In this document: positions 1-64,000 of the stretch, piece by piece
Layout of the letters: each line of letters opens with the position of its first letter
Numbering within the stretch: position 1 is the stretch's first letter
Source of the DNA: Acidobacteriota bacterium
GTDB taxonomy: Bacteria > Acidobacteriota > Terriglobia > Acidiferrales > UBA7541
Assembly: GCA_003154775.1 (NCBI GenBank)
Contig: PMES01000077.1
Location: 57,330 to 121,329, forward strand
Reading direction: 5' to 3'
Length of the DNA stretch: 64,000 nucleotides
Notes under the pieces: model-generated
Told to the model about the DNA's origin: nothing
What the model saw: only the letters and a program-made list of their open reading frames with translations
Database searches by the model: none
Position numbers and translations under genes: made by a program

Positions 1-22
1 GCCGCTTCGGTCGGGATGACAA
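1..22 (-). repeat. TGTCAT-family repeat arm, cut by window edge
   Basis: The first 22 bases carry the outer end of the dispersed repeat arm (TTCGGTCGGGATGACA). The same end recurs at 1041-1059 and 5768-5783. The rest of the arm would lie left of the window. Confidence 0.6.
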
Positions 23-53
23 TGCTGAGAGAGGCGGAAGCAAGGCGGGCCAG

Positions 54-362
54 TCAGCGCGTGGACGCGGATTCCAACGGTTGCACGTCGCGCGCTACCT
101 TGGCGGCGATTTCATCCTCGGCAACTTCCAGTTCGTAGCGTGTTTGCAGGTTCATCCAAAAGGCGGGGCTGTTCTTGAAGTAGCGCGCGAAACGCAGGGC
201 CGTGTCGGCGGTGATGCCGCGGCGCTCGGCAACGATGTCCGCGATCCGCGTCACGGGGACACGCAGGTCCAGCGCCATCCTGTTCATGCTCAGCCCGAGA
301 GGCGCCATGAACTCCTCGCGGAGAATCTCCCCGGGATGCACCGGCTTCAGTTTCTTCGCCAT
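54..362 (-). CDS. higA: HigA-type addiction module antitoxin (XRE family)
   Basis: A 102-residue protein with the HigA N-terminus (VHPGEILREEF) and an XRE helix-turn-helix at about residues 20-70 (LSMNRMALDLRVPVTRIADI, then RRGITADTALRFARYF). HigA proteins bind and neutralise the HigB mRNA-cleaving toxin and repress their own operon. The ATG at 362 has a strong AGGAGG site six bases upstream. higB normally lies just upstream of higA; here only its last codons remain (372-416), so this is probably an orphan antitoxin or regulator. Family assignment is firm; current function is inferred. Confidence 0.85.
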   Translation of the reverse strand: MAKKLKPVHPGEILREEFMAPLGLSMNRMALDLRVPVTRIADIVAERRGITADTALRFARYFKNSPAFWMNLQTRYELEVAEDEIAAKVARDVQPLESASTR

Positions 363-371
363 ATTGCCCTC

Positions 372-416
372 CTAATGGTAAGTCACGATTTCCACTTCGC
401 CCAACGCAAACCAGAC
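372..416 (-). pseudogene. HigB toxin C-terminal relic
   Basis: Reading the minus strand just upstream of higA gives VWFALGEVEIVTYH and a stop. This closely resembles the conserved HigB/RelE C-terminus (EVEIVDYH). An in-frame TAG at 419-417 precedes it, and no HigB-like reading continues further upstream. The stop lies ten bases before the higA start, as expected for a higBA operon. I read it as the tail of a deleted or degraded toxin gene. Confidence 0.55.
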
Positions 417-562
417 CTACCCTCCAAATGATGCGGGAGGGCGCGCGAAGAGGCCATTTGAGACTTTTCTGGCCATGCCTACGTATCTACCATGTAGGAT
501 TCCGGGTGAGCGCCGTTGGAATAGGGAACAGGAGAAAAGAGATGTGATTTCAGAGGGCGTTT

Positions 563-859
563 TTGCTGGGCCTGCTATTTGTGGCCGCTTTGTTCTTGGT
601 GGGTTGCGCGGCAGGTCCGAATGTGCTGGCGCACAGCGCCGGGGCCGGTGGAAGTATTGCCGGGTTCTGGCTTGGCCTGTGGCACGGCTTCATCTGCCCT
701 GTGACTTTCATCATTTCGCTGTTTTCGGACAAGGTGCACTTCTACGAAGTGCATAACAACGGCGGCTGGTACAACTTTGGATTTGTGCTGGGCGCGTGCA
801 TGATTTTTGGCGGCGGCGGGAAGTCTGCATGTCGGAAGAAGTCATCGGCGCAATCCTGA
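563..859 (+). CDS. Small membrane or lipoprotein-like protein with compromised start
   Basis: About 98 residues: a hydrophobic leader ending in a lipobox-like LFLVGC, then two hydrophobic segments (FWLGLWHGFICPVTFIISLF and WYNFGFVLGACMIFGGGG) around a conserved-looking YEVHNNGGWY loop. Small proteins of this type are widespread and uncharacterised. The readable frame starts at a TTG (563). The better start is ATG 542, which has an AGGAG site eight bases before it, but its second codon is TGA. With CGA there it would read MRFQRAFLLG, a normal signal peptide. The gene may therefore be newly inactivated or poorly translated. Confidence 0.55.
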   Translation: MLGLLFVAALFLVGCAAGPNVLAHSAGAGGSIAGFWLGLWHGFICPVTFIISLFSDKVHFYEVHNNGGWYNFGFVLGACMIFGGGGKSACRKKSSAQS

Positions 860-943
860 GGGCTAGCGCCGATATCTCACGAGAGATTTGAAGATTACCG
901 ATCAGATGGGCTGATTGGGGTTGGCGTCCGAACTGGAATGCAG

Positions 944-1059
944 AAAAGCAGATCCCTCCGCCCCGGCGAAGCGCGCGGGGCGCACAAATCGCGCTACGCG
1001 GCCCGACGCGCCAGAAAACGGCGCGGAAGAAAAATCGGGCCGCTTCGGTCGGGATGACA
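944..1059 (-). repeat. TGTCAT-family repeat arm with long internal hairpins
   Basis: Starts AAAAGCAGATCCCT and ends GGTCGGGATGACA, the two conserved ends of the arm. Between them lies a GC-rich insert with self-complementary stretches in place of the usual short hairpin. The interval between the small membrane-protein gene (ends 859) and the AbrB relic (1241) holds this arm and no supported gene. Confidence 0.6.
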
Positions 1060-1240
1060 ACTCATTGAAATTGCATGAAGTGAAAGAATCCGAGCTTGGT
1101 GAGGCGGGATGCGCTCACGAGAATTGATTGAAACGAAACACTACCAGCTTGCCCGGAGTTGGGCAACTTGGGATGCAAGGCTGAAGAGCTGTACCGATGG
1201 GCGCTTGACCTGGCGCTTTACTTTGTCCTAGATGTAAAGA

Positions 1241-1461
1241 ATGGCGGAAGCTACTCTTTCTTCAAATACCAGATCACGATACCTCGTGACATGCGCCGGG
1301 CCCTTGGCCTCAAAGCTGGCGACAAACTGCTCGTGGTGGTGTTGGACGACAGCATGATCGTACTCAAGAAGCCCAAGTCCTTCGCGGGTGCAATTAAAGG
1401 GATGGGCAAGGGGCTGTACCCGGCGGATTATCTCAAGAAGGAACGCGAGAGCTGGGAATAG
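1241..1461 (+). pseudogene. AbrB/MazE/SpoVT-type antitoxin, frameshifted near the N-terminus
   Basis: The readable frame encodes FKYQITIPRDMRRALGLKAG and LYPADYLKKERESW, the swapped-hairpin AbrB fold of VapB/MazE-like antitoxins. The natural start appears to be ATG 1241 (MAEATLSS), but that is one frame away from the body. Restoring one A in the AAA run near 1264 would give MAEATLSSKYQITIP, the usual form. The in-frame alternative is a distant TTG at 1159 that adds an unrelated leader. No PIN-domain toxin follows, since hrcA begins 80 bases later. A sequencing error would look identical. Confidence 0.65.
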
Positions 1462-1498
1462 AGCGCCTGGTTGGTTAGAAACTGAGGGCCGCGAGTCT

Positions 1499-1555
1499 TT
1501 GACGGAACTTGACAGGCTTCCTAGAATAGTAAGTAGCACCGCGTGGCGAGTGCTG
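1499..1555 (+). promoter_or_regulatory. hrcA promoter with CIRCE-like inverted repeat
   Basis: TTGACG (1499-1504), a 17-bp spacer and TAGAAT (1522-1527) form a good sigma70-type promoter. Over the expected transcription start lies AGCAC (1535-1539)-N11-GTGCT (1551-1555 region). These match the inner half-sites of CIRCE (TTAGCACTC-N9-GAGTGCTAA), the HrcA operator, with a spacing about three bases shorter than canonical. Autorepression of hrcA by its product is therefore likely but unproven. Confidence 0.5.
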
Positions 1556-2604
1556 CTATGAGGAACCTCGCACTACAGGAACGGCGTAACCGGCAGATTC
1601 TGGCCGACCTTGTTCGCACGTACATCGAGACGGGCGAGCCGGTGTCCTCGCGCGCCATCTCCAAGCGCTTCGAGGAAGCGCTGAGCACGGCGACGATTCG
1701 CAACGTCATGGCGGACCTGGAAGATGGCGGGTACCTATACCAGCCGCACACTTCCGCGGGGCGTGTGCCGACTGCCGAGGCGTACCGGTTCTTCGCGCAG
1801 GAGATTGCCTCGCAGGCGACGCTGAGCGTCGAGGACCGCGATTGGATCAACCGGGAGATGGCTGCGGGAGTTTCCGCGGGAGAGATAACCGAGCGCGCGG
1901 GGCACGTGCTGGCGGAAGTGTCCAAGGGCGTGGGCATCATCGTATCGCCGCCGCTGCGCAAAACGGTTTTGGAGCATGCGCGGATGTGGCTGCTGCCGGA
2001 CGGGCGCGTGGTGGTGGTGCTGATTTCGCCGGGGGGCAACACGCGGGATAAAGTGCTGCGGCCCGCGCGGCCGTTTACACAGGAGGAGCTTGACGCCACC
2101 GCCGATTTTCTGAACCGCCATTATTCCGGATGGACGCTGGAAGCGATTCGCGGAGACTTGCTGCTGAAGCTGGCGAACGAGCGGGAGAAGTACGAAGGCA
2201 TTGTGCGCAGCGCGTTGACGCTGTGCGATCCGGGTATTCTCGGGGAAAGCACGGAACAGCAGGTACACGTGGAAGGCACGGCGCAAATCGTGGGCTCGCC
2301 GGGATTCCCGGACCAGGCGCAACTGCGGGAATTGCTGGAGGCGATTGAGGAGAAGCACCGGTTGGTGGCGCTATTGAACGCGTGCATTGAGGCGCCGGAG
2401 CCGGTGTTCGTGCAAATCGGCGTGAAGGAAATTTCTCCTGCGGGAGAGAATATCGCGCTCATCAGCGCGCCCTATTCGCACAGCGACCGGGCGCAAGGCT
2501 CACTGGGCGTGCTGGGGCCGACGCGCATGCACTACGAGCGCGCCATGACCGCGGTGGCCTACGTGGCGCAGCTTTTCAGCGAAGCCTTGAGCAAGATCGA
2601 ATAG
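1543..2604 (+). CDS. hrcA: Heat-inducible transcription repressor HrcA
   Basis: A 353-residue protein from GTG 1543 (348 from ATG 1558). It has the HrcA winged helix (RQILADLVRTYIETGEPVSS, then ATIRNVMADLEDGGYLYQPH) followed by TSAGRVPTAEAYRFF. The C-terminal part carries the GAF-like dimerisation region and ends in the conserved ILGPTRMHYERAMTAVAYVA-type segment. HrcA represses chaperone operons and depends on GroEL for folding. It heads the hrcA-grpE-dnaJ-rsmE block and is probably autoregulated through the inverted repeat over its start. The ATG start would remove the operator from the coding region. Confidence 0.95.
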   Translation: MASAAMRNLALQERRNRQILADLVRTYIETGEPVSSRAISKRFEEALSTATIRNVMADLEDGGYLYQPHTSAGRVPTAEAYRFFAQEIASQATLSVEDRDWINREMAAGVSAGEITERAGHVLAEVSKGVGIIVSPPLRKTVLEHARMWLLPDGRVVVVLISPGGNTRDKVLRPARPFTQEELDATADFLNRHYSGWTLEAIRGDLLLKLANEREKYEGIVRSALTLCDPGILGESTEQQVHVEGTAQIVGSPGFPDQAQLRELLEAIEEKHRLVALLNACIEAPEPVFVQIGVKEISPAGENIALISAPYSHSDRAQGSLGVLGPTRMHYERAMTAVAYVAQLFSEALSKIE

Positions 2605-2627
2605 CAAACTGTATTGAGGGATGAGGT

Positions 2628-3203
2628 ATGAAAGACCGAGAAAGCAAGCTGAACGTGTCCGATAGCGAGGACGTGGGCCAACCCGCGGAAGACAAAGCCG
2701 TGGTGGACGATGCCGCGCGCGAGGAAGCGGACGTGAAGAAACTGGCCACGGACCTGGAAGATTTGCGGCAGACGATGCTGCGGCGACAGGCGGACTTCGA
2801 CAATTACCGCAAGCGGATTGAGCGGGAACGCAGCGAAGACGGGCGGCGGGCCACGGCGCGCGTGATCGAAGGATTAATTCCGGTGCTGGATAGTTTCGAG
2901 AACGCGTTGGCGGCGCATCGCGAAGCGGAGTACGAAAACTATCGCAAGGGCTTTGAACTGATCTTCAAGCAACTGCTGGACAATGTGGCCAAGCTGGGGG
3001 CGCATCGGATTGACCCGTTGGGCAAGACGTTTGACCCGCACCTGCACCAGGCGATGGACCGTATTGAGACCACCGAGCATCCCGACGGCACGATCCTGGC
3101 GGTGTTTCAGCCGGGTTACGAATTCCATGGCCGGGTGCTGCGGCCGGCGCTGGTGCGCGTAGCGGTTCATCCGGGCGGCGCATCGAAGGGGGAAGTGAAT
3201 TGA
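2628..3203 (+). CDS. grpE: Nucleotide exchange factor GrpE
   Basis: A 191-residue GrpE, which releases ADP from DnaK. An acidic N-terminal region leads into the long coiled-coil helix (RRQADFDNYRKRIERERSED). A C-terminal beta domain follows, with the family signature around HLHQAMDRIET, VFQPGYEFHGRVLRPALVRV. Length is typical. It starts 23 bases after hrcA and is presumably co-transcribed. dnaK, often next in such operons, is not found downstream. Confidence 0.95.
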   Translation: MKDRESKLNVSDSEDVGQPAEDKAVVDDAAREEADVKKLATDLEDLRQTMLRRQADFDNYRKRIERERSEDGRRATARVIEGLIPVLDSFENALAAHREAEYENYRKGFELIFKQLLDNVAKLGAHRIDPLGKTFDPHLHQAMDRIETTEHPDGTILAVFQPGYEFHGRVLRPALVRVAVHPGGASKGEVN

Positions 3204-3208
3204 AGGCA

Positions 3209-3224
3209 GTTATCAGTAATCAGT
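3209..3224. repeat. GTTATCAGTAATCAGT intergenic repeat
   Basis: This 16-bp word also occurs, exactly inverted, at 60924-60939. It sits in the 188-bp gap between grpE and dnaJ, which also holds several ATATCTGA-like words (3331-3347) and no supported gene. Confidence 0.4.
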
Positions 3225-3391
3225 GATCAGTAAGACCTCCGCAGTTTGACGTTAAGGGATCGGTGGAGTGACTCCCTTCCGGCCGATCGAGCGGGCAGAG
3301 TACTGATTGAGGGCAAGGATTCCTGATCGCTGATATCTGATATCTGAACGCCGTACACTTTTAGCTTAGGAAGGATACTCAGGGGAAGAGC

Positions 3392-4537
3392 ATGAGTCGC
3401 GGACAGCAACGAGACTATTACGAGATTTTGGGCGTCGCCAAGGCGGCTTCGATCGAGGAGATCAAGTCGGCTTACCGTAAAGCGGCGCTGAAGTGGCACC
3501 CCGATCGCAACCCGGAGCACAAGGAAGATGCCGAATTGCGCTTCCGGGAAAGCACGGAGGCCTACAGCATCCTGAGCGACGCCCAGAAGCGGCAGATTTA
3601 CGACACGTACGGCCACACTGGTTTGGCGGGCGCCGGGGCGCAGCCCGACTTCAACGGTACGATCTTCCAGGACTTCCACGACATTTTCGGCGACATTTTC
3701 GGCTTCGAGGACCTTTTCGGCGCGGCCGGTGGGCGGCGCGGCGGACGCAGCCGCGCAAAGCGTGGCTCTGACTTGCGGTATGACATGACGCTGAGCTTCG
3801 ATGAAGCGGCCATGGGCGTGAGCACGAAGATTCGCGTGCCGCGGATGGAGTATTGCGAAGCGTGCAACGGCACCGGCGCGAAGAAGGGCACTGGCGTGGT
3901 GAGTTGCCAGGCTTGCGGCGGGCGCGGCCAATTGGTCTACCAGCAGGGATTTTTCACGGTAAACCGCACTTGCCCCGCCTGTCAGGGCGCCGGGCAAATC
4001 GTGAAGGAACGCTGCGCCGATTGCCGCGGGCAGGGACGCATCGAGCGCGAGCGCACGATTGAATTGCGCATTCCTCCCGGCGTGGATACGGGTACGCGGC
4101 TGCGCGTGCAGGGGGAAGGCGAGCCGGGGCCGAACGGGGGTCCGGCGGGCGATCTGTATGTCGTCCTGGAAGTGAAGGAGCACAAGTTTTTCGAGCGGCG
4201 CGGCGCGGATTTGTACTGCACGGTGCCGCTGAGCATTGCGCAAGCCACGCTGGGCACGGAATTGCAGGTTCCCGGATTGAACGGCGAAGAGACGCTGAAG
4301 ATTCCCGAAGGCACGCAAGGCGGCGCGGTTTTCCGTCTCAAAGGCAAGGGCCTACCAGACCCGCACGGCGGCGGGCGTGGGGACTTGTATTTTCACGTGC
4401 GCGTGTTGACACCGACGAAGCTCACCCGGGAGGAGCGCAAATTGATGGAGCAGCTTCACGCCACGATGAAGGTGGAGAACAAGCCGGCGGAGCGGGATTC
4501 CAATATCTTCAACAAAGTGAAAGACATCTTCGGATAG
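3392..4537 (+). CDS. dnaJ: Chaperone DnaJ (type I Hsp40)
   Basis: A 381-residue type I DnaJ. The J domain has the HPD motif at residues 36-38, which stimulates DnaK ATPase. A Gly/Phe-rich linker (about 75-125) follows. Four CxxCxGxG zinc motifs (CEACNGTG, CQACGGRG, CPACQGAG, CADCRGQG) span about 155-215, then come the substrate-binding beta domains. The ATG at 3392 lies after an AGGGGAAG site. It shares the operon direction with grpE but is separated by 188 bp, so a separate promoter is possible. Confidence 0.96.
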   Translation: MSRGQQRDYYEILGVAKAASIEEIKSAYRKAALKWHPDRNPEHKEDAELRFRESTEAYSILSDAQKRQIYDTYGHTGLAGAGAQPDFNGTIFQDFHDIFGDIFGFEDLFGAAGGRRGGRSRAKRGSDLRYDMTLSFDEAAMGVSTKIRVPRMEYCEACNGTGAKKGTGVVSCQACGGRGQLVYQQGFFTVNRTCPACQGAGQIVKERCADCRGQGRIERERTIELRIPPGVDTGTRLRVQGEGEPGPNGGPAGDLYVVLEVKEHKFFERRGADLYCTVPLSIAQATLGTELQVPGLNGEETLKIPEGTQGGAVFRLKGKGLPDPHGGGRGDLYFHVRVLTPTKLTREERKLMEQLHATMKVENKPAERDSNIFNKVKDIFG

Positions 4538-4644
4538 AGCGGCTTCCCTGCCTGTAGATTATCTCTTCCACTTCAAGGCAATTTTGTTGCGGGAGAGGTG
4601 TTGGCAAGTTTGAGGTGACGCTAGTTGGCAAATGCAGCCGGGCA

Positions 4645-4748
4645 TTTTGGAGTGCGGCGGCTTGCCGCCGCTTTTGAGCTGGAAGCAGGTCCGCGAGAGT
4701 GTCTTTCTCTGCAGGATGTAGTGGGCGATCTTAAGATCGGCCACTACC
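4645..4748 (+). repeat. GGAGTGCGGCGG two-hairpin repeat, copy 1
   Basis: TTTTGGAGTGCGGCGG runs into a GCGGCGG-CTT-GCCGCCGC hairpin. A spacer with a CTTTCTC word follows, then a TAGTGG...CCACTA hairpin at 4719-4747. The same layout occurs at 54642-54770. The first hairpin could act as a terminator for dnaJ. Confidence 0.5.
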
Positions 4749-4813
4749 AAGGCAACTTCAATCGCAAATTACGGATACAGAGGGCTGGCGTTTCGTGTCA
4801 AGATAGGCGCGAG

Positions 4814-5533
4814 ATGCGACGCCGATTCTTTGTAGAACGATTTGAGGCGCAGCGCGCGCGGATGGAAGGCGAAGCCGCGCACCATGTGGGCCGGGTGCTC
4901 CGTGCGCAGCCGGGGCAGGTGTATGAGCTTAGCGATGGCCAGCGGGTGTGGCTGGGCCGCGTGGAAACGGTGGGCCGCGATGTCGTCGAATTTGCATTGG
5001 TGGAAGAACTGCCGGGGCATCAGCCGTCGCTGGATAGCACGCTGCTGCTGGCCGTGGTGAAATTCGATGCCTTTGAATGGGCGCTGGAAAAGGCCACGGA
5101 ACTGGGCGTGACGCGCATTGTGCCGCTCGCTGCTGCGCGCAGCGAAAAGGCGCTATTGGTGGCGGCTCCCAAGCGCGCGGAACGATGGACGAAAATTCTT
5201 CTGGAAGCCTCGCAGCAATCGCGCCGTGTAAGCGTGCCCCTGCTTGAGCCACTGGCCAAACCGGAAGTTGCGTTCGCCTGGAAGGCTGAAGCATTGCGCG
5301 TGTTTCTTTCCGAAGCGCCGGAGGCCAAGCCCTTGCGCGTGGTGCTCGCCGGTCAGCAGCAGAGGGCCGCCGTTCTGGCGATTGGGCCGGAAGGCGGGTG
5401 GACGGACGCGGAGTTTGCCGCCGGGCGCGGCGCGCAGTTTCAGGAGGCTTCGCTCGGCAAGCTCATCCTCCGTACCGAGACCGCCGTCGTCGCGGCGCTT
5501 GCTTCGCTGAATTTTGCGCTTTCGCAAGACTGA
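4814..5533 (+). CDS. rsmE: 16S rRNA (uracil-1498-N3)-methyltransferase RsmE
   Basis: A 239-residue SPOUT methyltransferase that methylates U1498 of 16S rRNA with SAM. The N-terminal PUA-like part begins MRRRFFVERF. The knotted SAM-binding half carries EKATELGVTRIVPL, ASQQSRR, IGPEGGWTDAEF and LGKLILRTETAVVAAL, all RsmE hallmarks. ATG 4814 is chosen because MRRRFF matches family N-termini; the frame stays open further upstream into repeat sequence. Its place after dnaJ is a common neighbour pair. Confidence 0.93.
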   Translation: MRRRFFVERFEAQRARMEGEAAHHVGRVLRAQPGQVYELSDGQRVWLGRVETVGRDVVEFALVEELPGHQPSLDSTLLLAVVKFDAFEWALEKATELGVTRIVPLAAARSEKALLVAAPKRAERWTKILLEASQQSRRVSVPLLEPLAKPEVAFAWKAEALRVFLSEAPEAKPLRVVLAGQQQRAAVLAIGPEGGWTDAEFAAGRGAQFQEASLGKLILRTETAVVAALASLNFALSQD

Positions 5534-5700
5534 GGTCAGGCCGATTCGATCCTTGGCCACAAAGTTCTCTGGCGCAATGGACGGATGAGAGTGTCGCGCC
5601 TACGGCGCTCTTGATTTTGGTTGCTCCTTAACCCAGCCCTTACGGGCTGGGCTAACTTGTGGCGCGCCTCCGGCGCTGGGAGTGAGGAGATTCGGATAGA
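5534..5700. other. Intergenic hairpin-rich stretch
   Basis: This part of the roughly 600-bp rsmE-lepB gap has no supported gene. It contains a perfect CCCAGCCC-TTAC-GGGCTGGG hairpin (5634-5653) and GGCGC-rich palindromic words (CGCCTACGGCGC, CGCCTCCGGCGC). The hairpin could terminate rsmE transcription, but no clear T-run follows. Confidence 0.4.
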
Positions 5701-5731
5701 AAAGTCCAGCAGAGAGGATTCCGAGGAAGAT

Positions 5732-5783
5732 GGATCCCTCCACTGCGGCCCGCAAACCACGCGGGCCTTCGGTCGGGATGACA
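5732..5783 (-). repeat. TGTCAT-family repeat arm with variant hairpin
   Basis: GGATCCCTCC at one end and GGTCGGGATGACA at the other flank a GCGGCCCGC...GCGGGCC hairpin. The TTCGGTCGGGATGACA end is identical to those at 1-22 and 1044-1059. Confidence 0.55.
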
Positions 5784-5805
5784 AAAGTGCTTACGCCCTG
5801 CCGAG

Positions 5806-5834
5806 ATGGGGTCGAGCATGCTCGACCCCTACGG
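5806..5834. repeat. GGGGTCGAGC palindrome, copy 1
   Basis: GGGGTCGAGC followed directly by its complement GCTCGACCCC and then TACG. A second copy with two extra central bases lies at 43638-43666. It would form a strong hairpin. Confidence 0.55.
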
Positions 5835-5936
5835 GGAGCGGCCTAAGAACGCAACCTGAGAGCGAGGACGCTTCGAGGCCGCGGGTAAACCCTTCGCGGC
5901 TCAGGGCAAGCAGGAGTGAGTGTGCCAGAGGAGGGG

Positions 5937-5968
5937 AAAGCAGATCCCTCGCGTTGCTCGGGATGACA
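5937..5968 (-). repeat. TGTCAT-family repeat arm, short form
   Basis: Reads AAAGCAGATCCCTCGCG...CTCGGGATGACA, the standard arm with its short CGAGCnnnGCGAG hairpin. No matching inverted partner lies within 100 bases. Confidence 0.6.
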
Positions 5969-6141
5969 AATTCGGCGGGTTAACTGGTCAAAGAGACTAC
6001 CTGGTGACGGGGTTAGTTGGAGGCAACGGGGAAGCGAGGACGAGGCTTCAAAATAGATGGCTGCGCGAGGCTGGGGCATCCATTGCAAAGGGCAATTGGC
6101 CCAATGCGGATGTGCATGCTATAAATGAGAGGCAGCACGAA

Positions 6142-6809
6142 ATGCTGAAAGCTGACGAAAATCAGACCCCTGCGCCCACGGGCGAGCAATCCTCAGCCCC
6201 TGGCTCCTTGCTGTCCCCGGCCGATCCTTCCGCGAATCCTCCCGCAGCCACTCCTGCACCTGCGCATCACGCGTTACGGCACGAAATCCGTGTGTGGACG
6301 CGCGATCTGCTGATCGCCATCGGCCTGGCGCTGGTCATCATTGTCTTCCTCTACCAACCGGTGAAGGTGGAAGGCACCAGCATGATGCGCCGCTGCTCAC
6401 CGACCAGGAGCGCATCTTCATCAACAAATTCGTTTACCGATTTGAGCCCATCGAGCGCGGGGACGTGGTAGTGTTCTGGTACCCGCTGGATCGCTCGAAG
6501 TCCTTTATCAAGCGCGTGCTGGCGCTGCCGGGGGAAACGATTGAAATTCGCCGCGGCGCGGTTTATGTGAATGGGCAGATAGTCCCCGAGCCCTACGTGC
6601 CGCCGCGTTACGCCGATGTCACGGATTTCGGGCCTGTTCGCGTGCCCCAGGGCAGCTATTTCGTGATGGGGGACCACCGCATCAGCTCGAACGATTCGCG
6701 GGTGTTCGGGCCGGTCGCCAGCCAGTACATTTACGGCCGCGCCGTATTTGCCTACTGGCCCGTGGATCATTTCGGTTCGTTGTCGACGACTGAGGCGAAC
6801 GACAAATGA
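6142..6809 (+). pseudogene. lepB: Signal peptidase I, frameshifted between the catalytic residues
   Basis: ATG 6142 (GAGAGG upstream) opens a Pro/Ala-rich cytosolic leader, then a membrane helix (DLLIAIGLALVIIVFLY) and VKVEGTSMM, which contains the nucleophile Ser. Two extra bases near 6388-6389 (ATGATG-CG-CCGCTG) shift the frame. The rest, LLTDQERIFINKFVYRFEP, FIKRVLALPGETIEI (general-base Lys) and the GDHRISSNDSRVFGPV box, continues one frame over to 6809. Repaired, it is a normal enzyme of about 221 residues that cleaves secretory signal peptides. As written, Ser and Lys cannot lie in one protein. Either the assembly has an error or another lepB exists elsewhere. Confidence 0.85.
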
Positions 6810-6842
6810 AGTTCGACGGAGGGCACACTGACGACGGAAGTA

Positions 6843-8015
6843 GTGCATCGCCCCGCAATCCTTGCGCTGGAAGACGGGCGCGTCTTTAACGGCCGCGCTG
6901 CCGGCGCCATCACGCGCCGGGGCGGGGAAGTCGTTTTCAATACCAGTCTCACCGGTTACCAGGAAGTTTTCACCGATCCCAGCTATGCAGGACAGATCGT
7001 TTGTTTGACGTATCCGCACATTGGCAATGTGGGCGCCAATCTGGATGACGAGGAATCTGCGCGGCCGTATATCGAGTCGCTGATCGTGCGGGAGTTTTCG
7101 CAGATATCGTCGAATTGGCGGTCGACGGAAACGGCGCAGTTGTACCTGAACCGGCACAAGATTCCGGTGATTTGGGATATTGATACGCGCGCGCTGGTGC
7201 GCCACATCCGCAAGGTCGGGGCGCTTCGCGGCATGGTGGCCACTGATGGCACGGCTGCCGACCAATTGATCCATGAAGCCAAGCAGCTTCCGCTGATGGC
7301 GGGGCAGGAGCTCGCAGGCCGCGTGACCTGCGCGAAAGGCTACGACTGGCAGCAGGGCTCGATTGAGCTGGCCACTTCACCGTGGGCCGAGCAGATGGGC
7401 GAAGCGGGAACGAGTCCCGATGCCCGGCAGTTTCGCGTGGTGGCTTACGATTACGGGATCAAGCAAAACATTCTGCGGCTGCTGGTGGATCACCACTGCG
7501 AAGTCAGCGTCGTGCCCGCAAACACTCCCGCGGAGGATGTGATGGCGATGCGCCCGGACGGCGTGTTTCTCTCGAATGGGCCGGGCGATCCCGAGCCCGT
7601 CACCTACGCCATCGAGAACATCCGCAAGCTGGCGGGGCGCGTGCCGATCTTCGGAATTTGCCTGGGGCACCAGTTGTGCGGGCTGGCGCTGGGCGGGAAG
7701 ACGTTCAAGCTGAAGTTCGGGCACCATGGCTCGAATCACCCGGTGAAGAATTTATTGACGAGCCAGGTGGAAATCACTGCGCAAAATCACGGGTTTTGTG
7801 TGGATCCGGAATCGATGCCATCCAGTGAAGTCGAGATCACCCACGTTAATTTGAACGACGGGACCAATGAGGGCATGAGGAGCAAGACCCTGCCGCTTTT
7901 TAGCGTGCAGTATCACCCGGAGGCCTCGCCGGGGCCGCACGATTCGCATTATCTGTTCACGCAGTTCACGGATTTGATGAAGGAATTTGCGCATCCGGGG
8001 AGCTCGCGGGGATGA
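6843..8015 (+). CDS. carA: Carbamoyl-phosphate synthase small subunit
   Basis: A 390-residue glutaminase subunit that supplies ammonia to CarB for carbamoyl phosphate, the precursor of arginine and pyrimidines. The N-terminal CPSase domain (LALEDGRVFNG, FNTSLTGYQEVFTDPSYAGQ) precedes a class I glutamine amidotransferase with nucleophile Cys in FGICLGHQL and the His/Glu of QYHPEASPGP. The GTG start at 6843 follows an ACGGAAG stretch. It lies 33 bases after the lepB remnant. carB follows after a 511-bp interval filled mainly by a repeat-flanked nuclease gene. Confidence 0.96.
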   Translation: MHRPAILALEDGRVFNGRAAGAITRRGGEVVFNTSLTGYQEVFTDPSYAGQIVCLTYPHIGNVGANLDDEESARPYIESLIVREFSQISSNWRSTETAQLYLNRHKIPVIWDIDTRALVRHIRKVGALRGMVATDGTAADQLIHEAKQLPLMAGQELAGRVTCAKGYDWQQGSIELATSPWAEQMGEAGTSPDARQFRVVAYDYGIKQNILRLLVDHHCEVSVVPANTPAEDVMAMRPDGVFLSNGPGDPEPVTYAIENIRKLAGRVPIFGICLGHQLCGLALGGKTFKLKFGHHGSNHPVKNLLTSQVEITAQNHGFCVDPESMPSSEVEITHVNLNDGTNEGMRSKTLPLFSVQYHPEASPGPHDSHYLFTQFTDLMKEFAHPGSSRG

Positions 8016-8088
8016 GAACCGCATATAAACGGTGGGCGCAGTTGAGGAATTGGCGAGGTGCCAAGAAACCGTAAAACGGACCCAAAAC

Positions 8089-8464
8089 TGTCATACCGAG
8101 CGGAACGAGGGATCTGCTTTTAGGGTTTGAACATGGAGAGGTTCTACCACGTTTATATTTTCGCGAGCAGATCTCGAGTTTTGTACATAGGGGTCACCGG
8201 TCATTTGCTTGAACGTGTGAAGCAGCATCGGGAAGGGCTGGTCCCTGGTTTCACAAGCCGGTACCGCGTTTACCGGCTGGTGCACTTTGAGCCGTATCAG
8301 GATGTAAGAGCAGCAATCGCCCGCGAGAAGGAGATCAAGGGCTGGAATCGGGCGAAGAAGTTGGCTTTGATCGAGAGGCGCAATTCTGCGTGGGAAGATT
8401 TGGCGGGCGATTTGTTTGCGGCCTACCCGCGAAAAGCGGATCCCTCGCTTCGCTCGGGATGACA
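8089..8464. mobile_element. Putative small element: inverted repeat arms framing a GIY-YIG gene
   Basis: The left arm (8089-8121) starts TGTCATACCGAG and ends GATCTGCTTTT. The right arm (8432-8464) is its inverted counterpart, starting AAAAGCGGATCC and ending GGGATGACA. The two match at 29 of 33 positions by hand count. They bracket one complete GIY-YIG nuclease gene, and the whole unit splits carA from carB. The same arms occur without a gene at 19380, 43515 and 49087. No clear target duplication is visible. The mobility claim is inference. Confidence 0.55.
8133..8462 (+). CDS. Small GIY-YIG domain nuclease
   Basis: A 109-residue single-domain GIY-YIG (URI-type) protein. It has YHVYI and LYIGVT as the two signature strands, an Arg in LLERVKQH, and the metal-binding Glu expected in AIAREKEIKGW. 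Stand-alone members resemble UvrC/homing-endonuclease catalytic domains, but their roles are poorly known. ATG 8133 has AGGG seven bases upstream. The last residues (KADPSLRSG) and the stop are encoded by the right repeat arm, so gene and repeat are physically fused. It may nick or move the repeat, or simply have been carried with it. Confidence 0.85.
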   Translation: MERFYHVYIFASRSRVLYIGVTGHLLERVKQHREGLVPGFTSRYRVYRLVHFEPYQDVRAAIAREKEIKGWNRAKKLALIERRNSAWEDLAGDLFAAYPRKADPSLRSG

Positions 8465-8526
8465 ATTTGGGGGTTGGGATGACAAGTCCGAGGTTGGGCT
8501 GAGAATTTTCGCTATTGGGATTGACC

Positions 8527-11787
<3,261 letters not shown>

Positions 11788-11790
11788 ACC

Positions 11791-12687
11791 GTGAAGTTTC
11801 AAGGTATCTTTCCGGCGCTGACGACGCCCTTTGAGGCGGATGGCTGGGTCTCCCTTGCCGGCTTGAAGGAAAATATCCGCCGTTACAACAAGACCGGACT
11901 GGCGGGCTACCTGGTGCTTGGCTCAACGGGCGAGGCCGTGATGCTCCTGCGCGCAGAGGAGGACGCCGTGCTCGCGGCGGTGAAAGAAGTGGCTGCGCCG
12001 GAAAAGTTGCTGATCGCCGGGACTGGCGCGGAGTCCACCGGGGAAACGATCGCGCGCACCAAACGCGCTGCAGCGCTCGGCTATCAGGCCGCGCTGGTGA
12101 AGACGCCCTATTTCTACAAGCCGGCTTACCGTGCGGAAACCTACATTCGTCATTACCGCGCCGTAGCGGATGCCTCGCCGATTCCCGTGCTGCTCTATTC
12201 CGTTCCGGCGTTCACGGGCGTGACGCTGGAATCTCCGGAGATTCTTAAGCTCGCCGAGCACCCCAACATTGCCGGGATCAAGGATAGCTCCGGCAGCGTG
12301 CAGCGAGTAGGTGAGGTTGTTTCCGGCGCGCCTGCGAGTTTTCAAGTGCTCACGGGCGGTGCGGCGGTGGTGTATCCGGCGCTGGCCGTGGGCGCCAGCG
12401 GAGCGATCCTGGCGCTTGCGTCGGCGCTACCGGAAAAATTCGTGGAGCTGTACGAATTGGTGCAGCAGGGAAAGCATGAGCAGGCCAAGGAGCTGCAACT
12501 CGCGTTGGCGAACGTCTCCAAGCGCATCGTCTCTGAAAACGGAATTGCCGGCGTGAAATATGCGATGGACCTGCGCGGCTACAATGGTGGCGTGCCGCGC
12601 TTGCCGCTTTTGCCCCTGGCGGAAGAGAAGAAGCAGCAGATCGCCGCGCTCCTGGCGATGCACGAAACGTCGTCCGCGCGCGTCTAA
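11791..12687 (+). CDS. DapA-family aldolase (4-hydroxy-tetrahydrodipicolinate synthase-like)
   Basis: A 298-residue TIM-barrel class I aldolase or lyase. It has FPALTTPF near the start, the pyruvate-binding loop LGSTGEA (canonical GTTGE, here with Ser), the Tyr of LLYSVP and the Schiff-base Lys in GIKDSSG. In the lysine/DAP pathway this fold condenses pyruvate with aspartate semialdehyde; relatives act on hydroxy-oxoglutarate or sugar acids. The STGE variant and the location after carB leave the substrate open. The GTG start lies three bases after carB, so translation is probably coupled. Confidence 0.85.
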   Translation: MKFQGIFPALTTPFEADGWVSLAGLKENIRRYNKTGLAGYLVLGSTGEAVMLLRAEEDAVLAAVKEVAAPEKLLIAGTGAESTGETIARTKRAAALGYQAALVKTPYFYKPAYRAETYIRHYRAVADASPIPVLLYSVPAFTGVTLESPEILKLAEHPNIAGIKDSSGSVQRVGEVVSGAPASFQVLTGGAAVVYPALAVGASGAILALASALPEKFVELYELVQQGKHEQAKELQLALANVSKRIVSENGIAGVKYAMDLRGYNGGVPRLPLLPLAEEKKQQIAALLAMHETSSARV

Positions 12688-12737
12688 CCAGAGCGGGTTT
12701 GCTGTCACCGTTAACTGCGATTATCATCTAAACGTTC

Positions 12738-14351
12738 ATGGATTGCCGCGCCATTCCGCCGCAGCAGTTGCCGCACACGTCGAAGCTCTTTCGCGATTTC
12801 AATGAAAATTTCTCCGCCGTGCTGGGTTTCTTTGCGCACACACCGGACCTGAAGAGCATCGTTTCCTGCGCGAAGGGGCTCGAGTTCCCGCGCGACCGCC
12901 GACTGACCGTGGCGGGCATTCTGCGCGATCAAAACCTGCGCTATGGCCACAGCGCGGAAACGGAAGCGAATCTGAAGCGCCTGGAAGGGGGCGCAGTTGC
13001 CGTGGTCAGCGGCCAGCAGGTGGGACTTTTCGGCGGTCCGGCGTACGCGTTTTACAAAGCGTTGAGCGTAATCGAAACGGCGCGCCATTTGACGGACGAG
13101 GGCATTCCCGCCGTACCGGTGTTCTGGATGGCCACCGAAGATCACGACGTGGACGAAGTGCGCCACACCACGTGGTTTGCCGACGGCAAGCTGCACCGGT
13201 TGGAACTTCCAAAGCCCGCGGAAGACGCCGTCCCTGTGGGCACGATTCCGCTCGGCGACGCCGTCGTCGAGCTGGTGGAGCAGGCCATCGCGCAATTAGC
13301 CGGGCCTGCCGCCGCGCAGATCGCGGAGCTTCTCCACAGCAGTTACACGCGCCTGGATACCTACACCAGCGCGTTTGGCAAACTTTTTGCCCGGCTCTTC
13401 GGGGATCATGGGCTTATCCTGCTCGATCCCCTGGATCACCGTTTGCACGGCGTAGCCGCGCCCATTTTGCGGGCAGCGCTGGCGGAACGTGATTCGCTGA
13501 ACGAGTTGCTGCTGCGCCGCGGCAAGAAGTTGGAGAACGCCGGGTATGAGGTGCAGGTCAAAGTGACTTCGCGCAGCACGCTGCTGTTTTCCCTGACGGG
13601 CGGCAAGCGTCAGGTGATTACCGCGGCCAACGGGAATTTTAATTGCGGCGGGAAAAGCTGTACGCGGGAAGAGGCGTTGCGCGGCGTGGAGCTCGCCCCG
13701 GAAAACTTCAGCCCGAACGCGCTGTTCCGGCCGGTGGTGCAGGATTATTTGCTTCCCACGGTGGCATACTTCGGGGGCCCGGCGGAGATTTCTTATTTCG
13801 CGCAATCGCAGGTGCTGTACGAAAAGTTGTTGGGGCGCATGCCGGTGATCTTGCCGCGCGCGGATTTTACTCTCGTTGATCCGAAGGGCGACCGGTTGCT
13901 GAAGAAGTACGGCCTGGACGTGGAAGATGCCTGGAGAGGCAAGCAGGAATTGCGCAAAAAGATGTACGGGGCCAATGTGCCGAAGAAACTGGCGCGGGAG
14001 TTCGACACGAATTTGCGGCAGACGGAAAAGAACCTGAAGAAGCTGCACCATGCCATCGCCAAAGTGGATCCCACGGTGCAGGGAACGATCGCCCGCGTGG
14101 AAAAGCGCATGCGCTACCAGTTGCAACGCTTGCGCGAAAAAACCGGCGCTTCGCTGGACCGCCACGAGAAAATCATCGCGCAGCATGAGGAGTTCCTGGA
14201 GAACCTGCTGTATCCGCAGAAGGGGCTGCAATCGCGCGATTTGTGTTTCCTGCCGTTTCTGGCGCGCTGGGGCAGCGGGGGGCTGAAGGAATTGCAGAAG
14301 CTGGCCAGCGCCAAGAAGCCTGGGCAACACTGCATCGTCCCTATCCCGTAA
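12738..14351 (+). CDS. bshC: Bacillithiol biosynthesis cysteine-adding enzyme BshC
   Basis: A 537-residue BshC, which adds cysteine to GlcN-malate in the last step of bacillithiol synthesis. It has the Rossmann-like core GGAVAVVSGQQVGLFGGPAY, PVFWMATEDHDVDEV, NGNFNCGGKSCTREE, VAYFGGPAEISYFAQS and LPRADFTLVD. A long charged helical insert (about 390-470) matches the family coiled coil. Length is typical. bshA and bshB are not in the window. Its presence suggests bacillithiol rather than glutathione as a main low-molecular-weight thiol. Confidence 0.93.
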   Translation: MDCRAIPPQQLPHTSKLFRDFNENFSAVLGFFAHTPDLKSIVSCAKGLEFPRDRRLTVAGILRDQNLRYGHSAETEANLKRLEGGAVAVVSGQQVGLFGGPAYAFYKALSVIETARHLTDEGIPAVPVFWMATEDHDVDEVRHTTWFADGKLHRLELPKPAEDAVPVGTIPLGDAVVELVEQAIAQLAGPAAAQIAELLHSSYTRLDTYTSAFGKLFARLFGDHGLILLDPLDHRLHGVAAPILRAALAERDSLNELLLRRGKKLENAGYEVQVKVTSRSTLLFSLTGGKRQVITAANGNFNCGGKSCTREEALRGVELAPENFSPNALFRPVVQDYLLPTVAYFGGPAEISYFAQSQVLYEKLLGRMPVILPRADFTLVDPKGDRLLKKYGLDVEDAWRGKQELRKKMYGANVPKKLAREFDTNLRQTEKNLKKLHHAIAKVDPTVQGTIARVEKRMRYQLQRLREKTGASLDRHEKIIAQHEEFLENLLYPQKGLQSRDLCFLPFLARWGSGGLKELQKLASAKKPGQHCIVPIP

Positions 14352-14440
14352 AGCGTGCCTCGCCATACGTAAGTAGATTCCCCTGTACATTGCCGCGACG
14401 CGCTCCTATACCTTCATTTAGGATTTCACGCTCAGGGAGA

Positions 14441-14848
14441 ATGAAGATGCAGAGCATACGCGTAAGGACCGATCGGCGCACGCAGATGGTGGACATCACC
14501 GTGGAGGTGCAGCGCGTGGTGACGGCGCTGGGCGTGCGCGTGGGAACGTGCTTCCTCTATGTGCCGCACACGACCGCCGCGATCCTGATCAACGAGCACG
14601 CCGATCCGGACGTGGCGAGTGACGCCGAGGGCGCGCTGGACAGGATCGTGCCCATGGCCGGGCCGTATCGCCACAGCGAAGGAAACTCCGATGCGCATGT
14701 GAAAACCATGCTCGTCGGCGTCAGCCAGTTCGTTTTCGTGGAGGAAGGGAAGCTGGCGCTGGGGCGCTGGCAGGGAATTTTCTTCGCGGAGTTCGACGGG
14801 CCGCGCGAACGCCACGTGTACGTGAAGGTGCTGCCTGATCGCGTGTAG
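14441..14848 (+). CDS. YjbQ family protein (UPF0047)
   Basis: A 135-residue single-domain protein. It shows the UPF0047 signature: VGTCFLYVPHTTAAILINE, then HADPDVASD-like acidic motifs, HSEGNSDAHVKTMLVG and LGRWQGIFFAEFDGPRERHV. Family members have weak thiamine-phosphate synthase activity in E. coli; the physiological role is unsettled. ATG 14441 follows CAGGGAGA directly, which decides the start. The open frame upstream overlaps bshC and is ignored. Confidence 0.9.
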   Translation: MKMQSIRVRTDRRTQMVDITVEVQRVVTALGVRVGTCFLYVPHTTAAILINEHADPDVASDAEGALDRIVPMAGPYRHSEGNSDAHVKTMLVGVSQFVFVEEGKLALGRWQGIFFAEFDGPRERHVYVKVLPDRV

Positions 14849-14878
14849 AGAGACTGCGGGGAAATGCTTGATGACATT

Positions 14879-14943
14879 TCCTCAGGGGCTAAAGCCCAAT
14901 AACTGCCAAGCACTTAATGTCGGAGCTAAAGCTCCGACCCCCT
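14879..14943 (+). repeat. CTCAGGGGCT double-hairpin repeat
   Basis: CCTCAGGGGCTAAAGCCC forms the first hairpin. A spacer is followed by TCGGAGCT-AAA-GCTCCGA and CCCCCT. About 65 bp. Related copies lie at 22838, 22958, 57246, 60720 and 63932. It occupies the yjbQ-hemW gap. Confidence 0.65.
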
Positions 14944-15017
14944 GACCTGAAGCAAGTGGTGTGAATTTCTCGAGCGCGGAGAGATGTCTGCGTGCTGGTG
15001 TGCTAGAGTTTGGAGCG

Positions 15018-16202
15018 ATGGGGAAAGCCGGCGTTTACATTCAGGTGCCGTTTTGCCAGACGAAGTGCACCTACTGCAACTTCCACACAAACATAGTGTC
15101 GGTGGGCCGCTTTGCTCCGTACGCGGAGGCGGTGTGCCGGGAGATTTGCGAGCATGCAGCGTTGTTGCGCGCGGCGGGCGTGGAGTGGAGCGAAGCACAA
15201 GAACGAGCGGCTTCGGAAATTGTTGTGGTGGATACGGTGTACATCGGTGGGGGCACGCCGAGCCTTCTGGAGCCTGCGCTTCTGGCGGACATGCTGCGTG
15301 CTTTGCGCGAGACGTTCGCCTGCGCCTGGGAAGAGGTGACGCTCGAGGCCGACCCCGAAACGATCGAAGCGGAAAAGGCCGTACAATGGGCGGCCGCGGG
15401 AATCCAGCGCATCAGCCTGGGGACGCAATCCTTCGTGGATGAGGAGCTCAAGGCCGCGGGACGCCTGCACCGGCGCGAAGATATTTACCGGGCGGTGCCC
15501 ATCCTGCGCGATGCCGGGATATGCAATATCAGCTTCGACCTGATCGCCGGGCTACCGAAGCAAACGCGGGAAAGCTGGGGCACGTCGCTCGATGAATTGG
15601 TCGCGCTGTCTCCCGAGCACGTTTCCGTTTACATGATGGAGATTGATGAAGGCAGCCGGCTGGGGCTGGAAGTCCTGCAAGGCGGCACGCGCTACAGCGC
15701 GCGCGATTTGCCCAGCGAAGATGAGATGGCGGAATTTTACGAGACCGCGCAGGCCATCTTGAAAGCCGCCGGTTACGAGCAGTACGAAATCTCCAACTGG
15801 GCCAAGCCGGGACATGCTTCGCGGCACAACCTGAAATACTGGCGGCGCGAGGCGTACCTGGGATTCGGCGCGGGCGCGCATTCGTTTTCCGGAACGCAGC
15901 GCTGGGCGAATACGCATGACGCAGCGGCTTATGTCGCCGCGATCAGCGCAGGGCGCAGCGCGGCGGAAAGCGTGGAGCGTGTGACGCGCGAGCAGGCGCT
16001 CGAAGAAGAGCTGTTCCTGGGCTTGCGGCAGCTTGGCGGCATCGATCTGCCGCGCATCCAGCGTGAATACAGCGTCAATCTTGAAGAAAAAGTGGGGCGG
16101 CTGGCTTCCGCGGGAATGATTGAGCGGGAGGGCGAACTGGTGCGGCTGGCGGCGGGAAAACTGAGCATCTCGAACGAAGTGATCGTGGAATTGCTGCGGT
16201 GA
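15018..16202 (+). CDS. hemW: Radical SAM heme chaperone HemW (coproporphyrinogen oxidase-like)
   Basis: A 394-residue radical SAM protein. It starts GVYIQVPFCQTKCTYC, with CxxxCxxC (C13, C17, C20) for the 4Fe-4S cluster. It then has YIGGGTPSLL, LEADPETI, RISLGTQSF, FDLIAGLPKQT and a HemN C-terminal domain. Proteins of this length without the long HemN N-terminus are usually HemW, which inserts heme into respiratory proteins rather than oxidising coproporphyrinogen. ATG 15018 gives the family N-terminus. This fits the heme-rich right end of the window. Confidence 0.88.
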   Translation: MGKAGVYIQVPFCQTKCTYCNFHTNIVSVGRFAPYAEAVCREICEHAALLRAAGVEWSEAQERAASEIVVVDTVYIGGGTPSLLEPALLADMLRALRETFACAWEEVTLEADPETIEAEKAVQWAAAGIQRISLGTQSFVDEELKAAGRLHRREDIYRAVPILRDAGICNISFDLIAGLPKQTRESWGTSLDELVALSPEHVSVYMMEIDEGSRLGLEVLQGGTRYSARDLPSEDEMAEFYETAQAILKAAGYEQYEISNWAKPGHASRHNLKYWRREAYLGFGAGAHSFSGTQRWANTHDAAAYVAAISAGRSAAESVERVTREQALEEELFLGLRQLGGIDLPRIQREYSVNLEEKVGRLASAGMIEREGELVRLAAGKLSISNEVIVELLR

Positions 16203-16254
16203 GTAAGGGCAACAGAGGTTGGCACGGCGACACAGAGAACACGGAGAAGCACAC

Positions 16255-17370
16255 ATGAGTTATACGGTGGCAAAAGGGAATCAGATGGTGGACCCGGATG
16301 ACGTTTCGCCGGCGGATGGCGTGGTGGACCTACGCAGCGATACGGTGACGCGCCCGAGCGAGGAAATGCGGCGCGCCATGGCCACGGCGCAGGTGGGCGA
16401 CGATGTTTACGGCGAGGATCCCACGGTCAACCGCCTGCAAAAGCGCGCCGGGGAAATGTTTGGCAAGGAAGCGGCTTTGTTTGTGCCCACGGGCTGCATG
16501 GGCAACCTGATCTGCATCAAAATTTGGACGCACCACGGCAGCGAAGTGATTTGCGAGGAGCGCAGCCACGTCAACCTGTACGAGTTGGCGTCCATGTCGG
16601 CCATCGCGGGCTGCATGCCGCGCGCGACGCGCGGCGGCGATGACGGCATCCTGACCTGGAAGCAAATTGAGGCGGTCGTGCGTCCAAAGATTTATTACGA
16701 CTCGCAGACCGCGCTGGTGTGCCTGGAGAACACCAGCAACATGGCCGGCGGCACGGTCTATCCCACGGAACGCGTGAATGACATTTGCGACCACGCACAC
16801 GCCCTGGGTTTGAAAGTGCATCTGGATGGGGCGCGCATCTTCAATGCGGCGGTGGCGTTGGGCGATGACGTGGCGCGCATGACCCAAAAGGTGGACTCCG
16901 TGATGTTCTGCTTGTCGAAAGGCTTGGGCGCGCCGGTGGGCTCGATGGTTCTCGGGTCGAAGGAGTTTATCGAGCGGGCGCGCATCTACCGCAAGTTGTT
17001 TGGCGGAGGAATGCGGCAAGTGGGCGTGCTTGCGGCGGCGGGACTGATCGCGCTGGAAAAGTCACCCTCGCGCCTGCATGAAGATCACGAAAATGCCAGC
17101 CGCCTGGCGCAGGGCATCGCGGCGATTGTCGGATTGAAGATCGATCCGGCGAGCGTGAAGAGCAACATCGTGATTTTCGATTGCACGGGGAGCGGCATGA
17201 CCGCGGTGGAGTTGTGCGACGCGCTGCACGGCAAAGGTGTGTGGGCGCAGGACACGGCGCTGTATTCGGTGCGCATGGTGACACACTGGAACGTGAATCG
17301 CGCCGGGATCGAAAAGGCGCTGGTGGAGTTGCAGTCGATAGCTGGCAAAAAAGTGGGGCGGAGCGCCTGA
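16255..17370 (+). CDS. ltaE: Low-specificity L-threonine aldolase
   Basis: A 371-residue fold-type I PLP enzyme that splits threonine to glycine and acetaldehyde. Signature segments are VDLRSDTVTRPSEEMRRAM, GDDVYGEDPTVNRLQ, ALFVPTGCMGNLICI, LENTSNMAGGTVYP, HLDGARIFNAAVALG and the PLP lysine region CLSKGLGAPVGSM. ATG 16255 has ACGGAG upstream; ATG 16285 is an alternative that would remove a 10-residue leader. No operon partner is evident. Confidence 0.93.
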   Translation: MSYTVAKGNQMVDPDDVSPADGVVDLRSDTVTRPSEEMRRAMATAQVGDDVYGEDPTVNRLQKRAGEMFGKEAALFVPTGCMGNLICIKIWTHHGSEVICEERSHVNLYELASMSAIAGCMPRATRGGDDGILTWKQIEAVVRPKIYYDSQTALVCLENTSNMAGGTVYPTERVNDICDHAHALGLKVHLDGARIFNAAVALGDDVARMTQKVDSVMFCLSKGLGAPVGSMVLGSKEFIERARIYRKLFGGGMRQVGVLAAAGLIALEKSPSRLHEDHENASRLAQGIAAIVGLKIDPASVKSNIVIFDCTGSGMTAVELCDALHGKGVWAQDTALYSVRMVTHWNVNRAGIEKALVELQSIAGKKVGRSA

Positions 17371-17423
17371 GACGGCGTTCGCCATCGACGCTCGGGTGGC
17401 ACAGAGTACAAGGAGATACGAAG

Positions 17424-19259
17424 ATGAGATCCGCATGGAAGCGCACGGCTGTGGGGGTATTGTGTTTTGCGATGTTGGGAGCGATGGGGGCGCGGGTGGC
17501 CAGGGGGCAGGCAAAACCCGCGCCGATGCCCGAAGAAGCGAAGAAGTTCATCGAAGAAGCGGAGCAACGGTTGTTCGATCTGAACAACAGGGCATCGCGC
17601 GCTTCCTGGGTGCAGGAAAATTTCATCACCGACGATACGGAGCAGATCGCGGCGGATGCGAACGAGATACTGAACACCGCAAGCGCGAAGTATGCGAAAG
17701 AGGCGCACCGCTATGATGGCGTGAAGCTCTCGCCGGAATTGGCGCGCAAAAGGCTGCTGCTGGAACTGGCCACCGGCTTTCCCGCCCCCGATGATCCCAA
17801 GGCGCAGAAGGAACTCGCGCAGGTGATGGCTTCCCTCGACGGCGATTATGGAAAAGGGAAGTGGTGTCCGGATGGCGACAAGAAGCCATGCCTGGACATA
17901 ACCGCGGTTGAAAGGCTGATGGCCACGAGCCGCGATCCCGAGGAATTGAAGCGCGCGTGGATTGGATGGCACGCCGTGGGCGCACCAATGCGGCAGCGCT
18001 ATGCGCGCATGGTGGAGCTGGGCAATCAGGGCTCGAAAGAATTGGGCTACGCCGACGTGGGCGCGTTGTGGCGTTCCAATTACGACATGCCGCCGGACGA
18101 GTTTGCCAAGGAACTCGATCGCCTTTGGGAGCAGTTGCGGCCGTTGTACTTGTCGCTGCATGCCTATGTCCGCGGGCAATTGGCGAAAAAATACGGCAAG
18201 GACGTTGTGCCGCCAAACGGGCCGATTCCCGCGCACCTGCTGGGAAACCTCTGGGCGCAGGAATGGAACAACGTGTATGACCTGATGGATTCGCCGAAAC
18301 CCGCGCAGAGTTTCGACCTCACGAAAATCCTCCAGGAGCGCAAGACCGATCCAAAGGGCATGGTCAAGTATGGCGAAAACTTCTTCCTGTCGCTGGGCTT
18401 CCCGCCGCTGCCGAAAACCTTTTGGGAGCGCTCGCTCTTCACCAAGCCCGCGGACCGCGACGTGGTTTGCCATGCCAGCGCGTGGGACGTGGATTCCAAG
18501 GACGACCTGCGCATCAAGATGTGCATCCAGATCACCGAGGAAGATTTCCGCGTGATTCATCACGAACTGGGCCACAATTTTTACCAGCGCGCATACGACA
18601 CGCAGCCGCCGCTGTTTCAGAACAGCGCGAACGACGGCTTTCACGAAGCTGTTGGCGACACCATCGCGCTTTCCGTCACGCCCGAATACCTGAAAAAAAT
18701 CGGGCTGATTGACACGGTTCCGCCGGCCTCGGGCGATACGGACTACCTGCTGCAGCAGGCGCTCGAGAAAGTGGCGTTTCTCCCGTTTGGGCTGGTGATT
18801 GACAAGTGGCGCTGGCAGGTGTTCTCCGGCCAGGTGAAGCCGGAGCAGTACAACAAGGCGTGGTGGAACTTGCGGGAGAAATATCAAGGCGTGGCGCCGC
18901 CGGTGGCGCGCTCGGAAGCGGATTTCGATCCGGGCGCGAAGTATCACGTACCGGGAAACGTGCCCTACATGCGCTATTTTCTGGCGCGCATTTACCAGTA
19001 CCAGTTTCAACTCGCGCTGTGCAAGGAAGCCGGGGTCGAGGGGCCGCTGCACCGCTGCTCGATCTACGGGAACAAAAAGGCGGGGGAAAAGTTGAACGCC
19101 ATGCTGTCCCTGGGCGCCAGCAAGCCGTGGCCGGACGCACTGGAAGTGCTGACCGGGCAGCGGGAAATGGATGCCACGGCGCTGGCCGATTATTTTGCGC
19201 CGCTGAAGACCTGGCTCGACGAGCAGAACAAAAAGAACGGGTATCCCGTCGGCTGGTAG
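17424..19259 (+). CDS. ACE-like M2 family zinc dipeptidyl carboxypeptidase, exported
   Basis: A 611-residue precursor with a signal peptide (VGVLCFAMLGAMGARVARGQA) and an M2 (angiotensin-converting enzyme-like) domain. The zinc site is H380-E381-L-G-H384 plus E408 in GFHEAVGD, 24 residues on, the exact ACE spacing. AWDVDSKDDLRIKMC and YMRYFLARIYQYQFQ also fit. Bacterial M2 enzymes remove C-terminal dipeptides, here probably in the periplasm for peptide scavenging. ATG 17424 has AAGGAG upstream. Confidence 0.9.
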   Translation: MRSAWKRTAVGVLCFAMLGAMGARVARGQAKPAPMPEEAKKFIEEAEQRLFDLNNRASRASWVQENFITDDTEQIAADANEILNTASAKYAKEAHRYDGVKLSPELARKRLLLELATGFPAPDDPKAQKELAQVMASLDGDYGKGKWCPDGDKKPCLDITAVERLMATSRDPEELKRAWIGWHAVGAPMRQRYARMVELGNQGSKELGYADVGALWRSNYDMPPDEFAKELDRLWEQLRPLYLSLHAYVRGQLAKKYGKDVVPPNGPIPAHLLGNLWAQEWNNVYDLMDSPKPAQSFDLTKILQERKTDPKGMVKYGENFFLSLGFPPLPKTFWERSLFTKPADRDVVCHASAWDVDSKDDLRIKMCIQITEEDFRVIHHELGHNFYQRAYDTQPPLFQNSANDGFHEAVGDTIALSVTPEYLKKIGLIDTVPPASGDTDYLLQQALEKVAFLPFGLVIDKWRWQVFSGQVKPEQYNKAWWNLREKYQGVAPPVARSEADFDPGAKYHVPGNVPYMRYFLARIYQYQFQLALCKEAGVEGPLHRCSIYGNKKAGEKLNAMLSLGASKPWPDALEVLTGQREMDATALADYFAPLKTWLDEQNKKNGYPVGW

Positions 19260-19379
19260 CCGGATCGCGGGCGTTCCCGGAAGCAGGTTGCAGCATTGAC
19301 GACCGCCAGGTGCGCGCCGCCTCAACATTAGATAAACTTTGGGTCTGTATTAGAATAACGTTGAGGCCCAAAAAGTCTT

Positions 19380-19478
19380 TGTCATCCCGAGCGAAGCGAG
19401 GGATCTGCTTTTCGCATGGGACCAGGGAAAAGCAGGTTCCTCGCCCCGTTCAAAAAGCGAACGGGGCTCGGAATGACA
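19380..19478. repeat. TGTCAT-family palindrome, gene-less (MITE-like)
   Basis: The left arm 19380-19412 starts TGTCATCCCGAG and ends GATCTGCTTTT. A short loop leads to the inverted right arm 19428-19478, whose hairpin is longer (CGCCCCGTT...AACGGGGC), ending GGAATGACA. This is the same arm pair as at 8089-8464 but without the nuclease gene. It lies just upstream of the acyl-CoA dehydrogenase gene. Confidence 0.75.
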
Positions 19479-19523
19479 TTTCCTTGGCTTTTTCAGCAGC
19501 CTGAATGCCGAGGTGACGCCCGC

Positions 19524-20672
19524 GTGGATTTTACCTTTAGCGAAGAACAGCAGCATTTGCGCAAGAGCGTGCGCGAATTTGCCGAAGGGGAGATTGCGCC
19601 GCACGTCCTGGAATGGGATGAGGCATCGCACTTCCCGCAGGAAATTCTTCCCAAGCTCGCGGAGATGGGCCTGCTCGGCGTCATTTTTCCGGAAGAATAC
19701 GGCGGCGCGGGGCTTGGCTATCTGGAATACGCGGCCGTTGTGGAGGAGCTTTCGCGCGTGGATGGCGCGGTCGGGTTGACCGTGGCGGCGCACAATTCGC
19801 TGTGCAGCAATCACATTTACAAATTCGGGAACGACGAGCAGAAGCGCAAGTACCTGGTGCCGCTCGCGCAGGGCAAGAAACTTGGCGCATGGTCGCTGAC
19901 CGAGCCGGAAGCCGGCTCTGACGCCGGCGGCACGCGGACGACGGCGGTGCGCGACGGCAAGCACTGGGTGCTGAACGGCGCGAAGACGTTCACCACGAAC
20001 GGACGCTTCGCCGATACCTGCGTGGCCATGGCCGTCACGGACAAGTCCAAGGAATCGCACGGCATCAGCGCGTTTATCCTCGAAAAAGGCATGCCGGGTT
20101 TCCGTCCGGGGAAGAAAGAAAACAAGCTGGGCATGCGCGCCAGCGATACTTCCGAAGTGATCTTCAGCGATTGCCGCGTGCCTGCGGAAAATTTGCTCGG
20201 CCCGGAAGGCGAAGGGTTCATCAGCAGCCTGAAGATTCTGGATGGCGGGCGCATCTCGATTGCCGCGTTGGCGTTGGGCATGGCGCAGGGCGCGCTGGAA
20301 GCCGCCACGCGTTACGCCAAGCAGCGCAAGCAGTTTGGCAAGACCATCAGCGAATTTCAGGCCATCCAGTTCAAGCTGGCCGACATGGCCACGGAAGTGG
20401 AAGCCGCGCGCCTGCTGGTGTATCAGGCGGCGTGGCTCGCCGACCGGAAGGATGTGCGCTTCACCCGCGAATCCAGCATGGCGAAGCTGTTTGCCAGCGA
20501 AGTAGCCGTCCGCGTGGCCAACGAGTGCGTGCAAATCCACGGCGGCTACGGCTTCATCAAGGATTACCCCGCGGAGAAGTTCTACCGCGACGTCAAGCTG
20601 TGCACCATCGGCGAGGGCACCAGCGAAATCCAGCGCCTGGTCATTGCAAGGCAACTGCTGGGTGGACGCTAA
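19524..20672 (+). CDS. Acyl-CoA dehydrogenase
   Basis: A 382-residue FAD enzyme for the first step of fatty- or branched-acyl-CoA beta-oxidation. It has [20 protein letters not shown] at the start, [13 protein letters not shown], the FAD-binding [17 protein letters not shown] and [33 protein letters not shown] (catalytic Glu in GEGTSE) and a terminal [12 protein letters not shown] 19524 gives the exact family N-terminus. Frames upstream run into the repeat and are not native. The substrate chain type is not readable. Confidence 0.93.
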
Positions 20673-20716
20673 GGGCTGCCTGTCATGGCGGCTCGGCCCG
20701 CGTCACCCTGCGGAGC

Positions 20717-21550
20717 CTAGGGGCCGTCGTTCTGGTCGGGGACGGTCGGGTCTTGCGTTGCAGGCTTTGCTCCTCGGTCTTTTTCGTACTCTCGGAGTAG
20801 AGCGCGGATTTGGCCGTTGGCGATGGCCGCTGGGTGTGTTCTGCGGAGGGCGACCCAGTAGTCGTTGTGGAGGCCGAGCAGAATGAAGAGCAGACAAAGG
20901 GCGAGGTAGTATCTGTTTCCCAATTCGGGCGCCAGTAGGGTCGCGGCGAGGCCACACCAGCCTGATGCTTCTGACGCGATCATAAGGAGAGGGCCTCGCC
21001 ACTCCACGTCGGTTGGAGTGCCTATCGACCAGAAGAGAGGTTCCCACTCTTCTTCAAGATCGCTGAGGTCTATCCCGTATCGTTGCTGCAGGAGCTTGCG
21101 TGCGAGTCTGTGCCAAGCTGTTGTGGCGACTCGCTCCGGTTTTTCTGGGTCAGCGGCGTGCTTGGCGATGCGGTTGCGGAATTGGTGAAAGCGTTGGCGG
21201 CTGGCGAAAAATCGGAATTGCGTGAGCCAGTTCAGTAGGGGCAGCAGAGGCTGCCTTGTGAGTTCTTCCACGAGTATGAGTCGGGGCCGGTGCAGGTAGC
21301 ACAGTAGGAGCTGGATGAGGGCGACAAAGAGCATGAAGGCGTTTCCAACGATGAAGGCGAGAAAGAGTGCGATTGCCAGTTGAAGATACGGGCTGAGCGG
21401 AATGGCGTGCTGGGTCTTCGCGAGGTGATTGCCGATGAGTTCGGGATTTCCGAGCAGGATGGACACTTCGAAGAACAGGCCGGGGATCAGTGCGGTTAGG
21501 TAGATCAGCGCGGTTCGGGGGACGGCCTTTGAGACGTCGAGGTTGAGCAT
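20717..21550 (-). CDS. Membrane protein of unknown function
   Basis: About 277 residues from ATG 21550 (a GTG six codons upstream is possible). Two hydrophobic segments near the N-terminus (TALIYLTALIPGLFFEVSIL and LQLAIALFLAFIVGNAFMLF) precede a charged cytosolic stretch with FRNRIAKHAADPEKPERV. A further pair follows at about 200-235 (WCGLAATLLAPELGNRYYLA, LCLLFILLGLHNDYWVALRR), then a polar tail. No family recognised. It is the only minus-strand gene between 1 and 31 kb apart from higA. Confidence 0.7.
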   Translation of the reverse strand: MLNLDVSKAVPRTALIYLTALIPGLFFEVSILLGNPELIGNHLAKTQHAIPLSPYLQLAIALFLAFIVGNAFMLFVALIQLLLCYLHRPRLILVEELTRQPLLPLLNWLTQFRFFASRQRFHQFRNRIAKHAADPEKPERVATTAWHRLARKLLQQRYGIDLSDLEEEWEPLFWSIGTPTDVEWRGPLLMIASEASGWCGLAATLLAPELGNRYYLALCLLFILLGLHNDYWVALRRTHPAAIANGQIRALLREYEKDRGAKPATQDPTVPDQNDGP

Positions 21551-21790
21551 GGGCTGTACTCCCACCACGACTACTCTACTTTCTCATCCGTAGCGATGTC
21601 TAGGTGAACAACGCGCCTTCCGGCCCGCGGCGGGTGAGGATGGACAACCTGGGCCGCGGTCGAGTTGGAGGGCGGCGAACGGCGAGGCGGGTGATTAGGC
21701 GGAGTAGCGTGGTTTCGCTTGGCGGATCGCCTCGGGCAGGAAATAATAGGAGCATGCCGCAGCGTGCCACAGCCGATTCACCAGGAACAC

Positions 21791-22750
21791 ATGCATCGCA
21801 ACGTTAAGGAGTGGGCCGCGAAGGTCCGCCAGGGCGACGTGCGCGCGATTTCCCGCGCCATCACCGCGATTGAGAATCACGCGCCCGAAGCCGAGGAATT
21901 GCTGCGGGAAGTTTTTCCCGCGACGGGGCAGGCTTACCTGACGGGCATCACCGGCGCGCCCGGGACCGGCAAGAGCACGCTGGTGGATCGCCTGGCCGCG
22001 TACTACCGCAAGCGCGACGAACGCGTCGGCGTGGTCGCCGTGGATCCCACCAGCCCGTACTCCGGCGGGGCGATTTTGGGCGATCGCATACGCATGCAGG
22101 GCCACGCGGGCGATAGCGGCATTTTTATCCGCTCGATGGCCACGCGCGGATTTTTGGGCGGGCTGGCGCGCGCAACCGCGGAAGTGGCGCTGCTGCTGGA
22201 TGCGGCGGGCAAGCGCCAGGTGCTGATCGAAACCGTGGGCGTCGGCCAAGATGAAATTGATATCGTGCGGCTGGCGGATTGCGTGGTGGTTGTGCTGGTG
22301 CCCGGCCTGGGAGACGACATCCAGAGCATGAAGGCCGGGCTGATGGAGATTGGCGACATTTTCGTGCTGAATAAGGCGGACCGTGAGGGTGCGGACCGAT
22401 TGGAGGAACAGCTTCACGCCATGCTATCGCTGGTGATGCCGCATGATGGCTGGCACCCGCCGGTGATGCGCACGGTGGCGACGGAAAATCGCGGCATCGC
22501 CGAACTTGCGGAAACCATCGAGAAATTCCGCAAACATTTCGAGGCCAGCGGCGAGCGGCAGAAAAAGCACGTCGAGCACTGGAAGAATCGCCTGGTGGAG
22601 ATGGTGGAGTCGCGTTTGCTTGAAAAAGTGCTGGGCGGAAAAGAGGGCGAGGCGAAGCTGCGCGAATTGGCGACGGAGGTGGCCGAGCGGAAGAAGGATC
22701 CCTTCACCGCCGTCAGCGAAATCCTGAAGGGGAGCGGGGTGGATCGCTGA
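21791..22750 (+). CDS. meaB: Methylmalonyl-CoA mutase-associated GTPase MeaB/ArgK
   Basis: A 319-residue G3E-type GTPase that guards and reactivates B12-dependent acyl-CoA mutases. It has the P-loop GAPGTGKSTLVDRL, VVAVDPTSPYSGGAILGDRIRM, the MATRGFLGGLA switch, ETVGVGQDE and the base-recognition NKAD. The C-terminal dimerisation arm is present. ATG 21791 is preceded by AGGA and gives the family N-terminus (RNVKEWAAKVRQGD). No mutase gene is in the window. Confidence 0.94.
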   Translation: MHRNVKEWAAKVRQGDVRAISRAITAIENHAPEAEELLREVFPATGQAYLTGITGAPGTGKSTLVDRLAAYYRKRDERVGVVAVDPTSPYSGGAILGDRIRMQGHAGDSGIFIRSMATRGFLGGLARATAEVALLLDAAGKRQVLIETVGVGQDEIDIVRLADCVVVVLVPGLGDDIQSMKAGLMEIGDIFVLNKADREGADRLEEQLHAMLSLVMPHDGWHPPVMRTVATENRGIAELAETIEKFRKHFEASGERQKKHVEHWKNRLVEMVESRLLEKVLGGKEGEAKLRELATEVAERKKDPFTAVSEILKGSGVDR

Positions 22751-22837
22751 GCGCCATTGCACAAGTGGTGTTCGGGAGGGCACGGCTTTTTACCCTGACC
22801 GCCGCGAAGGACACAGGCAGAGGGAAAGGTTTTTTCT

Positions 22838-22902
22838 TTAGGAGGCCGGGGCTTCAGCCCCGGCGTAAAGCTTTCGTCACGAAGGGGCTTTAGCCCCTGA
22901 AG
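22838..22902 (-). repeat. CTCAGGGGCT double-hairpin repeat
   Basis: TTAGGAGGCCGGGGCTTCAG to GGGGCTTTAGCCCCTGAAG, the inverted form of the copy at 63932-63995. With the next copy (22958) it fills much of the 465-bp meaB-mtnP gap, where no gene is supported. Confidence 0.7.
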
Positions 22903-22957
22903 AAAGGTTTTTGATCTGTTTCAGCAGCCTCCTCAGCCGTAGCGAGGGGCTTCGGAG

Positions 22958-23020
22958 CTTCAGGGGCTAAAGCCCAAGTCATTTGGGCGTGGCTACGTGG
23001 GGGCTGAAGCCCCCACCTCC
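22958..23020 (+). repeat. CTCAGGGGCT double-hairpin repeat
   Basis: CTTCAGGGGCTAAAGCCC, spacer, then GGGGGCTGAAGCCCCC and ACCTCC. It lies in opposite orientation to the copy at 22838, so the pair forms a larger imperfect palindrome. Confidence 0.7.
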
Positions 23021-23215
23021 CAAGGAGATGAATCCACTTTGGCGACATTGGGGTTTTGTTGCAGATTTGCTCCTGACGCGCCACCATATCCTCTTGCGTT
23101 AGATCACGGCGTACAATGTTTATCCGCTCCAAACGCTGGAGACCAAGCGCAGAGCGACAAAATCGAGATCGAGCCGGTGGACCTGAACCGGTAGGTAATC
23201 CCAGGAGAAAAATGC

Positions 23216-24130
23216 ATGGCACGGGTGAAAAAAGGGAAAGGGAAGAGTGCGCGGGGCAGCGCAAAAGGCCCGGTGGCGGAAATTGGCGTGATTGGCGGCA
23301 GCGGGCTGTACGGGATGAATGGTCTTACCGACACGCGCGAGATCCGCGTGAAGACCCCGTTTGGCGATCCCTCGGACGCGATCGTTATCGGCACGCTGGA
23401 AGGGAAGCGCGTGGCCTTTCTGGCGCGCCACGGACGCGGGCATCGTCTGCTGCCCAGCGAGCTGAATTTTCGCGGCAACATCTACGCGATGAAGCTGCTG
23501 GGCGTGGAGCGCGTCATCTCCGTCAGCGCCGTGGGATCGCTGCGGGAAGAGTTGCGCCCCGGCGAGTTCCTGGTACCCGACCAGTTTTTCGACAGCACCA
23601 AGGGCCGCGCCTCCACCTTCTTCGGAAATGGGCTGGTGGCGCATGTCACGTTTGACAAGCCCACGTGCGCGCAACTGTCCACGGTGCTCGCCGATGCTTG
23701 CGTTTCTTCTGGCGTAGCGGTTCACCGCCGGGGCACCTACATCTGCATGGAAGGGCCGCAATTCTCCACGCTCGCGGAGGCCAACTTCCATCGCGCCATG
23801 AAATTCGACGTGATCGGCATGACCAACGCGACCGAAGCCAAACTGGCGCGCGAAGCCGAGCTGTGCTACGCCACCATCGCCATGATCACGGATTACGATT
23901 GCTGGCACCCGCAACACGACTCGGTCACGGTGGCGCAAATCATCGCTACGCTGAATCAGAACGCCGGCAACGCGCAAAACGTCCTGCGTGAAGCGATCAA
24001 GACCATGCCGGGGGCGCGCGGTTGCAAGTGTGGCTCGGCGCTGGCGCATGCGATTCTGACGGACCCCAAAGTTATCCCCGCGAAAACCAAGAAAAATCTC
24101 GCGGCGCTGATCGGTAAGTACGTTTCCTAG
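23216..24130 (+). CDS. mtnP: S-methyl-5'-thioadenosine phosphorylase
   Basis: A 304-residue MTAP-type phosphorylase that splits methylthioadenosine to adenine and methylthioribose-1-phosphate in methionine salvage. It has IGVIGGSGLYGM, the phosphate-binding RHGRGHRLLPSELNFRGN, VGSLREELRPG, GPQFSTLAEAN and the substrate-determining MTNATEAKLAREAE. The Lys/Gly-rich N-terminus is an extension of about 20 residues. ATG 23216 has AGGAG upstream. A PfkB kinase follows 111 bp downstream, after a repeat. Confidence 0.93.
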   Translation: MARVKKGKGKSARGSAKGPVAEIGVIGGSGLYGMNGLTDTREIRVKTPFGDPSDAIVIGTLEGKRVAFLARHGRGHRLLPSELNFRGNIYAMKLLGVERVISVSAVGSLREELRPGEFLVPDQFFDSTKGRASTFFGNGLVAHVTFDKPTCAQLSTVLADACVSSGVAVHRRGTYICMEGPQFSTLAEANFHRAMKFDVIGMTNATEAKLAREAELCYATIAMITDYDCWHPQHDSVTVAQIIATLNQNAGNAQNVLREAIKTMPGARGCKCGSALAHAILTDPKVIPAKTKKNLAALIGKYVS

Positions 24131-24139
24131 TGCCCTGCG

Positions 24140-24204
24140 GAGGAATCCGCTTTTGTTTTCATCGCGGCAGAAAAAGCAGATTCCTCGCTTCGCTCGGAAT
24201 GACA
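24140..24204. repeat. TGTCAT-family palindrome, left arm truncated
   Basis: GAGGAATCCGCTTTT (24140-24154) is the inner end of a left arm that lacks its TGTCAT outer end. The full right arm AAAAGCAGATTC...GGAATGACA is at 24172-24204. It lies between mtnP and the kinase gene. Confidence 0.6.
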
Positions 24205-24241
24205 AGATGGGATTATCCTTGAAGGCGGATAGGAGAAACTC

Positions 24242-25150
24242 GTGTCGCTACTCGTGGTTGGTTCGGTTGCTTATGATGCGCTGGAAAGTCCTTACGGGAA
24301 GGTGGACCGCACGCTCGGCGGGGCCGCCACTTATTTTGCCGTGGCCGCGCGGTTTTTCACGCCGGTGAGCCTGGTGGCCATTGTCGGCGACGATTTCAGC
24401 GCGACAGATGAAGCCGTTTTCCGCAGCCGCTCGATTGACATCGAAGGCCTGGAGCGCGCTGCCGGCAAGTGTTTCTTCTGGGCCGGACGCTACTCGGAAA
24501 ACCTGAATGATCGCGTGACGCTGGCAACGGAGCTAAACGTTTTCGCGGAGTTCAAACCGCGCTTGCCGGAAAAGTATCGCTCCTCGAAATATGTTTTCCT
24601 GGCGAACATCGCGCCGGACCTGCAGCGTGACGTCCTTCACCAGGTGAAGGGCAAGCCGAAACTCGCCGCCATGGACACCATGAACTATTGGATCGAGCGC
24701 ACCAACGCGGAATTGCGGGAGACGCTCAAGCACGTGGATATCCTGATGATCAACGATTCGGAAACGCGGCAGCTTTCCAGCGAGCATAACCTGCTGCGCG
24801 CCGCCCGCTCTATTTTCAAGATGGGGCCCTCCACTCTGGTAGTGAAGCGCGGGGAATACGGCGCCATGCTCGTGGACAAGCACGGCGTCTTCTGTGTACC
24901 GGCCTTCCCCCTGGAGGAGCCGCACGATCCCACGGGCGCGGGCGACAGTTTTGCCGGCGGCTTCATGGGCTATCTGGCCGGCAGTGGCGGGAGCAACGAC
25001 GCGGCGCTGCGGCGCGCCATGGTGTACGGCTCGGTGATGGGCAGCTTTGCCGTGGAGAAATTCGGCCTGGAGCGCCTGCTGCACCTGAAAAAGAGCGAGA
25101 TACACGCCAGAGCACGGCACTTCTTGAAATTGACGCAATTCAAACTGTAA
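24242..25150 (+). CDS. PfkB family carbohydrate or nucleoside kinase
   Basis: A 302-residue ribokinase-like enzyme. It has LLVVGSVAYDALESP at the start, GGAATYFAVAARFF (substrate glycine motif) and the C-terminal anion-hole/catalytic DPTGAGDSFAGGFMGYLAG with the base at about D235. Substrate is not evident. Location after mtnP suggests a purine- or thio-sugar-linked role, as an inference only. GTG 24242 has AGGAG seven bases upstream. Confidence 0.88.
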   Translation: MSLLVVGSVAYDALESPYGKVDRTLGGAATYFAVAARFFTPVSLVAIVGDDFSATDEAVFRSRSIDIEGLERAAGKCFFWAGRYSENLNDRVTLATELNVFAEFKPRLPEKYRSSKYVFLANIAPDLQRDVLHQVKGKPKLAAMDTMNYWIERTNAELRETLKHVDILMINDSETRQLSSEHNLLRAARSIFKMGPSTLVVKRGEYGAMLVDKHGVFCVPAFPLEEPHDPTGAGDSFAGGFMGYLAGSGGSNDAALRRAMVYGSVMGSFAVEKFGLERLLHLKKSEIHARARHFLKLTQFKL

Positions 25151-25189
25151 ATAGTAGAATCACCTTGAAACGGACAAGGCCGTTTGGGG

Positions 25190-25852
25190 ATGCTTTCCTT
25201 TCACCAAATTCTTTTGCGCATGATGTTTGCCGCCGGGCTGGGCGCGGCCATTGGCGTGGAGCGCGATCTGCGCCGCCGCCCCGCGGGAATCCGCACGAGC
25301 GCGTTCGTCTGCCTGGCCACGGCGCTCTTCACCATACTTTCCAATGAATTGGCGCGTCTCTGGGGCGATACCAGTGGCACGCGCATCGCGTCCAACATTG
25401 TCCAGGGCGTCGGCTTCCTCGGCGCAGGCGCCATCCTGAAAGACAACGCGGGACTCCTCGGGATGACCACCGCCGCGACGATTTTTGTGGAAGCAGCCAT
25501 CGGCATGGCGGCGGGCGGGGGATTCTACGGCGTCGCCGCTTCGGCCACGGGGATCGTGTTGTTTGCGCTGGTGGTGCTGGGCTGGAGCGCGGAGAAGCTG
25601 CACCTGAAAGCCCGGGTAAGGGTGTTCCGCTTCACCACCAGCCACGCAGAGAATGTCGCCACGGAAATCCAGCGACTGATGGCCAGCCTGAAAGTTTCGA
25701 TGAATCATTTTCGTGTCTCGATGGCGGGCACGAATTCCATTGTGGAATTCGAAGCGGACGTGAGTGTGCACCAGCAGGAACAAATCGTGCAACAACTGAA
25801 CCGTCAGGGCGTGGTGACCGAGGTGGTTCCGGTCGAGGGCCGCCACGAATGA
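25190..25852 (+). CDS. MgtC/SapB family membrane protein
   Basis: A 220-residue inner-membrane protein. Four to five hydrophobic helices include the MgtC core AAGLGAAIGVERDLRRRPAG, IRTSAFVCLATALFTI, IVQGVGFLGAGAIL and GMTTAATIFVEAAIGMA. A soluble C-terminal ACT-like domain (about 145-215) follows. MgtC proteins are linked to Mg2+-limited growth and virulence in pathogens; the role in soil bacteria is unclear. It overlaps ldcA by four bases (ATGA). Confidence 0.9.
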   Translation: MLSFHQILLRMMFAAGLGAAIGVERDLRRRPAGIRTSAFVCLATALFTILSNELARLWGDTSGTRIASNIVQGVGFLGAGAILKDNAGLLGMTTAATIFVEAAIGMAAGGGFYGVAASATGIVLFALVVLGWSAEKLHLKARVRVFRFTTSHAENVATEIQRLMASLKVSMNHFRVSMAGTNSIVEFEADVSVHQQEQIVQQLNRQGVVTEVVPVEGRHE

Positions 25853-26796
25853 AACGCCGCTCCGTTCACCTGCAAAAGCCCAAGGCCCTGCACAAGGGTT
25901 CCCGAATAGCCATCGTTTCTCCATCGTCTCCTGCGGACCCTGCCGCCCTTTCGGCGGGTGTGGCGGAACTTCGCCGGCTTGGCTTTCGGGTTGAAGATCC
26001 GCCAATACTCCATCCGCAAGGCTACTTCGCCGGGCCGCATGAGGAACTCATCCGGCACTTGCGCAAGCCATTTCACGACAAGAGTGTTGACGGAGTGATT
26101 GCCACGCGCGGGGGTTACGGCGCGAACTACCTCATTGATCTAAGGTTGGCCACGTCTATCGCCGGTCCAAAGTGTCTCATCGGCTTCAGCGACTTGAACG
26201 TCATTCAACTGCTGCTTTACGAGGTGCGGAGTTGGGCAGGCTTTTACGGTCCCATGGTGGCCGCGGGATTCAATCACGGCGCCAATGAAGCTTCTGGCTA
26301 CGACGTGATCTCATTTTGGCAAACCGTCAGCGAAACAAAGCGTGGATGGAAGATTCCGCTTCAGGCTGAATGCCTGGCTTCCGGCAGCGCCACCGGACGT
26401 CTTGTCGGCGGTTGCTTGACGATGCTGCAAACGAGTCTTGGAACGGGCTGGGCTCCGGACACAAGAGAAGCCATCCTGGTTCTGGAAGATCGCGCGATGA
26501 AACCGTATCAGGTGGATCGCGCGTTGCGCCACTTGTGGCAAGCCGGCAAGCTGCAAGACGTGCATGGCGTTGTGCTGGGTGATTTCCCGGATAGCGAACC
26601 TGCTGTGGCAGGCAGCCCTAGCATTCCAGAACTTTGCGAGCGAATCCTGGGGCCGCTCGGTGTTCCCATCGTCTACGGCGCGCCCATCGGCCATACCAAG
26701 CGGCCCATGCTCACGATTCCGCTCGGCGTGCGCGCAAAATTGCATGCCAAAGGAGAAGGCACGCTCGAAATTCTGGAGCCGGCAGTGATCGAATAA
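25849..26796 (+). CDS. ldcA: LD-carboxypeptidase (peptidase family S66)
   Basis: A 315-residue S66 serine peptidase that trims the terminal D-Ala from murein tetrapeptides in the cytoplasm. The nucleophile is S114 in GFSDLNV. The Glu is E213 in LVLEDR and the His is H282 in IGHTKRP, close to the S115-E217-H285 triad of characterised LdcA. It overlaps mgtC and is followed 15 bases later by mpl, which uses the tripeptide product. The pair forms a recycling unit. Confidence 0.92.
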   Translation: MKRRSVHLQKPKALHKGSRIAIVSPSSPADPAALSAGVAELRRLGFRVEDPPILHPQGYFAGPHEELIRHLRKPFHDKSVDGVIATRGGYGANYLIDLRLATSIAGPKCLIGFSDLNVIQLLLYEVRSWAGFYGPMVAAGFNHGANEASGYDVISFWQTVSETKRGWKIPLQAECLASGSATGRLVGGCLTMLQTSLGTGWAPDTREAILVLEDRAMKPYQVDRALRHLWQAGKLQDVHGVVLGDFPDSEPAVAGSPSIPELCERILGPLGVPIVYGAPIGHTKRPMLTIPLGVRAKLHAKGEGTLEILEPAVIE

Positions 26797-26811
26797 ACTG
26801 AGGACTCTTAC

Positions 26812-28254
26812 TTGGCCAAGGTAAAACACATCCACATGATTGGGATTGCGGGTTCGGCCATGGCGCCGCTCGCCGGAATGCTGCGCGAACGCGGCTATCG
26901 CGTGACCGGGTCGGATGCGGGCGTCTATCCACCATCCTCCACGCTGCTCGAATCGCTGGGAATAGGGTTCTCCGCCAAGTTCGATGCCGCGAATCTTACG
27001 CCTGCGCCCGACCTGGTGGTGGTGGGCAACGCGATCTCTCGCGGCAACGTGGAAGTCGAGGAGATGCTCGACCGCAAGCTGAAATATCACTCCCTGCCGG
27101 AAATCCTTGAGGAAGAATTCCTCCCCGGAAAGCATTCCATCGTCGTCAGCGGCACACATGGAAAAACCACCACCACCGCCATGCTCGCCTGGATTTTTCA
27201 GGTGGCGGGGAAGAAGCCCAATTTTCTAGTGGGCGGCATCGCCGAAAATTTCGGCAAGAGCTACGGCCTCGGCGGCGGCGAAGAGTTCATTCTGGAAGGC
27301 GACGAATACGATTCCGCCTATTGGGACAAAGCCGCGAAATTTTTCCATTACCATCCGGATGACCTGATCATCACCTCGCTCGAATACGATCACGCCGATA
27401 TTTACGCCGATTTCGACGCCTACGAGTTGGCCTTTCGCCGGCTGGTCAATCTGGTGCCGCGGCGCGGGCGCATCGTCGTTTGGGGCGACGCGGATGCCGG
27501 CCAAGCGCTGCGCCACGCCACGGAAAAAGCCTTTTGCCCCGTGATTACGTATGGCCTGGAGAGCGGCAACGATTGGAGCGCCGCGGACGTGCAATCCGAC
27601 GGCGACGGCATGAAGTTTCGCGTCAAATACAAGGGCGAGGCTTACGGTGAATTTCGGCTGGCCGCCATCGGCCACCACAACGTTTTGAATGCGCTGGCGG
27701 CGCTGGTCATCGCGCGGGGGCGCGGGATCGGACGCGAGGCCCTGCAACAGGCGCTCGAAACCTTTCGCAGCGTGCGGCGTCGCATGGATGTGAAAGGCGA
27801 GGTGGACGGCATCGTGGTGGTTGACGATTTTGCGCATCATCCGACCGCCGTGCGCGCAACAATCGAAGCCGCGCGCCTGCGCTGGCCGGACCGCCGTTTG
27901 TGGGCGATTCTGGAGCCGCGATCGAATTCCATGCGCCGCCGCGTTTTTCAGGATGCCCTGCCACCGGCGCTGGCGCTGGGCGATCGCGCCCTGCTGGGCA
28001 GCGTGCATCGCGCCGGACAATTGAGCGAGGAGCAGCGCCTCGACCCGGAAACGGTCGCTGCCGCCGTTCGCAAGCTCGGGAAAGACGCGCGCGTCCTGCC
28101 GGGAGCGGATGCTATTGCCGATCTTCTCGCCGCCGAAGCGCGCCCCGGCGATTTGCTGCTGGTGATGTCCAATGGTAGCTTTGATGGCTTGTGCGAAAAG
28201 CTTCTGAAGAAATTGGCGGCAAAACAAATTCCCACCGGGGCTCAAGCAAAGTGA
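26812..28254 (+). CDS. mpl: UDP-N-acetylmuramate:L-alanyl-gamma-D-glutamyl-meso-DAP ligase
   Basis: A 480-residue Mur ligase that attaches recycled tripeptide directly to UDP-MurNAc. It has MIGIAGSAMAPLAGMLRERG, VVGNAISRGNVEVE, the P-loop SGTHGKTTTTAML, LEGDEYDSAYWDK and the C-terminal DDFAHHPTAVRATIEAAR. These features separate Mpl from MurC. TTG 26812 gives the family N-terminus. The next gene overlaps its stop (GTGA). Confidence 0.95.
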   Translation: MAKVKHIHMIGIAGSAMAPLAGMLRERGYRVTGSDAGVYPPSSTLLESLGIGFSAKFDAANLTPAPDLVVVGNAISRGNVEVEEMLDRKLKYHSLPEILEEEFLPGKHSIVVSGTHGKTTTTAMLAWIFQVAGKKPNFLVGGIAENFGKSYGLGGGEEFILEGDEYDSAYWDKAAKFFHYHPDDLIITSLEYDHADIYADFDAYELAFRRLVNLVPRRGRIVVWGDADAGQALRHATEKAFCPVITYGLESGNDWSAADVQSDGDGMKFRVKYKGEAYGEFRLAAIGHHNVLNALAALVIARGRGIGREALQQALETFRSVRRRMDVKGEVDGIVVVDDFAHHPTAVRATIEAARLRWPDRRLWAILEPRSNSMRRRVFQDALPPALALGDRALLGSVHRAGQLSEEQRLDPETVAAAVRKLGKDARVLPGADAIADLLAAEARPGDLLLVMSNGSFDGLCEKLLKKLAAKQIPTGAQAK

Positions 28255-30059
28255 CGCCAGGCGCGCGAAGGTTGCCGTATACAGCCGCAGCGGCGATTCT
28301 CTGCCTGTTTCTGGTTTCACCTCCGGCATTACGCGCGGAAATCCGCTACGCAGTTTCCCTCGCTCATCCGGAGCAGCACCTCTTTCACGTCTCCATCGAA
28401 ATTCCCGATGTTAAAGATGAATTGAAGCTGCAAATGGCCGCCTGGAACGCGCTCTACGAAATTCGCGATTTCAGCAGCCACGTGCAGCAAGTTCAGGCCT
28501 TCATGGACGGCCAACGTGTGCCCATCGAGAAGTTGGACAAGCTCACCTGGCACGTCAAAGGCAGCGGCACGGTCACCGTGCGCTACGACACGTTCTGGGA
28601 CGATCCCGGCCCGTTCAACTCCCAGCTCAACGGAGAGCACGCCTTCATCAATCCGGCGATGATTCTGCTGTATGTACCCGAGCGGCGCGCGGAAAAAAGC
28701 GTCATCACGCTCAGTGATGTGCCGGGTCAATGGCGTGTGGCTTCTGAAACGCTCAGTGGCGGGGTCCTGCAGAGCCAAACTTTCCTGCTGGAAGCGGCCA
28801 GCTACGACGCACTGGCGGATGCCCCGATTGAGGCGTCGAAATTCGAGGAGTTCACCCTGCCCGACGTTTCACCACCGGTTCGCGTGGTCATCCATGGCGA
28901 CAGTTGGAAAAAACACGATGTTGAAAGCGCGCTGCGCAAAATCGTCACTTACGAAGTCAAAATGATGGACGGCGCTCCTTACGACCACTACACCTTCATT
29001 TTCCACACGGGGAAAGCCGCTAACGGCGCCGGCGGTGGCATGGAGCACGCCAATTGCACCGCGATCTACGCATCGTCCGCGTCGTACCTGCAAAACGTCG
29101 CCGCGCACGAATTTTTCCACGCGTGGAACGTCAAGCGCATCCGCCCCGCCTCCCTTGAGCCCCTTGACTACACGCGCGAGATGTACACTGGCGCGTTGTG
29201 GTTCGCCGAAGGTGTCACCAACACCTATGGCGCCTACACGCTGGTGCGCACGGGCCTCTGGAGCAAGCAGGAGTTTTACCAGGACCTCAGCGGCCAGATC
29301 AGCGAACTCGAAGGCCGCCCTGCCGAGCAGTGGCAAAGCGCGGAGCAATCCAGCCTGGACGCCTGGCTGGAGAAGTACGCGCTCTACAACCAGCCGCAGC
29401 GCAGCGTTTCGTATTACACCAAGGGCCAAGTCCTTGGGATTCTGCTTGACATCATCATTCGCGACCGCACGGACAACCAGAAGAGCCTCGACGACGTCCT
29501 CCGCACCATGAACCGGGACTTCGCCAAGGAAGGGAAGTTCTATCGCGACAGTCTGGACATACGGCTGACCGCGGAGAAGGTCACGGGCACTTCCCTTGAG
29601 GATTTCTTCGCCAAATACGTGAGTGGCGCAGAGCCCCTGCCATACATCGAACTGCTGGCTCGCGCCGGCCTCGAATTGCACCAGCGGGAAATCATCCACG
29701 CTGTAACGGGTTTAACCGCGGAACGCGATCCCAACGGCCCCTGGACCGTCCGAGCCGTGGATGCGGATGGACCCGCGGCAAAGAGCGGCCTGCTTGTCGG
29801 CGACGAAATTGTGCGCTGGAACAATGGCGAAGCTCCGCGCAGGCCGGAACACTGGCTCAGCCAGCAAAAACCGGGCGACACATTGCACCTGCGCGTGCGT
29901 CGCGACGATAAGGACCAGAACATCGACATTCGGCTCGGCGAACAGCGGGAAAAGTTTTACCAGGTTGCGGAGAGCGCGAATGCCGGCGATCGCGCGCGGC
30001 GCATTCGCGAGGGCATCCTGCGCGGCGGCACCGATCCGGTCACTGCCAGAAATCGCTGA
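28251..30059 (+). CDS. M61 family metallopeptidase with PDZ domain
   Basis: A 602-residue exported protein starting at GTG 28251, inside the mpl stop. It has a hydrophobic signal (AAAAILCLFLVSPPALRA) and an N-terminal beta domain. The M61 thermolysin-like domain carries HEFFHAWNVKRIRP (H286, E287, H290) and a downstream Glu in WFAEGVTN. A C-terminal PDZ domain has GPAAKSGLLVGDEIVRWNN. M61 enzymes are Gly/Ala-directed aminopeptidases. A paralogue lies at 35364-37220. Translational coupling to mpl suggests an envelope-linked role. Confidence 0.92.
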   Translation: MTPGARRLPYTAAAAILCLFLVSPPALRAEIRYAVSLAHPEQHLFHVSIEIPDVKDELKLQMAAWNALYEIRDFSSHVQQVQAFMDGQRVPIEKLDKLTWHVKGSGTVTVRYDTFWDDPGPFNSQLNGEHAFINPAMILLYVPERRAEKSVITLSDVPGQWRVASETLSGGVLQSQTFLLEAASYDALADAPIEASKFEEFTLPDVSPPVRVVIHGDSWKKHDVESALRKIVTYEVKMMDGAPYDHYTFIFHTGKAANGAGGGMEHANCTAIYASSASYLQNVAAHEFFHAWNVKRIRPASLEPLDYTREMYTGALWFAEGVTNTYGAYTLVRTGLWSKQEFYQDLSGQISELEGRPAEQWQSAEQSSLDAWLEKYALYNQPQRSVSYYTKGQVLGILLDIIIRDRTDNQKSLDDVLRTMNRDFAKEGKFYRDSLDIRLTAEKVTGTSLEDFFAKYVSGAEPLPYIELLARAGLELHQREIIHAVTGLTAERDPNGPWTVRAVDADGPAAKSGLLVGDEIVRWNNGEAPRRPEHWLSQQKPGDTLHLRVRRDDKDQNIDIRLGEQREKFYQVAESANAGDRARRIREGILRGGTDPVTARNR

Positions 30060-30108
30060 AGGGGCACTTGACCCGGCGCCGATGATTGGAGAGAGTTTTT
30101 CCTAGAGC

Positions 30109-30840
30109 ATGCTGCGTGGGGCTTTCATCTGCGTTTTTGTGACGCTGTACATCCTGGTGCTGGGGCCGCCGCTGCTCATCTACACCTTCGTTACCCGTCA
30201 TGTTGATCCGCTGTACTGGGCAGGCGTGAACGGCGTGATTTTTCTGGTGCGTTGCGTGGGCGTGCGCGTCCATGTGAAGGGCCTGGAACGCATTCCGCCC
30301 GGCACGTGCATTTTTGCCGCGAATCACACGAGCTCCGCGGACGCGCCCGCGGTGGTGTGGTCCATCCCGCGCCGCATCGCCATTCTGCTGAAGCGCTCGC
30401 TCTTCGAATATCCGATTGCGGGCCAGGCGTTTCATCTGGCGCAGTTCATTCCCGTGGACCGCTTCGACCGCGATTCCGCCATCGTAAGCATGGAAAAAGC
30501 CACGGAGGCGATTCGCGCGGGCCAGTCGTTCCTGATCTACCCCGAGGGCACGCGCAGCAGCGATGGGCGCTTGCAGGAACTGAAGAAGGGAACCGCGGTG
30601 ATGGCCATCAAGGCGGGTGTGCCGATCGTGCCCATTGCGTGCTCCGGCGCGCATCGCGTGATGGAGAAGCACAAGCTGAACATCAAGCCGGGCGAAATTC
30701 TGGTTGAGTTTCTCGCTCCCATTGACGCGTCACAATATACGTTTGAAGAGCGAGACGCGCTCACAAATCGCCTGCACGACGAACTTGCCGCGGCCCTCCC
30801 GCCCGATCAGCGGCCTTTGGGCTTCCCCGGGGCCACGTGA
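30109..30840 (+). CDS. plsC: 1-acyl-sn-glycerol-3-phosphate acyltransferase (PlsC-type)
   Basis: A 243-residue acyltransferase that makes phosphatidic acid at the inner membrane. An N-terminal hydrophobic helix precedes the NHTSSAD form of the NHx4D motif (N72, H73, D78). It also has FIPVDRFDR and the glycerol-phosphate-binding YPEGTRSSDG, then VPIVPIACSG. Size is typical. It starts 49 bases after the M61 gene in the same direction. Confidence 0.9.
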   Translation: MLRGAFICVFVTLYILVLGPPLLIYTFVTRHVDPLYWAGVNGVIFLVRCVGVRVHVKGLERIPPGTCIFAANHTSSADAPAVVWSIPRRIAILLKRSLFEYPIAGQAFHLAQFIPVDRFDRDSAIVSMEKATEAIRAGQSFLIYPEGTRSSDGRLQELKKGTAVMAIKAGVPIVPIACSGAHRVMEKHKLNIKPGEILVEFLAPIDASQYTFEERDALTNRLHDELAAALPPDQRPLGFPGAT

Positions 30841-30915
30841 GGCTGCTACGAGGTTCGCCGGCCCGAAACTCTCACGAGAAACAATTGTGAGTGTTAATCA
30901 AACACAGCGACGCAC

Positions 30916-31097
30916 TGTCATCCTGAGGGGCGCGCCGGGCGTTTACCCCGACCTGGTCGGGGCGCCCCGAAGGATCTCAACCGCAACGCGGTGCATGATT
31001 CCAAGGTTGAGGTCCTTCGGCAATCTCCGGTTTTGGGAGTCCGGTGGACTCCACCGGAGTCCTGGCACCGGACCTCATCGGATTGCCTCAGGATGAC
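30916..31097. repeat. TGTCATCCTGAGG long palindrome
   Basis: Starts TGTCATCCTGAGG with GCGCC-rich hairpins and CGAAGGATCTCAACC. It then turns to GGTTGAGGTCCTTCGG, a TCCGGTGGACTCCACCGGA hairpin and GCCTCAGGATGAC. It is a relative of the TGTCAT family with CCTGAGG/AAGGATCT in place of CCCGAG/GGATCTGC. It fills most of the plsC-lpxD gap, between convergent genes, where it may terminate both. Confidence 0.6.
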
Positions 31098-31160
31098 GAC
31101 GTTCTGCTGTCCTTGGACAATGGATAATCTACAGCTCAGGAGAAAGCGCCGCTAGCAACT

Positions 31161-32198
31161 TCACTTCTTCCCGCGCGCCTCCAACTCCGCCTCCAACTGC
31201 TGCACGCGCCGCTGCAATTCCGGCAAACGATTCAGCGCCGCCATCATCTTCAGCCACTCGCGGTTCTCCACGGCGGGATAGCCGGAATAGAGCGAACGCG
31301 GCGGAACATCGTTGGGCACGCCGCTTTGCGCCGTGATCACCGCGCCATCGCCGACGGTCAGATGTCCCGCCGTGCCCACCTGCCCCGCCAGAATGCAGTT
31401 GTCGCCAATGTGCGTCGAGCCCGCCAGGCCCACCTGACCGCATAGCATGGTGTTCGCGCCCACCTGCGAAGCATGGCCAACCAAGACCAGGTCATCAATC
31501 TTCGTGCCGCGGCCGATGCGCGTTTCGCCAACGGTGGCGCGGTCAATGCACGCGTTGGCTTGCACCTCGACGTCGTCCTCCAGAATCGCCGGTCCAGACT
31601 GCGCCATCTTGTGCCAGGAGCCGTCCGCGCGCTTGGCAAAACCCAGGCCGTCGCCGCCGATAATCACGCCGTTCTGCAGGATCACGCGATCACCGATGCG
31701 GCAATGTTCGCGCACCACCGCATGCGCGTGCGCAAAAAAATGCGCGCCGATTTTCGCGCCACGGTAGAGGGTCACAAAACTATGCAGCACCGCGTTCGCG
31801 CCGAGCTCCACGTCCTCATCGACGAAACAATAGGGGCCGATATGCGCGCCAGCGCCAATCCGCGCTGAAGCCGCGATCACCGCGGTCGGGTGCACTCCCG
31901 GCGGGTACGCTGGCGGCTGATAGAACAGCTCAATTGCCTGCGCAAACGCAAGGTAAGGATTGCCCGTGCGCAAGGCCGCCAGCGGTGCGAGCCCGGCGGC
32001 GCGTTCGAGAGCCACGCCATCTTCAACGAACACAGCCGAGGCCTGCGTCGTCTTCAGTTGCGGCGAGTAGCGCCGGTTCGCCAGAAATGTCGCTTCTCCG
32101 GAGCGGGCGTGATCAATCCCGGCAACGCCGCCAATCTCGATCGAAGGATCGCCTTCCAATCGGCAGTCAAGTTTTTGTGCCAGTTCCTGGAGTTTCAT
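31161..32198 (-). CDS. lpxD: UDP-3-O-acylglucosamine N-acyltransferase LpxD
   Basis: A 345-residue trimeric acyltransferase that adds the N-linked hydroxyacyl chain in lipid A synthesis. The N-terminal uridine-binding domain (GVAGIDHARSGEATFLANRR) leads to left-handed beta-helix hexapeptide repeats (about 110-300). These include NGVIIGGDGLGFAKRADG and the catalytic His region LVLVGHASQVGAN. A C-terminal coiled coil follows. ATG 32198 has GGAGG upstream; the open frame above it is not native. It indicates an LPS outer membrane. Confidence 0.95.
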   Translation of the reverse strand: MKLQELAQKLDCRLEGDPSIEIGGVAGIDHARSGEATFLANRRYSPQLKTTQASAVFVEDGVALERAAGLAPLAALRTGNPYLAFAQAIELFYQPPAYPPGVHPTAVIAASARIGAGAHIGPYCFVDEDVELGANAVLHSFVTLYRGAKIGAHFFAHAHAVVREHCRIGDRVILQNGVIIGGDGLGFAKRADGSWHKMAQSGPAILEDDVEVQANACIDRATVGETRIGRGTKIDDLVLVGHASQVGANTMLCGQVGLAGSTHIGDNCILAGQVGTAGHLTVGDGAVITAQSGVPNDVPPRSLYSGYPAVENREWLKMMAALNRLPELQRRVQQLEAELEARGKK

Positions 32199-32200
32199 GA

Positions 32201-32290
32201 ACGCTTCGCCTCCGCAAACAGTGAGTCTCGCACAGCGCCAAGAGGGAAGTACAGAAGCAGGATTTATTGGTGATGAGTCAGTTTCCGACG
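32201..32290 (+). repeat. 90-bp duplicated noncoding block, copy 1 (lpxD upstream)
   Basis: Begins ACGCTTCGCCTCCGCAAA and ends GTCAGTTTCCG. A copy lies at 37221-37311; by hand count about 78 percent of a 74-bp core matches. This copy contains the lpxD ribosome-binding site on the minus strand. It lies in the lpxD-M16 divergent gap. Confidence 0.55.
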
Positions 32291-32404
32291 ACCTGAATTG
32301 GCAGGACTTGGCCCCGGCCTCCAAGAAGCCAATTCTTTGCTAACATACTCACTCAACGCCCCATCCATTCAGCGGGGCTGATCTGTGTGAGCGGGAGGAA
32401 TACC

Positions 32405-35206
32405 TTGAGAAATACGACATTGAGAGGTCTGGCGAGTTTCCTTGTCGCGTTAATGCTAGCGATCTTTGGTTTCATTCCGGCATACGCTCAGTCCGAATCT
32501 GCTCCGAAGGCGCCCGCGGCCGCTTCGTCGAGCACGAAAATCCCCATCCCGGAGATCCCTTATACCAAGTTTGTGCTGGACAATGGCCTGACCGTCCTGG
32601 TTCACGAGGATCACAAAGCGCCGATCGTGGCTGTGAACACGTGGTACCACGTGGGCTCAAAGAACGAGAAACCGGGGAAAACCGGCTTTGCCCACCTGTT
32701 CGAGCACCTGATGTTCAGCGGCAGTGACAACTTCAATTACACCTACATCAACGCGATGGAACGCATCGGGGCCACAAACCTGAATGGCACGACGAACAGC
32801 GACCGCACCAATTATTTTGAAAACGTGCCCACCTCGATGCTCGACTATGTGCTGTTCGCCGAGAGCGACCGCATGGGCCATTTGCTCGGCGTTCTTGACC
32901 AGAAAAAACTGGACCTCCAACGCGGTGTGGTGCAGAACGAAAAACGCCAGGGCGAAAACCAACCTTACGGCGTCACCCGGCAACTCCTGACGGAGAACAC
33001 GTATCCGGTGGGCCATCCTTATTCCTGGACGACCATCGGCTCGATGAAGGACCTTGATGCGGCTTCTTTGAGTGACGTCCAGGAATGGTTTAAAACATAT
33101 TACGGCCCGAACAACGTCACGGTCGTCATCGCCGGCGACATTACTCCAGAAGTAGCGCGTCAAAAAGTCGAGAAGTATTACGGCGGGATTCCGCCCGGTC
33201 CGCCCATCTCCCATCAGGAAGTATGGGTGGCCAAACGGACTGGCACACACCGGGACTGGGTGCAGGATCGCGTGCCCCAGGCGCGTCTCTATCGCGTATG
33301 GAACGTGCCCCAGGCAGCTTCACCGGAAGAGGCATTGCTGGATCTGGCGGCGCAGGTTCTCGGCGCGGGTAAAACTTCGCGGCTCTACAAGCGCCTTGTT
33401 TACAAAGATCAGACGGCCACCAGCGCCACTGCGACCGAGACTAACAACGAGATCGCCGGGCAGTTTTATCTCACTTTGACCGCGAAGCCGGGCGGCGACC
33501 TGAAAAAAGTGGAAACGGCCGCGGATGAGGAGCTGCAAAATTTCCTGAAGAACGGACCGAGCGAAGCCGAGCTTCAACTGGCCAAGACGCAAATCTTCGG
33601 CCAATACGCGCGAATCATGGAGCGCATCGGCGGCTTTGGCGGCAAAAGCGACATCCTGGCACGCTGCCAGACTTTCACGGGGAATCCAGATTGTTACAAG
33701 GAGTATCTCAAGCGCATCCAGGCAGCCACACCCGCCACGGTGAAGAAGGCCGCGAACGACTGGCTGACTGATGGCGATTACATTCTGGAAGTGCAGCCGT
33801 ATCCCAGCAACCTGAAAGCAACTGCCCCAATCGATCGCTCGAAGGAGCCCGCACCCGGCTCCGCGATGTCGCTCAATCTTCCTGCCATGCAGAAAGCCAC
33901 GCTCTCCAACGGCTTGAAAATCGTCCTCGCGGAGCGCCACACGGCGCCGGTAGTGAACTTCTCGCTGCTGGTGCAAAGTGGTTACGCCGCGGACCCCGCG
34001 GATGCTCTGGGGACTTGCAGCTTCGCGCAGCGCATGCTTGAGGAGGGCACGCCCACGCGCGATTCGCTGAAAATCGGCGAAGAACTGGAATCGCTCAGCG
34101 CTGAATTCTCGGCCGGAGCCAATCCGGACTACGCGTCCGTCGATCTCAACGTCCTCAAGGTCAATATGGACAAGGCCCTCGAAATTTATGCCGACCTGAT
34201 CCTGCATCCCGCCTTCCCTCAAAAGGAGTTCGCGCGCTTGCAGAAGGACCGCCTTGCCGCCATTCAGCGGGAGAAGGTTACGCCCAACTCCATGGCGCTG
34301 CGCGTCGTGCCCACTCTGCTTTACGGCAAAGGACATCCCTACGCCGGGGCTTTCGTCGGCACGGGCACCGAATCCAGCGTGAGCAAGATGACCCGCGAGG
34401 ACCTGGCCAAATTCCACGACACCTGGTACAAGCCGAATAACGCCACGTTGCTCATTGTTGGCGATACGACCTTGGCCGAGATCACGCCCCAGCTCGAAAC
34501 GCTCTTCGGTTCATGGAAGGCGGGCGAAGTGGCCAAGAGGACCATCCCGGAGGTTCCAGAGCCGGGAAAAGATGTGGTCTATCTGATTGACCGCCCCGGC
34601 TCCGGGCAAAGTTTGATTGTCGCCGCGCAACTGGCGCCACCGTACAACGATCCCGACGAAGTGTCGTTGGATATGGTGAATGACATCTTTGGCGGAAACT
34701 TCAGTTCACGCATCAACATGAATCTGCGCGAGGACAAGCACTGGTCTTACGGCGTGCGCTCCCGCCTGCTGCCAGCCCGAGGAGAACGTCCCTACTTCAG
34801 TATTTCGCCGGTGCAGACGGACAAGACCAAAGAGTCCTTAGCCGAACTGGTGGCGGAGTACAAGAACATCGTTGGCGGCAAACCGATTATGGAGACGGAG
34901 CTCAAGGACGAGCAGTCCAACGCCACGCTAGGTCTGCCCGGAACGTTCGAGACTGTCCAGCAACTTTCCGGCGCGTACGGCACCATCCTGCAATACAACT
35001 TGCCGGAGGACTATTACAACACCTACACGCAGAAAGTGTTGGCGGTTACACCAGAGACCGCAAACGAAATCGCCAAAAAGTACATCCTGCCCAGCCATCT
35101 CGTCTGGGTGGTAGTGGGCGACATGAGCAAAGTCGAAGCGGGTATCCGCGAACTGAACATCGGCGAAGTCCACAAGATTGACGCCGATGGCAACCCAGTG
35201 CACTGA
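32405..35206 (+). CDS. M16 family zinc peptidase, two-domain, exported
   Basis: A 933-residue precursor with a signal peptide (FLVALMLAIFGFIPAYAQS). The N-terminal M16 half has the inverted zinc motif H97-L-F-E-H101 and a candidate third ligand E179 in QNEKRQ. The C-terminal half (from about 500, ATLSNGLKIVLAERH) lacks HxxEH and is the usual inactive partner. Such pitrilysin-like enzymes degrade peptides in the periplasm. TTG 32405 is chosen for the GGGAGG site seven bases upstream; GTG 32387 is an alternative. Confidence 0.92.
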   Translation: MRNTTLRGLASFLVALMLAIFGFIPAYAQSESAPKAPAAASSSTKIPIPEIPYTKFVLDNGLTVLVHEDHKAPIVAVNTWYHVGSKNEKPGKTGFAHLFEHLMFSGSDNFNYTYINAMERIGATNLNGTTNSDRTNYFENVPTSMLDYVLFAESDRMGHLLGVLDQKKLDLQRGVVQNEKRQGENQPYGVTRQLLTENTYPVGHPYSWTTIGSMKDLDAASLSDVQEWFKTYYGPNNVTVVIAGDITPEVARQKVEKYYGGIPPGPPISHQEVWVAKRTGTHRDWVQDRVPQARLYRVWNVPQAASPEEALLDLAAQVLGAGKTSRLYKRLVYKDQTATSATATETNNEIAGQFYLTLTAKPGGDLKKVETAADEELQNFLKNGPSEAELQLAKTQIFGQYARIMERIGGFGGKSDILARCQTFTGNPDCYKEYLKRIQAATPATVKKAANDWLTDGDYILEVQPYPSNLKATAPIDRSKEPAPGSAMSLNLPAMQKATLSNGLKIVLAERHTAPVVNFSLLVQSGYAADPADALGTCSFAQRMLEEGTPTRDSLKIGEELESLSAEFSAGANPDYASVDLNVLKVNMDKALEIYADLILHPAFPQKEFARLQKDRLAAIQREKVTPNSMALRVVPTLLYGKGHPYAGAFVGTGTESSVSKMTREDLAKFHDTWYKPNNATLLIVGDTTLAEITPQLETLFGSWKAGEVAKRTIPEVPEPGKDVVYLIDRPGSGQSLIVAAQLAPPYNDPDEVSLDMVNDIFGGNFSSRINMNLREDKHWSYGVRSRLLPARGERPYFSISPVQTDKTKESLAELVAEYKNIVGGKPIMETELKDEQSNATLGLPGTFETVQQLSGAYGTILQYNLPEDYYNTYTQKVLAVTPETANEIAKKYILPSHLVWVVVGDMSKVEAGIRELNIGEVHKIDADGNPVH

Positions 35207-35363
35207 GCGCGCTGGCCAGAAACTGACCGGGAGCGAGTTTATGCGCTGAAGAGGTGCGGAGGCCTGCGGCGTTTTCCGTTGCGGCGAGAAGCGCCGAAGA
35301 GCTGCTACAATTCCAGCGCCGTACGATTCCCGGTAATTCTTGCTTGGATTCTTTGGAGGGTTC

Positions 35364-37220
35364 ATGCTTCGACTGCGCCGCCTGATTCATGTTTCGATGC
35401 TTGCTGCTATCTTTTTCTTGATCTCCTCTTCGATCGCTGCCGGACCCGCTCCGCTCCACTACCAACTGCGATTCGAGCGCCCCAACACGCATCTGATGGA
35501 CGTCACCGTCCACGTCGACGCGCTGAGCGGCGCCGCCGCCGATTTCGCCATGCCCGACTGGGCGCCCGGCGCGTACGGCATCGAAAATTACGCCGCCAAT
35601 GTGCAACGTTTTCGCGCCCACAGCGCCGACGGCCGGGAACTCGCCTGGCGCAAGACCGACAGCCAGACGTGGCGCATTGCCCTGGGCGGCGCTACCGCTG
35701 TCACCATTGATTACCAGGTCTACGCCAACACGCTGCAGAACAACGTAGGCCAGTATGACGACCGCCACGCCTTCATCGCCGGCCCCGCCACCTGGATGTA
35801 TCTCGTCGGCGGCAAAGAGCGCCCTATCGAGCTTGCCATTGACGTGCCATCCGGCTGGAAAGTTGCCACCGGCATGGAGCACATTTCCGACCACACGTTT
35901 CGCGCCGAAAATTATGATTGGTTCGCCGATGCCCCTCTGGAAATCTCCGACTTCGCCGAAAAAGATTTCGTGGTCCTCGGCAGCACTTATCACGTCATCG
36001 TCCACGACGTCATGGGCGGCAAAGATACCTCGCAATTCACGGCTGACTTGCAAAAAATTGTGGACACCATTGTCCCCATCTTCCAACCCGTGGCGGGCAG
36101 CGGCGCGCAGGCCGCCCCATTCAAAGACTACTATTTTCTGTTCCACGTCTGGCCCAAGGCCGGTGGCGGGCTCGAGCATCTGAATTCCACGCAGATCAAT
36201 TTCTCAAAGGACATGGACAACACCGAGCCGGTTCCCGGACGCGGCACGCAATACACCCTCAAGCTTTCCGTCTCTGCGCACGAATTTTTTCACGCCTGGA
36301 ACGTCAAGCGCATTCGCCCGCGCCCGCTCGGCCCCTTCGACTATTCGCAGATGGTCCGCACTCCTTCGCTCTGGATCTCCGAGGGGCTCACCAGCTACTA
36401 CGGTTCGCTCGCGCTCGCTCGCGCCGGCCTCATCACTCCGCAGCAATACCTTGACGGCATCGCCCGGCTCATCACGGAATTCGAGAAGCTGCCTGGCCGC
36501 ACCGAGCGCAGCATTGAGGACACCAGTTGGGACACCTGGTTCTTTGGCCTCAGAACTATCAGCCAGGACAACAACCTTGCCAACACCTCGTATTCCTACT
36601 ACAACGGCGGCCAAATCATGGGCCACATTCTTGACTTCGCCATCCGCCAGGACACCAACAACCAGAAATCGCTGGACGACTGGATGCGCCTGCTGTACTC
36701 GCGCTATGCGCTGCCCAAGCCTGGCTTCGAGCCCGACGACGCCGTGCACGCCGCATCGGAAATCGCCGGTCAGGACGTGAGCGACATCTTCCGCCGCTAT
36801 ATCAGCGGCAAAGACTCCATTCCGTACGAAACCTACTTTGCCTACGCGGGCGTATCGGTCGAGAAGAAACTCGATTCCTCGAAATCGTGGGCGGGTCTGA
36901 CGTTAACGAAACAGGACAATGGCACCACCACGATCAAGAATATTATTCCCGGCGGCCCGGCTGAGGTCGGCGGCCTCGATAAGGACGACATCATCGTCGC
37001 CCTAGACGGCCGCGCCATCTCCACCGAGGATGTCGAAGCTCTTATCACCGCGTATAAGCCCGGTGTCACCCTACGCGTACTCGTCCAGCGTCTCGGCCAA
37101 ATGCGCGAATTCCCGCTTGCGCTCGCGCCCAACCCCTACTACACCTACTCGCTCAAACCCATGGAGCATCCTACGGCGCAGCAGCAAGCCATCTACAATA
37201 CCTGGCTCGGGATCAAGTAA
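35364..37220 (+). CDS. M61 family metallopeptidase with PDZ domain (second copy)
   Basis: A 618-residue exported protein, paralogous to the gene at 28251. ATG 35364 has GGAGGG upstream and opens a signal peptide (HVSMLAAIFFLISSSIAAG). The catalytic HEFFHAWNVKRIRP is at H306-E307-H310, followed by LWISEGLTSYYG. A C-terminal PDZ domain has GGPAEVGGLDKDDIIVALDG. It follows the M16 gene in the same direction with a 157-bp gap, making three exported peptidases within about 9 kb. Confidence 0.92.
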   Translation: MLRLRRLIHVSMLAAIFFLISSSIAAGPAPLHYQLRFERPNTHLMDVTVHVDALSGAAADFAMPDWAPGAYGIENYAANVQRFRAHSADGRELAWRKTDSQTWRIALGGATAVTIDYQVYANTLQNNVGQYDDRHAFIAGPATWMYLVGGKERPIELAIDVPSGWKVATGMEHISDHTFRAENYDWFADAPLEISDFAEKDFVVLGSTYHVIVHDVMGGKDTSQFTADLQKIVDTIVPIFQPVAGSGAQAAPFKDYYFLFHVWPKAGGGLEHLNSTQINFSKDMDNTEPVPGRGTQYTLKLSVSAHEFFHAWNVKRIRPRPLGPFDYSQMVRTPSLWISEGLTSYYGSLALARAGLITPQQYLDGIARLITEFEKLPGRTERSIEDTSWDTWFFGLRTISQDNNLANTSYSYYNGGQIMGHILDFAIRQDTNNQKSLDDWMRLLYSRYALPKPGFEPDDAVHAASEIAGQDVSDIFRRYISGKDSIPYETYFAYAGVSVEKKLDSSKSWAGLTLTKQDNGTTTIKNIIPGGPAEVGGLDKDDIIVALDGRAISTEDVEALITAYKPGVTLRVLVQRLGQMREFPLALAPNPYYTYSLKPMEHPTAQQQAIYNTWLGIK

Positions 37221-37311
37221 ACGCTGCGCCTCCGGCAAAGTGTGAGACTCGTCCAGCGCCGGAAGGGAAGTGCAGAAGCAGAATTTGTTGCCGCCGGGTC
37301 AGTTTCCGGTT
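37221..37311 (+). repeat. 90-bp duplicated noncoding block, copy 2
   Basis: Starts immediately after the M61 stop with ACGCTGCGCCTCCGGCAAA and runs to GTCAGTTTCCG, matching 32201-32290. The rest of the 427-bp gap to the next gene shows no supported gene except the promoter at 37549. Confidence 0.55.
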
Positions 37312-37548
37312 AGCCGACAACACGCCCAGAACATCCTCTCACTTCCCACAACCCCCTGTTTGGCCGCGAAATCTCCGGGTGGCTCTCATCACATACTCCG
37401 CGGGAGGAACGCTTCATATCTCCTGAACTTCGGTAAGCGAGTTAGGTTTTGCGGTCAAGGTTCCCTTTAAGGATGCGGGATCATCCTCATAAGCGATTGG
37501 ATTACGGTCCCGAATATCGAACGGCAAGGGATCAAGCTGTCCAGTACA

Positions 37549-37577
37549 TTGACGCTCAAAACTGGTCATGCTAACTT
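37549..37577 (+). promoter_or_regulatory. Predicted promoter of the two-gene unknown operon
   Basis: TTGACG (37549-37554), 17-bp spacer and TAACTT (37572-37577). Transcription would start near 37584, leaving a leader of about 64 bases before the GTG at 37648. Confidence 0.4.
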
Positions 37578-37647
37578 GGTATCCATATAAGAGATTTGTT
37601 ATCAGGATAATCCGACGCTTGGTGGTTTGGCGCCACGGAGGCGTGAC

Positions 37648-38016
37648 GTGGATGTTGAACGATTTCTCAAGGCACTCCCGTCCTTGAGCAATCCCTACGC
37701 CTTGGCCGGCTACTTGGTGATTGCGATAATCTGGTTCGGTTATGCACTCTCAAAAGCCCGGGTCTTATCTCGCCTGTCGTCGGGTCAGACCTCTACCGTG
37801 ATCCGCCTGATCTTCAAATATGCATTCCGGCTATCAATTGTCGCCATCATAATTTGTGTCGGGTATGCAGGATATCAGGCATACCTTGACGCCAACCGCA
37901 ATGCAAAGACGCATAATTCCGTCAACCAGCAAGCCGGAGATTGCTCGAACATCCAGAATGGCAACGGCAACTCCGCGTCGTCGAACTGCGAAAATAAAGC
38001 GGCAGGTACAAAATGA
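37648..38016 (+). CDS. Small two-helix membrane protein, unknown
   Basis: About 122 residues from GTG 37648, which has GGAGG six to seven bases upstream. It has two hydrophobic helices (YALAGYLVIAIIWFGYAL; AFRLSIVAIIICVGYAGYQA) and a polar tail with AGDCSNIQNGNGNSASSNC. The same motif follows the signal peptide of the next protein, whose start overlaps this stop (ATGA). The tail is probably periplasmic, where the two Cys could pair. No family recognised. Confidence 0.7.
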   Translation: MDVERFLKALPSLSNPYALAGYLVIAIIWFGYALSKARVLSRLSSGQTSTVIRLIFKYAFRLSIVAIIICVGYAGYQAYLDANRNAKTHNSVNQQAGDCSNIQNGNGNSASSNCENKAAGTK

Positions 38017-38762
38017 GAGTTCCAGTGAGAATCTTGCTTCTCGTCGGACTCTTTCTGGGAACGTTGACTTCATCCTTTGCACAGTCTCAGAAAGCCGGCG
38101 ACTGCTCGGTCGTACAGAACGGCACAGGGAATACGGCGTCGCTCAAGTGCTACGATATTGACGCGACTCTAGCTAAGCAGGTGCAGGAAATCCTGAACGG
38201 CACGAAACAGAACGCGTCCGCAGCGAAAGCTATGTCTGAGAAGTTAGATCGGATTCTAAAACACATGGATCAGGAAGACGCTCAACCGCTGGTCGGCCTG
38301 AAAATTGTTGGCGCAAAAGGTCCGGGCCTTGCTTGTGTTAACGAGTCAGCTGTCATCGCCCGTGACATCCTGTGGGAGGTAGTTATCTGGAACAGGGACA
38401 CGTTGGAACTCCAACCGCTTCCTATCCCAACTCAAAAATGCGATTGGCTGCGGCCCCGTGACGAAAGCGGCCCTTACGACATCTCTCACTGGTTTACTCA
38501 ATTGAAGCCGGGAACACACTTAATCGGATCTGCCATGATAAGTTGTCCGAACTGCATCACCGCTCGAACTTATATTTTGTCTATTGTTGTGGGCGAACGC
38601 GGATGGTTTTCGGAGATTAATCCCGGCCCTGGAAAGCAGGGCAAGCTTCTAGTACCACTGAACCCGGAATCTGAAGATGCGAGGGCCAAATTCCTGGACG
38701 CACTAGAGGCTTCTGTCCCAGCCAGCAGCAGGATTCCAATTGAAGACCAAAAACTCCGGTAG
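38013..38762 (+). CDS. Exported protein of unknown function with AGDCSxxQNGxGNxAS motif
   Basis: A 249-residue protein with a clear signal peptide (RILLLVGLFLGTLTSSFAQS). Next comes AGDCSVVQNGTGNTASLKC (mature N-terminus), an amphipathic helix (about 45-85) and a beta-rich C-terminal domain with CPNC. It is translationally coupled to the upstream membrane protein and shares its motif, suggesting the two interact or derive from one another. No family recognised. Confidence 0.75.
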   Translation: MRVPVRILLLVGLFLGTLTSSFAQSQKAGDCSVVQNGTGNTASLKCYDIDATLAKQVQEILNGTKQNASAAKAMSEKLDRILKHMDQEDAQPLVGLKIVGAKGPGLACVNESAVIARDILWEVVIWNRDTLELQPLPIPTQKCDWLRPRDESGPYDISHWFTQLKPGTHLIGSAMISCPNCITARTYILSIVVGERGWFSEINPGPGKQGKLLVPLNPESEDARAKFLDALEASVPASSRIPIEDQKLR

Positions 38763-38845
38763 CGATGGCCGTGAATCGGTTACGTCACTATCGTCCTCCG
38801 ATTGATCCCAAGTCACGGCCTACCCGGAAAGCAACCCACAACTGA

Positions 38846-39373
38846 TTATTCGTTGAAGAGGCGGGGTTGCGCCGCCGCCGCTGCGGCTGCTGCGGGTTTG
38901 CGGCGGGCAATGCCGACGACGCCTAGGACGGTCAATTCCGCGAGAGCGGAGCGCGGGACGTAGATGCGGTCGGTGTTGGAATTGAAATCGGGCGTGGTGA
39001 GGTGCAGGCCGTTATCGAGGAATGTCAGCAGGTCGTTGGGTATCACTCCCTCAAGAACCTGCTCGTCAAGAAAGCGCAGTTTGACCCACAGGCCGTCGAG
39101 CTTCGGGCGGCTCAGGAACGACTTGCGTTCCGGCTCGAACTCTTCCTTCAGATCGCGGACAAAGTAAATGGCGCGCACTTTGGCCAGTTCGATCTCCTCG
39201 CGCTCGCCATCCGGGGTGAGCAGTTCCAGCACCTCGGCATGGGCCAGGCGGGACGGGTTCAGGAATCCGCGGATGGCCTTGCGGTCGAGAAGTTCAATCA
39301 CCACTTTTTTGTGGGTCGTGGCTGGGGTACGCGGTTTCAAACTGAAATCTTCCGTTTCTGGCGACGAAACCAT
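38846..39373 (-). CDS. Conserved unknown protein with two related beta-domain segments
   Basis: A 175-residue soluble protein. It has two similar halves: KKVVIELLDRKAIRGFLNPS...EIELAKVRAIYFVRD and KLDGLWVKLRFLDEQVLEGV...RIYVPRSALAELTVLG. Both look like small beta-barrel modules. I recall similar proteins as a conserved unknown family in Acidobacteriota, from memory only. It ends in a run of Ala before QPRLFNE. Transcribed divergently from murJ. Confidence 0.75.
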   Translation of the reverse strand: MVSSPETEDFSLKPRTPATTHKKVVIELLDRKAIRGFLNPSRLAHAEVLELLTPDGEREEIELAKVRAIYFVRDLKEEFEPERKSFLSRPKLDGLWVKLRFLDEQVLEGVIPNDLLTFLDNGLHLTTPDFNSNTDRIYVPRSALAELTVLGVVGIARRKPAAAAAAAAQPRLFNE

Positions 39374-39461
39374 TGCAGAATGATGAAAGTTATGTTAATT
39401 TAAACACGTTTTTCCTGTCAACCCATTGTTTTTATTGGGCTTAGGTCCTGAGAGCCGGGTC

Positions 39462-41066
39462 TTGTCCGAGAAAAAAGAGATTCTGAAGTCGGCGTCGATC
39501 ATTTCGTTGGTTACGATTGTAAGCCGAGTTCTCGGTTACGTTCGTGATCAACGCATCACGCTTCTCCTTGGCACCACGCTGAGCGCCGACTCCTTTGTTC
39601 TGGCCTACCGCATCCCCAATCTTTTCAGGCGATTAGTCGGAGAGGGCACGGTCGCGGCTTCGTTCGTTCCCGTCTTCACCACGTACATGCGCGAACGCTC
39701 GAAGGAAGAACTTTGGGAGTTCGCCAACAAGCTTTTCTGGACCCTGGCGCTGGTCTTGGCCGTCATCACCGTACTCGGAGTAATCTTCTCGCGCCAGGTG
39801 ATCGTACCGTTTCCCACACCAGCCGACATTGCCGTTGGCTGGGGCGAGGCTATCGCCCTGAATCGCATCATCATCCCTTATATTTTTTTCGTGGGGCTCG
39901 CGGCCTTGGGCATGGGCATTCTCAACTGCTTCAACCATTTCGCCCTGCCTGCTTCCACCACCGTGCTGCTGAACCTCTCCATCATCGCATTTTCTACCGC
40001 CGTGGTTTGGCGCTACTTCCATAGCCCGGCGGTATCGCTGGCGGTGGGGGTGCTGGTCGGCGGAGCGCTGCAATTCCTCATCCTGATACCGCAAATGGTC
40101 AGACGAGGCATGCGCTTTGACTTTGGCATCTCGTTCTTGCATCCGGGGATCCGCAGCGTGGCGCGCGTGATGTTCCCGCGCTTCTTCGGCCTGGGAATCG
40201 CGCAGATCAATTTCTTCGTGGACACCTACTTTGCCAAGGCCGCGCGCATGCCTCGCGGCAGCCTGACGGCATTGTATGTGGCCGACCGCGTCATGGAACT
40301 GGTGCTCGGCGGCTACGCCATCGCCGTGGCCACCGCCATCTTGCCGATGATGGCCCACCATGCGGCCGCCAACAATTACGAGGGGTTGAAGAAGACACTC
40401 ACCTTCGCGGTGCGCATTGTGGCGTACATCACGGTGCCCGCGGCGGTGGGACTGATGATTTTGCGCGAGCCGATCATCCGCGTGCTCTTCCAGCACGGGC
40501 AGTTCGTCGCGGAATCCACGCGGCTGACCGCGCGCCCGCTGCTGTACTACGCCATCGGCTTGCCGGCACTGGCGTGCGTCAAGCTGATCGTGCCGGCCTT
40601 TTACTCCGCGCGCGATACCAAGACGCCCGTAATCGTCGCATCCATTTCATTCATTCTGAACATCGTCCTGAACGTCATTTTCCTGCAATTCCTTTTCAGA
40701 CGGTTTCAGAACGGCGGCCCCGCTTTGGCCACGGCGCTGGCCACCTTCTTCGACTTTTTCACGCTTTTCATTATCTTCCGCTTGCGCTACGGCTCGCTGG
40801 GCATGCTGGATATTTTGCGCTCGATCAGCAAGATTTCGCTGTGTTCGCTGATCATGGGCGCCGGCATCATGATTGCCAATTACTACGCGAAGAACGTGCT
40901 GCAGGGCGCCTTTCCCCTCCAACTGACGGTCTTCACGGGGATGATCCTGGGAGCGACGCTGCTCTATGTGGGGCTGACGTGGATTTTCCGCTGCCCTGAA
41001 ATCGAAGAGGTTTACGGTGTGGCCATGCGGCGGCCAGGAGCCGCGGAAGGGTTAGCGGGAAGCTGA
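39462..41066 (+). CDS. murJ: Lipid II flippase MurJ
   Basis: A 534-residue polytopic membrane protein with about 14 helices and MATE-like fold, which flips lipid II for peptidoglycan synthesis. It has SIISLVTIVSRVLGYVRDQ near the start, ADSFVLAYRIPNLFRRLVGEGTVAASFVPVF, and RVLFQHGQF and PAFYSARDTKTPV later, all MurJ signatures. Start uncertain: TTG 39462 (MSEKKEILKSASI) is chosen; TTG 39426 adds 12 residues. Its stop overlaps the xerD start. Confidence 0.93.
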   Translation: MSEKKEILKSASIISLVTIVSRVLGYVRDQRITLLLGTTLSADSFVLAYRIPNLFRRLVGEGTVAASFVPVFTTYMRERSKEELWEFANKLFWTLALVLAVITVLGVIFSRQVIVPFPTPADIAVGWGEAIALNRIIIPYIFFVGLAALGMGILNCFNHFALPASTTVLLNLSIIAFSTAVVWRYFHSPAVSLAVGVLVGGALQFLILIPQMVRRGMRFDFGISFLHPGIRSVARVMFPRFFGLGIAQINFFVDTYFAKAARMPRGSLTALYVADRVMELVLGGYAIAVATAILPMMAHHAAANNYEGLKKTLTFAVRIVAYITVPAAVGLMILREPIIRVLFQHGQFVAESTRLTARPLLYYAIGLPALACVKLIVPAFYSARDTKTPVIVASISFILNIVLNVIFLQFLFRRFQNGGPALATALATFFDFFTLFIIFRLRYGSLGMLDILRSISKISLCSLIMGAGIMIANYYAKNVLQGAFPLQLTVFTGMILGATLLYVGLTWIFRCPEIEEVYGVAMRRPGAAEGLAGS

Positions 41067-41965
41067 TGGAAATCGCAACGGCAATCGCGGCATTTTTGAC
41101 CCACGTAAGGGTGGAGAAAGGACTGTCGCCCAACACGGTTTCGGCGTACCGGCGCGACCTGCTGAAATTCGACGAATTCGGGGAAAAGAAGAAGCTCACC
41201 GTGGAAAGCGTTTCGCGCGACGACCTGGTCGATTTTCTGGCCAGCCTGTACCGTCAGAAACTGGAGAGCCGCACGGTGGCGCGCAACCTGGTCACGATGC
41301 GCAATTTTTTCCGCTTTACCCTGGTGCAGGAATTGCGCACGGAAGATCCTTCCCTGAACCTCGAATCGCCGAAGATTCGCCGCTCGCTGCCCGGCTATCT
41401 GCGCCTGGAGGAAGTGGAGAAGCTCCTGGCGCAACCCGACGACAAGCAACCGCTGGGGCTGCGTGACCGCGCCATGTTCGAAGTGCTGTACTCTACCGGT
41501 TTGCGCGTTTCCGAGCTGGTCGGGCTGCGGGTGATGGATATGGACCGCGCTGCGGGCTGCGTTCGCTGTATCGGCAAAGGGGATAAGGAACGCATCGTCC
41601 CCATTGGCAAGAAAGCGATCGCCCTTGTGGAACGCTATTTGCGCGACGCGCGTCCCAAGCTTTTGGGAAATGCGAAACAGGCCAACGTTACCACGCTCTT
41701 CATCAACCGGCGCGGCGGGCCGCTCAGCCGCGTGGGCGTCTGGAAGATTCTCTCGGCGTACGGCAGGCAAGCGGGCATGCGCACGGGCCTGACGCCGCAC
41801 ATGCTGCGCCACAGTTTTGCAACGCATTTGCTGGAACGCGGCGCGGACCTGCGCTCCGTCCAGTTGATGCTGGGCCATGCGGATATTTCCACGACGCAAA
41901 TCTATACCCACGTCGTGGAGGAACGACTGAAGCAGATTTACAAGGCACATCACCCGCGCGCCTAG
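41066..41965 (+). CDS. xerD: Tyrosine recombinase XerD/XerC
   Basis: A 299-residue tyrosine recombinase that resolves chromosome dimers at dif. Catalytic residues are all present at near-XerD positions: R147, K171, H245, R248, H271 and nucleophile Y280 (HMLRHSFATHLL, LGHADISTTQIYTHV). The N-terminal SAM-like domain (VEKGLSPNTVSAYRRDL) is complete. The XerC/XerD split cannot be settled by eye, but numbering favours XerD. ATG 41066 overlaps the murJ TGA by one base. Confidence 0.92.
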   Translation: MEIATAIAAFLTHVRVEKGLSPNTVSAYRRDLLKFDEFGEKKKLTVESVSRDDLVDFLASLYRQKLESRTVARNLVTMRNFFRFTLVQELRTEDPSLNLESPKIRRSLPGYLRLEEVEKLLAQPDDKQPLGLRDRAMFEVLYSTGLRVSELVGLRVMDMDRAAGCVRCIGKGDKERIVPIGKKAIALVERYLRDARPKLLGNAKQANVTTLFINRRGGPLSRVGVWKILSAYGRQAGMRTGLTPHMLRHSFATHLLERGADLRSVQLMLGHADISTTQIYTHVVEERLKQIYKAHHPRA

Positions 41966-42037
41966 CGCGCGGGCAGGAACGCATCGCGGGTGCGGCAGCC
42001 CTCTTGGGTATGAGCACCCTGAAGCGGAAGGAGCGCA

Positions 42038-43495
42038 ATGCCAGACTACATGTTTTTGCTGGAAAGCCGGCTCTCGCCCGAACAGCGCGCGGCCATGCTG
42101 CGCGTGCAGGAGTTGGCCTCGGCCATGGGCTTCAATATCTATCTCACCGGCGGCGCGGTGCGCGACCTGATTACCGGTGCCACCCTGCGCGATCTCGATT
42201 TCAGCGTGGAAGGCAACCCCTCCAAGATGGCGCGCGAACTGGAGAAGGGCGGCGCCAAGGTCATTTCCGAGGACGAAAAGCTGCGCCAAGTCGAAATTCT
42301 CTTCAGCGGCGATTACGAGGGCAGCATCTCCGCCGCGCGCGATGATTATTATGTGCGCCCGGGCACGCGCCCCGAAATCCGCTGGTCCACCATCATGGAG
42401 GATCTCCGCCGGCGCGATTTCTCCTTGAACGCCATCGCCCTCTCGCTGAATCCCGCTTCGCGCGGTTTGCTCCTTGATCCCACCAACGGCCTTTCGGACA
42501 TCGAGCACGGCGAAGTGCGCGCCCTCACGATTCACAGCTTCACCAATCAACCCGTGCGCCTGCTGCGCGCCCTGCGCCTTGCCGCGCGCATGGGCTACAA
42601 GCTCGAGTCGCGCACCCAGGAATGGTTCAATCTCGCCATCGAAAGGGAACTGCAACATACCATCACGCCCGAGGATGCCGGCGAGGAATTGCGCGCCCTG
42701 GCGAAGGAAGAGCGCCCGCATCTCACATTGAAAGATTGGGAAGCACACCATCTGCTGGACCGCGTGCACCCGCTGCTGGCCAAGAAGCACCCGGATTACG
42801 AGGCCATCAATCGCGTGATCAAGGTGCGCGATGACCTGTTCATGGCGGGATTCCGCCCGCGCCTGGCCACGCCCATGATGCTGGCGATTGTGGGCCGGCT
42901 GAAGGACCGCGAGGCCAGCCGTCTGCTCGCGAAGCTCGGCTTCCGCTCCGCGGAAATCGAGGTGATCGAGAATTTTCCCGACCAGGCTCACGATATTCAG
43001 AAGGACCTGGCGGGGAGAAAGACGAAAACGCCCATCGAAGCCTACCGCTACATCGAGAAGCTTTCGATGGAATACGTGGCGTATCTCCTGGCCGAATCCA
43101 ACAACTCAGCGGCGCTGTCCAAGTTGAAGGCGTTTCTCCACAAGTGGCGCCCGATTCGCATGGCGCTGAACGCCGTGAGCAACGAATTGGAAGGGCTGGG
43201 TATGCCGCGCGGGCCGAGGTTCGATCATGTGGTACAGGAAGTGTTTGCCGCGCAACTGAACGGGCGCGGCAAGACGCCCGAAGAGCGCATAAAAATGCTG
43301 CGTCGGCTTTCCGGCATCAAGGAAGCGCCAAGGAAAAAAGAAAAGGAAAAGAAGCCCGCCAAGGTTGGCGAAAAGGCGGCCACAGTCGAAGCCGCACCAG
43401 TGAAACATGGCGGCGCGGACAAGGGCAGCACAAAGGCGAGGCTCATGGCCGCGCAAAAAGCCAACAGCGCGAAAAAGGCCAAGGCTAAGAAATAG
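42038..43495 (+). CDS. CCA-adding/poly(A) polymerase family nucleotidyltransferase
   Basis: A 485-residue class II nucleotidyltransferase. The head domain has GGAVRDLITG, RDLDFSVEG (catalytic Asp pair) and RRRDFSLNAIA. The neck follows with PVRLLRALRLAARMGYKLE. The roughly 65-residue C-terminus is Lys/Ala-rich and probably disordered RNA-binding. The likely role is CCA-end addition or repair of tRNA, though poly(A) polymerase is possible. ATG 42038 follows GGAAGGAG. Confidence 0.88.
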   Translation: MPDYMFLLESRLSPEQRAAMLRVQELASAMGFNIYLTGGAVRDLITGATLRDLDFSVEGNPSKMARELEKGGAKVISEDEKLRQVEILFSGDYEGSISAARDDYYVRPGTRPEIRWSTIMEDLRRRDFSLNAIALSLNPASRGLLLDPTNGLSDIEHGEVRALTIHSFTNQPVRLLRALRLAARMGYKLESRTQEWFNLAIERELQHTITPEDAGEELRALAKEERPHLTLKDWEAHHLLDRVHPLLAKKHPDYEAINRVIKVRDDLFMAGFRPRLATPMMLAIVGRLKDREASRLLAKLGFRSAEIEVIENFPDQAHDIQKDLAGRKTKTPIEAYRYIEKLSMEYVAYLLAESNNSAALSKLKAFLHKWRPIRMALNAVSNELEGLGMPRGPRFDHVVQEVFAAQLNGRGKTPEERIKMLRRLSGIKEAPRKKEKEKKPAKVGEKAATVEAAPVKHGGADKGSTKARLMAAQKANSAKKAKAKK

Positions 43496-43514
43496 TTTGT
43501 AAAATCAGAGTATT

Positions 43515-43615
43515 TGTCGTCCCGAGACTCGTTCGCCCTTGAGCGGGGGGAGTAACCTGTTTTCCCCCGGGCCTCTTGCGAAAAAAACAGATTCCCCGCT
43601 GCGCTCGGAATGACA
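43515..43615. repeat. TGTCAT-family palindrome, gene-less
   Basis: Outer ends TGTCGTCCCGAG (43515) and CTCGGAATGACA (43615) with inner AACCTGTTTTC and AAAACAGATTC. The left arm has an enlarged hairpin (GTTCGCCCTTGAGCGGG). It lies between the CCA enzyme and dnaE. Confidence 0.65.
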
Positions 43616-43637
43616 AAAGTGTCTGCGCCTCGCTAAA

Positions 43638-43666
43638 ATGGGGTCGAGCAGTGCTCGACCCCTACG
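43638..43666. repeat. GGGGTCGAGC palindrome, copy 2
   Basis: ATGGGGTCGAGCA then GTGCTCGACCCC and TACG, matching 5806-5834. Confidence 0.55.
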
Positions 43667-43697
43667 TGAGCGCGCTGTGGGAAACGCGAGAAAGGCG

Positions 43698-43727
43698 TTC
43701 GCATTTCCGCGAGCGGCGATTTACAAT
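43698..43727 (+). promoter_or_regulatory. Possible dnaE promoter, near-leaderless
   Basis: TTCGCA (43698-43703), 18-bp spacer and TACAAT (43722-43727). The start would be within a few bases of the ATG at 43736, which has no Shine-Dalgarno site, so a leaderless mRNA is possible. Confidence 0.35.
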
Positions 43728-43735
43728 CAAGTTCC

Positions 43736-46700
43736 ATGGGCAATCCGCAGTTTGTTCACTTGCACCTCCACACGGACTACAGCCTGCTGGACGGCGCTTG
43801 CGAAATTTCCGAGCTTCTCGATGAAGCCTCGCGTCAGAAAATGCCGGCCGTGGCCGTCACGGACCACGGCAACCTGTTTGCCGCCGCCAATTTCTTCCAT
43901 GAAGCCAGCAAACGCGACGTCAAGCCCATCATCGGCTGTGAAGTCTACGTGGCCAAGGGCAGCCGCCACGATCGCGGAGAAAAGGCCGGGCCTCCCAATG
44001 GCGGCGGAGAGCGCGGCGAAATGGAACCCGGGACGCGCGGCAGCAATCACCTGGTGCTCCTCTGCGAAAATCTGGAGGGCTACCACAATCTTATCAAGCT
44101 CGTTTCCGCCGGATTCCTCGAGGGGTTCTACTACAAACCGCGCATTGATTACGATCTCCTCTCCAAGCACAACAAGGGACTCATCGCACTCTCCGCCTGC
44201 CTGCGCGGCCCGGTGACGGAATGTGTCGTTGAAGAGAAGTTTGACCTGGCCCGCGAAAATGCCTATAAGCTCCGCGACATTTTCGGGAAAGGGAACTTCT
44301 TCCTGGAAATTCAGGACCAGGGTCTGGAGATCGAGCAAGGCGTCAACCGCGAACTGGTCCGCCTCTCCAAGGAAACCGGCATCCCGCTGGTGGTCACCAA
44401 CGATTGCCACTATTTGCACCACGAAGATGCGCACGCGCAAGAAGTGCTGCTCTGTATCCAGACCGGCAAGACCATGAGCGACGCGCATCGCATGAAATTT
44501 GCCACCGACCAGTTCTACTTCAAGACCGCCGAGGAAATGGCCAAGGTCTTCCACGAAGTGCCCGACGCGCTCAGCCGCACGGTGGATATCGCCGCGCGCT
44601 GCAACGTCAAGATCGAACACATCCCGAACGCCTTGCCGGAGTTCAAAGTTCCCGAAGGCCACACGCCCGGCAGTTATTTTGAGAAGATGGCCCGCGAAGG
44701 CTTTGCCCAACGCGTGCCGTATCTCGAACGTCTCGCCCAGCAGGGTGCCTTGCGCAATCCTCTTGCCGATTACGAGCGCCGCCTCTCCTCCGAAATCGAC
44801 ATGATCAAGAAGATGCACTTCGAGGGCTACTTCCTGATCGTCTGGGATTTCATTCATTACGCTAAAGCCCAGGAAGTTCCCGTGGGTCCCGGTCGCGGTT
44901 CCGCGGCGGGCAGCCTGGTGAGTTATGCGCTGCGCATCACGGACGTGGATCCGCTGCAGTACAACCTGCTGTTTGAGCGCTTCCTGAACCCCGAGCGCGT
45001 CTCCATGCCCGATATTGACATCGATTTCTGCATGCGCCGGCGCGGCGAATTGATTGACTACGTCACCCACAAATACGGCCGCGAAAACGTTGCGCAGATC
45101 ATCACTTTCGGCACCATGGCCGCCAAAGCCGCCATCAAGGACGTGGGCCGCGCCATGGATATTCCCTACGGCGAAGTGGATCGCCTTGCGAAACTCGTGC
45201 CTGCAACGCTGGGGATTGAGTTGGAAACCGCGCTCGAAGAATCGCCGCAATTGAAGGCCGCGATTGAAGGCGACGAAAAGCTGGGCGACCTGATGAAAGT
45301 GGCCTTGCGCCTGGAAGGCTTGGCTCGGCACGCCTCCACGCACGCCGCCGGCGTGGTCATTTCGCCGCAACCGCTCACCGAACTTGTTCCCGTCTACAAG
45401 ACCAACCGCGACGAAGTCACCACGCAGTACGACATGAACGCACTGGAGCGCATCGGCCTGCTGAAGATGGATTTCCTCGGTCTGACCACGCTGACCGTGC
45501 TGCACGACGCCGTCAAAATGGTCCAGCAGAACCGCGGCGTAAAAATCGAAATTGATAATCTTGCGCTCGACGATGAAGCCACCTACAAACTCTTTTCCCG
45601 CGGCGATACCACGGCCATCTTCCAGTTTGAATCCCACGGCATGCGCGACATCCTCCGCCGGTATCACCCCACGCGCATCGAAGACCTGACCGCGCTCAAC
45701 GCCCTGTACCGCCCCGGCCCCATCCAGGGCGGCATGATCGATGACTTCATCAATCGCAAGCAGGGCAAAACGAAGGTCAGTTACGAATTGCCGCAGTGTA
45801 AAGATATTCTCGATGAAACCTACGGCGTCATCCTCTATCAGGAACAGGTGATGCAGATTGCCAACTCTCTGGCGAGTTTTTCTCTCGGTGAAGCGGACAT
45901 CTTGCGCCGCGCCATGGGCAAGAAGAAAAAAGAGGAAATGGCCGCCCAACGCGCTAAATTCCTGGCCGGCTGCGAGAAAAACAAGATTCCCGAAAAGAAG
46001 GCCGTACGCATCTTCGACCTGATGGAGGAATTCGCGGGCTATGGCTTCAACAAGTCGCACTCCTGCGCCTACGCATTGCTCGCCTACCAGACCGCTTACC
46101 TGAAAACGCACTATCCCGTGGAATTCATGGCCGCGTTGCTCACCTCCGAAACCGGCAACACGGAAAAGGTGGTGAAGTACATCAACGAAGCGCGCGGCAT
46201 GGGCATCTCCATCCTGCCGCCGGACGTGAACGAAAGCGATCTGTACTTCACGCCGGTGGGCGCTTCCATTCGTTTTGGCCTGGCGGCTATCAAGAATGTC
46301 GGCGAGAACACCGCCAAAGCGATTCGCGAATCGCGTCTCGCGCAGGGCGAATTCAAGTCTCTCTACGATTTCTGCGAGCGCATCGAGCCGCGGTTCCTGA
46401 ACAAGCGCGTCTTTGAGAGCCTGATCAAGTCCGGCGCCATGGATTCGCTGGGGCCGCGCGAGCCGATGGTCGCTTCCGTGGACGACGCCGTGGCGGCGAT
46501 ACAGCGTGCCGCGCGCAGCAGGGAATCGGGCCAGCACGGTTTGTTCTTCGGCGGCGCGGCAGAACCCAAGGTGCATTTCGAGTTGCGCGAAGCAGCCCCG
46601 TGGAGCGAAGAAGAGCGCCTGGCTAGCGAATACGCCATGTTGGGATTTTACGTATCGGGCCACCCGCTGGAAAAATATATCGCGCGATTGAAGGAGCTGG

Positions 46701-47236
46701 GTACGCTTTCCCTGGAAGAAGTGGAAGGCCAGCGCAATGGCAAGGAGATCAGCGTCGCGGGACTCATCGTCGGCACGCGTCCCATGCGCTCCAAGAAAGG
46801 CGCGCGCTGGGCCATCTACACGATGCAGGACATGACCGGCGTGCAGGAGCTTCTGGCGTTTCCCGAGAGCTTCGCCCGGCTGGAGAATATCCTGAGGCCC
46901 GGCGTGCCGCTGCTCCTGAAGGTGCGCGTGCAGGTGGAAGAAGCGGGGACGCGCCTCTCCCTGCAGGAAGCCCGACGTGTTGCGGACATTGCCGAGCGCG
47001 CCGCCTCCGAATTCCGCGTGCGCCTGGATCTCGCGCGACTGGACGAAGGCATCCTCGACCAGCTCGATCATTTATTTGCAAGCGCGCCGGGGCCAAGTAC
47101 GGTAGTGTTTGAGTTGCTTTCGCCCGACGGAAAGGTGGCGCTATTGCAGTCGCAGAAGAAGATTCGCATCAAGCAGGAACTCATTGACGCCGTGCGGCAG
47201 ATTTGCGGCCAGCAGGCGATCCAGATGGTGGCGTAA
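43736..47236 (+). CDS. dnaE: DNA polymerase III alpha subunit
   Basis: A 1166-residue replicative polymerase. The N-terminal PHP domain (FVHLHLHTDYSLLDGA, VAVTDHGNL) retains His/Asp residues of a metal site. The palm carries PDIDIDFCMRRRGELIDYV (catalytic DxD). AARHASTHAAG-like GLARHASTHAAGVVIS, YRPGPIQGGMIDDFINRK, and FNKSHSCAYALLAYQTAYLK follow. A tandem HhH (about 810-900) and an OB domain (EISVAGLIVGTRPM, about 1000) are present. accA starts on the last base of its stop. Confidence 0.97.
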   Translation: MGNPQFVHLHLHTDYSLLDGACEISELLDEASRQKMPAVAVTDHGNLFAAANFFHEASKRDVKPIIGCEVYVAKGSRHDRGEKAGPPNGGGERGEMEPGTRGSNHLVLLCENLEGYHNLIKLVSAGFLEGFYYKPRIDYDLLSKHNKGLIALSACLRGPVTECVVEEKFDLARENAYKLRDIFGKGNFFLEIQDQGLEIEQGVNRELVRLSKETGIPLVVTNDCHYLHHEDAHAQEVLLCIQTGKTMSDAHRMKFATDQFYFKTAEEMAKVFHEVPDALSRTVDIAARCNVKIEHIPNALPEFKVPEGHTPGSYFEKMAREGFAQRVPYLERLAQQGALRNPLADYERRLSSEIDMIKKMHFEGYFLIVWDFIHYAKAQEVPVGPGRGSAAGSLVSYALRITDVDPLQYNLLFERFLNPERVSMPDIDIDFCMRRRGELIDYVTHKYGRENVAQIITFGTMAAKAAIKDVGRAMDIPYGEVDRLAKLVPATLGIELETALEESPQLKAAIEGDEKLGDLMKVALRLEGLARHASTHAAGVVISPQPLTELVPVYKTNRDEVTTQYDMNALERIGLLKMDFLGLTTLTVLHDAVKMVQQNRGVKIEIDNLALDDEATYKLFSRGDTTAIFQFESHGMRDILRRYHPTRIEDLTALNALYRPGPIQGGMIDDFINRKQGKTKVSYELPQCKDILDETYGVILYQEQVMQIANSLASFSLGEADILRRAMGKKKKEEMAAQRAKFLAGCEKNKIPEKKAVRIFDLMEEFAGYGFNKSHSCAYALLAYQTAYLKTHYPVEFMAALLTSETGNTEKVVKYINEARGMGISILPPDVNESDLYFTPVGASIRFGLAAIKNVGENTAKAIRESRLAQGEFKSLYDFCERIEPRFLNKRVFESLIKSGAMDSLGPREPMVASVDDAVAAIQRAARSRESGQHGLFFGGAAEPKVHFELREAAPWSEEERLASEYAMLGFYVSGHPLEKYIARLKELGTLSLEEVEGQRNGKEISVAGLIVGTRPMRSKKGARWAIYTMQDMTGVQELLAFPESFARLENILRPGVPLLLKVRVQVEEAGTRLSLQEARRVADIAERAASEFRVRLDLARLDEGILDQLDHLFASAPGPSTVVFELLSPDGKVALLQSQKKIRIKQELIDAVRQICGQQAIQMVA

Positions 47237-48219
47237 TGTGCGCAGCACATAAAGAGAAGAAGGGCACAACCACGGTTGACCGCCAGCGCGAAATTGAGCG
47301 CCTGGAAAAGGACGTCGAGGAGTTGCGGCATCTGGCGGCCAACGATGAAGGGGAAGCCGAAGTCGAGCGCCTGAAGCAGCAAGTGCTGGAACTTCGCCGC
47401 GAATTCTACGCGCACATGGGCCCCTGGCAGCGGGCGCAGATCGCGCGCCACCCGCAGCGGCCCTACACGCTGGACTGGATCAACCTCCTGATCACCGATT
47501 TCATCGAGCTGCACGGCGATCGCGGCATTGGCGATGACAAAGCGATGATCGCCGGCATGGGTAAATTCCATGGGCGTCCCGTCGCCGTGATCGGCCACCA
47601 GAAGGGCCGCGACACCAAACAGCGCGTCATGCGCAATTTTGGCCAGCCCAAGCCCGAAGGCTACCGCAAGGCCCTGCGCGTCATGCAACTCGCCGCGAAA
47701 TTTGGCCGGCCCGTGCTCACTTTCATTGATACGCCTGGCGCGTATCCCGGCATTGACGCCGAGGAGCGCGGCCAGGGTGAAGCCATCGCGCGCAATCTGC
47801 GGGAGATGGCGCGCCTGCCTGTTCCCATCATCGTTACCGTCACCGGCGAGGGCGGCTCCGGCGGAGCGCTGGCCGTGGCGGTTGGCGACCGCGTCAACAT
47901 CATGGAGAACGCCTTCTACTCCGTGATTTCGCCCGAGGGTTGCGCTTCCATCATCTGGCGCGATTCCACCAAAGCGGAAACCGCGGCCATCGCCATGAAG
48001 ATCATGGCCAACGACCTGCGCGATCTGGGCGTCATTGACGAGATCATTCGCGAGCCCGATGGCGGCGCCCACAGCGATCACGAAGCGGCCGCGAAACTCT
48101 TTGCCGAAGTCCTTGAAAAACAACTCCTCGTGCTGACCAACCACTCCGCGAAAGAACTGCTCCACGCGCGCTACGAAAAGTTCCGCCACATGTGCCAGTT
48201 TTTCGACATTATCCGCTAA
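47236..48219 (+). CDS. accA: Acetyl-CoA carboxylase carboxyltransferase subunit alpha
   Basis: A 327-residue alpha subunit that transfers the carboxyl from biotin to acetyl-CoA to make malonyl-CoA. An N-terminal coiled coil (RQREIERLEKDVEELRHLAA) leads into the crotonase-like core. This has RPYTLDWINLLITDFIELHG, GHQKGRDTK, GMPKPEGYRKA-like FGQPKPEGYRKALRVM, FIDTPGAYPGIDAEERGQ, GEGGSGGALA and SVISPEGCASIIWRD. ATG 47236 overlaps the dnaE TAA by one base, implying co-translation. Confidence 0.96.
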   Translation: MCAAHKEKKGTTTVDRQREIERLEKDVEELRHLAANDEGEAEVERLKQQVLELRREFYAHMGPWQRAQIARHPQRPYTLDWINLLITDFIELHGDRGIGDDKAMIAGMGKFHGRPVAVIGHQKGRDTKQRVMRNFGQPKPEGYRKALRVMQLAAKFGRPVLTFIDTPGAYPGIDAEERGQGEAIARNLREMARLPVPIIVTVTGEGGSGGALAVAVGDRVNIMENAFYSVISPEGCASIIWRDSTKAETAAIAMKIMANDLRDLGVIDEIIREPDGGAHSDHEAAAKLFAEVLEKQLLVLTNHSAKELLHARYEKFRHMCQFFDIIR

Positions 48220-48273
48220 CCCCATCCCATTTGGACAATCCGTGACTGTTCTTGCGGCTCAACTCCGAGTATC

Positions 48274-48361
48274 TGTCATTCCGACCGTAGCAGCCCGATT
48301 CTTCTCTCCCGCGCCGCATTAGGGCGCGTCGGGCTGCGGAGTGGAGGAATCCCTCTGCAGC
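48274..48361 (+). repeat. TGTCAT-family repeat arm with long variable hairpin
   Basis: TGTCATTCCGACCG at one end and GGAGGAATCCCTCTGCAGC at the other, with a GCAGCCCGA...TCGGGCTGC hairpin enclosing a CGCGCC-rich inner one. The rest of the 394-bp accA-ferredoxin gap shows no supported gene. Confidence 0.5.
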
Positions 48362-48613
48362 TTGGGTCTGGAGATAATCTTCAATCCGCGATTTCTGCCG
48401 GCGCGATGCCTAGGTCTGCATCGGGCCGCGCGGGTCTATCCGCGCAAACCAACAGCAAACCCACCCCCGTACCACATTAGCCACGCGCCACCCATCCCGC
48501 CGTTGTTCGCGTCCATTCCTCGCACTAACCTGATAAAGCATCGGGTGATTTACAGACTCGGGGGAGTCCGCGCGGTGCCGCCACACGCAGTGCACAGGGA
48601 GCAGGGCACAATC

Positions 48614-48940
48614 ATGTCGGAACCTTTTCGTCCGTACGAAAAACTGGTGGAGATCACCATCATGGGGAAGAAGTTTCAGGTGCCCGAGCGCAATTCGCTG
48701 CTGCGCTGCTTCCAGTTCATTAGCCCAGAGACGATCCCTTACGGGCGGTTCTGCTGGAATCAGGATTGTCAGTATTGTAGCGTGACCTGCCAATTGCCGG
48801 ATGACGACGCGCCCCGCGAAATGCAGTCCTGCAAGTTCATCGTGATGCCCGGCATGGAAATCACTGATATGAGCCAGGAGCTGAAGTGGTGCCTGCGCTC
48901 CAAGCTGCCCTCGTCAACCGCTGCCGCCGTTTCCAAATAG
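48614..48940 (+). CDS. Ferredoxin-like 2Fe-2S protein
   Basis: A 108-residue soluble protein. VEITIMGKKFQVPERNSLLRCF resembles the beta-grasp start of plant-type ferredoxins. C47-x4-C52-x2-C55 (CWNQDCQYC) fits the cluster loop, with C73 as a likely fourth ligand. The C55-C73 spacing is shorter than in classic ferredoxins. Additional Cys at 32, 59 and 93. Partner unknown. ATG 48614 is preceded by AGGGAGCAGGG; the upstream open frame is not native. Confidence 0.75.
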   Translation: MSEPFRPYEKLVEITIMGKKFQVPERNSLLRCFQFISPETIPYGRFCWNQDCQYCSVTCQLPDDDAPREMQSCKFIVMPGMEITDMSQELKWCLRSKLPSSTAAAVSK

Positions 48941-49086
48941 TATTCCCGCGAGCACTTTCGGCTATTACCTCAGCCCATTAGAACAGAACAGGCGTACCTC
49001 CATTCACCCTTGTCCCAGCGCGCATTTGCGCCTCCTTCCTACTTCGGCTACGCTCTTTAACGGGTTGCTGGATAAATCTAACAACT

Positions 49087-49186
49087 TGTCATCCCGAGCG
49101 CAGCGAGGGATCTGCTTTTCGCAGAGGGCCAAAGAAAAAGCGGATTCCTCGCCCCGTTTAAAAAGCGAACGGGGCTCGGAATGACA
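49087..49186. repeat. TGTCAT-family palindrome, gene-less
   Basis: TGTCATCCCGAGCG to GATCTGCTTTT, loop CGCAGAGGGCCAAAG, then AAAAGCGGATTC with the long CGCCCCGTT...AACGGGGC hairpin and GGAATGACA. It is nearly the same as 19380-19478. It sits just upstream of the next gene. Confidence 0.75.
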
Positions 49187-49220
49187 TTTGTTGGGACTAT
49201 TGAGCACCCTGGCAAAGACC

Positions 49221-49802
49221 ATGGCAGCCCCACTTTTGCTCCTATGCGATGGCTGCGGCCAGACCGCCTCTCCGGCGCACCTGGCGAGACGCCTGCAGCG
49301 GCTGGAATGGACTACGCGCTACCGCCCCGTGCACATCCAGGCGCTTCTGCTCGGCGGCATTGCGCCTGATGCCGACGCCGCGTTTCTCTATTCCCCGGAA
49401 GGGAACTACCAGGGCGAAGCGGCCAACCTGCTGGACGCCTTGCGAATCTCCAGGGCGGAGAAATCCGCCGACGCCATACTCACGGAATGCCAGAAGCGCG
49501 GCCTGCTTCTCACGCATCTCCTGGAGTGCCCCTTGGAGCCAGGCGTGGCCCCCTCTGGCGCGCAGCAACTGCTCGAAAAGCACCTGCCGGCCGTAGTTGC
49601 TCGCATCCGCAGGTCCCTCAGGCCCAAGCGCCTGGTTCTGTTTTCCCGGGAGTTGGCCGCCGTGGCAGGGAAGTTTACGGAAGCAGTGTTAGGATCTCCT
49701 GTATTCACAAGCTCTTATGGGCCGTTTGTGCTCGATGGCAGTTTAAGCGAGAGTCAAATGGAAGAATTTCGCCGCACCTTGACCGCAGGGAGCGTGCCAT
49801 GA
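49221..49802 (+). CDS. Unknown soluble protein with CDGCG motif
   Basis: About 193 residues from ATG 49221; TTG 49188 would extend it into the repeat. It has LLLCDGCGQTASPAHLARRL near the start, a central YRPVHIQALLLGGIAP, and VVARIRRSLRPKRLVLFS towards the C-terminus. The alternation of strands and helices suggests a Rossmann-like fold, but I do not recognise the family. A 41-codon frame overlaps its stop (ATGA), followed by ccmE, so it may head the ccm operon. Confidence 0.7.
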   Translation: MAAPLLLLCDGCGQTASPAHLARRLQRLEWTTRYRPVHIQALLLGGIAPDADAAFLYSPEGNYQGEAANLLDALRISRAEKSADAILTECQKRGLLLTHLLECPLEPGVAPSGAQQLLEKHLPAVVARIRRSLRPKRLVLFSRELAAVAGKFTEAVLGSPVFTSSYGPFVLDGSLSESQMEEFRRTLTAGSVP

Positions 49803-49924
49803 CCGGCAAGGCTCGTGTGACGGACATCACTGCGGAGAGTGATGGGCTAACTGAAACTGTGAGTGACTCGCACATACTGTTGATTATGGTAAGATTGCAG
49901 TCTGGCGGGCTGCCAAAGGAGTGA
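49799..49924 (+). CDS. Possible 41-residue leader peptide between unknown gene and ccmE
   Basis: ATG 49799 overlaps the preceding TGA. The frame runs 41 codons (MTGKARVTDITAESDG...) and stops three bases before the ccmE GTG, with the ccmE AAGGAG site inside its end. The spacing suggests translational coupling, but no family is recognised and the composition is unremarkable. It may be untranslated spacer. Confidence 0.3.
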   Translation: MTGKARVTDITAESDGLTETVSDSHILLIMVRLQSGGLPKE

Positions 49925-49927
49925 TTT

Positions 49928-50365
49928 GTGCGGAATCGGGCTAAATTTGGCGTGGGTATCAGCGTAATCGTCGTCTCACTGGCTTTCCTGGCCTGGATGG
50001 GCTACGGCGAGAGCAAGACCTACTACCACACCATCGCCGAATACCAGCAACTCCAAGGCTCCGCGCGAAATCACCGCATGCGCTTGGCAGGCACGGTGGC
50101 TCCCGGCAGCATCCATCACTCCAGGGGACGTACCGATTTCGTGCTCGAAGAGCAGGGCAAGACCCTTTCCGTCAGCTATATCGGCAGCGATCCGCTGCCA
50201 GATACGTTTGTTGACAAGTCTCAGGCACTGGTAGAAGGCCGCCCGGGTTCCAACGGCCAGTTCGTCGCCGAACACGTTCAGGCCAAATGCGCTTCCAAGT
50301 ACGAAGCGGCACCCGGGGGAGACAAGCCCGCAACTTCCAGTACGACCCAACAGAGCAGCATGTAG
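49928..50365 (+). CDS. ccmE: Cytochrome c maturation heme chaperone CcmE, Cys type
   Basis: A 145-residue periplasmic, membrane-anchored heme chaperone. A signal anchor (GISVIVVSLAFLAWMGYG) precedes the OB-fold domain (YHTIAEYQQL, LAGTVAPGSI, DFVLEEQGKTLSVSYIG). The heme-binding His of classical CcmE is replaced by C121 in AKCASKYEA, giving C121-x3-Y125. Cys-type CcmE has been described in archaea and some sulfate reducers. GTG 49928 has AAGGAG seven bases upstream. First recognised gene of the ccm cluster. Confidence 0.9.
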   Translation: MRNRAKFGVGISVIVVSLAFLAWMGYGESKTYYHTIAEYQQLQGSARNHRMRLAGTVAPGSIHHSRGRTDFVLEEQGKTLSVSYIGSDPLPDTFVDKSQALVEGRPGSNGQFVAEHVQAKCASKYEAAPGGDKPATSSTTQQSSM

Positions 50366-50407
50366 CGCGCCCAGCAGAAAAACCTTCGGGGGAGAGGCGG
50401 AAGGCTC

Positions 50408-52468
50408 ATGGATGTATTCGGTTCGTTCACACTTCTGCTGGCGTTTGTCTGCGCCGTGTATGCGTTCGTGGGGGGCATCGCCGCCATCATCACGCGGCAT
50501 CCGCTGCTGGTTAAGAGCACGCGCCAGGCGGGCATCGCCACTTGCGTTCTGATCTTCATCGGCACGTTCAGCCTCGAATACCTGCTCTTCAGCGACAATT
50601 TCTCGCAGGCTTACGTGGTTTCCCACAGCAATCGCGATCTCTCCGCTTTCTATAAAATTGCCGCTTTGTGGTCCGGCCAGGAGGGTTCTCTGCTGTTCTG
50701 GAGCTTCCTGCTCGCCGTTTACGTCATTTCAGTTCTTATCGCCTATCGCCATAAGAACGGCGAATTGATGCCTTATGTTGGCGTGATTCTCGCCGGCGTG
50801 CAGATTTTCTTTCTCACCCTGAACAATTTCGTCGAAAGCCCCTTCAAAACCCTCGCCAACGTGAGTGCCAGCGGCGTGCTGGAACCTTTCGTGCGCATGG
50901 ATGGCAACGGCCTCAATCCGCTTTTGCAGTACCCGGAGATGGTCATCCATCCGCCGAATCTGTACTCCGGCTACACCGGCTTTACCATTCCGTTCGCCTT
51001 TGCACTGGCTGCGTTGCTGGCGCGCTATCCCGGCGAAAAGTGGATTCACCTCACCCGCAAATGGACCATGATCGCCTGGTGCTTCCAGTCCATCGGCATT
51101 CTTCTTGGCGCGCATTGGGCCTATGCGGTGCTTGGTTGGGGAGGCTATTGGGGCTGGGATCCGGTCGAAAACGCTTCGCTTCTCCCCTGGCTGACGGGCA
51201 CCGCGTTTCTGCACTCCGTGATGATGCAGGAAAAGCGCGGCATGATGAAGGTGTGGAACGTCTGGCTGGTCTTCAGCACCTTCCTGCTGTGCATCCTGGG
51301 GACGTTCCTCACGCGGAGCGGCGTCGTGAGTTCCGTGCACGCCTTCGCCAACTCCCAGATCGGGCCCTGGTTTGTCAGCTTCATGCTGTTGACGCTGGTG
51401 GTGTGTTTCGTCGCCTATGTCAAAAATCACGACTACTTGAAGAGCGAGAATCAGCTCGACTCCATGATCTCCCGCGAGTCCAGCTTCCTGTTCAATAATT
51501 TGCTTTTCCTGGTGGCCTGCATCGCCGTTCTTTCCGGCACGCTTTTCCCGGTCTTTACGGAGTGGTTCACGCCCTCGCGCATCAGCGTTGGCGCGCCCTT
51601 CTTCAACAAGATCATGATTCCCATCGGCCTTGCCATTCTTTTCCTTACTGGCGTTGGCCCGCTCCTCGCCTGGCGCAAGACATCGACTGACAGCTTGAAG
51701 CGCAACTTCACCTGGCCCCTTGTAGCCGGCGCACTTTCCGCCGTTCTCGCCTACATTCTTGACTATCGCAATGCGTTCTCGCTGGTTTGCCTGTCCCTCT
51801 GCGGCTTCGTTTTCTGGACCATCGTGATGGAGTTCTACCGCGGCGCAAAAGTTATTGCCGCGCGCTCCGGCATGAGCATGATGATGTCTGCGCACGAACT
51901 AGCCATGCGCAACACGCGCCGCTACGGCGGCTACGTCGTGCACTTCGGCATGGTGCTGATCTTCATTGGGTTGGCGGGCGCCGCGTTCAATACGGACGTC
52001 CAGAAGACCATGAATCTTGGCGATTCCATGAAGCTCGGCCCCTACACGTTGGTGCTCCAGAGCGCCGACACGAAACCCGAGAAAAATTACACCGCCGAGC
52101 GCATGATCGTGGAAGTCCTGAAAGGCAACAAGCAGCTCATGATGCTCTACCCGGAAAAGCGCGCGTTTCAGGGCCGGGACCAGGCGAACGGCACCATGGT
52201 CGCCATCTATTCCACGCTGCGCGAGGATGTCTACGTGGTGTTCGCCGGGATGGACCCGGATACCAATCTCCCGGTGATTCACGCATTCCTGAATCCCCTG
52301 GTGAAGTGCATTTGGCTGGGCGGCGTCTGGGTGGTGATGGGCACGCTGCTGGCGTTGATGCCCAACCGCCGCGCCGCGCTGGTGATTGCCGGGGCCACGC
52401 AGCCGGCGGCCTCGCCCGTGGCTCCCGCGCTGACGCCATCTGTAACTTTGAGAGAAAGCCATGACTAA
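50408..52468 (+). CDS. ccmF: Cytochrome c heme lyase subunit CcmF
   Basis: A 686-residue polytopic protein (about 15 helices) that ligates heme to apocytochrome c with CcmH. The WWD heme motif GWGGYWGWDPVENASLLPWL is at about residues 240-260. Other hallmarks are SGQEGSLLFWSFLL, NPLLQYPEMVIHPP, FLTRSGVVSSVHAFA and RRYGGYVVHFGMVLIF. A periplasmic domain follows near 530-620. ATG 50408 follows GGAGAGGCGGAAGG. It overlaps ccmH by eight bases. Confidence 0.96.
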   Translation: MDVFGSFTLLLAFVCAVYAFVGGIAAIITRHPLLVKSTRQAGIATCVLIFIGTFSLEYLLFSDNFSQAYVVSHSNRDLSAFYKIAALWSGQEGSLLFWSFLLAVYVISVLIAYRHKNGELMPYVGVILAGVQIFFLTLNNFVESPFKTLANVSASGVLEPFVRMDGNGLNPLLQYPEMVIHPPNLYSGYTGFTIPFAFALAALLARYPGEKWIHLTRKWTMIAWCFQSIGILLGAHWAYAVLGWGGYWGWDPVENASLLPWLTGTAFLHSVMMQEKRGMMKVWNVWLVFSTFLLCILGTFLTRSGVVSSVHAFANSQIGPWFVSFMLLTLVVCFVAYVKNHDYLKSENQLDSMISRESSFLFNNLLFLVACIAVLSGTLFPVFTEWFTPSRISVGAPFFNKIMIPIGLAILFLTGVGPLLAWRKTSTDSLKRNFTWPLVAGALSAVLAYILDYRNAFSLVCLSLCGFVFWTIVMEFYRGAKVIAARSGMSMMMSAHELAMRNTRRYGGYVVHFGMVLIFIGLAGAAFNTDVQKTMNLGDSMKLGPYTLVLQSADTKPEKNYTAERMIVEVLKGNKQLMMLYPEKRAFQGRDQANGTMVAIYSTLREDVYVVFAGMDPDTNLPVIHAFLNPLVKCIWLGGVWVVMGTLLALMPNRRAALVIAGATQPAASPVAPALTPSVTLRESHD

Positions 52469-52961
52469 GCGTCGCAGCCTATTCGTGCTTGCCCTGGTGA
52501 TTGCCATGGGCGTGCTTCCGCTGGTGGCCCAGCAACAGCAGGCGGACCGCGTCAAAGCCATTGGCGGGAAATTCCTGTGCATGTGCGGGTGCTCCCAGGT
52601 CCTGACGCAGTGCAACCACGTGGGCTGCACCATGTCCGCAGGCATGCTGAAGGAATTGGGCCAGTGGGTGAATCGCGGCGATTCCGAAGCCACCATCACA
52701 CAAGCCTTCGTCCAGCAATTCGGCACGACGGTTTACGCGGAGCCGCCCAAGACCGGCTTCAGCCTTATCGCCTGGGCCATGCCGGTGATATATTTCGTTG
52801 CCGGCGCCGCGCTGGTTCTTTTTGTGATTTCCAGGTGGCGCAAACGGCCTCAGGCCGCGGGCGTGGACGCGGCTGCTCCCGTTACCGCTGCGGGCGTCAA
52901 AATTTCCCAGGAAGCCATGGAACGCGGGCGGGCGCAAGCGGCCCGGGAGACAGAGGACTAA
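52461..52961 (+). CDS. ccmH: Cytochrome c maturation protein CcmH, Cys-rich variant
   Basis: A 166-residue protein with signal peptide, a short three-helix CcmH domain and a C-terminal membrane helix (IAWAMPVIYFVAGAALVLFV). Where typical CcmH has LRCxxC, this one reads FLCMCGCSQVLTQCNHVGC, giving Cys at 40, 42, 44, 51 and 56. CcmH reduces and presents the apocytochrome CxxCH. The extra Cys may go with the Cys-type CcmE and the absence of a ccmG gene here. Overlaps the end of ccmF. Confidence 0.88.
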   Translation: MTKRRSLFVLALVIAMGVLPLVAQQQQADRVKAIGGKFLCMCGCSQVLTQCNHVGCTMSAGMLKELGQWVNRGDSEATITQAFVQQFGTTVYAEPPKTGFSLIAWAMPVIYFVAGAALVLFVISRWRKRPQAAGVDAAAPVTAAGVKISQEAMERGRAQAARETED

Positions 52962-52962
52962 A

Positions 52963-53337
52963 GTGATTCTCGCAGGAATGTTTCTTGCGCTCGCGGTGAA
53001 CTTGCAGGATCTGGCCGCTGGCGGCGCGTGCCTCGGGCTGGCCGCCGCCGTCTTTCTTTTTGTGTTCTACATTCATCCGGACGCTTCCGATCTGGCTCCG
53101 CACCGCACCAAGCTCGATCAATTGCTGGAGCGCCGCGATGCCATCTATGACAACCTGCGCGACCTGAAATTCGAATATCGCGCCGGCAAATATTCCGAAG
53201 ACGATTACGAGATCATGAAAACCACGCTAGAAAACGAAGCCGCCGTGGTGCTCACGGAAATCGAGCAGGCCACCGAATTCCAGGTGCGGCGTCCGCGCGG
53301 CGTCAAGGCCGTCGTGGCGGAGCGGGGCGCTCGATGA
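52963..53337 (+). CDS. CcmI-like short membrane protein
   Basis: A 124-residue protein. One N-terminal helix (GGACLGLAAAVFLFVFYI) is followed by a helical segment (LLERRDAIYDNLRDLKFEYR, AGKYSEDDYEIM) like the N-terminal domain of CcmI. CcmI holds apocytochrome for CcmF/H; this protein lacks its TPR part. GTG 52963 is one base after ccmH. The stop overlaps the next start (ATGA). Confidence 0.7.
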   Translation: MILAGMFLALAVNLQDLAAGGACLGLAAAVFLFVFYIHPDASDLAPHRTKLDQLLERRDAIYDNLRDLKFEYRAGKYSEDDYEIMKTTLENEAAVVLTEIEQATEFQVRRPRGVKAVVAERGAR

Positions 53338-54638
53338 ATCGGTACTGTCCGCGAATCTTCCTCACCATTCTCGCCGCTTTTTTCGTTAGCTCAGCGGCTT
53401 ACGCCGGCACCGTTCACGGCACGGTCATCAATCGCACCACCGGCAAGCCGGCGCCGGATATTCCGCTCACGCTGCTGAATCCCACGGCGGGCATGGTGGA
53501 AGTTGGCTCCAGCAAAAGCGATGCCCAGGGTCAGTTCACTGTCACCAGCGATGCCATCGGTATGGGGCCCATCCTGATTCGCGCCACTTATAAGGACAAT
53601 TCATTCAACACGTTTCTTCCGCCGGGGCGCCCGGAAGTGGATGTGGACATCTACGAAACCTCCAAGGATCCCAAGTCCATCACGCCCGATTCCCACATCA
53701 TTATCTTCCAGCCCAGTGGCGACAAACTGATTGGCGCGGAAGAGTATCACGTCCAAAATAACTCGAACCCTCCCGTCGCCTACTTTCGCACCCAAGGCAA
53801 TTTCGATTTCGCGATTCCCGACAAGGCCACGCTGCAGCAAGTGAGCACGATCAGTTCTCTGGGCATGGTTGTGCCGCAAGCGTCCATTGATAAGGGCAAA
53901 GGCCGCTATGCCATCGCGTATCCGTTCCGGCCCGGCGAGACGAGCATCCGCCTCTCCTACGAACTCGCTTATCCCGGGAATGCTGCTAGCGTGAAATTGC
54001 CGGCGGCTTATGGCGGCTTGAAAATGCTCGTCGTTGCGCCGCCAGGCGTCACCGTTGCCGGCGACGGCTTGAAGCCTGCCGGGCAAGAGCAGGGCATGAT
54101 GGTGTACACGCACGAACCGCTGGCCGCGAAGACGAGTCTGACCGTGCTGCTCTCTGGTTTTGGCAGTCCGCAAGCCGCCGACGCCGGTGGCACGCAAGGC
54201 CAACAGGGCGGGCAAGAAGGGAACTCGCGCACGGAGAGCGAAAATATTCAAGCGGTTCCCGGGCGGCTCGACGATCTGAAATGGCCGCTGATGATCGGCC
54301 TTGCCGCGCTGTTTGCTCTCGGCGCGATTATGCTCTCGCGAAAGCAAGTGGCGGTGGCCGCTGGGCCTGCCGGGGAACTCGAAGATGCTCCCGTCGCGCC
54401 GCGCAAGTCTTCTGCAAAAGCCGCCGAACCGGCGGCCGCCACTGGCGCCGCTCCAACTGCCGCGACAGCGAACAGCGTCGCCGAGGTGAACGCCCAAGTT
54501 AGTGCGCGCCTCGATTCGCTGAAAGAGACCATCTTTCGCTTGGAACTCCGCAAGCAAGCCGGTACGATCTCCGAGGAAGAGTACGCTCGTGAGCGCGCCC
54601 GCGTCGAAAAGCTTCTGCGCGATCTTGTCCAAGGCTAA
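53334..54638 (+). CDS. Exported beta-sandwich protein with membrane helix and CcmI-like tail
   Basis: A 434-residue protein. It has a signal peptide (LTILAAFFVSSAAYA), a carboxypeptidase-regulatory-like domain (GTVHGTVINRTTGKPAPDIP), then further beta domains to about 270. A Gly/Gln-rich linker, a membrane helix (WPLMIGLAALFALGAIML) and an Ala/Pro-rich cytosolic stretch follow. The end (RLELRKQAGTISEEEYARER) echoes the CcmI-like segment of the preceding gene. Embedded in the ccm cluster and coupled by ATGA. Function unknown; apocytochrome handling is a guess. Confidence 0.75.
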   Translation: MNRYCPRIFLTILAAFFVSSAAYAGTVHGTVINRTTGKPAPDIPLTLLNPTAGMVEVGSSKSDAQGQFTVTSDAIGMGPILIRATYKDNSFNTFLPPGRPEVDVDIYETSKDPKSITPDSHIIIFQPSGDKLIGAEEYHVQNNSNPPVAYFRTQGNFDFAIPDKATLQQVSTISSLGMVVPQASIDKGKGRYAIAYPFRPGETSIRLSYELAYPGNAASVKLPAAYGGLKMLVVAPPGVTVAGDGLKPAGQEQGMMVYTHEPLAAKTSLTVLLSGFGSPQAADAGGTQGQQGGQEGNSRTESENIQAVPGRLDDLKWPLMIGLAALFALGAIMLSRKQVAVAAGPAGELEDAPVAPRKSSAKAAEPAAATGAAPTAATANSVAEVNAQVSARLDSLKETIFRLELRKQAGTISEEEYARERARVEKLLRDLVQG

Positions 54639-54641
54639 GCT

Positions 54642-54770
54642 TTTTGGAGTGCGGCGGCTCGCCGCCGCTTTGACGGCCTAAACAGCCCCGCACAAGTGCC
54701 TTTCTCCGGAGGACGCGTCGGCCGCCATTGATCTTGCTTTTGTAGTGGCCGGCCTTCAGGCCGGTTCTTG
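54642..54770 (+). repeat. GGAGTGCGGCGG two-hairpin repeat, copy 2
   Basis: TTTTGGAGTGCGGCGG-CTC-GCCGCCGC hairpin just after the preceding stop, then CTTTCTC and a GTAGTGGCCGGCC-TTCA-GGCCGG hairpin. Same plan as 4645-4748. The first hairpin may terminate the ccmE-to-53334 transcript. It splits the ccm cluster before ccmA. Confidence 0.5.
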
Positions 54771-54913
54771 GGTTTCTCTTGGGTTTCTCTTGGCTTTGTG
54801 ACACGCTCAATCTTGTCCATGTTTTTTGGTTCTTTTGTTCCATCAGTATGTTGTGCTCTGATGAAAGGCCGGGCCGGCTCCCAGGTTGAATACGCCGTTC
54901 CGGAAAACGATCT

Positions 54914-55615
54914 GTGACTTCGCTGCGCATACCTGCAACCGGACTTCGCTTCGAGAACATCGACAAACGCTATGGCGGACTTTTCGCCTTGCGCCGCGTC
55001 TCTTTTGAAATTGCACCTGGCGAATGCGTGGTCCTTGCCGGGCGCAACGGCTCCGGCAAAACCACGCTGCTGCGCATCGCCGCGCAAATCGTGAAGCCCA
55101 CGGCAGGGAAGCTGAGTTTTCCCGGCGCGGATTCCACGCCCTCCGCCAACGGGCGTCCCGGCTACGTCGCCCACGCCACCATGGTCTACGACGAGCTCAC
55201 CGCCGAAGAAAACCTGGTACTCTTCGCCAGACTTCAGAATGTCGAAAATCCCGCGGCCCGCGCCGAAGAGCTGCTGCGCGAAGTCGGCCTGATCGAGCGT
55301 CGCGGTTCTCTGGTGCGCACTTTCTCCCGCGGCATGCGCCAGCGCATCGCCATTGCACGCGCATTGATTCATCGCCCCTCGGTGCTGCTCTTCGATGAGC
55401 CCGCCACCGGTCTTGACCCTCTCGGCATCACCTGGTTGGCAAATTCATTGCGTGAAGTGAATCGCGCGCGCTGCACCGTGGTCATGAGTCTCCACGGCGA
55501 ATCGGAAATTTCCGCGCTGGCCACGCGCGCCGTGCAGCTCGATGCAGGCAGCGTCGTTGCCGACACCAAGTCCGGCGCGTCGCTGCACTCGATTCTCACT
55601 TTTGGGAGCGCCTGA
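54914..55615 (+). CDS. ccmA: Heme exporter ATP-binding protein CcmA
   Basis: A 233-residue ABC ATPase. It has Walker A GRNGSGKTTLL, signature FSRGMRQRIAIARAL and Walker B VLLFDEPATGLDP. With CcmB and CcmC it drives release of holo-CcmE. Assignment as CcmA rests on the next two genes. GTG 54914 is used as start; a repeat-bearing gap of 275 bp precedes it, so it may have its own promoter. Confidence 0.9.
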   Translation: MTSLRIPATGLRFENIDKRYGGLFALRRVSFEIAPGECVVLAGRNGSGKTTLLRIAAQIVKPTAGKLSFPGADSTPSANGRPGYVAHATMVYDELTAEENLVLFARLQNVENPAARAEELLREVGLIERRGSLVRTFSRGMRQRIAIARALIHRPSVLLFDEPATGLDPLGITWLANSLREVNRARCTVVMSLHGESEISALATRAVQLDAGSVVADTKSGASLHSILTFGSA

Positions 55616-55623
55616 GCGACGCC

Positions 55624-56298
55624 ATGAGCCTCCTCTCCAATACGGCGATCCTCCTGGGCAAAGAGTTGCGCACGGAATTCCGTTCGCGCGAACTGCTGAC
55701 AACCACCGCCGTCTTCATCCTGATCGTTCTGGTGCTATTCAGTTTTGCGATTAATCCAGGCACCGAAGAGGCGCGGCAATTTGCTCCCGGACTGTTGTGG
55801 CTGGCGATTTTGTTTGCGGCGTCATTAATGTTTCAATCCTGTTTTCTCCGCGAGCAAACCAACGACACGCTCAGCTCGCTGCGCCTGGCCGTCAGCGATC
55901 CCTTTGCGATTTTCCTCGCCAAACTCATCGCCAATACGCTGTTCCTGCTGATGACCGAGCTGCTGATGCTGCCGTTCTTCGCCATCTTCTACAACATTCC
56001 CCTGTGGTCCAAACTCCCCGCCCTGATCCTGGTGTTGTTTGTGGGGAGCCTGGGCATCTCCATCGCCGGGACAGCCATCTCCGCCATCTCCGCGCAAGCC
56101 CGCATGCGGGAATTGCTGTTGCCGCTGCTTCTGCTGCCGCTGCTCACCCCGGTGCTGGTGGTCAGCTCTCTCGTCACGGGAAGTCTTCTGGATCGCGATC
56201 CGATCGTGCAGTGGAAGGGCATAGGGTTCCTGGCCGTGTTTGACCTTATCTTTTTGACGGCGCTATGGCTTTTCGGCGAATATCTTCTGGAGGAGTAA
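55624..56298 (+). CDS. ccmB: Heme exporter membrane subunit CcmB
   Basis: A 224-residue six-helix protein. It has KELRTEFRSRELLTT at the start, FSFAINPGTEEARQFAPGLLW, ESCFLREQTNDTL-like QSCFLREQTNDTLSSLRLAV and LLPLLLLPLLTPVLVVS, typical of CcmB. Starts eight bases after ccmA; ccmC follows six bases after its stop. Confidence 0.93.
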   Translation: MSLLSNTAILLGKELRTEFRSRELLTTTAVFILIVLVLFSFAINPGTEEARQFAPGLLWLAILFAASLMFQSCFLREQTNDTLSSLRLAVSDPFAIFLAKLIANTLFLLMTELLMLPFFAIFYNIPLWSKLPALILVLFVGSLGISIAGTAISAISAQARMRELLLPLLLLPLLTPVLVVSSLVTGSLLDRDPIVQWKGIGFLAVFDLIFLTALWLFGEYLLEE

Positions 56299-56304
56299 TC
56301 CGCA

Positions 56305-56982
56305 ATGGGTAAACGCATCGTTCTCGGCGCGGTAGCCATATTGTTGGTCATCGCGGCGGCCTACGCATCGTTCTATGTGGCGCCGGAAGAGCGCACCATG
56401 GGGCTGGTCCAGCGCATCTTTTACTTCCACGTGGGCAGCGCCTGGGCCGGACTGCTCGCCTTTTTTGTGTGCTTCATTGGGAACCTGATGTACGTGTGGA
56501 AGCGTGAGCCGAAGTACGACTGGCTGGGAGTGGCCGGCGCGGAGGTGGGACTTGTATTTACGACCGTCGTGCTAATCACCGGGCCGATCTGGGCGCATCC
56601 CGTCTGGGGCATCTGGTGGACGTGGGACGCCCGGCTGACCTCCACGTTTGTGCTGTGGCTGCTCTACGTATCGTATTTGCTGCTGCGAACTCTAATCGAG
56701 GAACCAGAGCGGCGCGCCTTGCACAGCGCGCTCTTCGGCATTTTTGCTTTTATTGATGTGCCGCTGGTGTTCGGCGCGATTCGCTGGTGGCGAACGCAGC
56801 ATCCTTCGCCGGTCATCATGGGCGGCCCGGGGTCTGGCTTGGATCCCACCATGCGGAAGGTTCTGCTCTTCTCCGGGCTGGCCATGTGCGTTCTAATGGC
56901 GTTTCTGATCGCCGAACGCTATGTGCTGGAAAAAATGAGATCGGAAGTAGATATCCTGCAGCGGGAAGCGGAGGCGCAATGA
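56305..56982 (+). CDS. ccmC: Heme transporter CcmC
   Basis: A 225-residue six-helix WWD-family protein that loads heme on CcmE. It has MGLVQRIFYFHVGSAW (external His), GPIWAHPVWGIWWTWDARLT (WWD motif) and DVPLVFGAIRWWRTQHPSP (second His region). Size is typical. Its stop overlaps the ccmD-like start. Confidence 0.94.
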   Translation: MGKRIVLGAVAILLVIAAAYASFYVAPEERTMGLVQRIFYFHVGSAWAGLLAFFVCFIGNLMYVWKREPKYDWLGVAGAEVGLVFTTVVLITGPIWAHPVWGIWWTWDARLTSTFVLWLLYVSYLLLRTLIEEPERRALHSALFGIFAFIDVPLVFGAIRWWRTQHPSPVIMGGPGSGLDPTMRKVLLFSGLAMCVLMAFLIAERYVLEKMRSEVDILQREAEAQ

Positions 56983-57122
56983 AAAACCTGAACAGCGTGT
57001 TTGCGGCATACCTCATTGGCTGGGGCGCGTTCTTTCTATTCTATGTTTCCATCGCCAAGCGCACCTCCGATCTCCGCGCCGAGGTCGACCGCCTGAAAAG
57101 CTCTCTCACCCGCACAAAATAA
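56979..57122 (+). CDS. ccmD: CcmD-like small membrane protein
   Basis: A 47-residue protein (MKNLNSVFAAYLIGWGAFFL...) with one membrane helix and a charged coiled-coil tail (SDLRAEVDRLKSSL). Size, topology and place right after ccmC match CcmD, which stabilises the CcmABC-CcmE complex. ATG 56979 overlaps the ccmC TGA. Confidence 0.8.
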   Translation: MKNLNSVFAAYLIGWGAFFLFYVSIAKRTSDLRAEVDRLKSSLTRTK

Positions 57123-57149
57123 TGACGTGGCGGGCGCTTATGATTCGCA

Positions 57150-57230
57150 TTTGTAGCGGCCGCCTTCCGAGGCGGGCGCCTTTTGGTTTTGGAGCGGCCA
57201 GTCCTTAGACCGGTTCCTGGGTTCCGGCTG
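57150..57230 (+). repeat. GTAGCGGCC/GGAGCGGCC hairpin repeats
   Basis: TTTGTAGCGGCCGCC-TTCCGA-GGCGGGCG and TTTTGGAGCGGCC-AGTCCTTAGACCGG, related to the second hairpin of the repeat at 54642-54770. It lies downstream of ccmD. Confidence 0.4.
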
Positions 57231-57245
57231 GTTTTGTTTTTCTCC

Positions 57246-57310
57246 TTAGGAGGCCGGGGCTTCAGCCCCGGCGTATAGTCGAAAGAACGAATGGGCTTCA
57301 GCCCCTGAAG
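57246..57310 (-). repeat. CTCAGGGGCT double-hairpin repeat
   Basis: TTAGGAGGCCGGGGCTTCAG at one end and GGGCTTCAGCCCCTGAAG at the other; same orientation as the copy at 22838. With the preceding hairpins it fills the ccmD-hemH gap. Confidence 0.7.
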
Positions 57311-57391
57311 AAAGACTTTCGTCGTTTTTCTTGTGAGCCTGTTAAGCCACTAAGAAGCACTCTCTTCGCGCCCGAAGAAAAGGAAGTGTCC

Positions 57392-58426
57392 GTGAGCAGT
57401 AATTCCAAAAAACGAGTTGGCATCGTCCTCTTTCAGCTCGGCGGCCCAGACTCGCTTGAAACCGTTGAACCGTTCCTGCGCAACCTCTTTCTCGATCCGG
57501 ACATCATCCCGCTCGGGCCGCTGAATTTCATTCGCGGCCCGCTCGCCCGCTACATTGCCAAAAAGCGTTGTGTGCCGGTTGCCCAGCGCTACGGCATGAT
57601 CGGCCGCCGCTCGCCCATCGGCATTCTCACGGAGCGCCAGCGCCGCAAGCTCGTGGCCGCGTTGCAGCCATACATCGAGCCCGTCGCCGTCACGGCCATG
57701 CGCTATTGGAAGCCGCTCACCGAAGACGCCGTGTCCGCATTGAAGAAGGCTGGCCGCCTCGATGAACTCGTGCTCCTGCCGCTCTATCCCCACTTCTCTT
57801 ACGCCACCACCCTGAGCAGCCTGAAGGAGTGGCGCCGCGTCTATGGCGAGCCGGTCGACACTTTGCCCGAACGCACCATCGAATACTTCTACGATCACCC
57901 ACTGTACATCGAGGCGCTGGTGAAAAACATCGGGAAGATCCTGCGCCAGTTTCCCGACAGCTCCCGCGCGCAGTTGATTTTCAGCGCGCATGGCCTGCCC
58001 ATGAGCCTCGTCGAAAAGGGCGACCCATACCCGAAGCACGTCGAGGAAACCGTGCGACTGGTCTGCGAGCAGGGCGCCCGGGAATATCCGAATTGGCCGC
58101 GTACGCATCTGCTGTGCTTTCAGAGCAAGGTTGGCCCGGCGAAGTGGCTCGAGCCTTCCTTCCTCGCCACGCTCGAACGCTTGGGCCGCGAAGGCATCAA
58201 GGAAGCGCTGGTGGTGCCCATTTCGTTTGTCACCGAGCACATCGAAACGCTTCACGAAATCAATATTGACGGACGCGCCGACGCCAAAAAATGGGGCATC
58301 GAGCGCTTCCACATGATGCCCGCCGTCGGCGATGGCCCGCTCTTCATCGCCGCGCTCAAGGACCTGGTCCTCCGCGCCGTGGAAGTCCCCGCCGAGCCTC
58401 CGACCACGCAATCCACCGCCGCTTAG
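57392..58426 (+). CDS. hemH: Ferrochelatase
   Basis: A 344-residue enzyme that inserts Fe2+ into protoporphyrin IX (or coproporphyrin in some lineages). It has KRVGIVLFQLGGPDSLE, VEPFLRNLFLDPDIIP, LLPLYPHFSYATTLSS, the catalytic-His region IFSAHGLPMSLVEKGDPY (about H200) and FVTEHIETLHEIN with the partner Glu. GTG 57392 is six bases after AGGAA; GTG 57386 abuts the site. It opens the heme-modification group. Confidence 0.93.
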   Translation: MSSNSKKRVGIVLFQLGGPDSLETVEPFLRNLFLDPDIIPLGPLNFIRGPLARYIAKKRCVPVAQRYGMIGRRSPIGILTERQRRKLVAALQPYIEPVAVTAMRYWKPLTEDAVSALKKAGRLDELVLLPLYPHFSYATTLSSLKEWRRVYGEPVDTLPERTIEYFYDHPLYIEALVKNIGKILRQFPDSSRAQLIFSAHGLPMSLVEKGDPYPKHVEETVRLVCEQGAREYPNWPRTHLLCFQSKVGPAKWLEPSFLATLERLGREGIKEALVVPISFVTEHIETLHEINIDGRADAKKWGIERFHMMPAVGDGPLFIAALKDLVLRAVEVPAEPPTTQSTAA

Positions 58427-58525
58427 CCTCGGTGGCACGGACACTCTTGTTTACCCTGCTTGCCCCGATCTTCGAGGGGAGCTTCGAAGGGTCTGTGCTC
58501 TTGGGTTGCCCACAGCCCGACAACT

Positions 58526-58589
58526 CCACAACCCCGCATCTCCACAACCCCGCAGCACCACAACCCCGCAGCACCACAACCCCGCAACT
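58526..58589 (+). repeat. 16-bp tandem repeat, four units
   Basis: Four consecutive 16-bp units based on CCACAACCCCGCAGCA (58526-58541, 58542-58557, 58558-58573, 58574-58589). Units 2 and 3 are identical; the outer units differ only in their last three or four bases. They are followed directly by a TGTCAT arm, within the 352-bp hemH-ctaA gap. Confidence 0.75.
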
Positions 58590-58594
58590 CCACT

Positions 58595-58627
58595 TGTCAT
58601 CCCGAGCGAAGCGAGGGATCTGTTTTT
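58595..58627 (+). repeat. TGTCAT-family repeat arm, single
   Basis: TGTCATCCCGAGCG...GGGATCTGTTTTT; a left arm without a partner, abutting the 16-bp tandem repeats. Confidence 0.65.
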
Positions 58628-58742
58628 ACTTCCTCGCGCCCCTCCGTCCCCTTCAAAATTCCTTTTTTTTCGAAACCGTTCCTCGCTACAATCCTTCCCG
58701 GTTCAGGGCACGTGCGGGGGCACGTTCGCGTTTTCGTTGCGC

Positions 58743-58775
58743 TATAATCCACATTTCGGGAATTGGGGCCCGAAA
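58743..58775 (+). promoter_or_regulatory. ctaA -10 box and leader hairpin
   Basis: A perfect TATAAT at 58743-58748 (no good -35 seen) precedes a TTTCGGG-N8-CCCGAAA hairpin at about 58754-58775, just before the ctaA ATG. The hairpin could affect ctaA translation. Confidence 0.4.
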
Positions 58776-58778
58776 TTC

Positions 58779-59696
58779 ATGAAAGCCACCTATCATCCTG
58801 GCATACATCGCTACGCCCTTTTCGTGGTGTGCTGGACCGTTGGCCTGCTGACCGCGGGCGCCTTGGTCACTTCCGAGGACGCGGCGCTCGCCGTACCCGA
58901 TTGGCCGCTCTCCTACGGCAGCCTCAATCCACCGATGGTTGGCGGCATCGCCTTCGAGCATTCGCATCGCCTGATCGCCGCGGCCCTCGGCTTCCTGGTC
59001 ATTATTCTGGCCTTTCTTCTTTGGCGTAAAGACGAACGCCCCGGGGTCCGTTGGCTGGGCGCTTTTGCCGTGGCGGGCGTCTGTCTGCAAGGCGGCCTTG
59101 GCGGCCTCACCGTGCTGAAACTCCTGCACTACTGGCTTCCCGTGATGCATGCCTGCACCGCGGAGATCGTGTTCGCCATTCTGGTGAGCATCGCCATGGT
59201 CACTAGCCGCTGGTGGATGGAGAATCAGCCGCAATACGAAGACCGCGGCACTCCGCCGATTCACACCATCGTCACGCTCAACGCCTTCGTCATTTTCGCC
59301 CAGATACTTGCCGGCGCGGGTTTCCGCCACAAATACCTTTCGCTGAAGCCGCACGTTTACGGCGCACCGATCGTGCTCCTCGTGGTGGTCTGGACGGCCC
59401 TGGTGCTTCGCAGCCGCTTCCCGCAGGTGCGCGAGATGGTCCGCGCCCGTGTGCTGCTGCACATGATCGTGGGCATTCAGATTCTTCTTGGCCTCACGGC
59501 GCTGTGGGCGCGCATCCAGAGTGCCGATGACCCGCAGCCCATGCCATTCATGGTGATCTCTACCGTCGTGCATACCGTTGTGGGCGCGATTCTTTTTGCC
59601 GTTTCCATCCTGACCGTGCTTTTGTGTTACCGCCTCGTTCCCAGAAACAGGGAAGTGCTCTTGGCGACGACACGCGGCGAAGTGCCCGCTCAATGA
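58779..59696 (+). CDS. ctaA: Heme A synthase CtaA/Cox15
   Basis: A 305-residue eight-helix membrane protein that oxidises heme O to heme A. It has GALVTSEDAALAVPDWPLSY, FEHSHRLIAAALGF (heme-ligand His), LQGGLGGLTVLKLLHYWLPV, and a second half with GAGFRHKY and STVVHTVVGAILFAV. ATG 58779 gives the family N-terminus; the open frame further upstream crosses repeats and is not native. ctaB overlaps its stop (ATGA). Confidence 0.93.
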   Translation: MKATYHPGIHRYALFVVCWTVGLLTAGALVTSEDAALAVPDWPLSYGSLNPPMVGGIAFEHSHRLIAAALGFLVIILAFLLWRKDERPGVRWLGAFAVAGVCLQGGLGGLTVLKLLHYWLPVMHACTAEIVFAILVSIAMVTSRWWMENQPQYEDRGTPPIHTIVTLNAFVIFAQILAGAGFRHKYLSLKPHVYGAPIVLLVVVWTALVLRSRFPQVREMVRARVLLHMIVGIQILLGLTALWARIQSADDPQPMPFMVISTVVHTVVGAILFAVSILTVLLCYRLVPRNREVLLATTRGEVPAQ

Positions 59697-60586
59697 GCAC
59701 GGCCCGGACCACGGAATTCACGCAACCCAGCAAGCTGAGCGCGTACATCGCGCTTACGAAGCCGGATGTGTCCTTCCTGGTCCTGATGACCACGGCCGCG
59801 GGCTTTTACATGGGCGTGCGCGGCCCCGTGGATTGGCTGCACATGCTGCACGTGGTCTTCGGCACCATGATGATCGCCGCGGGCACGGCGGCGTTGAATC
59901 ATTACATCGAGCGCGAATCCGACCGCACCATGCGCCGTACCGCTTCGCGCCCGCTTCCCAGCGGGCAACTGACGCCGACGGAAGCGCTCCGCTTTGGCTT
60001 GCTCCTCTGCGTGGCCGGCGCCGTGGATCTCGCGATCACCGGTGGTTTTCTCCCTTGCCTGCTCGGCGTGTTCACTTGCCTCAGCTATTTGCTCGCGTAT
60101 ACGCCGCTGAAAACGCGCACCGTCTGGGCCACCTTCATCGGCGCCATTCCCGGCGCGATTCCGCCGATGATTGGCTGGACCGCCGCCACCGGTAAGCTGG
60201 ACACGCCGGCGTGGCTGCTCTTCGCCATTCTCTTTTTCTGGCAATTCCCGCATTTCCACGCCATCGCCTGGATGTACCGCGAGGATTACGCCCGCGCGGG
60301 CATCCTCATGCTCCCCGTGGTGGACAAGGACGGCACGCGCACCTTTCGCCAGATCATTCTCTATGCCGCGTCGCTTGTCGGCGTCAGCCTGCTGCCCGCC
60401 ATCATGGGCTTTGCCGGAGTGCTCTATTTCTTTGGCGCGCTGGTGAGTTGCACCGGCCTCGTGCAAGTATGCCTGTGGGCCGCCAACTCCAAGTCCAACA
60501 ATCGCGCCAAATGGCTCATGCACGCCACCGTGATGCACATCCCGATCCTGTTGGGCTTGATGATGTACGACAAGCTGCCGCGGTAG
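59693..60586 (+). CDS. ctaB: Protoheme IX farnesyltransferase (heme O synthase)
   Basis: A 297-residue UbiA-family prenyltransferase that adds farnesyl to heme B. It has ALTKPDVSFLVLMTTAAGF, the Asp-rich motif NHYIERESDRTMRRTASRPL, YTPLKTRTVWATFIGAIPGA and WQFPHFHAIAWMYREDYARA. With CtaA it provides heme for an aa3/ba3-type terminal oxidase. The ATG overlaps ctaA by four bases. Confidence 0.96.
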   Translation: MSTARTTEFTQPSKLSAYIALTKPDVSFLVLMTTAAGFYMGVRGPVDWLHMLHVVFGTMMIAAGTAALNHYIERESDRTMRRTASRPLPSGQLTPTEALRFGLLLCVAGAVDLAITGGFLPCLLGVFTCLSYLLAYTPLKTRTVWATFIGAIPGAIPPMIGWTAATGKLDTPAWLLFAILFFWQFPHFHAIAWMYREDYARAGILMLPVVDKDGTRTFRQIILYAASLVGVSLLPAIMGFAGVLYFFGALVSCTGLVQVCLWAANSKSNNRAKWLMHATVMHIPILLGLMMYDKLPR

Positions 60587-60719
60587 CGAGTGTTCAGTTC
60601 CCAGTTATCAGTTCTAAGTAAAGAAAGACCGGCCGGGTGCCCGAATAGCCGACTCTGCGTGTGGGGATCTTCCTTCTAGAACCTGTCTCATAGATGGTTC
60701 GGCGGGGAGGGAAGAGTTT

Positions 60720-60784
60720 CCTCAGGGGCTAAAGCCCATTCTTTGAGGGTTCTTGAAGTCGGAGCTGAAGCTCCGACCCCCTAA
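60720..60784 (+). repeat. CTCAGGGGCT double-hairpin repeat
   Basis: CCTCAGGGGCTAAAGCCC, spacer, GTCGGAGCTGAAGCTCCGAC and CCCCT; closest to the copy at 14879. The 361-bp ctaB-DUF420 gap holds this, a TGTCAT arm and the GTTATCAGT word, and no gene. Confidence 0.7.
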
Positions 60785-60851
60785 GAATCAATTATGACAT
60801 GGCTTGTAGTCCTCTTTGTCCAGCGCATCAGGTCGCGCATCCGGGAGTGAC

Positions 60852-60892
60852 TGTCATCCCGATCCCGCAAAGCGGGAGAGGGATCTGCTTTT
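60852..60892 (+). repeat. TGTCAT-family repeat arm with variant hairpin
   Basis: TGTCATCCCGA, then a TCCCGC-AAA-GCGGGA hairpin in place of the usual short one, then GAGGGATCTGCTTTT. It shows that the arm ends are conserved while the hairpin varies. Confidence 0.65.
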
Positions 60893-60923
60893 CTTCTTCT
60901 TGGCTTTTGGCTGAGAACTGACA

Positions 60924-60939
60924 ACTGATTACTGATAAC
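60924..60939. repeat. ACTGATTACTGATAAC intergenic repeat
   Basis: Exact inverse of the 16-bp word at 3209-3224; lies nine bases before the next ATG. Confidence 0.4.
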
Positions 60940-60947
60940 ATTCCTCC

Positions 60948-61364
60948 ATGTTCTCCCACGCCGCCCTCAACGCCACGCTGAACGCCACCAGCGCTATTCT
61001 CCTCGCCTGTGGTTACGTCGCCATCCGCTCCGGCAAACGCGCCCTGCACAAAAAACTGATGCTCTCCGCCTTCACCGTCTCCACGGTCTTTCTCGTTTCC
61101 TACCTTGTTTATCACTACCGCGTGGGCCACGTCGCGTTCCAGGGCCACGGCTGGATTCGCCCCGTCTATTTCGCGCTGCTGCTCTCCCATACCGTCCTGG
61201 CCATCGTCATCGTTCCCCTAATCCTCATCACCCTCCGCCGCGCCTGGCTGGAACGCTTCGATAAGCATCGCCTCATCGCCCGATGGACCCTTCCGCTGTG
61301 GTTCTACGTCTGCGTCACCGGCGTCATCGTCTATTTCATGCTCTACCAGTTGTACTCCTACTAG
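60948..61364 (+). CDS. DUF420 family membrane protein (CtaM-like)
   Basis: A 138-residue protein with four hydrophobic helices. It has LNATSAILLACGYVAIRSGK, ALHKKLMLSAFTVSTVFLVS, YRVGHVAFQGHGWIRPVYF and RWTLPLWFYVCVTGVIVYFM. The repeated His residues at helix ends fit DUF420. Family members include CtaM, needed for heme-A oxidase activity in Bacillus/Staphylococcus. Its place after ctaA-ctaB supports an oxidase assembly role. Confidence 0.9.
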   Translation: MFSHAALNATLNATSAILLACGYVAIRSGKRALHKKLMLSAFTVSTVFLVSYLVYHYRVGHVAFQGHGWIRPVYFALLLSHTVLAIVIVPLILITLRRAWLERFDKHRLIARWTLPLWFYVCVTGVIVYFMLYQLYSY

Positions 61365-61523
61365 CAGACTTTAACGTAGATACGAGTCGGACAAACCAAA
61401 CCTGGCGAAGCAGTGTTTTTGTCGATAAGGCGATTCAGGAGGCGGCGTTCATCTTGGAGAGGATCGACGAGAGGTGCCCTGCGGCAACTCTGCCACCATG
61501 TCAGACAGCCAATTCCGAACCTA

Positions 61524-62279
61524 TTACCTCAAGAGGCGAATGACCACCAGGCTGATTAGTGCAAGCAAAATCCAAAGCAAGACATATATCTTCCGCAGAA
61601 GGCGGACTGTGGTGTGAAAGCCCCAGCGGCTGGAAACCTTTGGGTCGCGAAGCACTGCGAGCTGGCCCATCTGCGTTTCTGTGTAAAATTTGCGGTACCA
61701 GAATTGCGTGAGCGCCCTTCTCCAGGTTGCCTCGCTGGAGCGATTAAAAAAAGAATAGTCCTCTGCCTCAAAAAAAGAGGGGTCAAATCCGTTGCCGGGA
61801 TAATCCCTGACGGAAGCATGCTCCCTGACGATCTTGTCGTGGCACACGACAAAGAAAGTGTATAAATCGTGGGGCTGGTCTGTGGAGAATTCGCTGTCAT
61901 ACAAGTACCAAGTTGCAGAAAAAGGATTAGCCCCGTCGTTTCGAAGTGTGAGTAATTCCTCCAGCATTCGAAGAACGAACGTCGGCCCCGCAAACACTAG
62001 TTTTTCGCTTTCCGTCGTGATTTCAGTTTCTATAGTGGCGTCTTCGACCTCTATGCGTCAGTCAGCCAGTCGCTTGTAGACCTCGCCCACCGTGGTTGAA
62101 ATGTTCTCTGCCTTTCCATCTACTCGACGCCTTTGGGTCAGTGCCAGGTCTAGAACCTTCACGTCGAGCGAATACGCGGTGAAGCGGAAGCCCTCCCATT
62201 TTTGCTGGTTTGCAAGAGTACGCTTCATAGTGTTTACGCGCGCTGCAGTTCGCTGAGAGGCATATCCTGAAGAATCCAT
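61524..62279 (-). pseudogene. Unknown tail-anchored membrane protein interrupted by in-frame TGA
   Basis: One continuous minus-strand frame runs from ATG 62279 to the stop at 61524, broken only by TGA at 62060-62058. The first part (73 codons, MDSSGYASQRTAARVNTMKR...) and the second (RIEVEDATIETEITTESEKL..., about 177 codons) read on without a shift. The C-terminus is a membrane helix (IYVLLWILLALISLVVIRLL). The second part can start at GTG 61997. No family recognised. Possibilities are a nonsense mutation, two separate proteins, read-through, or a sequencing error. Confidence 0.55.
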
Positions 62280-62355
62280 TCTACGCTCGTTTGGCCGGGA
62301 GTAGTGGCGCGCAAGTAAGCGGTCTTCTTTTTCTCTTCTTTGAACTAGAATCGGA

Positions 62356-62820
62356 GTGAGGTTTGATTCAGTGCTTATCCTATTTGTGTTTCCAGTGTTG
62401 GCGGTTCTGGCTACCTTGTGGGGCGTTTACTACTCTCGCCAACAGTTGAAGGAAGCTAAGAGAATTCGAGAAGAGAATCATAAGCTATTCGATGATCAAC
62501 GCAGGGAAGACAATGCTTGGTCAGGGAAGTGCGCTCGTGCTTCCCAAGCACTCTGTGCTCTGGCTCCTCGATTTATCCAAGGCAGCGCCGGTCAACCAAG
62601 CGGATACGCACTAAGTATCTTGTTCCCCGACCCTAGTCTCCGTACTAGAGTGCTGAGTCATTTGATTGAGCACAAGGGTGGGCTTGATTATATCGCTCGT
62701 CCCCTTGACGTAAGTCAGTTGCGCTTGAACCCGCTGCGGGAACTGATCGATCTGGTCCTGAGCAGATTTGAGGAATTTAAAGCCAAAGACCCAGATATCG
62801 CCAAGAGGATGGGCCTGTGA
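62356..62820 (+). CDS. Unknown membrane-anchored protein
   Basis: A 154-residue protein from GTG 62356. An N-terminal helix (VLILFVFPVLAVLATLWGVY) is followed by a basic amphipathic helix (RQQLKEAKRIREENHKLFDD) and a soluble domain ending EEFKAKDPDIAKRMGL. No family recognised. It is transcribed away from the TGA-interrupted gene, with 76 bases between starts, so the two may share a regulatory region. Confidence 0.6.
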   Translation: MRFDSVLILFVFPVLAVLATLWGVYYSRQQLKEAKRIREENHKLFDDQRREDNAWSGKCARASQALCALAPRFIQGSAGQPSGYALSILFPDPSLRTRVLSHLIEHKGGLDYIARPLDVSQLRLNPLRELIDLVLSRFEEFKAKDPDIAKRMGL

Positions 62821-62883
62821 AAACATTCGATTCAAGATCCAACTCTTACAGTGCGAGCAGCCGGGTGTCGCACCCTTTGGTGT

Positions 62884-63063
62884 TTAAGGGTGCGGGTTTT
62901 CTCCTGCCTCTAGCTTTTTGCAAGTTTTTCTGTTACGTCGCTTGGGGAAGGGAAGCTCAAACCGCGGGCCATCGCCAAGGAGGACGTCCTTCCAAGTCTG
63001 TCGCTTCTCCTCAGCCAGCTCGCTGGATTGCTCTTTGGCCTCGTGCGATTGACGTTCAATCAT
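62884..63063 (-). CDS. Possible 59-residue charged protein
   Basis: A minus-strand frame from ATG 63063 (MIERQSHEAKEQSSELAEEK...) with GAGG seven bases upstream. It is rich in Lys, Glu and Arg and has a helical first half. The start site and biased composition suggest it may be real, but nothing supports a function. Confidence 0.35.
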   Translation of the reverse strand: MIERQSHEAKEQSSELAEEKRQTWKDVLLGDGPRFELPFPKRRNRKTCKKLEAGENPHP

Positions 63064-63151
63064 GAACATTCCTCAATCTCAATCTTAGGACCAGTCATCT
63101 GGCTTGTCATCCTAGTGTGCTCTTTTATACCTTCGTGTAAACTCGTGCTGC

Positions 63152-63799
63152 ATGAAACTCCTCCTCTTCGGCGCAACCGGTTCCGCAGGTGCAGCTGTCC
63201 TCGACGCTTGCCTTGGCGCGTCCGTCGTCGAGGAAGTGCGCGCCGTCACGCGCCGGCCGCTGATGCACACGAGTTCCAAGCTGCGCACCTTTCTGCACAA
63301 GGATTTTGTGAATTACGCAACGGTTGAGGAAGCCTTCCGCGGCGTGGATGCCTGTTTGTTTTGTCTGGGCGTTTCCGCCACGCAGGTTTCCAGAGAGGAG
63401 TACCGCAAGATCACCTACTCCTACACGCTGGCGGCGGCCCAGATGTTCAAATCCAAAAGCCCCGGCGCGGCCTTTCACTACATCAGCGGGCAGGGAACTC
63501 GCCCGGACAGCCGCATGTTCTGGTCGCGCGTGAAGGCGCAAACCGAGCACGACCTCATTGAACTTGTGGACGCTGTTTGCTGGCGCCCCGCCTTCATTGA
63601 CGCTCCACCTTCGCCCAGTCTGCCGAAAATCTACAAGACACTCTTCCCGCTCTTGCGCGTCCTCAAGCCGTTTCCGAGCCTCTACGTTTCTGGCACAGAC
63701 CTGGGCCGCGCCATGCTCCAGGCCACCCGGGAAAATCTGCGCAAGCGCATCATCGAAAACCGCGAAATCCGCCAAATCGCGGCCCGCGCCGATTTCTAA
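63152..63799 (+). CDS. NAD(P)-binding Rossmann-fold protein (atypical SDR, HTATIP2/NmrA-like)
   Basis: A 215-residue protein. It has the nucleotide-binding LLLFGATGSAGAAVLDACL at the N-terminus, a VTRRP stretch at the second strand, and VDACLFCLGVSATQVSREEY. AFHYISGQGT stands where SDRs have the catalytic Ser; the following YxxxK is replaced by WSRVKAQTEHDL. RPAFIDAPP is at the end of the core. Substrate unknown; activity as a reductase is uncertain. Confidence 0.8.
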   Translation: MKLLLFGATGSAGAAVLDACLGASVVEEVRAVTRRPLMHTSSKLRTFLHKDFVNYATVEEAFRGVDACLFCLGVSATQVSREEYRKITYSYTLAAAQMFKSKSPGAAFHYISGQGTRPDSRMFWSRVKAQTEHDLIELVDAVCWRPAFIDAPPSPSLPKIYKTLFPLLRVLKPFPSLYVSGTDLGRAMLQATRENLRKRIIENREIRQIAARADF

Positions 63800-63851
63800 G
63801 TCGCTTCGTCGGAGCTTATCCCATAAATACTTCGAGCGACCAACATGAGCA

Positions 63852-63872
63852 CCTCAGGGGTTAAAACCCCGA
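63852..63872 (+). repeat. CTCAGGGG half repeat
   Basis: CCTCAGGGGTTAAAACCCC, the first hairpin of the double-hairpin repeat without the second. Confidence 0.5.
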
Positions 63873-63931
63873 GTTTCCGTGGCTTTTCGGCACGGCTGAG
63901 CAGGCTGCGGGAAAAAGACCGGAAGAACTTT

Positions 63932-63995
63932 CTTCAGGGGCTAAAGCCCATTGGATTTAAGGGCTTTACGCCGGGGCTGAAGCCCCGGCCTCCTA
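63932..63995 (+). repeat. CTCAGGGGCT double-hairpin repeat
   Basis: CTTCAGGGGCTAAAGCCC, spacer, then GCCGGGGCTGAAGCCCCGGC and CTCCTAA. Near-exact inverse of the copies at 22838 and 57246. Confidence 0.7.
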
Positions 63996-64000
63996 AAGAA

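Follow-up and report, generated by a model that had tools for sequence, protein, structure and literature searches.

CGTC-tagged REPs, among them dRS3 of Neisseria, are intergenic repeats that occur mainly as inverted pairs and are recognised by a CGTC, TGTC or CCTC tag and a stem that opens with complementary AT; the survey describing them found no association with transposase genes and no dedicated transposase (Di Nocera, De Gregorio and Rocco 2013, PMC3733652). In the REP/RAYT (TnpA-REP) systems and REPINs, a small nuclease gene lies between inverted hairpin repeats with many gene-less derivatives, the partner being a Y1 (HUH) transposase and the tag GTAG. Free-standing GIY-YIG homing endonucleases are selfish and patchily distributed, and are expected to insert into a single conserved target, where they disrupt the sequence that the enzyme itself recognises. 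Slx1, a GIY-YIG enzyme with a C-terminal RING-type domain, is a nuclease acting on branched DNA.

The unit analysed here was found between carA and carB in a 64,000-nucleotide stretch of acidobacterial DNA, the whole of which is called the window below. It meets the REP/RAYT criterion of a gene flanked by repeats with many gene-less derivatives, and shares with those systems a low gene number, roughly one to a few in each genome, and the co-diversification of enzyme and repeat. However, its partner is not a Y1 transposase but a member of the GIY-YIG superfamily, without an HUH motif or a covalent tyrosine intermediate, and its tag is GTC rather than GTAG. Since the tag and enzyme criteria both fail, the element works like REP/RAYT but is not a member of it. 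With the free-standing homing endonucleases it shares the catalytic domain and the selfish, patchy distribution, but it has multicopy hairpin flanks of its own, gene-less derivatives and many unrelated intergenic sites with no conserved target outside the arms, so that the homing criterion is not met. UPF0213/YhbQ and Slx1 are nearest to the enzyme in sequence and fold; unlike them, it is not encoded by a fixed housekeeping gene, and it lacks the RING-type domain. The likeliest identity of the unit is a REP/REPIN-type element that is driven by a GIY-YIG nuclease instead of a Y1 transposase, the movement by the nuclease being inferred. No earlier report linking GIY-YIG and REPs was found in the open literature, a search that left out preprints and most subscription journals.

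The gene unit in the window and its arm repeats

The unit occupies positions 8089–8464. Its left arm (8089–8121, plus strand, TGTCATACCGAGCGGAACGAGGGATCTGCTTTT) and its right arm (8432–8464, minus strand, TGTCATCCCGAGCGAAGCGAGGGATCCGCTTTT), both REP hairpins and inverted relative to each other, enclose a plus-strand gene for 109 amino acids (8133–8462) with an ATG at 8133 and a TGA at 8460–8462. Upstream is a plus-strand gene (6843–8015), aligned in relatives, which we take to be carA (carbamoyl-phosphate synthase small subunit), and downstream is carB (large subunit, 8527–11787, plus strand) with a GTG start at 8527. The best inverted match at the unit scored 26, whereas none of 200 shuffles exceeded 12. 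A preliminary description, made from the letters alone, had reported this layout: its hand count of 29 identical positions in two inverted 33-bp arms was reproduced exactly (the match extends to 35 of 41 positions, 8081–8121 and 8432–8472), the single small gene between them is a GIY-YIG nuclease (PF01541, 47.5 bits, cut-off 22.6), the unit does separate the two car genes (carA stop at 8015), and arm copies do occur elsewhere in the window without the gene.

The left arm is partly decayed, with an A-G mismatch in the stem and another mismatch damaging the loop, and its computed DNA fold is unpaired. The TGA lies within the right arm, part of which thus encodes the C-terminus of the protein. 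Because the left hairpin is damaged and the gene has lost its own stop into the right arm, the copy in the window is probably old and ageing, with the catalytic residues of its protein still intact. Its flanks could not be aligned base by base to any empty site.

The arms follow the consensus T-GTC-AT-NNN-GA-GCGNAGC-GA-N'N'N'-AT-CTG, of which the window holds 8 copies (0 expected from shuffles) and the 4.63-Mb genome 49 (0 for a reversed-pattern control). Single copies matching the REP pattern are found at 5941–5968, 24177–24204 and 43588–43615 on the minus strand and at 19380–19407 and 58595–58622 on the plus strand. A gene-less, REPIN-like pair with outward tags lies at 49087–49186, and its inner tails, CTGCTTTT and AAAAGCGG, are also present in the gene unit. 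Three related GTCAT hairpins, two with a long apical stem (5734–5783, minus strand; 30916–30979, plus strand) and one with a longer apical stem than the arms (60852–60889, plus strand), are of the same type as the hairpins beside the other two GIY-YIG genes in the genome.

Evidence for the hairpin comes from 102 distinct copies, gathered without requiring pairing, in 101 of which the three-base stems are complementary; shuffling the partners gave at most 37. The stems covary among TCC/GGA, CCC/GGG, CCT/AGG, TCT/AGA, TTC/GAA and GCT/AGC, and the inner pair covaries as well (GCGAAGC to ACGAAGT), while position N of the GCGNAGC core varies freely. The predicted structure has 5 bp, a tandem G-A, 2 bp and a loop of 3 nt. 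Since the folding energy of the acidobacterial hairpin DNA is unremarkable (z -0.69 and 0.19), it is covariation, not energy, that supports the hairpin. DNA mini-hairpins of the d(GCGAAGC) type are known for unusually high stability. Such mini-hairpins are touched on in PMC10527192 and PMC4686876.

The arms meet the CGTC REP tag criterion (CGTC or TGTC/CCTC) and that of a stem starting with complementary AT. The AT was built into the acidobacterial search pattern, and it also appeared in arms located independently, by inverted matching, and at most loci. The 8–9 bp stem with a 4–5 nt loop and the CCA tail of CGTC REPs are not found in the window-type arms, which have a CTG tail; the stem and loop are met by proteobacterial arms of the family, and CCA is present at most proteobacterial loci. 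The 5-bp stem is shorter than that of CGTC REPs, and the tandem G-A mismatches and the inner GCGNAGC mini-hairpin are further differences. Because of the shorter stem with G-A mismatches and the CTG tail, the acidobacterial arms are, on their predicted fold, a variant rather than a typical example of the CGTC REP class. In Azospirillum, Neisseria, Aeromonas, Rhizobium, Shinella, Sphingobium and others, the family gene has these repeats themselves as its arms: the Azospirillum gene is flanked by CGTCATCCCCGCGAAGGCGGGGATCCAG and the Neisseria gene by CGTCATTCCCGCGCAGGCGGGAATCTAG, and repeats of the same kind flank the gene in Novosphingobium, Bradyrhizobium and Sphingomonas. The preliminary description, right about the element-like layout, had missed that its arms belong to a repeat class already described. 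Where the survey had no transposase link to offer, the gene associated with the repeats here is GIY-YIG, and it is likely that this family is the long-missing partner of the 'orphan' CGTC REPs. A specific, testable candidate is thereby available for common short repeats of alphaproteobacteria and Neisseria.

Distribution, derivatives and mobility of the unit

Homologues were taken from 61 relatives, plasmid records, 80 named genomes and 297 genomes of the phylum, without using arms as a criterion, and were split by BLAST score into a close family (at least 86 bits) and distant GIY-YIG genes (at most 66 bits). Arms, i.e. REP hairpins and/or long inverted arms, were present at 159 of the 168 family loci versus 4 of the 43 distant loci (Fisher p 3e-29); homologues mostly devoid of arms, which would have refuted the idea of a nuclease with recognised ends, were thus not what was found. 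A strict GTC/CTC hairpin lay no more than 250 bp from the gene at 127 family loci, and a long inverted arm was detected at 119 of them, compared with 2 of 320 control windows displaced from those loci. In the related genomes, GTC-type hairpins accompanied 24 of 31 GIY-YIG loci but only 1 of the 30 Y1-transposase (RAYT-type) loci. The unit was found in Pseudomonadota, Acidobacteriota, Bacteroidota, Cyanobacteriota, Chloroflexota, Armatimonadota, Patescibacteria, Omnitrophota and others. Arm orientation in the family is mixed, with 57 (+,-), 16 (-,+), 15 (+,+) and 7 (-,-). A within-genome arm-pairing test (30 vs 11) is given little weight, since several of the high scores came from orthologous sites. 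Tags-inward arms with long apical stems were seen at two other GIY-YIG loci of the window's genome (L001 and L004) and at L049 and L073.

Gene-less repeat pairs in the genomes of 7 relatives were tag-outward in 22 cases and tag-inward in none, in support of the non-autonomous derivatives postulated earlier. This is also the commonest arm orientation around the gene, and it fulfils the CGTC REP criterion of one predominant orientation of inverted pairs; we infer that tag-outward corresponds to the survey's 'HH'. The count of window-type REPs had a median of 34 in genomes with a family gene and 4 in those without (p 4e-5, uncorrected for phylogeny). Three genomes (G040, G041 and G031) have many repeats yet no family gene, possibly owing to incomplete assemblies. 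In Sphingobium TomTYG64 (L372), a lone palindrome remains that has apparently resulted from a deletion between the CCCCGGG stretches of the two arms, which suggests a way for solo REPs to arise from a unit.

The ends of the unit were located by comparing aligned copies with 74–95% DNA identity. In the copies of Sphingomonas IC081 and Novosphingobium (L188/L193), which have unrelated surroundings, homology is bounded on both sides by the outer GTC tags; two Bradyrhizobium copies (L180/L210) are likewise homologous only within the outer tags on both sides, and two within-genome pairs (L271/L273 of G240 and L244/L267 of G225) lose homology at the same tags. The remaining aligned pairs have long common flanks and represent orthologous insertions. 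Filled and empty sites were also identified. In Azospirillum lipoferum 4B the unit lies between sufB and sufC, a site that is empty in A. ramasamyi, A. oryzae and strain B510, although about 96% of the flanking positions are the same. The fnrL site of Sphingobium plasmids is full in TomMM15 and TomTYG46, has only one hairpin in TomTYG64 and is empty in TomTYG72, and an acidobacterial site is filled in G240, occupied by a different repeat pair in G092 and empty in G375. In these sequence comparisons the gene and both arms act together as a single mobile unit. No target-site duplication, which together with a transposase domain marks a classical insertion sequence, was evident at the aligned empty sites, the flanks of which had diverged, and comparisons of copies did not reveal an exact cut position. 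Among the flanks on Sinorhizobium and Rhizobium plasmids no clean empty site was present, only mosaic repeat matches or filled sites.

The distant GIY-YIG genes, represented by L002, L003 and L006 in the window's genome and L056–L065, L077–L087 and L282–L301 in relatives, seem to make up another kind of element. Their two ends carry direct repeats at 17 of 43 loci (1 of 81 displaced controls), more than half of the loci contain a tRNA or tmRNA gene that mostly adjoins the GIY-YIG gene, and in the window's genome the repeat is the 3' end of a tRNA.

The enzyme and how the unit may move

GIY-YIG is the only domain in the 109-aa protein, and profile searches detected no transposase domain. The superfamily criterion of catalytic Tyr, Arg and Glu is met, with Y8, Y18-x-G20, R28, E65 and N84 conserved in 36 sequences. 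An AlphaFold model of the protein (mean pLDDT 84, with the final 10 residues disordered) has UPF0213 (BH0048) and Slx1 as its closest folds, and the nearest solved structure by sequence is 1zg2 (E 6e-8). No curated NCBIfam family scored above its cut-off for the protein, and PADLOC returned only weak homing-endonuclease matches. A phage origin was rejected, as the gene had no match in PHROGs or phage records. The dN/dS ratios of 0.02–0.28 in 14 pairs indicate purifying selection, and hence some working function of the protein. Enzyme and arms have diversified together (Mantel r 0.437, against a largest permuted value of 0.138 in 999 permutations, for proteins less than 70% identical).

We consider it probable that the unit belongs to a widespread group of tiny mobile elements consisting of one GIY-YIG gene between two REP hairpins, with tags mostly outward, and moved by means of the element's own nuclease and host repair. 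In such a scheme, the nuclease would recognise the REP hairpins of its own element when these are folded in single-stranded DNA (e.g. the lagging strand) or as a cruciform, much as Slx1-like GIY-YIG enzymes recognise branched DNA, and would nick at the outer GTC tags or close to them. Once freed or copied, the unit could then enter a new intergenic site through host replication or repair, and gene-less pairs and single REPs (the CGTC REPs) would be non-autonomous derivatives acted on in trans. GIY-YIG active sites hydrolyse DNA with no covalent intermediate, unlike HUH enzymes such as RAYT, and we know of no GIY-YIG enzyme that joins DNA; host joining factors would be needed because no covalent link is formed. 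Cross-phyla association, outer ends, presence and absence in close relatives, derivatives, co-diversification and selection are established by comparing genomes, whereas the driving of movement by the nuclease itself is an inference, with no experiment on cutting or movement behind it. The mixed arm orientation, the lack of an identified cut position or target duplication, and the genomes rich in repeats but without a family gene count against this reading. The proposal of an autonomous element with derivatives therefore stands as far as arms, ends, gene-less pairs and empty sites are concerned, but not yet for its motor. A wider proposition finds slightly more for it than against it, namely that a class of bacterial mobile elements moves through the action of one GIY-YIG hydrolase on hairpin ends of DNA, with no transposase, recombinase or reverse transcriptase involved, and that this class generated the CGTC REPs, including dRS3 of Neisseria, across a dozen or so phyla. 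If the nuclease does move the unit, GIY-YIG would join the few enzyme folds that power DNA mobility, by a repair-dependent route and not by strand transfer; split operons such as carA-carB and sufB-sufC would be explained, and annotation would improve for the numerous genes that at present carry the name 'GIY-YIG nuclease family protein'.

The main rival, to which we allow a small chance, is a homing endonuclease nested in REPINs: another enzyme would spread the REP pairs, and the GIY-YIG gene would home into them by cutting gene-less copies, for the repair of which a copy with the gene serves as template. In its favour, the GIY-YIG domain is classic for homing endonucleases, a group I intron endonuclease model is weakly matched by 8 of 12 family members, and the gene sits between the two halves of a pair that is found elsewhere, with the same inner tails, without it. 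However, units occur at sites that are wholly free of repeats in close relatives, the number of REPs is higher where the gene is present, and no other gene is known or was seen to accompany the repeats (PMC3733652; Y1 genes, 1 of 30 loci).

It is less probable again that the protein serves the host as a structure-specific nuclease which resolves or controls REP hairpins, with a REP kept alongside for autoregulation of its mRNA and nothing being mobile. REPs can function at the RNA level, Slx1 is among the closest solved folds, and the strong purifying selection would suit such a role, but a host gene would not be expected to be only patchily present at each site, to exist in several divergent copies in one genome, to share homology across the unit alone when the sites are unrelated, or to leave sites empty. 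Mere hitch-hiking, in which GIY-YIG genes are mobile alone and REPs simply accumulate in the same intergenic spaces, is very improbable and already contradicted. REPs are indeed intergenic and clustered, and 40 of the 320 displaced windows contain some, but arms match far better within a locus than between loci (a score of at least 18 in 61% and 5.5%, respectively), homology stops at the outer tags, and the distant GIY-YIG genes, although likewise intergenic, are without arms. The element with its own nuclease remains our preferred reading.

The carA-carB spacer in relatives

The distance between carA and carB is at most 68 bp in 18 of the 42 relatives measured and long in the others, and these many long spacers mark the site as variable in this order. 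The GIY-YIG unit occupies it in 4 of the 42 genomes, which belong to four genera (G000, G036, G038 and G039), and it is absent from the other 38, while the family has numerous further locations and corresponding empty sites are known away from car; fixation at car, which would have spoken against a mobile unit, is thus not observed. Three further genomes (G037, G040 and G047) have a Y1 transposase gene immediately before carB, which makes the spacer look like an insertion hot spot. Vertical inheritance of the unit as an old component of the car operon in this order is scarcely credible, the occurrence of the unit between the two genes in four genera being outweighed by the 38 spacers without it (18 of them no longer than 68 bp), by the lack of a supported clade of the four car-locus proteins and by this hot-spot appearance. 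The protein tree is unresolved, however, so that a single old insertion at car cannot be excluded. Empty car spacers establish the absence of the unit in relatives, but they gave no base-exact junction, the flanks outside the arms being too diverged.

Many of the other spacers contain small unrelated ORFs. In several filled spacers (L075/L136 of G039, G011, G015, G017, G027 and G038), a partial duplicate of the 5' end of carB precedes the insert and an intact carB start follows it; this duplicate may have been left behind by the mechanism of insertion.
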